Source of the DNA: a virus
Length of the DNA: 28,560 nt
IMG/VR virus record: IMGVR_UViG_3300002835_000835
Span: 1 to 28,560 of that record
Reading direction: 5' to 3' (one strand)
How positions within the stretch are numbered: the stretch's first letter is position 1; every line of letters starts with the position of its first letter. The translations under genes were made by a program, and so were the position numbers. Shown one piece after another: positions 1 through 28,560 of this stretch. The notes below the pieces were generated by a model. That model was given only the letters and a program-made list of their open reading frames with translations. It was not told the origin of the DNA and did not search any database.

Positions 1-41
1 CGGGCATGTAATTCTTCAGGTGTGTATTTGCGTCTAGCCAT
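1..41 (-). CDS. 5' end of an unidentified gene (truncated by window edge)
   Basis: Only the first 13 codons are inside the window, reading MARRKYTPEELHA and continuing off the left edge. The ATG lies at 41-39. It is preceded by GGAG at 52-49 with a 7-nt spacer, which is a good ribosome binding site. The start overlaps the stop of the lipoprotein gene by 8 nt (ATGGCTAG), the same overlap length as the junction before it, which suggests translational coupling. Too little is visible to name a product. Its place after a membrane protein and a lipoprotein would suit a lysis or late accessory gene, but that is inference from context only. Confidence 0.6.
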   Translation of the reverse strand, partial: MARRKYTPEELHA

Positions 42-225
42 TTTGGAACTCCACATTAGGTAATAAGTCCTTTGTACATTGTCCTACCGCTTCACATTGC
101 GGCGGGTTACATTCTGCCTTTTCCCAGTTTACAAATTCCTGACATGGATAGCGCGTGTAGCCTTGATACCCGCACCCGCTTAGCAAAATTGTTAATGCTA
201 TGCCTACGGTTAAATGCCTACGCAC
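34..225 (-). CDS. Small cysteine-rich lipoprotein
   Basis: A 63-residue protein starting at a GTG. Residues 1-17 form a signal peptide with two arginines, a hydrophobic core (VGIALTILL) and a lipobox LSGC, so Cys18 should be lipidated. The mature part is short and holds four more cysteines (about C28, C39, C44 and C50), an even number that could form two disulfides outside the cytoplasm. The start overlaps the stop of the upstream membrane-protein gene by 8 nt. Small lipoproteins of this kind occur in uncultured phage genomes. A nested membrane-protein/lipoprotein pair recalls the Rz/Rz1 spanins of phages of Gram-negative hosts, but the mature part is not especially proline-rich and the host is probably not Gram-negative. 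Superinfection exclusion or lysis are both possible roles. Confidence 0.72.
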   Translation of the reverse strand: MRRHLTVGIALTILLSGCGYQGYTRYPCQEFVNWEKAECNPPQCEAVGQCTKDLLPNVEFQNG

Positions 226-463
226 TTTTGGCTTTCAATACAGCCAAATCCGTAATTACTATTTGTTGATTTTTATGCACTTCTTTAAGTTGTTGCTCCA
301 TGCCTCTGCCCTCATTGAACAACGCGTATTCAATGCGCGCTAATTTGCCATCTTGAGCAGTCAGGCGTTCATCAAGTTTGCGCCAAACCTTAAACCCCGC
401 AACAGGCAAAATAATTACAAGAAAGAAAATGTCAAGAAGTGTGCGGGCAGTGTCTAAATTCAT
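218..463 (-). CDS. Membrane protein with N-terminal TM segment and coiled coil (holin- or spanin-like)
   Basis: An 81-residue protein. Residues about 8-27 (LLDIFFLVIILPVAGFKVW) form one transmembrane segment. A charged region predicted to be coiled coil follows (about 28-75), with heptad-like spacing of Leu, Ile and Val. It lies after the last tail gene and before a lipoprotein gene that overlaps it by 8 nt, which is where holins and accessory lysis proteins often sit. The architecture also resembles XhlA-like haemolysin/holin-associated proteins and i-spanins. There is no clear Shine-Dalgarno sequence before the ATG, so it may depend on translation from the gene ending 17 nt upstream. A lysis role is inferred only from topology and position. 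Confidence 0.7.
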   Translation of the reverse strand: MNLDTARTLLDIFFLVIILPVAGFKVWRKLDERLTAQDGKLARIEYALFNEGRGMEQQLKEVHKNQQIVITDLAVLKAKSA

Positions 464-479
464 GGGAAAATGTTATCAA

Positions 480-695
480 TTATGTCCAAGTAATGACGCG
501 AACAGTGCCAGTGCTATCTACTATCTTTGCCTGGTTAGTTGTAATGTTTAACCACGCATCACCAATACGCGGGTAAGTTGGATCTGTAGTTACATTAGGA
601 AATGTAAAGCGTGTAGCCGTTTCTAATTTATTTAAACGGTTATAGATGTCTGTAAAAATTCTATTGAGATCTTGAGGCTGATTTAAATACGGCAT
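480..695 (-). CDS. Small tail-associated structural protein
   Basis: A 71-residue protein. The N-terminal half (residues 1-30) is helical and probably coiled coil (NRIFTDIYNRLNKLETATRF). The C-terminal half reads like a small beta domain, with a PRIGDAWLN motif seen in short phage tail proteins. The ATG shares one base with the TAA of the Gp37-like gene (TAATG), so the two should be co-translated. The location at the end of the tail operon suggests a minor tail or fibre-attachment component. No specific function is recognisable. Confidence 0.72.
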   Translation of the reverse strand: MPYLNQPQDLNRIFTDIYNRLNKLETATRFTFPNVTTDPTYPRIGDAWLNITTNQAKIVDSTGTVRVITWT

Positions 696-1804
696 TATGC
701 TTCACCTGCTCCTTGCGCCAGGGTTAAGGTCACGCGTTCAGGCCCATTTTCACCTGGTTGCACTGACAAACCAACAATACGATAAATCTCATCTAATGTA
801 TTAGGGAAACGGCTATCAGTAATGATTATGCGAGCGTCATCACCTACCTCATAAGATCCAAATACCGGATCAACATAAGCAGGCACTACCACTTTAAGAA
901 CTGTTGGAGGATAAGAAGTAGCAACCGATTGAGCAATAGCCAAATTGTCTAAAACGGTTTGATCTGTAATATCCGAGTAATTAGCGGTAGTTTCTAGCAA
1001 CGCCCAACCCGTAGATAATTTAGTAATGTCTTGAGCAATTGCAATTAGTTTGCCTTCATTACTGCCAGCGCCTAATGCGTAAACGGTGTTGGCAACAATT
1101 GATCCATCTTCAGGGTACTCATATTCAACCATGTTGCCGGCAGGAAATGTAAAAACAGGAACATTTGGATCGCCAAATGAATAAGCCAAACCACTACGCG
1201 GATAATAAGTATTAAAGTATTTTTCAGGTTGCCCGTTAATGTCATAATCAACATCAATAGCAAAATCAAAACCATCAGATTGACGGCTTAAATCTTGAAT
1301 GGCTTGAAATACATTTTTTAATTCATAATTGTAATAAATGCGATCTACAAGAATACCTGATGTTGTTTGTCCGGCTGAGTTATATCCAACACCAATGTCA
1401 CCGTAAGTTGCGTTTTGCGCATTTTCAATAAGTGTTTTTGCTATAAGTAATTGATCTACATTTGTGAATTGAACATCTTGTGTAACGCGCCTATGATCAA
1501 AATATGAAATCCATTCTTGAGCGTTAAAAGTAAGGGTTTGTGTAGTGCTGTTATAGGAGCGCCCCCACACAACTCCGCCCCATACCAAAATGCCGTCACG
1601 ATCTACATACATTCCGCAACGGGCAGGAATAGTGGCAAGTTCAACATTATATTTATCGGCGTTTACACCCGACAATAGAAGGTGTCCTTGAAAACTACCA
1701 GGCTGATTTAATTGCTGAGTAAAACCAACGCCAGTTAAAGGCAATTCACCAATAATCGTATTGCTTGATAAATCAACAAATAAATAACGGTATGTGGTAG
1801 CCAT
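695..1804 (-). CDS. Minor tail protein, siphovirus ReqiPepy6 Gp37-like
   Basis: A 369-residue protein. Its opening (MATTYRYLFVDLSS, then a domain with QLNQPGSFQGHL and GILVWGGVVW at about residues 30-80) matches the general pattern of the Gp37-like tail proteins of actinobacterial siphoviruses, which belong to the baseplate hub or tail-tip group. The middle has an FNAQEWISYFDHRRV segment and the C-terminus an YEVGDDARIII...YRIVGLSV beta-rich segment, both usual for tail-hub folds. The start is coupled by TAATG to the FN3/glycine-rich gene upstream. It probably forms part of the tail tip below the distal tail protein. The family assignment is by pattern recognition, and a profile search would settle it. 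Confidence 0.8.
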   Translation of the reverse strand: MATTYRYLFVDLSSNTIIGELPLTGVGFTQQLNQPGSFQGHLLLSGVNADKYNVELATIPARCGMYVDRDGILVWGGVVWGRSYNSTTQTLTFNAQEWISYFDHRRVTQDVQFTNVDQLLIAKTLIENAQNATYGDIGVGYNSAGQTTSGILVDRIYYNYELKNVFQAIQDLSRQSDGFDFAIDVDYDINGQPEKYFNTYYPRSGLAYSFGDPNVPVFTFPAGNMVEYEYPEDGSIVANTVYALGAGSNEGKLIAIAQDITKLSTGWALLETTANYSDITDQTVLDNLAIAQSVATSYPPTVLKVVVPAYVDPVFGSYEVGDDARIIITDSRFPNTLDEIYRIVGLSVQPGENGPERVTLTLAQGAGEA

Positions 1805-2952
1805 TAGCCACCTACTTGAGCGCGTGTATAACGCACTACAACAATTCCTGAACCTCCATTAGCGCCAGGTTGAGATCCTTGATTGTCTCCATTCAAACCA
1901 CCGCCACCACCACCGCCGCCAGTGTTTGTTGTTCCAGTAACAGGTGATGTGTAACCCGTACCTGGGCCTGATCCTCCTGCACCACCGCCGCCTGATCCGC
2001 CAGTTGTTGCTGTAAAAGCCGCAAATAAACCACCACCACCACCGCCACCAACAAATCCACTAGCAAGAGATGAAATAGGAGGCCAAGAAGAATATGTGTT
2101 TACTCCATTAGCGCCATTGTTTGATGATGTTGCTGCCGCTCCTGCGCCACCGCCACCACCGCCTGCAAGAGTTGTAAAATTGCCTGCAACTGATCCAGCG
2201 TTACCTTGTCCTGATGTTCCTGCTCCGCCTGCATAAAATGTAGTTGAAGGAGTACCGCTTACAACTGGTGAGTCAATTGCTCCACCGCCGCCTGAACCAC
2301 CTGTTGCACCTACCGCCTGAGTTCCACCTAATCCACCCGCAGTTGCAGAATAAGAACTTAAAGAAGAATTAGATCCACTGCCGCCAATTGTTGCTGAATA
2401 ACTACCAATAGAAAGTGCTTGAGAAGCATCATATTTAACTCCGCCTGCACCTCCGCCGCCGCCAACAAAGCGTATGAAGTTACCGCTTGAACCTGTAAAA
2501 TAACCAGCGCCACCAGCGCCACCGCCTGCAACAACAAGAATATCTGCGGTAAGTGGGCCATCTGCAATTCCTAATGTGCCGTTACCAGTAAAGGCTCTGT
2601 AATAATAAGTTGCATCAGATGACAATGTTCCGCCTGTAACAACAGGAAGAACAGGCGTGACGCTATTTGATGCGGCTGAAGCAATAGATGAAACACCATA
2701 AGAAGTATTTGTTACAACTGTAAATGTGTATGCCGTGTTGTTAGTTAATCCAGTCACGGTTAAAGGTGAACCTGATCCCGTAGCAGTCAATCCGCCAGGA
2801 GAAGAAGTTGCGGTGTAAGTAATAGCGCCACCTTTGCCTGTGTAGGTAGGGGGTGTAAAAGTAACCGTTGCTTGCGTATTGCCAGCGGTTGCTGTTCCAA
2901 TTGTGGGTGCGCCAGGTTGCCCACCTGAACCTACAAAACTTGTGTACAGCAT
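1804..2952 (-). CDS. FN3 domain plus glycine-rich tail adhesin
   Basis: A 382-residue protein. Residues about 11-105 form a fibronectin type III domain (GAPTIGTATAGNTQATVTF, then LTVTGLTNNTAYTFTV). A short motif follows, YYYRAFTGNGTLGI (about 115-132), then ILVVAGGGAGG opens a long glycine-rich domain that ends with GSGIVVVRYTRAQV. This closing signature and the poly-Gly runs are typical of glycine-rich phage tail-tip adhesins, whose known T2-type gp38 relatives bind the host receptor through glycine-rich loops. The protein is a distant relative of the three MSGVLG proteins at 22008-24691. It is coupled by TAATG at both ends. A role in receptor binding is an inference. Confidence 0.82.
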   Translation of the reverse strand: MLYTSFVGSGGQPGAPTIGTATAGNTQATVTFTPPTYTGKGGAITYTATSSPGGLTATGSGSPLTVTGLTNNTAYTFTVVTNTSYGVSSIASAASNSVTPVLPVVTGGTLSSDATYYYRAFTGNGTLGIADGPLTADILVVAGGGAGGAGYFTGSSGNFIRFVGGGGGAGGVKYDASQALSIGSYSATIGGSGSNSSLSSYSATAGGLGGTQAVGATGGSGGGGAIDSPVVSGTPSTTFYAGGAGTSGQGNAGSVAGNFTTLAGGGGGGAGAAATSSNNGANGVNTYSSWPPISSLASGFVGGGGGGGLFAAFTATTGGSGGGGAGGSGPGTGYTSPVTGTTNTGGGGGGGGLNGDNQGSQPGANGGSGIVVVRYTRAQVGG

Positions 2953-3317
2953 TAACTTTCCTCAATGATCTCTAAACCTTCAACTTTAATTTTTACATTT
3001 GGATCAGGTTTTGGAGCATTTGGATCTTCCCATTGACATGTTTCTTCATTCAAAACCCATGTAATTGTTTCATCAAATGCAGGTTTTGGAGATATAAAAG
3101 CATTACGAGTTTCATCATAAACATACCCAATACCCGCGTAATTTTTACGGAATGTAGCGTTGTAAGAAGTTTGTTTCCAATTTGTATAACCGCCTGACCA
3201 TTCAGTTAAAAAAGCAATACCTGATGCTTCTTCATTGTTTGGATCTAGTACATCATTACTAACAACATTTACTTCAAGAACAATGTTGTTTTCATCTAGT
3301 TTTGCAAAATGTGCCAT
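2952..3317 (-). CDS. Tail-associated protein of the MAHFAKLDENNIV family
   Basis: A 121-residue protein. The start at 3317 is preferred over an in-frame upstream ATG at 3347, because the upstream gene's TAA overlaps it exactly (TAATG) and the N-terminus MAHFAKLDENNIVLEV is a recurrent opening of small phage structural proteins. Aromatic-rich stretches (SGGYTNWKQTSYNATFRKNYAG, FISPKPAFDETITWVLNEE) suggest a compact beta fold. The protein ends with an acidic tail containing PNAPKPDPN. Such proteins are usually encoded among tail fibre genes of aquatic phages, and their exact role is unknown. Here it sits between two tail-tip/adhesin genes, consistent with a small fibre or fibre-connector subunit. 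Confidence 0.78.
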   Translation of the reverse strand: MAHFAKLDENNIVLEVNVVSNDVLDPNNEEASGIAFLTEWSGGYTNWKQTSYNATFRKNYAGIGYVYDETRNAFISPKPAFDETITWVLNEETCQWEDPNAPKPDPNVKIKVEGLEIIEES

Positions 3318-4204
3318 TATGCGCTCAAATCTCCCGTTAGTAACCAATTGTTTGCTGATATTTGTGTTAAAGCCGCTCCTGAATACTGCGTTCTTAATTT
3401 TAATCCTGGTGTTGAGTTTACTGTAACTCCACCAGCACCGGCAACAGTTACTTGCCCCACACCAAATTGAGCAAGTGCAATTTGCGCGCCAACAGGGAGT
3501 GCAACAGTTCCATTAGTAGGAACAGTTAATGTTATTGCAGAAGCATTAGATAATGTAACTATTTTTCCATTGTCTGCCAAAGCCAGGGTGTAACTTGTTC
3601 CCGTTTGTGCATTTGTAGCAACGCTTACCGCTAAAGTTACAGCGCCACTTGATCCGCCCCCTGTTAAACCCGCTCCCGCTGTAACGCTAGAAATGTCACC
3701 AGTTTCAGGAATGTTTGTTGTTACCGCTGTACGCGTATCTGTAATGTTTCCTGAGTTAATCTGAATAGCGCCAGCGGCTACGGCTACGGTTGCAAGCGAA
3801 ATTGAGTTAGCAGGCAATGAAGGTGCAACAGGCGATCCCGCAGGAGTTCCTGCAATAACTTGAAAAATTACATCATTGTTAGCGCCTGAATAAAAAGCAT
3901 CACGCACTGTTGCGCACACAAGATCAATACGCGGATTTGTAGGATCTGCCGTTGTAATTGTTAGCGTGTCTATTGCGTCATTGAAAATTGTATAAACGCC
4001 CATGTTGGTTGTTGTTGTGCCAACAATTGCAGCCCACCCTGATGCTACGCGTACTGACATGCTTGCAGGAGAGTTAGCAGTTACCTCTAATGAAGAAGTG
4101 CCAATAATGCCAGTGGTAGCCCACAATGCTTGCGCCGTTAGACGGTCATATTGCGCAGGGTAAGAGCCTGCTTGTAACCATGATGGAGGCGTTTGTAGTG
4201 TCAT
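3317..4204 (-). CDS. Minor tail/baseplate protein with C-terminal fibre domain
   Basis: A 295-residue protein. The N-terminal half (MTLQTPPSWLQAGSYPAQYD, then ASGWAAIVGTT, then TADPTNPRIDLVCATVRD) follows the pattern of actinophage minor tail proteins that sit at the tail tip. The C-terminal 100 residues (YTLALADNGKIVTLSN...LTVPTNGTVALPVGAQI...NNWLLTGDL) form a beta-rich module that is also found at the C-terminus of the fibre protein at 24691-25557. A good ribosome binding site (GGGAG, 5 nt before the ATG) lies in the 10-nt gap after the distal tail gene. It is probably a baseplate upper or fibre-attachment protein. The role is inferred from the domain pattern and position. Confidence 0.78.
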   Translation of the reverse strand: MTLQTPPSWLQAGSYPAQYDRLTAQALWATTGIIGTSSLEVTANSPASMSVRVASGWAAIVGTTTTNMGVYTIFNDAIDTLTITTADPTNPRIDLVCATVRDAFYSGANNDVIFQVIAGTPAGSPVAPSLPANSISLATVAVAAGAIQINSGNITDTRTAVTTNIPETGDISSVTAGAGLTGGGSSGAVTLAVSVATNAQTGTSYTLALADNGKIVTLSNASAITLTVPTNGTVALPVGAQIALAQFGVGQVTVAGAGGVTVNSTPGLKLRTQYSGAALTQISANNWLLTGDLSA

Positions 4205-4214
4205 TTATTCTCCC

Positions 4215-5075
4215 TTAGATGTACGCAGAATACCAAGAAACGGTAGCCTGAGTAGTTCCCGCTAATGTGCCAGTGCCAGTAAAATAATATAGTGAATTGC
4301 CTGGTGGAGCATCAAACCAAGTACCTGAAATTAAAAGATTACGGGCAGCGTTTCCATTAAGTGTAATCAACTGATTGTAAAGATCAATTTCAAGAACATC
4401 TAATGCGCTATATGTACCTGTAAAATTAAGAACATTTCCGCTCGTCAAATCGCCCACAATTGGATTGGTTATTGGGCCTGTAATTGTAATAGTTGGGTAT
4501 GTAGTACCCCACCCAATGTTAGAAATAGTAGTAGTAATAACGGCTGAACCGCCGCCATAGTTATAATCAAATGTTTTGTTGTAAGTGCGACCCAAAACAG
4601 GGCTAAACGCCATAACAGAAGTTTGTAAGTTGCTGTTGTAATAATTTGGATCAGGGCAGAAAAACTCAACCATAGATGTAATGTATCCATAGGTGTAATT
4701 TGCATCTACGGTTGTACGCAAAGCGCGTACGCGAGCGTTTACAAATTGCTCTGAAGTAGGAATGTTAGGAAATTTGAAATAAAGCGGTGTAGTGCCTGAA
4801 GTTTGCGGCAATAATGTGTTTTGGATAGTGTTGTAATTTGTCTGAGCGGAGCCTAAATTATTTCCAAAAGTATTAAAAATAATTGTAATTGTTCTGCCCG
4901 CAAGAAAATCGCGGCCAGTAAACATGCCATCATGGTATCCGCGGTTATCATCTTGATTACGGATACCAGGCAAAGACTCAAGGCCATCAACACTTAGAAT
5001 TTGATAAGGAGAGTCAGCGCCGCCAAAGATTTGCCCGTTAAAAGCAAATGAATACACATTAGTTAATGTTGTCAA
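4215..5075 (-). CDS. Distal tail protein (Dit-like, phage tail family)
   Basis: A 286-residue protein immediately after the tape measure, the canonical place for the distal tail protein that forms the ring at the end of the tail tube. The N-terminal half has the family signature DNRGYHDGMFTGRDFLAGRTI and the following VEFFCPDPNYY; the second half is a beta-rich galectin-like region. The start is TTG, overlapping the tape-measure stop (TTGA). A strong GGAGGG lies at 5092-5087 with a rather long 11-nt spacer, so initiation probably relies partly on coupling. It should dock the Gp37-like and minor tail proteins encoded downstream. Confidence 0.83.
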   Translation of the reverse strand: MTTLTNVYSFAFNGQIFGGADSPYQILSVDGLESLPGIRNQDDNRGYHDGMFTGRDFLAGRTITIIFNTFGNNLGSAQTNYNTIQNTLLPQTSGTTPLYFKFPNIPTSEQFVNARVRALRTTVDANYTYGYITSMVEFFCPDPNYYNSNLQTSVMAFSPVLGRTYNKTFDYNYGGGSAVITTTISNIGWGTTYPTITITGPITNPIVGDLTSGNVLNFTGTYSALDVLEIDLYNQLITLNGNAARNLLISGTWFDAPPGNSLYYFTGTGTLAGTTQATVSWYSAYI

Positions 5076-8000
5076 TCTATTTTCAACCCTCCATTTGAAA
5101 CGGTTACTGCTCTAGTTGCCGTAACAACTGCCCCAAATTTAATCTCACTAGAAACGGCAGCCGCTACTGAAGCAGGGTCAGTTAAGTTTGTAGTGTTGAT
5201 TGTAATTTTAGTACCAGCCTCATTTGCTTTGAGCAGTTCAAGAGCATTGCCGCCACCTACTACTGCTCCTGGAATAACAGGCACAACTACTGGGGCATTG
5301 GCTAAAGCGTTTGCCGCCGCTTGAGCCGCACCCAACGCCGTCATGCTTGCAGCAACTTCAGCAAGTTTGGTTTTTAAGTTTGCCAATTTATCGTCTGTTG
5401 CTTTGGCAATTGCATCAATAGCAGTTTCGTAATCTTTTTGCGCTTTTATAAGAGCGTCTTGAAGTACCTTTTGAGCATCAGCCAATTTTTCATCAAGTGC
5501 CTTCTTAGCCTTCTCACGGGCTTCCTCAAGGGCTTTGGCGGCATCTGCCAATCCTTTATCAAGATCTTTCTGAGCCTCTGCCATAGCCTCTGTTAAAGTC
5601 TTTTTAGACTCTGCCAATGCGTCATCAAGAGCCTTCTTAGCCTTAGCCAATGCTTCTGTGTAAGTTTTATCAGCCGCAGCCAAACCTTCATCAAGATCTT
5701 TTTGAGCAGCAACTTTAGCCTCATTGAGAGCCTTGAGCGCATCAGCCAAACTTTCATCAAGGTTTTCCTTAGCCGCTACTAAAGCCTCAGCCAATGTTGT
5801 TTTAGCATCTGCAATAGCAGCGTCAAAATCAGTCTTAGCGGTAGCCAATGCTTCTTTTAAGGCTGTTGTTGCCTCTGCAACAGAAGCATTATAAACAGTT
5901 TTAGAAGTGGCTAATGCTTCTTCTAAAGTTTTTGCCGCATCTGTTAATTTTTCATCACGGGTAGTTTTTGCTTCTGTCAATGCTGTTTCATAAACAGAAT
6001 TAACTTCCGCTAAATTTGTTTGTAATTCTTTTTGTATATCTGAAAGAGCCAAAGATAAATCAGAAGAAACAGCGCGGTAAGCATTTGTCAATTCTTGAGT
6101 GGCTAATATGCCGCCTGCGTTCATTGTTGTTGCTAAAGCATCAAGTCCAGTAGATGTAGTTTTTTCTAATTCAACAAATGTGTTTTGTAATTCTTTAATT
6201 GATTGAGGTGATGAATTAAGAATAGATTGCGCTAATTTATTACCAACTTCAGGCCCAGCCGCAACAACTTGTTCAATAAAAGTTTGAGAAAATCCGCTAC
6301 CTTGTAACAACGCTGCATTTTTTGCAAGGTTTTTTGTATCATTTAATCTTTGTTTCATAGAACCAAGCAGTTGATCACCTGATGCAGCGCCGCCAAATTC
6401 TTCCATGCCAAACGCATCAGCCAAATTAAACCCAGTTTTAGAAGCAAAAGCATTACGCAAACGATCCATTGACTGTTGAACAATGTTTAATTGTTTCTCT
6501 GTTGCGGCCTTAGTTAAATCTGTTGATTTTTTTGCAGCGTTTTCGCGTAAATCGGTTAGTTTCTTCTCAAGATCATTGTTTAAATCTAATACTTTTTTGG
6601 CGTAATCTTTTTTAATTTGTATTTGAATATCATTAAAACGCTTTTCAGCGGCTTCTTCAGCCTTTTGTCTGCGTTCTTTAGCATCAACCATAGCGTTGTC
6701 AAAACGCTTGTTTGCAATTTCTTCAGCCTTTTGTTTGCGTTCTTTGGCATCAGACTCAACTTTGTCAAAACGCTTTTGGGCTTGTTCTTTAACATCTTCA
6801 AATTTAGCGCGAAGATCTAATTCTTTTTCATCATAAGCCTTTTGCGCTTTGGCAAGAGTTTCTAAATTTTTCTTTTGAAGTTCTTCTTTTCTTTCTTTGT
6901 ATTGTTCTTCTATTTCTATCGTACGCTCTTTGTACAGCGCGTTTGCTTCTAAATCTGCTTCTCTAGAACGCTTCTCTGCTTTTTCTTTAATGTCATTAAA
7001 ACGGTATTGCAAATCAGCCACGCGGTCAGCATGATCTTTTTCTGCGTCCTCAATAGTTTCTTTATAACGCTTGTGCGCTTCAATCATGGTTTCATCATAA
7101 TTTTTTTGCGCTTCAATCATCTTGTCATTGCGTTGCTCAAGTTCTTTTTCAGCCTTGTCTTGCCCATCAGCCATAGCATCATTCATGTCCTTATAAATTT
7201 TAAGAACATCTTTTTGATACTTTTCTAATTTTTTTAATCTTGATTTTTCTTCTTTAGAAAGATCACCGCCACCGCCACCGCCACCGCCACCACCGCCTGT
7301 ACCTTTACCACTGCCATAAGTAAATGCGCCTTCGCCGTAACCTGCTTTAACATTGCTTTTTAAATCAGATAAATTTTTGCTTGTTGCTTTAATTGAATCT
7401 GATGCGTTTTTAGCGCCATCTGCAATGCCTTTAGCCCAGCCCATGCCTGGCACTTTGCTAAGCATGCCAATAAATTTGCCAATACCTTGTACTAAATAAG
7501 CAAAACCAGTTAAAACTATTTGTACACCCTTAATAATAATCTCTCTAAATGTTTCAGATTTCTTCCATGCAAAAACAAACGCCGCGCCTAAAATAGTTAA
7601 CGCTGTAATAATTGCACCAATTGGATTTGCGCGGATTGCAGCATTAAGCACAAAAATAGCAACTTTTAAATTAAACGCTGCTATTTGAGCCAGTGTAAAT
7701 CCTGCCGCCATTGATTTTGTAACTGCCGTGTAAACAACAGTTGCAGTGCTTGTAACAACCAACGCTGCTTTGTAAGCATAAAACACACCAGTTGCAATTA
7801 CAATAATACCTGCGTAAATTTTTATTGCATCACCGTTGTCTTTAATAAATTTACCTAAAGAACGCAAAGCAGGAATAAAAGTGTTAGTAAGAAATCCTGT
7901 CACGCCTAACAAAGCAGGCAATAACTTCTTGCCTAAATCTGTTTTTAGCGCATCAAAATCATTTCTCAAGGCTTGCATTTGACCCTCAGGGGTGTTTCTT

Positions 8001-8674
8001 AATTCCGCATTAAAACCTTTGTATGTAGAATTTAGAACATCAACAATTGCCGCAGATTTTTCTGCTTCTGTTCCTGATGAAATAAGTTTCTTAGTGTGAT
8101 CATCAAGCACAAAGCCAACTCTTGTAAGAGATCCAAAGTTACCGTTAAGCGCTTGCGCCAATCCGTTTGTCATTTGCTTAAATTCATCTGCGCTTGCGTT
8201 AGCGCCCTTTTCAGCGGTGACATAATCAAGAATGGCAGGTGTTAATCTTTGAATTGTCTCAGCCTGCAAATTGAATGTTGCTAACTGTGATTGTGTTTGC
8301 GTAATGTTTCCGCCTGTTACAACGCCTACTTTTTCTAAGGCTTCAGCCTGAGCATTAAGCGCGGCTACCTGTTCATCAGTTGCACCAGTACCAACCTTCA
8401 TCAATTGATACAAACGCTGTTGTTGCGCTTCTGCTTCCATTGCCTGCGCAATAACATCTCTACCAAATTGCAAAACTTGCGTACCGGCAAAAGCAATACC
8501 AAGAGACGCGCCAATTTGTTTTACTTTGCCAATAAAATTGGTCATGCCAGTTGAAGCAGTTTCAACAGATCTATCTACGCCTTTAATAGCACTTTCTGCC
8601 TGAGCCAAACCAACTTTAAGTTGGCTTACATCTGCCTGTAATTGAATGAGCATTGGGGGAATTAGATCAGCCAT
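5072..8674 (-). CDS. Tape measure protein with hendecad-repeat coiled coils
   Basis: A 1200-residue protein, by far the longest in the tail operon and placed between the chaperones and the distal tail protein. Residues about 1-250 are the usual helical N-terminal region (a segment of VSQLKVGLAQAESAIKGVD type). Two hydrophobic stretches (about 282-320 and 330-370, including IKIYAGIIVIATGVFYAY and IGAIITALTILGAAFVFAW) are the membrane-active segments of this family. A poly-Gly linker follows at about 457-472. Residues about 485-737 and 879-1098 are uninterrupted 11-residue repeats. At about 1.5 angstrom per residue the predicted tail is about 180 nm. The ATG is 2 nt after the preceding stop. 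Confidence 0.95.
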   Translation of the reverse strand: MADLIPPMLIQLQADVSQLKVGLAQAESAIKGVDRSVETASTGMTNFIGKVKQIGASLGIAFAGTQVLQFGRDVIAQAMEAEAQQQRLYQLMKVGTGATDEQVAALNAQAEALEKVGVVTGGNITQTQSQLATFNLQAETIQRLTPAILDYVTAEKGANASADEFKQMTNGLAQALNGNFGSLTRVGFVLDDHTKKLISSGTEAEKSAAIVDVLNSTYKGFNAELRNTPEGQMQALRNDFDALKTDLGKKLLPALLGVTGFLTNTFIPALRSLGKFIKDNGDAIKIYAGIIVIATGVFYAYKAALVVTSTATVVYTAVTKSMAAGFTLAQIAAFNLKVAIFVLNAAIRANPIGAIITALTILGAAFVFAWKKSETFREIIIKGVQIVLTGFAYLVQGIGKFIGMLSKVPGMGWAKGIADGAKNASDSIKATSKNLSDLKSNVKAGYGEGAFTYGSGKGTGGGGGGGGGGGDLSKEEKSRLKKLEKYQKDVLKIYKDMNDAMADGQDKAEKELEQRNDKMIEAQKNYDETMIEAHKRYKETIEDAEKDHADRVADLQYRFNDIKEKAEKRSREADLEANALYKERTIEIEEQYKERKEELQKKNLETLAKAQKAYDEKELDLRAKFEDVKEQAQKRFDKVESDAKERKQKAEEIANKRFDNAMVDAKERRQKAEEAAEKRFNDIQIQIKKDYAKKVLDLNNDLEKKLTDLRENAAKKSTDLTKAATEKQLNIVQQSMDRLRNAFASKTGFNLADAFGMEEFGGAASGDQLLGSMKQRLNDTKNLAKNAALLQGSGFSQTFIEQVVAAGPEVGNKLAQSILNSSPQSIKELQNTFVELEKTTSTGLDALATTMNAGGILATQELTNAYRAVSSDLSLALSDIQKELQTNLAEVNSVYETALTEAKTTRDEKLTDAAKTLEEALATSKTVYNASVAEATTALKEALATAKTDFDAAIADAKTTLAEALVAAKENLDESLADALKALNEAKVAAQKDLDEGLAAADKTYTEALAKAKKALDDALAESKKTLTEAMAEAQKDLDKGLADAAKALEEAREKAKKALDEKLADAQKVLQDALIKAQKDYETAIDAIAKATDDKLANLKTKLAEVAASMTALGAAQAAANALANAPVVVPVIPGAVVGGGNALELLKANEAGTKITINTTNLTDPASVAAAVSSEIKFGAVVTATRAVTVSNGGLKID
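5381..6040 (-). repeat. Hendecad repeat block 2 of the tape measure (20 x 33 bp)
   Basis: Twenty consecutive 11-residue units with no insertion or deletion (residues about 879-1098), from DIQKELQTNLA to AIAKATDDKLA. The consensus is roughly x-A-K-K-x-L-x-E-A-L-A, as in AAQKDLDEGLA, KAKKALDDALA and EAQKDLDKGLA. At DNA level this is a degenerate 33-bp period. An 11-residue period is the signature of a right-handed or nearly straight coiled coil, so this part should be a long rod. Confidence 0.85.
6464..7222 (-). repeat. Hendecad repeat block 1 of the tape measure (23 x 33 bp)
   Basis: Twenty-three consecutive 11-residue units (residues about 485-737), from KYQKDVLKIYK to KQLNIVQQSMD. They are strongly charged and many have an aromatic at position 9 (KMIEAQKNYDE, TMIEAHKRYKE, TLAKAQKAYDE). 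Two neighbouring 22-residue units are close copies (RFDKVESDAKERKQKAEEIA and RFDNAMVDAKERRQKAEEAA), suggesting recent 66-bp duplication within an older 33-bp pattern. Confidence 0.85.
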
Positions 8675-8676
8675 GA

Positions 8677-9147
8677 TTAACTCCCTAATTTCTCTTTAAC
8701 AGCGGTTGCAAAGATCCTGTTTAATTTGCCGCTACGCAATAGCATTAAAGCCGCAGGTTCTAAGTAAGGGTATTTTACCCCTGGTGGCCACTTTCCACCG
8801 CCCTTTTCTACCTGGCGCGCATAAATCATTGTTGGGCCAACTTCAGCCGTGTAAACACCAAGTCCTACACGGTAAGTAGTTTTGATAGATCTTTTTAGAT
8901 TACCTGTAACAGTGTTAGGCCCTGATCCACCAATATGTTTTGGCGGAGTAATTTTTAAATAGGGTCTGCCATTTTTGCTTGTGCGTTTTTCATAACTGCG
9001 TGTTCCTTGAAAATTTAATTTTGCTTGTCGTTCAACGGCAAGGCCAACACGCATAACTCCTAATTGCGCGCCTTGTTCAATTTTTGCAGCCGCGCCATCA
9101 ATAGCAGCAAGAATATCTGCAAGGTTTTTAATAATGATCTTAGCCAT
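8677..9147 (-). CDS. HK97 gp10-like minor tail/connector protein
   Basis: A 156-residue protein. The start at 9147 (MAKIIIKNLADIL) is chosen because the G-T frame stops exactly there (TAATG). A longer in-frame version from 9204 would run through the chaperone C-terminus and is unlikely. The N-terminal helix (about 7-45) is followed by TVTGNLKRSIKTTYRVG and VYTAEVGPTMIYARQVEKGG. This is the typical gp10 pattern: a basic loop, then an [IV]YA..VE.G motif near the C-terminus. Members act in tail completion or head-tail joining. Its position after the chaperones instead of before the tail tube is less usual for this family but occurs in actinophages. Confidence 0.82.
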   Translation of the reverse strand: MAKIIIKNLADILAAIDGAAAKIEQGAQLGVMRVGLAVERQAKLNFQGTRSYEKRTSKNGRPYLKITPPKHIGGSGPNTVTGNLKRSIKTTYRVGLGVYTAEVGPTMIYARQVEKGGGKWPPGVKYPYLEPAALMLLRSGKLNRIFATAVKEKLGS

Positions 9148-9694
9148 TATTGCGCCCCTTCTGCTTTTACTTCTTCTGTGATGCGAGCAATTGCTAACAA
9201 CCAATCAGCCGTTTCCGCGGGAAGGTTATCCACCTGTTCAGGTGTCCAACCAAAGCGTTCTGCCATTGCGTAGTAGTACCAATGCTCATCAGGGTAAGTA
9301 AACGCCTCATGGCGTTCACCCCCTTTGAGTAACCATTTTAGGCGTTGGAGTTCTCGCCAGGCGCTTTTGGGTCTGCCTCTGTTTCAGGCGTTTCAGCCAA
9401 ATTAGGGAACAAATACTTTTGAGCGTCTTGTGTGTGCTTTACCAAAGAGTCATAATCAACCATTGTAAGTTCATCTAATGACTCAAGTTTGATTGAAGGT
9501 GGAAGTAAATCAAATGACCATTCTTCAACAAGCATGGCAATAAGTGCATCACCTAATGCAAGCGCCTTTGTAAGATCTCCGCCTTCTGCTCCATCAGCCG
9601 TTTTCATAACGCGCTTACGGTCTTTTACACGCAATGTTGAAGGGTCTTTAAGTGTAACTGTTGCCCCTGATGGAAGTGTTACTTTTTTTGACAT
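9147..9694 (-). CDS. Tail assembly chaperone G-T fusion made by -1 frameshift
   Basis: A second reading frame, open from 9383 to a TAA at 9149-9147, continues the chaperone gene in the -1 frame and has no start codon with a ribosome binding site of its own. Translated by hand, it gives SAWRELQRLKWLLKGGERHE, continuing to ERFGWTPEQVDNLPAETADW and LLAIARITEEVKAEGAQ. The W.PEQVD.LPA...W pattern is characteristic of the T part of two-frame tail chaperones. Slippage at CCCAAAA (9371-9365) joins 110 residues of the upstream frame to 72 of this one, for 182 in total. The fusion would bind the tape measure and recruit tube subunits. The part encoded by 9383-9147 would otherwise be missed. Confidence 0.85.
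9338..9694 (-). CDS. Tail assembly chaperone G
   Basis: A 118-residue protein from a strong ribosome binding site (AGGAGG at 9705-9700, 5-nt spacer). It lies between the tail tube gene and the tape measure, where phages encode gpG/gpGT-type chaperones. The body (MSKKVTLPSGATVTLKDPST, then RVKDRKRVMKTAD, then EWSFDLLPPSIKLESLDELT, then MVDYDSLVKHTQDAQKYLFP) matches actinophage chaperones with an acidic C-terminal tail. Most ribosomes should stop at 9338 and make this form. A minority slip to make the longer form. The gene starts its own transcription or translation segment after a hairpin at 9746-9789. Confidence 0.88.
   Translation of the reverse strand: MSKKVTLPSGATVTLKDPSTLRVKDRKRVMKTADGAEGGDLTKALALGDALIAMLVEEWSFDLLPPSIKLESLDELTMVDYDSLVKHTQDAQKYLFPNLAETPETEADPKAPGENSNA
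9365..9371 (-). promoter_or_regulatory. -1 ribosomal frameshift slippery site CCCAAAA
   Basis: In the zero frame the mRNA reads GAC CCA AAA GCG. The heptamer C CCA AAA fits the canonical X XXY YYZ form and allows both tRNAs to re-pair as CCC AAA. Slipping back one base enters the frame that stays open to 9147. Six bases downstream, a weak 4-bp hairpin is possible (GGCG at 9358-9355 with CGCC at 9344-9341). Confidence 0.85.
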
Positions 9695-9731
9695 ATATGC
9701 CTCCTGTTAGTTTGCCTTCCTAAATCATACT

Positions 9732-9789
9732 AAAAAAGAGAGCAAGCGGTGTGGGAGAGCGGGAAGGCAATCGCCCTCAACCACACCGC
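9732..9789 (-). terminator. Hairpin with nearby T-run downstream of the tail tube gene
   Basis: A perfect 9-bp GC-rich stem is formed by 9746-9754 (gcggtgtgg) and 9781-9789 (ccacaccgc), with a 26-nt loop that holds a small inner GGC/GCC hairpin. In the minus direction it is followed, 8 nt later, by six T residues (9737-9732). It lies in the longest minus-strand gap of the tail operon, between the tail tube gene and the chaperones. It may act as a partial terminator or as mRNA 3'-end protection. The distance between stem and T-run makes strong intrinsic termination uncertain. Confidence 0.5.
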
Positions 9790-9802
9790 CGCCCTGATCT
9801 AG

Positions 9803-10789
9803 TTATGCGTATGTGCCTGATGGTTTTGCGTTCTGAATTACCCACTTAATAGGGGCAAATCCTCCTGAAGCACCATCATCAGTTGTGTTTGCTTGTGCGT
9901 TGAAATCAACAGATACCTGTACAAAATCTTCGCCGCGTTCAATTACACCAGTGGTATAAGCGCCCTTAGTAAGAGTTGCCTGGATCTGAACCGCAGAAGC
10001 ACCAGCACCATAAGCCCAGTTAAATACAAGTGCAGGCTGTGAGTCGTTAAGGAAGTTAAGCAACTGTGAGTCATCTTCCATAACAAATGTAATTTTGCCT
10101 GTAACTTCTAATGGGCCTAGAAATACCTGGTATGGATCTTGTGTGTTTGAAATGCCATAGATAGGTGTTGCAGGGCGTTTCATGTCAATGTTGCCAGTCA
10201 TGGCTGTTGCTACTGTTGATCCACCAATTGAAACAGTACCGCGCCACACTGGTGTAGGTAGGACTGTTGAGAATGTAGGTGTTGGATCTGCAACAAGTTC
10301 AGACTGAAAACCAGTGCTTTTTGCATCATACTCAAGCATGCCGTCTGCGTTGAACTTCAATGAGAAGTCAGAGAATTGGCAACCAGGGTATGAGCGAACA
10401 TCAACTGCATAGAAATCAGTCAATGTGTATGAGATTGGCTGTACATCTACATTAGATGTAAGACTGTTAAATAGTGAGATTGTGTGAGTAAATGGTGCAG
10501 ACGCGCCAGTAGTTGCTACTGAACCTAAAACACCTGCGATTGCATAGCCCACGGTGTCTGCAAATACTGCTCCACCAAAATCTACTGTTGAGCGTGTGCG
10601 GCCTGGAATGTAGTTGTAATTCAAAGCATTTGATCCACGCAAGCCTGTGTCATAAAGTGGATCAACAATGTCCACTGGCTTTAATGAGTCCTTCATTACT
10701 GGAATGAAGTCGGTTGGTGCTACTGCCGTACCGCGGGTTGCTTCTTTAGCAATACCTAAGTACGAGCGTACGGACTGTTGAACAGACAT
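9803..10789 (-). CDS. Major tail tube protein
   Basis: A 328-residue protein. The opening QSVRSYLGIAKEATRGTAVA, then a PGRTRSTVDFGGAVFADTVG stretch and late segments such as LEVTGKITFVMEDD and IQATLTKGAYTTGVIERG, matches tube proteins of actinophages (phage_tube_2-type). A beta-sandwich core is expected, polymerising as hexamer rings around the tape measure. It sits between the tail terminator region and the chaperones. AGGAG at 10803-10799 gives an adequate ribosome binding site. The hairpin-containing gap downstream fits a gene whose product is needed in many copies. The C-terminus (WVIQNAKPSGTYA) is short, with no decoration domain. Confidence 0.87.
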   Translation of the reverse strand: MSVQQSVRSYLGIAKEATRGTAVAPTDFIPVMKDSLKPVDIVDPLYDTGLRGSNALNYNYIPGRTRSTVDFGGAVFADTVGYAIAGVLGSVATTGASAPFTHTISLFNSLTSNVDVQPISYTLTDFYAVDVRSYPGCQFSDFSLKFNADGMLEYDAKSTGFQSELVADPTPTFSTVLPTPVWRGTVSIGGSTVATAMTGNIDMKRPATPIYGISNTQDPYQVFLGPLEVTGKITFVMEDDSQLLNFLNDSQPALVFNWAYGAGASAVQIQATLTKGAYTTGVIERGEDFVQVSVDFNAQANTTDDGASGGFAPIKWVIQNAKPSGTYA

Positions 10790-10793
10790 TATT

Positions 10794-11006
10794 TCACGCT
10801 CCTAGTTTCTTGTCTGACGCGGCAGACATAATGGTTGTTGTTTCTTTTGGTTCTGTTGGTTCTGTGACTGATGGCTTTGCGCTTGCAAGTGTTACATTTG
10901 CGGCAACAAATCCTTCAGGTGCGTCAAACTCATCACCAGGTTTTACAGTCACCCCAACACTAGGGAACACGCGTTCATCAGTTCCATTGTATTTGTATTT
11001 CATCAT
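10794..11006 (-). CDS. Small structural protein between terminator and tube genes
   Basis: A 70-residue protein. The N-terminal half (KYKYNGTDERVFPSVGVTVK, then PGDEFDAPEGF) is a short beta module seen in small proteins of actinophage structural operons; the C-terminal half is low complexity, rich in Thr, Pro and Glu. Two ATG codons are adjacent (11006 and 11003). AGGAG at 11012-11008 is better spaced for the second, so MKYKY is the more likely N-terminus. It may be a decoration or head-tail joining accessory, but no function can be assigned. Confidence 0.7.
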   Translation of the reverse strand: MMKYKYNGTDERVFPSVGVTVKPGDEFDAPEGFVAANVTLASAKPSVTEPTEPKETTTIMSAASDKKLGA

Positions 11007-11011
11007 GCTCC

Positions 11012-11518
11012 TTATGCTTGGATCATCTGTGTTACTGGAAATTGTATCTCAGCAAAGATTTCTGTAACGCCTTCTTTTTCAGTAGAAGGTTCTCCATATC
11101 GGGCTTGAATAACCGGCTCTGCTCCTTGCCAAACTAAATTACCTGTTGGATCGCCAAAGTTATGATCTGATCTTAAACGCTCCTTGATGTTATCAACAAT
11201 TGTGTCAAAATCAGTCATAACATCTTCTGCCTCTCTATGAAAAGAAATGCAGAAAATTTGAACAATTACGGTGTAATCAACACGCTTCCAACCGTTAGTT
11301 GCCCCGCCTATTGCTAGGCGTGTTTCATACTCATCAGCAATGTAAACAACAATTGCCGCTCTTGTAGCCTGACCTGGTTCAGCGTTTACCTGGTAGTTGA
11401 TAATCTTTGGAAAAGATGTAAATACCTGATTGACATTTGTAATACGCGGATTGGCTAAAAATAAAGATAGCGTTTGGCGTACCGCGTTGCGGCCTGTGAG
11501 GATAGGTACGGCAGGCAT
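11012..11518 (-). CDS. Tail terminator / tail completion protein
   Basis: A 168-residue protein coupled by TAATG to the connector gene. The pattern is an N-terminal helix (TGRNAVRQTLSLFLANPRIT), then beta strands including AAIVVYIADEYETRLAIGG and VDYTVIVQIFCISF, then a helix (DVMTDFDTIVDNIKERLRSD). This is the usual alpha/beta layout of gpU-like tail terminators, which cap the tail tube and dock it to the head. The position between the head-tail connector and the tail tube supports this. Sequence similarity in this class is low, so the call rests on order and predicted fold. Confidence 0.7.
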   Translation of the reverse strand: MPAVPILTGRNAVRQTLSLFLANPRITNVNQVFTSFPKIINYQVNAEPGQATRAAIVVYIADEYETRLAIGGATNGWKRVDYTVIVQIFCISFHREAEDVMTDFDTIVDNIKERLRSDHNFGDPTGNLVWQGAEPVIQARYGEPSTEKEGVTEIFAEIQFPVTQMIQA

Positions 11519-12411
11519 TATCTAATCCTGCGGTACTTGTTCACCATGTCTAGGGCTACGGCTATGTCATTTCCGTAGCGCACTGAACCAGGAATGTTTC
11601 CTGCGGGTGAGGTTGTGTAAGCCATAGTAGTTGAAGCATCACCGCGCATTTTAATAAATGCGGTTGTAATTAAAATACAGGCTTGCTTGAGAACGGTTGG
11701 CAGGTTGCTAAATGTCGCGCCAACCCCATGAGCAAAAATCATAGGAGCAACTAAAGGAATTGTGGTTGATCCATAGGTGTAGTTGCTTGCAACCGTTACG
11801 CGCTCAGTTCTCTGACCATCAAAAATGCGGTACTGCTCGCCTGGCAAAATGCCTACTCCACTGGCTACGGTTAAAGTGCTATCTCCTGCAAGGGTAGCAA
11901 CAGCAATTTCTGTATTGGCAAATCCTGCAATGTATGTGTACTTAGTAAATGTCCAATTGCTCTGCCCGATAGAACCGCCAAATTGAAGCGGGCCTTGAGA
12001 TGTGTAGTTCCACCCAATTTGATTACCAGGGATAATAATTTGTTGCCCTTCAAACCATGCTATTGAGCAATCTTGTAATTCATTTAATTGGTTTGGGTTT
12101 GCCCCGTAATAAAATGCTGAAAGAGAAACAATAGGCGCGTTGTATGGGTGCAGTGCGTAATACCCGCCTGATGCTGAATAGCGTATGCGCTGTGTTTCTG
12201 TGTACTGACTAGCAACAAGATTTTGGTTGAGGTACTCATTCATGTATGAAGAAGCGCGCAAAATAACTTCTGCAAGTTCTGCGTCTTGAGCCGCCGCGTT
12301 ACCGCCCACAACCAACATGTCATAGTTGATTGCAGTTGGCGCGTTCTTGTATTCCGCCACACTAATGTATGGGTTTTCATTGCTAATGTCGGGCGTGATA
12401 CCTACGGCCAT
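11518..12411 (-). CDS. Head-tail connector (adaptor) protein
   Basis: A 297-residue protein. Residues 1-70 read like an adaptor N-terminus (NPYISVAEYKNAP, then AELAEVILRASSYMNEYLNQ), with helices typical of gp6/gp15-type connector proteins that bind the portal. The centre is longer and beta-rich (for example LAGDSTLTVASGVGILPGEQ, a motif of small beta-barrel inserts). The C-terminus returns to helices (LPTVLKQACILITTAFIKM, ALDMVNKYRRIR). The gene is 3 nt after the zinc-ribbon gene and overlaps the next by TAATG. The size is larger than simple gp6 adaptors because of the beta insert. Confidence 0.75.
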   Translation of the reverse strand: MAVGITPDISNENPYISVAEYKNAPTAINYDMLVVGGNAAAQDAELAEVILRASSYMNEYLNQNLVASQYTETQRIRYSASGGYYALHPYNAPIVSLSAFYYGANPNQLNELQDCSIAWFEGQQIIIPGNQIGWNYTSQGPLQFGGSIGQSNWTFTKYTYIAGFANTEIAVATLAGDSTLTVASGVGILPGEQYRIFDGQRTERVTVASNYTYGSTTIPLVAPMIFAHGVGATFSNLPTVLKQACILITTAFIKMRGDASTTMAYTTSPAGNIPGSVRYGNDIAVALDMVNKYRRIR

Positions 12412-12414
12412 GAT

Positions 12415-12690
12415 CTAGTCTCCATCTTTCTGAGTTTCTTGTGACTGGTATCCGCAACGCCCACATTTGCGAAACCAACCCTCAAAGCCACATTCTACGC
12501 AACTAAATCCGCGCTTGCGGTCATCACTAGAGTATGGATTTAGTGCCGCTTCAAAAAAACCTTCTGCCTTCATTGCCTTCTGATGCGCCTTGTTTTCTAC
12601 ATTGTAAATACCCTGGCGGTTTGTGTAATAACTTTGACCACCAATAACAGTTTCTTTGACACCCTTATCAGGTGCTACCCATCTTGCCAT
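12415..12690 (-). CDS. Small zinc-ribbon protein of the head module
   Basis: A 91-residue protein. Residues 1-55 include GGQSYYTNRQGIYNVENKAH and an AMKAEGFFEAALNPYS segment, a recognisable small head-operon module. The C-terminus holds two CxxC pairs (CVEC and CGRC, about residues 64-79), which should bind one zinc ion. It lies directly after the major capsid gene and has a strong ribosome binding site (AGGAGG at 12700-12695). This could be a head-tail joining or capsid accessory protein. The zinc ribbon is read directly from the sequence; the function is unknown. Confidence 0.75.
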   Translation of the reverse strand: MARWVAPDKGVKETVIGGQSYYTNRQGIYNVENKAHQKAMKAEGFFEAALNPYSSDDRKRGFSCVECGFEGWFRKCGRCGYQSQETQKDGD

Positions 12691-12708
12691 TTTGCCTCCT
12701 AGTTAATT

Positions 12709-12743
12709 GGGAAAGGGTGCGGCTTTTACACCGCACCCCTCCC
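12709..12743 (-). terminator. GC-rich hairpin downstream of the major capsid gene
   Basis: An 8-bp perfect stem (gggtgcgg at 12715-12722 with ccgcaccc at 12731-12738, 8-nt loop) is extended by a 4-bp outer stem (12709-12712 with 12740-12743) across a small internal loop. Only three T residues follow the inner stem in the minus direction, so it is not a classical intrinsic terminator. It may stabilise the capsid mRNA 3' end or attenuate transcription into the connector genes. Confidence 0.45.
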
Positions 12744-12761
12744 TTCTTATTAAGTTGTAAC

Positions 12762-14444
12762 TTACGCTGAAACGATACCTGAAACTGCGCCATTCCATGC
12801 AGGAGCGGTGCAGAAGAAAGTTCCACGGAAGTATGTTGAGAAGTCATAAGTGAACTGAGTTACTGGCCACTGGATACCCATGTAGTCCTGTACCAAGAAG
12901 TTCGCCCATACATCAGATACCTGTGTATCAGGAATTGGCAATGTGAATGAAAGAACAGGTGCTACACCTGAGTTCAGCCACGGGTGAACCATAATGTCCA
13001 CTGCTTTTCCTGTTACTTCGTTTTGAAGTCCTGTAACGATAGAACCGTATGTAGTTCCGCCGTCACCTGGGTTGTTAATTACCAAACGGTAATTAGCAGT
13101 TGAACCGTTCTTAATCGCATCAGATAGTTGCTTACGATCATTACCGTTCATCAATACAACATCAGGATCAGCCTTTACATTTTGGTACAAGTTAGCAAAA
13201 ACAGTTTGGAATTCTACACCTGGGTTAGCAGTTGAGAAAGCGCTGTTAATTGTGTTGTTGAAACCAGTGTTAGGCCCTAGAACTGTTGGAAGAATTCCGT
13301 CATAACCAGTTGAATAAGCAGATGTATCTGCGGCGGCGCGTGTTACTAGCGCACCAGTAGTTGTGTAGGTGATTAGGTTTCCTGAGTTAGGAGCAGTACC
13401 ACCCTGAAGTGTTGCGGTTAGGCCCTGGAATGTTCCCTGGTATGTAGCAGTTGCCTGAGCGCCTGACCTAACATAAAGGTTGTAACCAAGTGCGCCAACA
13501 ACAGGTGCAGTTAAAGTTACTACAATAGTTTTATTACTTCCTGAAGTTGTTTCTGCGGCTTGCGCTGAAACAATTGACTCACCAAAGCCGTTTGCAGAAA
13601 TACCAGCGTCAGCAGTTACAAAAATAATAAACTGCCCATTAGGTAGTGCTGTTTGACCTGAAGTAGTTGCGGTAGCGGTTGCAGAAGCAATTACTGGTGC
13701 AGCAAGTGCGCCTGAGTATCCGCTTGCAGTACCGCGAGCCATTAGCATCATGCGTTCTTCCATAAGCATTGTTGCGTATAGAGTTGAAGTTGATGATAGT
13801 TGGCGGAGATCCTGGTAGCCCATACCTGAGAAGTTTGCATCAAATGAAACCTGATCAGATAGTGAGTATGAGTTGTAAGGCAGAATTAAGTCATCTGCGG
13901 TGTAGTCAATCTGTGGGCCACGGATTAACTGAAGTGGAGTAGAACCGCCACCAGCAAAGTTATTCTGTGTGCTTTCTGTAATACCAGGCCAAATCTGCCC
14001 TTGTCCGCCTGTTCCTGTACCTGTGTAACCAAGAATTCTCTTTACACGGTGAGATGTACCGACACCCTTCTTGCGTGGGATACGGTTACGGAGTGGAGTT
14101 GGGCGTGGTGTTAGCAACTTAGCGGGTGCTTCAAGGTCAAACGCCGCAAATGATGTGGACAAAGGATTTGTAAGTGTGATTTCCTTTTGAATGTCCTGCA
14201 TTGCCATGCGCTGAGCCGCTAGAGCAGTATTCAAACCGTTCATAGCGTCACCTGATAGTGACTTGCTTGCCGCTAGTGCTTCAAGTGTTGAGATTGGGTC
14301 TGCCTGTGGTGCTTGTCCTGGTACATGTGAAGCGTGTGAAAGACTCTTTGAGAGTTCAATTGAGTATTCCTCAAATAGTTCTGCGGCTTCTTTTGGACTT
14401 GCATCACTGAATAGATCGGCGGCCTTTGGAGGCGTTAATGCCAT
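12762..14444 (-). CDS. Major capsid protein, HK97 fold, with inserted domain
   Basis: A 560-residue protein directly after the protease/scaffold gene. The N-terminal 100 residues are helical and acidic, as expected for a delta domain removed by the protease. The HK97-fold part includes LLTPRPTPLRNRIPRKKGVG, then YQDLRQLSSTSTLYATMLME and GYDGILPTVLG, and ends in MGIQWPVTQFTYDFSTYFRG. Residues about 246-360 look like an inserted Ig/FN3-like domain (AAPVIASATATATTSGQTAL...GALGYNLYVRSG), in the middle of the fold and probably displayed on the capsid surface. AAGGAA about 7 nt before the ATG serves as ribosome binding site. The expected cleavage site was not located. Confidence 0.9.
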   Translation of the reverse strand: MALTPPKAADLFSDASPKEAAELFEEYSIELSKSLSHASHVPGQAPQADPISTLEALAASKSLSGDAMNGLNTALAAQRMAMQDIQKEITLTNPLSTSFAAFDLEAPAKLLTPRPTPLRNRIPRKKGVGTSHRVKRILGYTGTGTGGQGQIWPGITESTQNNFAGGGSTPLQLIRGPQIDYTADDLILPYNSYSLSDQVSFDANFSGMGYQDLRQLSSTSTLYATMLMEERMMLMARGTASGYSGALAAPVIASATATATTSGQTALPNGQFIIFVTADAGISANGFGESIVSAQAAETTSGSNKTIVVTLTAPVVGALGYNLYVRSGAQATATYQGTFQGLTATLQGGTAPNSGNLITYTTTGALVTRAAADTSAYSTGYDGILPTVLGPNTGFNNTINSAFSTANPGVEFQTVFANLYQNVKADPDVVLMNGNDRKQLSDAIKNGSTANYRLVINNPGDGGTTYGSIVTGLQNEVTGKAVDIMVHPWLNSGVAPVLSFTLPIPDTQVSDVWANFLVQDYMGIQWPVTQFTYDFSTYFRGTFFCTAPAWNGAVSGIVSA

Positions 14445-14473
14445 TTGTGTTTCCTTTCAGAGATTAGGTTGGA

Positions 14474-16552
14474 TTACTTGTTAAGGGTTTCTTCATACTT
14501 TGCAAGAAATTCATCTGCAAGTTGCTTGTAACCTTTAGCAAGTGTTATGTCTGTTGTTGCTCTTGCTTTTTCTTTGTAAACAGCGGCCTTAGTTAGCAAG
14601 TCATTAGTTGCTTTCACATCTATTGGGCTTGCTGTTCGCTTTGGGCCACCACCTAGAGCCAAAGATTTTGCGGTTGCCAACTCAGTTTCCAAACTTACTG
14701 CTCTAACCTCAGCCGCCTCTTTTGCGGACACCAGGTTGGCAATCTCTGATTTGAGAGCCTTTGTTGCTTTTTCTACCACTTCTTCTACTATGGCTTCTAA
14801 CTTCTCTGTTGAGTTTTCATCAACAGAAACTTCTTCAGTTTCTTCTTCTTCTGCAACTGGTGCTTCTTCTGCCTCCGCAGACTTAGGTGTATCTGATGGA
14901 GAAATGATTGTTGCAGTGTCTAGGTTTGCACCTGTCTCCGCTGTTGGTGTCATGTCGGTAGCCGCGTTAGACTTGTCTGTTTCTTCTAAAGATTTCATGT
15001 AGTTCTTAAAGCAATCATCTGCTTCTTTGTCTGACATACCTACATTTTTGCAACGAGCCTTAAATTCTTTTTCTGTCTCGCCCTTCATAGGCTTCATGTC
15101 TTTGTGGGCAGACTTTTCAGCGGCCATGTACTTGTCATACATAGCGTTGATTGTATCTTCCTTCATGCCCGCTTCTTTACAGCGCGCTTTAAATTCTTCT
15201 TTTGTTTCGCCCTTCATAGGCTTCATTTCTTTTTCTTCAGGCTTTGTTGCCATTTCAATTTCCGTTTCTTCCATGATTTCTCCCTCTGCTTCTTCGCCCT
15301 CATACCAAGCATGGAGATGAGAAACGGCTTCTAGTAAATGTGAGATAGAAGAAAGTTCATTGTGACCTTCCTTCATTCCTTGCGCTTCAATAGAAATGAG
15401 ATTTGCTAACGCTTCGCGGGCGCGCTCGTACTCACCTTTATCAAACTTGAAAAGATCACCAAAAATAGACTCAGGTACAGCGATTGTTTCTGTTTCCATT
15501 TGGTTCTCCTTGATTAAATTACCGTCAGATTGTAAACCTTTTTTCTTACTTTCTGCCTTGTATTTGCCACCGCGCTTTTTGTATTCGCGGACTACCCAGG
15601 CATTAGCGTAGGCAGATGGGTACACATCAAACTTTGCCTTAGCCGCCTGTATAACTTCTGCGTATAATTCTTTGTCCGCAGGCTCACCCTTACGCGGTTT
15701 AATTACTTGAGTGAAATCTTCTTCACCCTCTTTTTTCTCAATCCATTCCTCTACCTGAACTAAATCCTTCTCACCATCAACAGACTTAGCCAAAATTAAC
15801 TGGCAGTTAGGGTTGGCAGGGCGATCTACTAAAGAGACTTCCACAATCTGACCATCAACAATGCGGCCATTTGCGGCTTTGCTATCGCGTACAACGCGTG
15901 GGTTTTTAATGCCTACTGAAAAGCCCTTGAGTACGCCAGCATCTACCTTCTTAACTGAAACAGGATCTACAACCAAAACGCCAATGTAATGTCCATCAGC
16001 CTTTGCCTCATACTCCTTAGCCACGCCTGCGGCAATGTTGCTGTGTTGCTCTCTAATGTTGCCGCCTGATTTGAACCAGGCAGGCATTGCGCGCTTGAGC
16101 CATTCGCCATCACAAATCTGTTGATCAATGTCAATGGAGTCATCTGTTGCCTTTCCGTAAACGGTCATTGTGCCGTCTGCGTTACGGTCAGCCTTCTCAA
16201 TACTAAAGTATGAGGTGGTTGTTAGATTACTAGCCATTGATTTCTCCTTGTTTTCCTGTTCACTGGTAATTCTTTTAGCCCATGCTCTACCAGCGTCTCC
16301 GCCCCAAAGCAACCAAGCAATGTAACCCGCACTGTCTTTGCCCCAACCTTCGCCTTTTTTATCAACTTCATGGCGAGCAAAGTAAGAGTTCATTCTCTTT
16401 AATGTGTCTAATGATAATGCTTTTCCGTTTGATAAGTCGCGGGCGCGGGCAACGCCCACTTCTGTTCCGCCACGGCCATGCTTTTCTCTAAGTTCTAATC
16501 CGCGTTTGGCGTTATTGCGCACCTCTTGAGGTGGTACAAAACCATCACTCAT
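14474..16552 (-). CDS. Prohead protease-scaffold fusion
   Basis: A 692-residue protein with three parts. Residues 1-105 form an N-terminal module (YFARHEVDKKGEGW, AWLLWGGDAGRAWAKR). Residues 106-260 form an S78/XkdF-like prohead protease with a candidate His170 (REQHS), Ser212 (GFSVGI) and the family motif EVSLVDRPANP. The rest (about 290-692) is acidic and mostly helical, with the segment YPSAYANAWVVREYKKRGGK (about 310-335) and a coiled-coil scaffold including two copies of KPMKGET..EFKARCK. In-frame ATGs at 16237 and 15499 each have an AAGGAG 6 nt upstream, so shorter products are likely. The protease trims scaffold and capsid delta domains during head assembly. Confidence 0.87.
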   Translation of the reverse strand: MSDGFVPPQEVRNNAKRGLELREKHGRGGTEVGVARARDLSNGKALSLDTLKRMNSYFARHEVDKKGEGWGKDSAGYIAWLLWGGDAGRAWAKRITSEQENKEKSMASNLTTTSYFSIEKADRNADGTMTVYGKATDDSIDIDQQICDGEWLKRAMPAWFKSGGNIREQHSNIAAGVAKEYEAKADGHYIGVLVVDPVSVKKVDAGVLKGFSVGIKNPRVVRDSKAANGRIVDGQIVEVSLVDRPANPNCQLILAKSVDGEKDLVQVEEWIEKKEGEEDFTQVIKPRKGEPADKELYAEVIQAAKAKFDVYPSAYANAWVVREYKKRGGKYKAESKKKGLQSDGNLIKENQMETETIAVPESIFGDLFKFDKGEYERAREALANLISIEAQGMKEGHNELSSISHLLEAVSHLHAWYEGEEAEGEIMEETEIEMATKPEEKEMKPMKGETKEEFKARCKEAGMKEDTINAMYDKYMAAEKSAHKDMKPMKGETEKEFKARCKNVGMSDKEADDCFKNYMKSLEETDKSNAATDMTPTAETGANLDTATIISPSDTPKSAEAEEAPVAEEEETEEVSVDENSTEKLEAIVEEVVEKATKALKSEIANLVSAKEAAEVRAVSLETELATAKSLALGGGPKRTASPIDVKATNDLLTKAAVYKEKARATTDITLAKGYKQLADEFLAKYEETLNK
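15000..15240 (-). repeat. Two-copy repeat in the scaffold domain
   Basis: Two units of about 45 residues share KPMKGETxxEFKARCKxxGM followed by D or E residues and a MYDKYM/CFKNYM end. The DNA copies are near 15230-15135 and 15095-15000. The predicted structure is a small helical pair, seen as a duplicated element of the scaffold part of the fusion. Confidence 0.65.
15506..15511 (-). promoter_or_regulatory. Internal ribosome binding site for a scaffold-only product
   Basis: AAGGAG at 15511-15506, 6 nt before an in-frame ATG at 15499 (METETIAVPESIF). Translation from here would give a 341-residue scaffold without the protease, as Nu3 is nested within lambda C. The strength of the site inside a coding region makes chance less likely but does not exclude it. 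Confidence 0.55.
16244..16249 (-). promoter_or_regulatory. Internal ribosome binding site before the protease domain
   Basis: AAGGAG at 16249-16244, 6 nt before an in-frame ATG at 16237 (MASNLTTTSYFSIEKAD), exactly where the protease domain begins. A product without the first 105 residues would be a 587-residue protease-scaffold. It may also be a relic of two genes that fused while the site was retained. Confidence 0.55.
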
Positions 16553-16609
16553 AATTACTCCTTAAAGCGTTTGCTATAAGAGTATCAATTTTTGGTTACA
16601 CAAGCGTTT

Positions 16610-17860
16610 TTAACCAACGGGATCATAGCCAAATTCGTTGATACTGTCACCGTCAAACCATAAATCTTTGGCCGGAATTTTCATACTAATTACATGGCCT
16701 TCTTCTAAATTACTTAATAAGTGGCTATCTGCATAAGAAGGTGAAAGTGTGACCCAATCGCCAGGATTGATCCTGTCCACTTCTTTTGGAACTGCTCTGT
16801 AAATAGTTACCATTTCGTTAGGCTTGTTTTTAATTCTTTGTAAAGCCGCAACGCTTTCTCTATCAGATTGATCCATGCCTGTTGTATAAATGTTTGGCCT
16901 TGCATAAAAATCAGGCATCATTTCTTCAATGTAAGTAGCAGGAGAACCAAATTCATCTGCTCGTCTAGGCGCTTGATGGTATCCGCGATAATCAGTAACA
17001 GGTTTATTAACTAATTGACCGCCATCATCAAGGGTAGGCGCTGTAATGTTTCCATCAATTCCTGTTGGGTCATCTTCCATTCCAGGAATTACAGGCAATA
17101 AAACGCAACGGCAGTGCGGGTGAGCAGGGGGTTGGGTATCTCCTGATGCAAATGTTTGCCCAATAACAATTACTTGTCCGTCATTCTTTGCGCACACATC
17201 ACACGGATCAGATACGGCCCATTGCATCTTTTGCAATTCTGCATCTTTGTAACTTTGAATAGACCCAAAAGACATGGCGCGGCTCTGTTCAGTAATTGCA
17301 ATAGTAAGAGCGCGGCTCGGATTTGCTACATGCCTTCCAATCATTACAGCGGCACTTTCAGCATCTAAACCAGCGGCAATTGAGTCAGAAAGAGCAGTAC
17401 CTAAATTTACAATAGTTTCTTTATTAAAGTTTTTGAAATAACTATCAGCGCCCACTAATTGCAAATAAGCCTCAAATCCTTTACTGGGATTAAGAAGTAA
17501 GGCCGTTACTCTGTCTCCTGGTTTCCAATTATCCCAATTAACTTCAATGTCATCAGCCTTGTTTGCCTCACGGGTTTTGCGTAACCATTCTTCTGCGGCT
17601 ACTCGCCCCAAAACATACGCTTCAGCCCATGCTCGCATTACTGCTTTTTTTATAGGCTCATCATTAAGATAAACATTAAGTAAAATCCATGAACGAGCGC
17701 GTACACGATCTTGCGTAGGGTTATCAGTAGGTTGCGGTTGCGTCTCCTGGTATTTATTAAAAACTCTTTTGAAGTCTGCTACCTGGTGCAGTGCCGCCCT
17801 GATTTTCACTGCGTTCTTTGCCGCTAAGCGCCCATCTGCCTTGAGAGCGCCCTCAATCAT
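16610..17860 (-). CDS. MuF-like minor head protein with ADP-ribosyltransferase-like C-terminus
   Basis: A 416-residue protein overlapping the portal stop by ATGA, the usual place for a MuF-type minor head protein. Residues about 1-260 hold the MuF region, ending in the zinc-binding-type pattern DPCDVCAKNDGQ (about 217) and PPAHPHCRCVLLPV (about 248). The C-terminal 130 residues carry an IYRAVP arginine motif (about 352), a TLSPSYA stretch (about 372) and INEFGYDP near the end (about 409). In that order they resemble the R-S-E motifs of ADP-ribosyltransferases, which are known to be fused to MuF proteins. If active, the domain could be injected with DNA. The catalytic reading is inference. Confidence 0.78.
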   Translation of the reverse strand: MIEGALKADGRLAAKNAVKIRAALHQVADFKRVFNKYQETQPQPTDNPTQDRVRARSWILLNVYLNDEPIKKAVMRAWAEAYVLGRVAAEEWLRKTREANKADDIEVNWDNWKPGDRVTALLLNPSKGFEAYLQLVGADSYFKNFNKETIVNLGTALSDSIAAGLDAESAAVMIGRHVANPSRALTIAITEQSRAMSFGSIQSYKDAELQKMQWAVSDPCDVCAKNDGQVIVIGQTFASGDTQPPAHPHCRCVLLPVIPGMEDDPTGIDGNITAPTLDDGGQLVNKPVTDYRGYHQAPRRADEFGSPATYIEEMMPDFYARPNIYTTGMDQSDRESVAALQRIKNKPNEMVTIYRAVPKEVDRINPGDWVTLSPSYADSHLLSNLEEGHVISMKIPAKDLWFDGDSINEFGYDPVG

Positions 17861-19704
17861 GTTAGATAAGCCTTAGCCAGCGCTCGCGCAGTATCTAAAT
17901 CACCATCAAAAGCACAACGGTTGAGCGCATCTCCAACAATCGGATCAAGTGATTTAAACTCAAATAATCTTGCGCGCTTACCCTTAGCCGCCCATTTCAT
18001 AAATGCTTTTACTTCTGTCACTTCTTCATCTTCAGGCTTTACCTCTGTTGAAGGTTTTTGCTCAAGAGGATTTGGAGTTGTAGGCGCGTCAGGTGTTGCA
18101 TCAGGGCCGCTTAATGTTGGGGCAACTGACGCAGTAGCCGCATCAATCAATCCATCAGGTGAGAATAAATAAACAGCCCCTCCAGTTGCAAGGATTGGCA
18201 TGTCAGCCTGTGGTGTATCAAGCAAAGGCAAACCTAATTCTGATCTGCGCTCATTGATTGACTTACCGCCTGAACGCACTTCAATTTCATTTTTGCGGGC
18301 GTTTTCTTCTGTGTCTTTGCGCTCTGATGTAAGCAATTTAAATTCAAGTTCACGCGGCATACCTAAGTATGTGTAAGAAAGATTTGTAAGTTGCTTAGAA
18401 ATCCAGTTAGCAAGAGGCCCAATACCTAACGCTTCACCATTTTCTGCCTGTCCTTCTGAGAAACCAGCGCCGCCCAATCCGCTCTTTGGTGAGAAACCAA
18501 TTTCCGCAGGTTGTACGCCAAAATGTCCGCAAATAGAAGTGACTAAATAATCATCAAGTGTGTCTTTGAATTTCTCGCCATAGCCCTCATTAACAATAGG
18601 TGTAAGGCCCTTTGGCAAAAGTCTTGCGCGCTTGCGTTGCTCTGTCTGTCCTGCAAGATCATCATTAAGAATACGCTCATAAGCAAGCAAGAGATCAGGG
18701 TTAGTTCCCCAATCTTCATCAGTTGTAAACATAAGTTCAGGCATAACACCATCTGTGTATTCTGCTCTGATCCATTGTTGGCGGCGCAAATAAATGTCAG
18801 CCAGTGGAAGCGCTCTTTCTACTGGGCTAAATCCATAAACAGTTGTTGAACGGCGATTGCGCACCATGTAAGCCAATTGATCAGATGTGAATTCACCATC
18901 TGCTTTTGGATCTTCTTCTGTTGCGGCAAACTCTGAGCGTGGGAAACCATAAAGAATTTGTTGGAACGCGGCGTTGGGTGGCATTGGGCGCATACCGCGG
19001 TCATCAATAAGTGGTTTGATTGTTGAACCATCAAGAATTTGGAAACCGTATAAATCGCCACCTACTGTTGGTTGTGGGTAAACAGCAAGCGCATCAATTA
19101 CAAGAATGTCCTCAACGGCAATGTTAATCCAGTCCTGCCATGTGTAACCATTTGCCTTATCAGGGTTTTCCCAAAATGTACGCATGCGGTTAATTTCATC
19201 TGTGTACTTTTCGCGGGCTTTCGCCATAGCGCGCACATGATCACCACCTGACTCTGCGGCAATTTTTTCTGATGCGTCTGCACCAAGCACAATGTCAAAC
19301 TGTAAGCCATTCATCTTTGATTTAGTTACTTCAATGCAACGGCGCAAAATGTCAATGCTATCCGCCGCGTCTCTTAATGTTGAAAATGGAACTAAGCGCG
19401 TTGGAACAATGTTAATGTTCTGAGCAACCTGGTACTCATAACGGCGCGGTTCAGGGCGGCCTGTTGCGGGATTGATTGGGTTAATTGCACCAGGGATAAT
19501 TGGATTGCCTGGGCCAAATGGAACTGTTGCGCTAAATGGTGCGCGTGGGAGTGCGACATTGTTGCCGTATGTCTGTTGCATTGCTAAACCAGTTTGGGCC
19601 ATAAGTGCATCAGTGCCGATTGTTGTAGCACCGGCAGGCAGGTTAGGGCCTTTTTCAATGTTGCCAGTTGCTATTGCTCTTGCGATACGGTCACGCAGAC
19701 CCAT
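17857..19704 (-). CDS. Portal protein
   Basis: A 615-residue protein. It has the HK97/SPP1-type portal order: a stretch around residues 100-160 (LRDAADSIDILRRCIEVTKS), a conserved core (YTWQDWINIAVEDILVIDAL, then RSTTVYGFSPVERALPLADI), and the wing/stem region ending with KDTLDDYLVTSICGHFGVQP and the following AEIGFSP. Twelve copies should form the ring through which DNA enters the head and to which connector and MuF proteins attach. GGGAG, 6 nt before the ATG, is a good ribosome binding site. The C-terminal 100 residues are Pro/Thr-rich and then helical (GDALNRCAFDGDLDTARALA), an extension of unknown role. It is the first head gene on this strand. Confidence 0.92.
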   Translation of the reverse strand: MGLRDRIARAIATGNIEKGPNLPAGATTIGTDALMAQTGLAMQQTYGNNVALPRAPFSATVPFGPGNPIIPGAINPINPATGRPEPRRYEYQVAQNINIVPTRLVPFSTLRDAADSIDILRRCIEVTKSKMNGLQFDIVLGADASEKIAAESGGDHVRAMAKAREKYTDEINRMRTFWENPDKANGYTWQDWINIAVEDILVIDALAVYPQPTVGGDLYGFQILDGSTIKPLIDDRGMRPMPPNAAFQQILYGFPRSEFAATEEDPKADGEFTSDQLAYMVRNRRSTTVYGFSPVERALPLADIYLRRQQWIRAEYTDGVMPELMFTTDEDWGTNPDLLLAYERILNDDLAGQTEQRKRARLLPKGLTPIVNEGYGEKFKDTLDDYLVTSICGHFGVQPAEIGFSPKSGLGGAGFSEGQAENGEALGIGPLANWISKQLTNLSYTYLGMPRELEFKLLTSERKDTEENARKNEIEVRSGGKSINERRSELGLPLLDTPQADMPILATGGAVYLFSPDGLIDAATASVAPTLSGPDATPDAPTTPNPLEQKPSTEVKPEDEEVTEVKAFMKWAAKGKRARLFEFKSLDPIVGDALNRCAFDGDLDTARALAKAYLT

Positions 19705-19787
19705 GCGTATCTCCCTTGTTATGCCCCTTGAAAATCAGGCGTGTTGTAATGATAGCGATTTTCTGAACATCATGTATTGTAAGGTTT
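19705..19787. promoter_or_regulatory. Divergent intergenic region between portal and plus-strand cassette
   Basis: The 83-bp gap is the only place where two operons diverge, so promoters in both directions are expected here. A TTGAAA (19728-19733) is followed by no convincing -10 at proper spacing (best candidate TGATAG at 19750). The plus gene has only a weak TAAGG 3 nt before its ATG; the minus portal gene has a good GGGAG. No operator-like palindrome was seen. Confidence 0.3.
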
Positions 19788-20789
19788 ATGAACTTAGTAG
19801 AGAAGGCAGTTCAACACGGTGGCAAACTTGCACCCCTGGTAATTCCTCACGGATTAACTAGCGGTACAGGGCTAATGAACCCATCAATTTTTATTGATGA
19901 CAAAGGCAACATTCTTGTGAACTTACGCCATGTTAATTACACGCTGTACCACGCAGAAAATGATCAAAGGTTTCCTAGCCGATTTGGGCCACTGTCGTAT
20001 CTGCACCCTGAAAAGGATCGCCGTTTAGTAACAGTCAATTATCTATGCCGCCTCAATGATGATCTTGAGATGACCCACCATGCCAAAGTGGATACATCTG
20101 AATTAGATGTTGAACCTATTTGGGAGTTTGTAGGTGAAGAAGATTGCCGCGTTATTCAGTGGCTAGATGATTACTACCTAGTGGGAGTTCGCCGCGATAC
20201 AACAACTAATGGCGTAGGCCGCATGGAGTACAGCCGGATTGAGATTGACTGGGATAACTGGGCAGTCAAAGAAGTCAGGCGTGTGCGCATTAAAGCCCCT
20301 GCTCCTGATGCTTCTTATTGTGAGAAGAATTGGATACCCGTCCTAGATAAGCCTTACCACTTCATCAAATGGACTATGCCAACAGAATTAGTTTATGCCA
20401 ATCCCATAAGCGGGGAGTGTGAGCAGGTATTTGTTAAGCCAACAGCGGTTGCGCCTAAAGATCAGCGTGGATCTAGCCAGGTCATACGGTGGGGCAATAT
20501 GTACATATCCATTACCCATGAAGTAGATCTGTTTAAGAATTACCTAAAGCAGAAAGATGCAATTTACCGTCACCGTTTAGTTGTATGGGATCAAGAACTA
20601 AATGTTGTGGGGCTAAGTAAGGAATTCTCATTCTTAGATGCTCGCGTTGAATTCTGTGTAGGGGCGGCGGTTCACAAAGGTAACCTTTTGGTGTCTTTTG
20701 GTTTCCAGGATAACGCCGCTTTTGTCTTGCAAGTACCTGGTGTAGTGGTAGAAGATCTGATTGTGGAGGCATTAGCGTATGAAAATTGA
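19788..20789 (+). CDS. Beta-propeller glycosidase-like protein (GH130/GH43-like)
   Basis: A 333-residue protein. Repeated blades can be read: NPSIFIDDKGNILVNLRHVN, then CRVIQWLDDYYLVGVRRD, then EKNWIPVLDKPYHFIKW, then GSSQVIRWGNMYISITHEVD, and finally EFCVGAAVHKGNLLVSFGFQ with following DNAA. This resembles five-bladed propeller proteins related to GH130 phosphorylases and GH43-type glycosidases that are found near glycosyltransferase genes. It has no signal peptide. It is the first gene of the opposite-strand cassette and overlaps the next start by 11 nt. A sugar-processing or sugar-binding role is plausible, but catalytic residues cannot be assigned with confidence. Confidence 0.65.
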   Translation: MNLVEKAVQHGGKLAPLVIPHGLTSGTGLMNPSIFIDDKGNILVNLRHVNYTLYHAENDQRFPSRFGPLSYLHPEKDRRLVTVNYLCRLNDDLEMTHHAKVDTSELDVEPIWEFVGEEDCRVIQWLDDYYLVGVRRDTTTNGVGRMEYSRIEIDWDNWAVKEVRRVRIKAPAPDASYCEKNWIPVLDKPYHFIKWTMPTELVYANPISGECEQVFVKPTAVAPKDQRGSSQVIRWGNMYISITHEVDLFKNYLKQKDAIYRHRLVVWDQELNVVGLSKEFSFLDARVEFCVGAAVHKGNLLVSFGFQDNAAFVLQVPGVVVEDLIVEALAYEN

Positions 20790-21342
20790 GCAATTAGTTA
20801 TAGAACTATCTAAAGATCCGTTCAATCCAGCGCTTAATTTTGATGTAGCGGTGGAGTATGAGAGGCAAAACCAAACAGCATCAGCCGTTTCTTTCTATTT
20901 GCGTACCGCTGAATACGGTCATATAACGCACCCCACCCTGGTTTATGCGTCACTTCTTAAAGCGGCCCATTGTTTTGATGACCAAAATGACCGCCAGGCA
21001 ACTGTGAGTAATTGTTTATTGCAGGCTGTGGCTTATTTGCCGTACCGTCCTGAAGGTTATTTTTTACTAGCCCAGTTCCATGAACGCTTAGGCCAATGGC
21101 AAGAGTGTTACACCTGGGCAAACATTGGATTGCATCATCAACTTAACTCAGTGCTTCCTGTTCATGTTGGTTATGAAGGTCAATATGTGCTGTTGTTTGA
21201 AAAGGCAGTAAGCGCCTGGTGGATCGGGCGCGCAGATGAAAGCATTGAAATACTAAAACGATTAAATGAAATGGACATAGAGCCAGCGTACAAATCCGCA
21301 GTGCAGCACAATCTTGAAAGGATTGGCCATGCTTCTGTTTGA
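20779..21342 (+). CDS. TPR-like helical repeat protein
   Basis: A 187-residue protein. Its helix-turn-helix units of about 35 residues include PFNPALNFDVAVEYERQNQT, SAVSFYLRTAEYG, RPEGYFLLAQFHERLGQWQE and WIGRADESIEILKRLNEMDI, which have the small/large residue spacing of TPR or Sel1-like repeats. A GGAGG lies at 20765-20769, 9 nt before the ATG. It shares 11 nt with the preceding gene and 14 nt with the methyltransferase, forming a tight three-gene operon. Similar modules occur fused to glycosyltransferases, so it may scaffold the other two enzymes. No transferase domain is seen. Confidence 0.7.
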   Translation: MKIEQLVIELSKDPFNPALNFDVAVEYERQNQTASAVSFYLRTAEYGHITHPTLVYASLLKAAHCFDDQNDRQATVSNCLLQAVAYLPYRPEGYFLLAQFHERLGQWQECYTWANIGLHHQLNSVLPVHVGYEGQYVLLFEKAVSAWWIGRADESIEILKRLNEMDIEPAYKSAVQHNLERIGHASV

Positions 21343-22003
21343 TGTTGGCGCTAATCGCGGTGACGCAGTGCTTGCAGGGCTTAACCAGGGATACCGCGTA
21401 ATAGCCTTAGAAGCCGCTCCACGCGTGTTTTCAGAGTTAGTTAGTAACTTTATCTATAACCCAAATGTTGTGCCTCTTAGAATGGCCGTAGCAAGTGCTA
21501 ACAACATGCGCGCTAAATTTTATGAGGCTGAGGAAGATGGGCTCAGTACGCTAAACATAGATTGGCTCACTCATAAAGATCTTCCATACGCAGGAAAACC
21601 TCACCGTGAGATTGAGGTAAACACAATTACTTTAGACACACTTGCAGATAAGTACGGCAACCCTGATCTAATTAAAATTGATGTTGAGGGTGCTGAGTGG
21701 GAAGTATTTGCAGGAATGACACGCAACTACGGTGGCATGCTTTGTTTTGAGTGGACATTTGAAACAATTAAACATCATGAAGCCCAATTAGATTACTTGC
21801 ACACATTGGGCTATAAAGAAATGGCCGCGCAATACATTGTGAACCATTTAGAAGCACCCCAACAATGGGGTCAATTGCAATCCAATAATGACAAGCAACT
21901 TTATGCCTGGCATCAACTCACATCTGATGAATGGATAGACGGCGGTTGGAAAGTTGCCAATTTACGCCCTACCGCAGATGTAGGAATGTTATGGGTTAGA
22001 TAA
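21329..22003 (+). CDS. FkbM-family SAM-dependent methyltransferase
   Basis: A 224-residue protein. The ATG at 21329, with AAAGGA 6 nt upstream, is preferred over an in-frame TTG at 21314. Motif I (DVGANRGDAVL, about residues 4-14) forms the SAM-binding loop, with an acidic residue after strand 2 (ALEAAP). The second FkbM signature is PDLIKIDVEGAEWEVFAGM (about 110-128). Family members O-methylate sugars or polyketides. The operon with a propeller glycosidase-like protein suggests methylation of a glycan, either the host surface polysaccharide or one attached to phage fibres. The stop codon is 4 nt from the convergent stop of the glycine-rich gene. Confidence 0.85.
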   Translation: MLLFDVGANRGDAVLAGLNQGYRVIALEAAPRVFSELVSNFIYNPNVVPLRMAVASANNMRAKFYEAEEDGLSTLNIDWLTHKDLPYAGKPHREIEVNTITLDTLADKYGNPDLIKIDVEGAEWEVFAGMTRNYGGMLCFEWTFETIKHHEAQLDYLHTLGYKEMAAQYIVNHLEAPQQWGQLQSNNDKQLYAWHQLTSDEWIDGGWKVANLRPTADVGMLWVR

Positions 22004-22022
22004 CTTTTTATTGAAAAGTTAT
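22000..22022. terminator. AT-rich palindrome spanning two convergent stop codons
   Basis: ATAACTTTT (22000-22008) and AAAAGTTAT (22014-22022) form a perfect 9-bp stem with a 5-nt loop. Both the plus-strand TAA (22001-22003) and the minus-strand TAA (22010-22008) lie within it. A/T runs on each side would allow a weak bidirectional terminator, but only one G-C pair is in the stem. Confidence 0.4.
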
Positions 22023-22823
22023 GCTCCCATTTCCTGTCCAGTTGTAAATTCTAAAACCACCTGTTGTTGTGACGGTTGGAGAACCAGTTGTAGATGACGC
22101 TGCGGGAAATGTATCCGGATAGCGAACAATCACACGACCCGATCCACCAGGTACGGCTAAACCGCCGCCTCCGCCGCCTCCGCCAGTGTTTGCAGTTCCA
22201 GCAACTCCACCATCACCACTAGGGCCGCCACCACCAGCACCGCCACCGCCTGCACCGCCTGCACCGCCTGTGTAGTATCCGCCGCCGCCGCCTCCGCCTG
22301 CGTAAGTAACAGAAGATCCGCTAATGCTTGAAGTTAAACCTGCACCACCTGCACCACCTACACCACCACCACCATTTCCACCAACAGCATTTTTTCCACC
22401 GCCGCCTCCGCCTGCGTTATCAGGAGGATTACCTGAGCCGCTTCCGCCATTGTTTCCTTGTCCGCTAGTGCCAGCGCCATTTGAAACGCCTGTTGCGCCA
22501 CCGCCGCCTGAGCCACCATTTGATCCTGAAGCAGAGTTTGGCGTTGCACCTCTACCTCCACCTGTTGTAGATATTGAGGCAAAAACTGAACTTCCGCCAT
22601 TGGTTGCTCCGCCTGCTCCACCTGCTCCAACGGTTACTGTGTAAGAAACTCCTGTGGATATGTTCAAACTTCCAGTTAATAATCCACCAGCACCGCCACC
22701 ACCTGAAGATGCGTCCGTATAACCGCCGCCGCGACCTCCACCTGCAACAACAAGGTATTCAACAGATGAAAGAACTGTTATTCCTTTTATTGCCCCAATG
22801 AGACCGCCTAGAACGCCACTCAT
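22008..22823 (-). CDS. Glycine-rich tail adhesin-like protein, paralogue 3
   Basis: A 271-residue protein. It opens with MSGVLGGLIG, then VEYLVVAGGGRGGG starts a long Gly-rich domain with many GGGG runs and the closing GSGRVIVRYPDTF. After it comes a short C-terminal module, GGFRIYNWTGNGSITF. Gly-rich domains of this type form tail-tip adhesins with variable loops between the glycine runs. The start directly follows the stop of the upstream paralogue (TAAATG). The three tandem paralogues suggest either subunits of a heteromeric fibre or gene duplication of the receptor-binding part. Confidence 0.78.
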   Translation of the reverse strand: MSGVLGGLIGAIKGITVLSSVEYLVVAGGGRGGGYTDASSGGGGAGGLLTGSLNISTGVSYTVTVGAGGAGGATNGGSSVFASISTTGGGRGATPNSASGSNGGSGGGGATGVSNGAGTSGQGNNGGSGSGNPPDNAGGGGGGKNAVGGNGGGGVGGAGGAGLTSSISGSSVTYAGGGGGGGYYTGGAGGAGGGGAGGGGPSGDGGVAGTANTGGGGGGGGLAVPGGSGRVIVRYPDTFPAASSTTGSPTVTTTGGFRIYNWTGNGSITFQ

Positions 22824-23792
22824 TTAATCCACTTGGCTTCTTGTGTAGCGAACAATTACAATACCTGAACCGCCTGGTGAAGCGGGTTGTTCAAAGTTAT
22901 TGCTACCGCTATTTCTATTGCCTCCACCACCGCCGCCAACATTAGCAAGACCTGAACCTGAACCATTAGGACTTCCAGCGACATTACCATCTCCGCCTTT
23001 TCCGCCGCCACCATTAGTAGCGCCAGCGGGGGTTTGTCCAGCGCGTCCAGCACTGCCTCCGCCGCCAAACCAAAATGTTCCGCCTATATTTTGACCGCTA
23101 GAAGTTACAGAGCCAATAGTGCTATATGTTGTAGTTCCTTGACCACCAGCGCCCGCACCAGGGGCTATTGCACCTGCCCCGCCTGTTGCGCCAGCGCCGC
23201 CTCCACCACCGCCGCATACATCAGAAGAAGAAGAACCAGTAAAATTTCCTGTTCCTCCACTATTTCCTTGAGTCGGTACTGCAGGACTTTGAGAAATATA
23301 ACCACCAACGCCCTCACTTTCGCCATCATTTATGTAGTAACTGCCGCCACCACCTGATGATCCTCCTGATTGACCTACTAATCTTGCGTCATAACCTGCA
23401 CCGCCGCCGCCTCTGCCGCCGCCAGTTGCCGTTATTGAACCAATAACAGAAGCATTTCCATTTGTTGTACTTGGGCCACCAGCACCAACGGTTACTGATA
23501 AATTTGAACTAGATGATTGAGAAGTTGCAAATATAATTCCGCCTGCTCCGCCTCCACCGCCCGCAGTGTAAACAACTGGCAACGAAGATGTTTTAGACCA
23601 ACCACTTCCGCCTCCGCCTCCGCCTGCAATAACTAATGCATCAAAAGTAAGCGCTTTGCCAGTGATGCCTAAAGTTCCATTATCAGTAAATTTGCGGTAA
23701 TAATAAGTTGCGTCAGAGTAAAGAGTGCCACCTGTAACAACAGGCTTACCCACAACAGATGATCCAATGAGGCCGCCCAAAACGCCGCTCAT
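22824..23792 (-). CDS. Glycine-rich tail adhesin-like protein, paralogue 2
   Basis: A 322-residue protein. It opens with MSGVLGGLIGSSVVGKPVVT, followed by GGTLYSDATYYYRKFTDNGT before the Gly-rich domain (ALVIAGGGGGGSGW). The domain ends with GSGIVIVRYTRSQVD, almost the same as in the FN3 protein at 1804-2952. Unlike the flanking paralogues, the FTxNGTL module is N-terminal to the Gly-rich domain. The gene overlaps its neighbour by ATGA. It is probably a fibre or adhesin subunit; receptor specificity cannot be read. Confidence 0.78.
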   Translation of the reverse strand: MSGVLGGLIGSSVVGKPVVTGGTLYSDATYYYRKFTDNGTLGITGKALTFDALVIAGGGGGGSGWSKTSSLPVVYTAGGGGGAGGIIFATSQSSSSNLSVTVGAGGPSTTNGNASVIGSITATGGGRGGGGAGYDARLVGQSGGSSGGGGSYYINDGESEGVGGYISQSPAVPTQGNSGGTGNFTGSSSSDVCGGGGGGAGATGGAGAIAPGAGAGGQGTTTYSTIGSVTSSGQNIGGTFWFGGGGSAGRAGQTPAGATNGGGGKGGDGNVAGSPNGSGSGLANVGGGGGGNRNSGSNNFEQPASPGGSGIVIVRYTRSQVD

Positions 23793-24691
23793 ACCGTCAA
23801 ACTTCCATTTCCAGTAAATTTGTAATAAGTAAAACCGCCAGTTTCATAGCGGGTTGGTGAACCAGTTGTTGCACTGGCAGTGTAACTTCCCGTGGCTCTT
23901 AAAATAACTATTCCGCTTCCGCCGTTACCGCCGCCGCCGCTATCAAATGGCCCAAAAACAGTACCGCCTCCGCCGCCACCGCCTGTTGAACCTGCGGCTG
24001 AAAATCCATAATAATTGCCTCCGCCCTGGTATCCATTACCGCCTCCGCCGCCACCGCCTACGCCAAGATAACCACCACCGCCGCCGCCTGCATAATTGCC
24101 TGACACTCCTGATGAGGTTGCACTTGCCCATACTGAATAAGCACCAGTTGCCCCACCGCCGTTACCACCTATCGCGTTATTGCCACTGCTACCACCACCA
24201 CCGCCTGCACCGCCACCGCCTGCACCTCCTGATGCTGACTCACCTGAACAACTGCCGCCAGCGTTACCCTGTCCTGAAGTTCCTCCGCCGCCTCCGCCAG
24301 TTAGCGAACTTCCTCCGCCACCTGAACCACCTGATTGACCCGCACCTGATGTACTTGGAGATTGCGCTCTACCGCCACCGACTGCGGTTGTAAATCCTGT
24401 TACTGATGAGTTTCCACCGTTTGTTGAATTGGTAGAATAACGGAAGAAAAATTCATTATTCCAACTGTAATTATCAGCACCGCCTCCGCCACCAACTGCA
24501 ACTGTTAAAACTGTGCCGCTGTTTAATGATTGTGTTGCGCTTACAACTCCACCAGCACCGCCGCCACCGCCGCCATATTGATAATTACCACCACCAGCGC
24601 CGCCGCCTCCGCCTGCAATAATAAGGCTTGTAAAACTTATTGCAGGAGGTTTACCAACTGCCGCAATTACACTGCCTAGAACACCACTCAT
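23789..24691 (-). CDS. Glycine-rich tail adhesin-like protein, paralogue 1
   Basis: A 300-residue protein. The start at 24691 (MSGVLGSVIAAVGKPP) is preferred over an in-frame ATG at 24721, because it forms a TAATG with the preceding stop and matches the paralogues' MSGVLG. The Gly-rich domain begins SLIIAGGGGGAGGG and ends GSGIVILRATGSY. A C-terminal GGFTYYKFTGNGSLTV module follows, as in paralogue 3. Dense GGN, GGGG and SGG runs suggest a glycine-rich sandwich fold rather than disorder. The codons for glycine vary, so the repeats are not simple recent expansions. Confidence 0.78.
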   Translation of the reverse strand: MSGVLGSVIAAVGKPPAISFTSLIIAGGGGGAGGGNYQYGGGGGGAGGVVSATQSLNSGTVLTVAVGGGGGADNYSWNNEFFFRYSTNSTNGGNSSVTGFTTAVGGGRAQSPSTSGAGQSGGSGGGGSSLTGGGGGGTSGQGNAGGSCSGESASGGAGGGGAGGGGGSSGNNAIGGNGGGATGAYSVWASATSSGVSGNYAGGGGGGYLGVGGGGGGGNGYQGGGNYYGFSAAGSTGGGGGGGTVFGPFDSGGGGNGGSGIVILRATGSYTASATTGSPTRYETGGFTYYKFTGNGSLTV

Positions 24692-25557
24692 TATGTAAGT
24701 CCATTGCCACTGATAATCCATGATGTAGAAGTAATTTTAACGGCTGTTGCAATACCAAACGCTGCAAGTGTGCGTGAACCTGTAGTTCCTGTACCGGCCA
24801 AAATTAAAGTGTCAGTTGTAATTGCAATAGTAACTGTTGTGCCAGTAGCAGCAATAAATACAACTGTTGTACCAATTGGGTAAGCAACTGATCCGTTAGC
24901 AGGGATAGTAACTGTACGGGTTGCAGTTGAATAAATATGTTCTCCAGCGTCCGCTGCAACTAATGTGTATGAACCAGTTGTTGCCGCTGCGCTTTGCGGA
25001 ATTCCCATATAACCAACACCTCTTGAAGATGTAGTTGTTGTTGCGTCTAAAACAAGACCTGTAACAGAAGTAGTAAAGTTGTTTGCGCCAGTCCAGGTGT
25101 TGTTTGTACCTAGAATATCTGCACCTGAAATACCTTGAGTACCAGTCAAACCTTGAGTACCGGTAGTTCCCTGAGCGCCAGTTAATCCCTGCAAACCTTG
25201 TGTACCCTGGCTACCAATTGTTCCTTGCAAACCTTCAGTGCCTTGAACGCCTTGTGTGCCTTGCGATCCTGTTAATCCCTGCGCACCAGTTATACCTTGT
25301 ACGCCCTCCGTTCCTTGCAAACCTGTTGTGCCCTGGATACCCTGCGTTCCAGTTGTGCCCTGTGTGCCAGTTGTACCTTGTGCGCCAGCGGCTCCCGCTG
25401 TGTAAGCATAAGCAAGAGAATTCCACGCGGTTACGCCATCACCCAACTTAAATTTAGATGTGTCGGTTTCAAGACCCATCTCGCCAGCGGCAAGTGTTGG
25501 ATTAGCGCTTGTCCACGCGCTTGCTATGTCGCGGCGATTTTGTAAGCGTGATGTCAT
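24691..25557 (-). CDS. Tail fibre protein with Mtd-like N-terminus and collagen segment
   Basis: A 288-residue protein. Residues 1-50 (LQNRRDIASAWTSANPTLAA, then GEMGLETDTSKFKLGDGVTA, then WNSLAY) form the short N-terminal attachment domain shared by many phage fibres and Mtd-type proteins. Residues about 58-150 are G-x-y triplets with a strong hexad G-x-Q-G-x-T period, and residues 150-288 form a C-terminal beta domain (AGEHIYSTATRTVTIPANGS, then WIISGNGL) similar to that of the protein at 3317-4204. AAGGA lies 7 nt before the ATG. A collagen triple helix would give a trimeric fibre. Confidence 0.83.
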   Translation of the reverse strand: MTSRLQNRRDIASAWTSANPTLAAGEMGLETDTSKFKLGDGVTAWNSLAYAYTAGAAGAQGTTGTQGTTGTQGIQGTTGLQGTEGVQGITGAQGLTGSQGTQGVQGTEGLQGTIGSQGTQGLQGLTGAQGTTGTQGLTGTQGISGADILGTNNTWTGANNFTTSVTGLVLDATTTTSSRGVGYMGIPQSAAATTGSYTLVAADAGEHIYSTATRTVTIPANGSVAYPIGTTVVFIAATGTTVTIAITTDTLILAGTGTTGSRTLAAFGIATAVKITSTSWIISGNGLT

Positions 25558-25579
25558 AGTTCTGTCCTTTTTCTATTAG

Positions 25580-28384
25580 TTAGAATGAAACCGTTGCTCC
25601 GCCAGCATCAATTGTATATGTCCATGATGATGTAGTCGCTATTCCTGAATTATAGATGATGTCTGTGTTAGGTGTGACATTTCCGCCATCTAAATAATTA
25701 ACAATGTAGGCATTTGCGTCCTCACCAGTAACACCTTGAACACCTTGAGTACCAAACAAACCTTGCGGCCCTTGTAAACCTTGTACTGATTGCGTTCCTT
25801 GTGTTCCTTGCAGACCTTCAAGACCCTGTATTCCTTGAATTCCTTCAGTACCCTGAGTACCTGTTAAGCCCTGAGTACCAACTAAACCTTGCGAACCAGT
25901 TGTTCCCTGTGAGCCTGTAGTACCTTGAATACCCTGCGTACCTTGCGTTCCAACAATACCTTGAATTCCTTCTGTACCCTGAACTCCTTGAATACCAGTT
26001 TCACCAGTTGCACCTTGAGTTCCAGTTAATCCCTGAACTCCTTGTGTACCAGTAATTCCCTGTAATCCTTCAATGCCTTGAATTCCTTCAAGTCCTTGAG
26101 TACCAGTTGTTCCTTGAGAACCATTTAATCCGTTAGCACCCTGAGATCCAGTAACGCCTTGCAATCCCTCAAGTCCTTGAGTTCCCTGTGTGCCTTGTGT
26201 TCCGTTAGTTCCCTGGCTACCTGTGACTCCTTGCAATCCTTCAGTTCCCTGAGTTCCTTGCAGACCTTCTAAGCCTTGCGCGCCAGTCGTTCCTTGCGTT
26301 CCATCATGGCCCTGAATTCCTTGCACACCCTGCGTACCAGTAGTTCCTTGAATACCGTCTAAGCCCTGTGATCCTGTTTGTCCTTGAGAACCAGTTGTAC
26401 CCTGAACGCCTTGCGTTCCTTGAATACCGTTTAATCCTTGAGTACCTGTTTGGCCTTGAATTCCAGTGAAACCTTGAGTTCCCTCAACACCTTGAATTCC
26501 TTCTACGCCCTGCGATCCAGTTTCGCCTTGAGCGCCAACAAGTCCTTGTGTACCTGTTGCGCCTTGCAAGCCAGTAATTCCCTGAGCGCCTTGAGATCCA
26601 GTAATTCCCTGAGATCCTGTAACACCCTGCAAACCTTCTGCGCCTTGAATTCCAGTAGTGCCTTGAATTCCCTGCAAACCAGTAGTTCCCTGCGCACCTG
26701 TCGTACCTTGCGCGCCAGTTGTTCCTTGAACGCCCACGCTTTGAGTAATAAGAGAAATGTTATGATTATTGGCAAAGTTTGTTGTGCCTGTTCCGCTTGA
26801 GTCTAAAAGTGCAACAGGAAAAGTGAAATAACTATTAGGAACATTTGTAGGTGTGCCGTTTACTTGCCATTCTTGATAATTGGCAGAGTCACTTCTATCT
26901 TGAATAAAGAAGATGTCACCATTTTTAATGTTTGCTAATAAGAAATCAATGTCCACATTTGCATCTGTTAAATGAGATACATAAATGTTTGTTGAGTTAA
27001 TTTGTGTGGCATTATTCCATTTAATGTCACCAGCATTAGGGGGAGGTGTTTGTGAATTTGCTACCGCTACATAATCAAAAATAGATGATGATGTACCGCT
27101 TGCACCAGTATTACCCTGCACACCTTGAATACCATCTAAACCTTGAACACCCTGGCTACCAATAGTTCCTTGTACGCCTTGAGTTCCCTGCGCTCCAACA
27201 GTTCCCTGAATTCCATCAAGTCCTTGTGAACCTGTTACACCCTGAACACCAATAACACCTTGTGTTCCTTGCGCTCCATCTGCACCTTGAATACCTTCAG
27301 TTCCCTGTGATCCAGTTATGCCTTGAATACCCGTTGTGCCTTGCGCACCTGCAACACCCTGTAAACCTGTTAAACCTTGCGCGCCAATAGCACTCTGAAT
27401 ACCTTGTGTACCTTGAGCGCCTTCTAAACCTTGAAGTCCTTCAATACCTTGCGTACCTTCAACACCCTGCACACCAATAATTCCTTGCGCGCCTGTGTTG
27501 CCTTGAATTCCATTAAGCCCTTGAGATCCATCATGACCTTGAACGCCTTGTATTCCTTGCGCTCCTGTATTGCCTTGAATACCAGTTAAACCTTGAGAAC
27601 CAATTGTTCCAGTTGTACCTTGAGAACCTGTCTCACCAATTGCTCCTTGTGAACCAGTTAAACCTTGAGATCCAATTGTTCCTTGTGATCCCGCTCCACC
27701 TGTAGTTCCTTGAACACCAGTAATGCCCTGAACACCTTCAATACCTTGAGAACCAATTGTTCCTTGTATTCCTGTTGCACCTTGAACACCATTAGTACCA
27801 GTTATACCTTGCGCACCGATTGTTCCCTGAACACCAATTAAACCTTGTGTTCCAGTTGCGCCCTGCGCACCAATTGTTCCTTGAGATCCTGTAAAACCTT
27901 GAGTGCCGGTTGATCCTTGCACACCAAACGCACCTTGAATACCTTCAAGGCCTTGCGCACCAGTTGTGCCTTGCGTACCAACAGATCCTTGTACACCAAT
28001 TGAACCTTGAATACCTGTGTTGCCTTGAATACCTTGAGTTCCCTGACTACCTGCAACACCTTGCAAACCAGCGTCACCTTGAATACCAGTTAATCCTTGT
28101 GAGCCGGTAGTTCCTTGCGCACCAATTGTGCCTTGCGCGCCATTAAATCCTTGTACACCTGTAACACCCTGCGGGCCTGCAATACCTTGTGTGCCTTGTG
28201 CTTGATTAAAGCCACCGCCCTGTAAACCCTGTGTTCCTTGAACACCTTGCGCAGAAAAGTTTCCTGAAGGCCCTTGAATACCTTGAGCGCCTGGTTGCCC
28301 CGCAGGGCCAGGAGTAACAACAATAACATTTGGAGTTCCAACAGGGTTTGGATTGTTAAGAAAACTGTTTGGGTTGTATGTCAT
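25580..28384 (-). CDS. Long collagen-like tail fibre protein
   Basis: A 934-residue protein. After a proline/asparagine-rich N-terminus (residues 1-28), collagen block 1 (about 29-425) and block 2 (about 548-886) flank a globular insert (about 426-547, [20 protein letters not shown] through [11 protein letters not shown]). The last 48 residues ([14 protein letters not shown] through [10 protein letters not shown]) form a small beta cap. The triplets alternate as G-x-Q-G-x-[TNEVIA], a six-residue period with almost no Pro. A trimeric, rod-like fibre several hundred nanometres in contour is plausible at about 0.29 nm per residue. ATGA coupling with the upstream gene places it in the fibre operon. 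Confidence 0.85.
25720..26740 (-). repeat. Collagen block 2: 9-bp triplet repeat with 18-bp superperiod
   Basis: About 113 consecutive G-x-y triplets, most in hexads of the form GxQGxT. Gln is coded by both CAA and CAG and Gly by several codons, so the DNA copies are degenerate. Near-identical segments such as [17 protein letters not shown] recur several times. Confidence 0.85.
27110..28300 (-). repeat. Collagen block 1: 9-bp triplet repeat with 18-bp superperiod
   Basis: About 132 G-x-y triplets from residue 29 to about 425, with rare breaks (for example around TGGAGSQG and [15 protein letters not shown]). The residues after Q-G are mainly T, I, V, L and A. Threonine is frequent in the third triplet position, a possible O-glycosylation position as in bacterial collagens. 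Confidence 0.85.
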
Positions 28385-28560
28385 CTTGTCACCTCTGCAT
28401 TTACATTTAATTCACCTTGAACAAGTCGTGTTTTCACACCAGTAGGTGATGTTATCTCTAAATCATAATAATACGGGCCTGCACTAATTGCCGCCGTTTG
28501 TGCCGCTGTTGCGCGAACTGCAAGAGTTCCACTAGGCCCATCAATTGTAATGCCACTTGT
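28381..28560 (-). CDS. C-terminal part of a tail-associated structural protein (truncated)
   Basis: The open frame runs in from the right edge and ends with TGA at 28383-28381, overlapping the collagen gene start as ATGA. The visible 59 residues include TSGITIDGPSGTLAVRATAA, QTAAISAGPYYYDLEITSPT and [19 protein letters not shown]. The pattern Y.L.I..P.G....L..G...V resembles C-terminal beta domains of small phage baseplate or fibre-base proteins upstream of fibre genes. The N-terminus is outside the window, so the function cannot be given. Confidence 0.72.
   Translation of the reverse strand, partial: TSGITIDGPSGTLAVRATAAQTAAISAGPYYYDLEITSPTGVKTRLVQGELNVNAEVTR

Follow-up and report, generated by a model that had tools for sequence, protein, structure and literature searches.

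Propellers of the GH130 type are known mainly as mannoside-degrading enzymes. An invariant Asp has the catalytic role in GH130, and in the hydrolases of the family glutamates take the place of the basic residues that bind phosphate (PMC4599007). The GT108 family has a GH130-like propeller with both transferase and phosphorylase activity, and its Leishmania members (MPT-1, MPT-2 and MPT-4) use this fold for synthesis (PMC8950772), acting on a soluble mannan storage polymer. Among phages, those of mycobacteria have virion proteins that are glycosylated by phage-encoded enzymes (Freeman et al. 2023, cited in PMC12619734), the glycans being on the capsid and tail tube according to that citation. 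Two isolates, the Synechococcus phages S-SCSM2R and DSL-LC02, carry a propeller that is 47-49% identical to the one described below and is named "MGP protein" and "beta-mannosyltransferase", respectively, names that are annotation only. In both, the propeller gene is followed, with an 8-nt overlap, by a TPR module. Both differ from the locus described here in that this module is fused to further domains, in S-SCSM2R to an FkbM-like stretch plus DUF6445 and in DSL-LC02 to FkbM plus radical SAM-SPASM. The DSL-LC02 cassette lies on the strand opposite to the tail-fibre genes on both its sides, and the cassette analyzed in this study is likewise on the strand opposite to the fibre genes beside it.

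That cassette is part of a viral record of 28,560 bases (the whole stretch analyzed, hereafter the window), which is a siphovirus-type fragment based on the presence of a tape measure and a Dit-like protein. It consists of genes for a propeller (PROP), a TPR protein and an FkbM-type methyltransferase (Table 1). Our analysis confirmed the layout given in an earlier note, in which three overlapping plus-strand genes lie between a minus-strand portal gene and minus-strand fibre genes, and bore out its overlaps of 11 nt (PROP/TPR) and 14 nt (TPR/FkbM, with the ATG start), so that its proposal of one operon is supported by three same-strand overlapping genes. A TTG at 21314 is a possible alternative FkbM start and gives a protein of 229 aa. 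In comparisons with five relatives, four where computable, dN/dS was 0.03-0.12 for PROP, 0.10-0.13 for TPR and 0.10-0.18 for FkbM; all three genes are real and under purifying selection, with PROP the most constrained.

Table 1. Features of the cassette and its surroundings, with positions in the window
Feature	Position	Strand	Description and basis
Mu-F-like protein	16610-17860	-	
Portal	17857-19704	-	phrog_2662, E 1e-55
Candidate cassette promoter	19741..19787	+	TGATAGCGAT block, variable spacer, TCATGTATTGTAAGG block directly before ATG
PROP, GH130/GT108-like propeller, proposed glycosyltransferase/synthase	19788..20789	+	333 aa; motif E118-D119-x-R121; AF2, PDB structure matches, hhalign, invariant residues
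TPR protein, proposed docking partner of PROP	20779..21342	+	187 aa; TPR_17, E 1e-5; pairing and natural fusions
FkbM-type methyltransferase	21329 (ATG)..22003	+	224 aa; PF05050 and TIGR01444
Three tandem Gly-rich proteins, candidate acceptors	22008-24721	-	Gly_rich_2, phrog_2295; enrichment beside cassette
Collagen-like fibre protein with Mtd_N domain, candidate acceptor	24691-25557	-	PF01391, PF18454, tail-fibre PHROGs; enrichment
Second collagen-like fibre protein, candidate acceptor	25580-28384	-	Collagen/tail-fibre matches; enrichment

Several features of the neighboring genes were also observed. The window has four Gly_rich_2 paralogues, the three in tandem listed in Table 1 and one at 1804-2952 (minus strand), near tail genes, that has an fn3-like stretch. 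The Mtd_N domain (major tropism determinant N-terminus) of the first collagen-like protein was detected with an E of 6e-10. The C-terminal part of the Mu-F-like protein matches phrog_2579, "ParB C-terminal domain" (E 1e-36), and in related loci this ORF is either split or anywhere between ~200 and 821 aa long (for example, L007, L012 and L037), which suggests swapped C-terminal domains.

We propose that the cassette may well be a cytoplasmic phage glycan-synthesis operon whose likeliest target is a fibre. Acting in the host cytoplasm, PROP, a distant relative of the GH130 mannoside phosphorylases and GT108 mannosyltransferases, would use a phosphate-bearing, host-made donor to transfer a sugar, for which beta-mannose or a close analogue is the likeliest candidate; on mannose itself we are evenly divided. 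The TPR protein would form a complex with PROP and dock the acceptor protein, and FkbM would then O-methylate the added sugar. The likeliest acceptor would be a fibre of the phage itself, Gly-rich or collagen-like, whose gene adjoins the cassette.

As a single sequence PROP had no match in Pfam, PHROG or NCBIfam, and searches of PDB sequences with single PROP or FkbM sequences as queries gave no matches, while a 65-row PROP profile gave one marginal GH130 match, at the EDxR motif (E 0.59). An AF2 model built from a 65-sequence alignment was an all-beta propeller (pLDDT 92.3, pTM 0.91). When this model was compared with the PDB by Foldseek, ranks 1-35 were GH130, GT108 or putative glycosidases that we assigned to these families, and with a second structural aligner the Z scores were 24-20 for GH130, 17-18 for GT108 and ≤17.9 for GH43 and others. 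Judged by the model, GH130 stands out as the structural match, and by Z alone GT108 ranks level with GH43. The GH130 matches include the beta-mannoside phosphorylases Teth514_1788, BF0772 MGP and RaMP1 (Z up to 23.9), with which PROP shares a five-bladed propeller, the number of blades being taken over from the matches. GH43 and sialidase propellers, also considered, ranked below GH130 in the structure comparison. The Leishmania GT108 enzymes were structurally no closer to PROP than GH130, and we know of no TPR or FkbM partner for them.

Profile alignment with hhalign paired PROP over residues 15-325 (full length) with 15 bacterial GH130 sequences (E 4e-5, Prob 70; Prob 4 against only three GH130-type sequences). 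It placed N31, R47, E118-D119-x-R121, H244, Y260 and D308 at GH130-conserved positions, and these residues are invariant among 239 PROP homologues. They include the catalytic Asp in the GxEDxR motif, which is kept in 239/239 homologues, D119 of PROP being the match to the invariant Asp of GH130. PROP differs from the GH130 phosphorylases in its low identity to them (10-17%), its TPR partner, its phage-borne synthetic gene context and its score below the Pfam GH130 cut-off (PF04041, 26 bits), at which the window PROP had no match and its best relative reached 21.4 bits. PROP almost certainly belongs to the GH130/GT108 fold group and lies outside GH130 as Pfam defines it; our claim is that it works like a GH130/GT108 enzyme in a direction predicted to be synthetic. 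The structure prediction and profile comparison that the earlier note had recommended thus returned a GH130/GT108-type propeller with conserved catalytic-type residues. PROP, which that note called "glycosidase-like", is no ordinary glycosidase: it looks synthetic and has no hydrolase-type Glu at the aligned position.

At one profile-aligned position two hydrolase-like sequences (L262 and L280) have a Glu where most other aligned GH130 sequences have Gly, and PROP has Arg227 there (238/239 homologues), so that the Glu pair of a GH130-type hydrolase (beta-mannosidase) was not found at this position. As for phosphate-binding basic residues, H244 and R227 were aligned by profile, and K180 and K194 were matched to the GH130 Lys/Arg pair by eye only. 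The propeller could instead be catabolic and degrade or phosphorolyse a host mannoside, thereby feeding the phage or clearing the surface, as most GH130 enzymes are catabolic and phosphorolysis can run in either direction (PMC8950772). We consider this very unlikely, given that PROP has neither an evident secretion signal nor a hydrolase-type Glu at the aligned position, that its relatives are fused to glycosyltransferases, FkbM and radical SAM, and that the bacterial polyenzymes are in synthetic clusters.

The partners of PROP in relatives were as follows. The 68 genes adjoining distant PROP genes included FkbM (18), GT2 (11), DUF6445 (11), GT17 (6), GT25 (6), galactosyltransferase domain (6), Methyltransf_24 (5) and radical SAM (5) genes. 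The next genes along in these loci encoded more such enzymes, with single matches to GDP-mannose dehydratase, mannose-6-phosphate isomerase and 2OG-oxygenase. There are also fusions of PROP itself, with GT17 in two loci (L117, L148) and with radical SAM-SPASM in another (L150), and the TPR module in relatives is fused to FkbM, GT2, GT17, GT25 or DUF6445. Bacterial PROP is rare, being found in 1/395 genomes in one phylum sample and 4/398 in another. In three bacterial cases (L292, L293 and L294) the PROP domain (E 1e-27 to 1e-30) is inside polyenzymes of the GT2-TPR-PROP-GT type, whose partner domains are GT2 and TPR plus a sugar-binding-region GT domain or FkbM, and whose genes adjoin GT25, GT2-TPR, GT11-like or FkbM genes. 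These polyenzymes resemble the phage cassette in their TPR and FkbM/GT partners, but differ in that each is one chain (1,214-1,310 aa) encoded on a bacterial contig, with no fibre genes recognised beside it. The statement that no glycosyltransferase is visible in the cassette is not supported, as the propeller is in the GH130/GT108 fold group and its counterparts in related loci are joined to glycosyltransferases or lie among them. Based on the fold, the Arg at the hydrolase Glu position and these fusions and polyenzymes, the propeller itself is most likely the glycosyltransferase that seemed to be missing, and it is highly probable that PROP works in the predicted synthetic direction. Two further observations concern these partners: L292 has two GT2-TPR-PROP-GT polyenzymes in tandem, and DUF6445, of which no mention was found in the literature searched, adjoined the TPR module or was fused to it in 11/68 and 11/53 proteins (for example, L002:15109-15699).

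A first scan of viral contigs with PROP identified at least 588 relatives, and among the best 80 loci, which were examined, the order PROP, TPR, FkbM was present in nearly all that were of sufficient length. Three scans together gave 192 distinct PROP genes, 188 of them with >700 nt downstream; the first two used PROP alone as the query and the third a PROP-TPR fusion, which may favour linked pairs. TPR was the next gene or was fused to PROP in 170/188 distinct viral loci and was somewhere in the locus in 183/188, and FkbM followed the pair in 56/56 close-clade loci with enough sequence, these TPR and FkbM counts being lower bounds because of the simple gene caller used (it misses, for example, TPR in L041). 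Where PROP and TPR were adjacent, their genes overlapped in 138/165 cases. Co-occurrence of the three genes elsewhere had been set beforehand as a test of the cassette, and the trio was found, with its order kept, in dozens of other viral contigs. Given this shared gene order and the purifying selection, the trio is no chance arrangement of ORFs.

The PROP-TPR pair is retained while almost all other genes vary, and natural single-chain PROP-TPR fusions occur on five contigs (L151, L183, L193, L195 and L236; the L151 fusion and L170 are one contig). A model of the L151 fusion (pLDDT 88, pTM 0.89), in which the TPR part has ~ten helices, is consistent with a defined PROP-TPR arrangement. The TPR protein of the window scored above the curated TPR_17 cut-off (25.9 versus 24.4 bits), and it is very likely that PROP and TPR form a complex, in which the domain type would give TPR a docking role. 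The earlier identification of the third gene as an FkbM methyltransferase is upheld by scores above the curated cut-offs of PF05050 (62.5 versus 22.7 bits, E 7e-17) and TIGR01444 (79.4 versus 37.7 bits, E 3e-22), and this enzyme probably acts on the added sugar.

From the inverse orientation of the cassette it had been suggested that it was acquired as a unit and has its own promoter. The cassette is indeed conserved as a unit, but its orientation is not universal. Many close-clade loci have the cassette on the reversed strand, but this is not essential, as in L039 and L041 it shares a strand with both the fibre and the portal genes, and in distant relatives the cassette is mostly co-directional with its neighbors. 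Taken by itself, orientation argues only weakly for acquisition. The TGATAGCGAT and TCATGTATTGTAAGG blocks are conserved in 17 distinct sequences upstream of PROP and are kept in L020 despite a differing flank further upstream, which is consistent with the claim of an own promoter and would place it close to the ATG. Since a consensus scan of the window found no sigma-70 consensus on the plus strand, the element is designated a candidate promoter only. Upstream of PROP in L078 and L083, an apparent sigma-70-like -35/-10 pair was noted by eye with the -10 only ~7 nt before the ATG, a position that suggests a leaderless transcript.

The proximity of the cassette to fibre genes was supported by an enrichment of collagen or Gly-rich genes within two genes of it relative to four or more genes away, in both the close clade (OR 4.2, p 2e-6) and distant loci (OR 4.1, p 4e-6), although these p-values are optimistic because the loci are related. 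A collagen or Gly-rich gene is not recognisable near every cassette (82/133 loci over 8 kb), and the enrichment could reflect a gene-insertion hot spot rather than a substrate link. That the fibre is the acceptor, the likeliest of the options, seems to us an evenly balanced proposition. Another virion protein, such as the capsid, portal or tail tube, could be glycosylated instead, with the fibre neighborhood being simply where late accessory genes gather; the portal is the other neighbor of the cassette in the window, and the mycobacteriophage glycans mentioned above (as cited in PMC12619734) are on such proteins. This is unlikely, as distant relatives retain the fibre neighborhood and the DSL-LC02 cassette is between tail-fibre genes. 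The collagen-like GXY composition (Thr 31% at X, Gln 58% at Y) would suit O-glycosylation, and was set aside as evidence because there was no control set of cassette-free phage collagens. A literature search for phage beta-mannosyltransferases and for FkbM glycosylation of tail fibres returned nothing relevant.

Judged by hydropathy only, there is no evident membrane segment or signal peptide in PROP, TPR or FkbM, a result more in keeping with phage proteins being modified in the cytoplasm than with O-antigen conversion. This bears on the unlikely alternative in which the target is a glycan of the host surface, in the capsule or LPS, altered for instance to prevent superinfection or to change a receptor. 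GH130/GT108-like enzymes, FkbM and, in relatives, GT25/WavE are also found in surface polysaccharide synthesis, but the cassette has no membrane protein, flippase or lipid-carrier enzyme and sits in the structural block beside fibre genes, and its TPR partner suggests a protein acceptor. The same location and partner count against hypermodification of phage DNA with sugars, as do the position of the bacterial relatives in glycosyltransferase clusters and the fact that no base-synthesis gene was recognised in the window. We regard DNA as an extremely unlikely substrate, even with phage glycosyltransferases that act on DNA being known (cited in PMC12619734) and radical SAM and oxygenase-like partners being present in relatives.

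Extending the proposed fibre glycosylation to the whole family, we tentatively suggest, with somewhat less confidence than for the cassette itself, that these loci represent a large and so far undescribed phage protein-glycosylation system. At its core would be the near-obligate PROP-TPR pair, with PROP as a protein (beta-mannosyl)transferase, and swappable TPR-fused enzymes (FkbM, GT2, GT17, GT25, radical SAM and DUF6445) would diversify the glycan of a collagen-like tail fibre. If so, a viral synthetic branch would extend the GH130-type fold to phage glycosylation. The PROP family is common in aquatic phage contigs, and since the window PROP matches no PHROG, many phage genes now called unknown would gain a testable function. 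Methylated fibre glycans, if they exist, would matter for how phages that are abundant in lakes and seas recognise their hosts, keep their fibres stable and escape defences that bind fibres. Together with the bacterial polyenzymes, similar propellers in giant viruses would, if the proposal is true, point to a general viral glycosylation engine. A BFVD search gave strong structural matches to PROP in Pithovirus, Solivirus and Indivirus proteins, which had either no annotation or one as a glycosyltransferase, in one case a fucosyltransferase.

Follow-up and report, generated by a model that had tools for sequence, protein, structure and literature searches.

What kind of object does a tailed phage make from a 934-residue protein with two long collagen-like arms, Gln at the end of roughly every other triplet and almost no Pro? 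The gene comes from a virus record in IMG/VR, linear and 28,560 bases long, the whole of which is called the window here. We found that its product belongs to a familiar class, the collagen-like tail fibres of phages, here with hardly any Pro and a Gln pattern. That it is the fibre of an uncultured tailed phage, trimeric and jointed, with arms matched in length, is the reading we prefer and to which we give slightly better than an even chance; within it, we infer that the fibre has a joint, is a trimer and folds back. The features of the gene and of its neighbour are as follows.

25580–28384 (–): collagen-like tail-fibre protein, 934 aa (ORF with an ATG start; Pfam Collagen; PHROG)
28310–28384 (–): N-terminal non-collagen 25 residues, presumed virion attachment (sequence)
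27089–28309 (–): N arm, residues 26–432, Gln-hexad collagen-like (Gly-X-Y run analysis)
26738–27088 (–): middle beta-rich domain, residues 433–549, 117 aa, without a Pfam family (AlphaFold; viral structure matches)
25718–26734 (–): C arm, residues 551–889, Gln-hexad collagen-like, with a break at 866–868 (Gly-X-Y run analysis)
25583–25717 (–): C-terminal 45-residue module, presumed tip (stop codon at 25580–25582)
24691–25557 (–): 288-aa protein with an Mtd_N domain, a shorter Gln-hexad collagen block and a C-terminal domain (Pfam; hexad DNA pattern)

The collagen-like gene and its locus

An initial annotation of this DNA had described a 934-residue collagen-like protein in which two long blocks flank a domain of about 120 residues, and this picture was borne out. 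The ORF at 25580–28384 (–) scores 363.4 bits with Pfam Collagen (PF01391; cut-off 27.2), which is the only Pfam family found in the whole protein at E ≤ 0.01, and its two arms enclose a middle domain of 117 residues. Gly-X-Y runs are present at residues 26–43, 47–58, 64–330, 334–432, 551–865 and 869–889, with a non-collagen stretch at 433–550 between the arms and short breaks in the N arm at residues 44–46, 59–63 and 331–333. The longest runs with Gly at every third residue are 89, 33 and 105 triplets. The best PHROG matches are tail fibre proteins, with low-complexity scores that are partly compositional and inflated; together with the Pfam score, these matches support a rod of collagen type in which a middle domain separates two long arms. 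An MTYNPN start, the same or near-identical, is common to many relatives. The C-terminal end differs among relatives, with 13, 14, 42, 45, 97–102, 168, 517 or 940 residues after the last collagen block outside one protein, L039, described below.

The window encodes a portal protein, a Mu F-like protein, a tape measure, a distal tail protein (Dit), several fibre-like proteins and glycine-rich proteins, and the locus is a siphophage tail region. The collagen-like gene lies in this tail module and is similar to tail-fibre families, the combination by which we recognise a tail fibre, with PHROG scores that are inflated by composition. Megablast of positions 3000–27500 of the window against phages gave no DNA match to a named phage, and for the protein in the capsid position only four phage records were found, all below 30% identity.

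Directly downstream of the main collagen gene is the 288-residue hexad collagen with the Mtd_N domain (Pfam Mtd_N 39 bits, Collagen 57 bits), followed by three tandem glycine-rich proteins. By eye, the C-terminal part of this neighbour is like the C termini of several proteins related to the main one. The three tandem proteins (22008–24721, –) are Gly_rich_2 proteins that carry the motif MSGVLG at the N-terminus or close to it, and they are possibly tip adhesins that dock via that tag. A fourth Gly_rich_2 protein (1804–2952) is without MSGVLG. The Mu F-like head protein (16610–17860, –) matches phrog_2579, a family with the label ParB C-terminal domain, over its last 130 residues; on inspection it may resemble an ADP-ribosyltransferase-like fold. 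On the opposite strand within the tail module (19788–22003, +) there are a protein without a family match, a TPR protein and an FkbM-type methyltransferase.

The Gln hexad and the repeat DNA

In the three Gly-X-Y blocks longer than 60 residues, Gln is found at Y in 124 of 227 triplets, and Gln and non-Gln triplets alternate at 189 of 224 neighbouring-triplet steps (78/88, 25/32 and 86/104 per block). The hexad that the initial annotation had called strict is therefore real, and "strict" is an overstatement because 35 of the 224 steps break it (27 join two Gln triplets and 8 join two non-Gln triplets). When the triplets were shuffled 10,000 times, the number of alternating steps per block had means of 44.5, 16.4 and 51.5 and maxima of 63, 27 and 73. 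No shuffle reached the alternation observed in either of the two longest blocks, and in the shortest block the shuffle maximum of 27 exceeded the observed 25 of 32. Across 31 distinct relatives, 4,998 steps alternate, 989 are Gln-Gln and 293 have Gln at neither triplet, as compared to 3,093, 1,938 and 1,249 expected; the firmest part of the rule is thus that consecutive Gln-free triplets are rare. At the DNA level, self-match in the arms is higher at 18 bp (0.568) than at 9 bp (0.470), and arms with shuffled triplet order (500 shuffles) gave 0.535 and 0.533 (SD 0.010). For the whole ORF the values are 0.496 and 0.438, so the excess of 18-bp over 9-bp autocorrelation, whose absence would have spoken against the initial annotation, is present both in the arms and in the full gene.

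We scanned viral contigs with a DNA pattern of six Gln at 18-bp spacing, which occurs at 54 places in the window and in at least 120 stretches of the viral contigs. Among the 80 loci listed from these at least 120, 69 have at least 30 triplets; 14 of the 69 alternate strongly, and 12 of those 14 fall into a Pro-poor alternating class with less than 0.1 Pro per triplet. One locus with the pattern (L162) is on the same contig as L048, so at least one listed locus belongs to the family studied here. The Gln hexad is not unique to this protein and recurs in other viral collagens. Pro poverty is not unusual either, as 12 of the 69 viral ORFs with the pattern alternate and have little Pro.

The repeat DNA had also been expected to be prone to copy-number change, an expectation that is unsupported at short range, where no indel was found up to 10.2% divergence. 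The longest exact direct repeat in the gene is 21 bp, and the agreement of Gly codons at lag 6 barely exceeds expectation (0.398 vs 0.369). Two other contigs carry the window gene without any difference over 2,802 nt, and pairs that diverge by 3.5, 5.1 and 10.2% (ungapped), which were picked as near relatives of the same length, have no length change. All but one of the near groups examined kept their length, the exception being L062/L063 vs L074 (851 vs 853 residues). The array is not hypermutable on a scale of up to 10% divergence, though the arms do differ in length among more remote relatives.

The middle domain and the lengths of the arms

AlphaFold predicts a beta-rich fold for the middle domain (mean pLDDT 78, pTM 0.71). 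We found the domain at 36 loci in a first search of viral contigs and in 279 relatives by profile search, 80 of which were kept, and it is present in the cultured Methylophilaceae phage P19250A at 51% identity. Among predicted viral structures there were 45 matches at E ≤ 0.001, many of them named collagen triple helix repeat, with TMq values of 0.75–0.89 in the first 19 rows; the structure alignments took in 23 and 27 chosen rows. Some of the matches are from giant viruses, with collagen-like predicted structures of Klosneuvirus, Indivirus and Marseillevirus, and the domain may accordingly be shared by phages and giant viruses. The window copy has no Pfam match at E ≤ 1, and a few other members have weak Pfam matches (best E 0.0096) to families other than PfN, Pf2 and PfC. 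A fold assignment from the PDB was tried and rejected, with no Foldseek match at E ≤ 0.001 and a best VIA-align Z of 5.9 among unrelated rows. In bacterial and archaeal genomes, we found 71 pattern-matching stretches, none of which was confirmed as this domain.

A homologous domain between two collagen blocks is the trait of the viral collagens that share this middle domain, and it is present in the window protein. P19250A gene 23 and uncultured Caudovirales proteins named 'Collagen triple helix repeat' likewise have two Gly-X-Y arms around a homologous domain; however, P19250A and its kind have Ser at Y and aromatic or other residues at X, whereas the window protein has Gln at Y. The P19250A protein at 21390–24995 (L045) is annotated as a tail length tape-measure protein, yet it is two-armed and collagen-like, with arms of 414 and 381 residues, lengths that also speak for matched arms. 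In L045, L040 and L042–L044, most Y positions are Ser, and X is Phe, Tyr, Ile or another residue; such Gly-aromatic-Ser repeats would, by composition, be odd for a collagen triple helix.

Arm lengths were compared in a hexad-type set of proteins that are closed at both ends and have a Gln fraction at Y of at least 0.45. This set has 44 rows including the window, and removal of 13 duplicates left 31 distinct proteins, or 30 without L039. The counted C arm of L073, L077 and L078 includes a domain of ~49 residues, and in proteins with an N-terminal domain the N arm is only the block adjoining the middle domain. Complete hexad-type proteins outside L039 have N arms of 194–458 residues and C arms of 172–405 residues. 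Two distant short-armed proteins, L107 (48/66) and L111 (54/21), were left out by hand, and in the 30 distinct proteins without L039 the lengths of the two arms correlate with r = 0.93 and a slope of 0.82. Independent contrasts without L039 gave r = 0.74–0.84 on a tree of domain DNA with three branch floors, and r = 0.79, 0.85, 0.88 and 0.90 on k-mer trees of the domain, the N arm, the whole gene and the C arm, respectively; the middle domain and the arms recombine, so these tree-based tests are imperfect. L039 (N arm 501, C arm 178 before three further domains) breaks the coupling, and with L039 included the plain r is 0.66 and the contrast r is 0.32–0.62. For 27 distinct length pairs without L039, the SD of N minus C is 23.8, whereas 100,000 random N/C pairings averaged 88 and never fell below 47.

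Among fifteen disjoint nearest pairs, coupled changes of the two arms included 24/27, –60/–55, –28/–27, –75/–54 and –109/–82. Changes in one arm only were found in L059/L028 (–3 and +44) and L055/L053 (+1 and +50), and these count against matched arms; in the nearest pair L039/L082, the arm changes are opposite in direction. The comparison of L086 with L087 has two 81-nt gaps, at aligned residues 331 and 526, which are approximately equidistant from the domain on either side. L052/L030 has a similar pattern, perhaps from the same event, so one indel was possibly counted twice, and because repeat alignment is ambiguous the indel positions in both comparisons are approximate. Taken together, these data show that arm lengths covary about one for one in the hexad-type family, a new regularity that gives indirect support to the earlier idea of a hinge. 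Among the non-hexad relatives (18, cut to distinct length pairs) we found no arm coupling (r = 0.23); the ten Ser-type proteins among the 18 gave r = 0.65. A comparison of the arms for a mirrored residue pattern (four tracks, 41 offsets) gave none: offset zero did not stand out, and z did not exceed 2.9. In open-licence papers, we found no earlier description of a matched-arm rule or of a near-Pro-free Gln rod.

In the reading we prefer, the fibre would fold back at the middle domain like a jack-knife, and selection would keep the two halves similar in length. Both arms could instead follow some other variable, for instance the length of the tail or how deep the host surface layers are, and neither folding nor arm pairing would then be needed. 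In nine records with a readable tape-measure frame, N-arm length follows tape-measure length (Spearman 0.74), but the C arm and the arm sum do not (0.38 and 0.48). Without L081, whose frame is perhaps incomplete, the values are 0.63 for the N arm and 0.12 for the C arm, and nine points are few. L072 also has long arms yet a tape-measure frame of 860 residues, and we consider common scaling of this kind fairly unlikely. The coupling could also be historical, if whole fibre genes with pre-matched arms were exchanged among phages and few independent length changes took place. Such exchange would fit the identical arm lengths of L052 and L086, whose middle domains come from different clades of the domain tree, and the correlation of N-arm and C-arm k-mer distances (0.79). 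However, contrasts on the single-arm trees without L039 are high (r = 0.85 and 0.90), with contrasts of like sign outnumbering those of unlike sign 20 to 6 and 21 to 4, and a purely historical origin seems to us rather improbable.

Arm chemistry and the folded fibre

The near-absence of Pro claimed in the initial annotation holds: the window arms have 5 Pro in 732 residues, together with 29 acids, no Lys and no Arg, and the whole 934-residue protein has 17 Pro. X and Y position preferences have no correlation with triple-helix host-guest melting values (Spearman 0.01), which counts against the preferred reading. For a single chain comprising the arms and the domain, AlphaFold gave pLDDT values of ~27–34 over most of the arms and no confident arm model. 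In 31 proteins, Glu is found 57 times at X and 388 times at Y, and Asp 30 times at X and 280 times at Y. This is the reverse of the viral, bacterial and human collagens tabulated in PMC3368898, in which Asp and Glu favour X over Y, a trait that is typical of collagens and not strictly defining, and it weakens an ordinary triple-helix reading of the arms.

The arms could accordingly be flexible or otherwise folded Gly-X-X chains, not triple helices, with the hexad serving solubility or some other packing. The scarcity of Pro, the lack of Lys and Arg, the acids at Y and the unconfident single-chain models are all in line with such chains. Nevertheless, Gly at every third residue is unbroken over long runs, the Pfam Collagen score is strong, and the preference of Gln for Y matches that of the bacterial and viral collagens in section 6 of PMC3368898; we regard arms of this kind as unlikely. 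In another reading, the fibre would fold at the middle domain into hairpin chains whose two arms run alongside each other over most of their length, and three such chains would form a six-strand bundle of extended helices in place of two ordinary triple helices. Hairpins would explain why the coupling has a slope of one, why the 81-nt difference is mirrored, why Pro, Lys and Arg are lacking and why acids are at Y, and we think them very improbable.

For the trimeric, jointed fibre that we prefer, we infer that three chains wind into collagen-like triple helices. They would do so without stabilisation by Pro or by Lys and Arg, with Gln at Y contributing. The N end would attach to the virion, the C end would be the receptor-binding part, and the middle domain would be the joint and perhaps the point of trimerisation. 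If the arms are collagen-like, with a rise of ~0.288 nm per residue (PMC3368898), their predicted lengths are ~117 and ~98 nm; for the P19250A arms, the prediction is ~119 and ~110 nm.

Trimeric beaded rods have been proposed from electron microscopy for EPclB, a prophage fibre of E. coli O157:H7 (PMC3368898). EPclB as described there is like the window protein in having two Col blocks around a non-collagen domain (Col-domain-Col). In contrast, its middle is Pf2 and its ends are PfN and PfC (PMC3368898), none of which Pfam found in the window protein, and its arms are Pro-rich with charged residues (PMC3368898), unlike window arms with 5 Pro and no Lys or Arg. The arm lengths listed for EPclB in the same source are 157/114 and 190/114, with a difference in one arm alone. 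The spindle/axial fibril chain in PDB 8zxl and 9ius comes from a collagen-like fibre of known structure, in which about every second triplet has Gln at Y; unlike the window protein, it has a Pro-rich regular repeat. We found no paper on these two entries among open-licence papers.

A long collagen-like rod that is almost Pro-free and has no salt-bridge pairs is a natural test of what Gln contributes to triple-helix stability. Should the matching of arms hold as a rule, it would let the geometry of jointed phage fibres be read from sequence, and it could be tested on a cultured phage.
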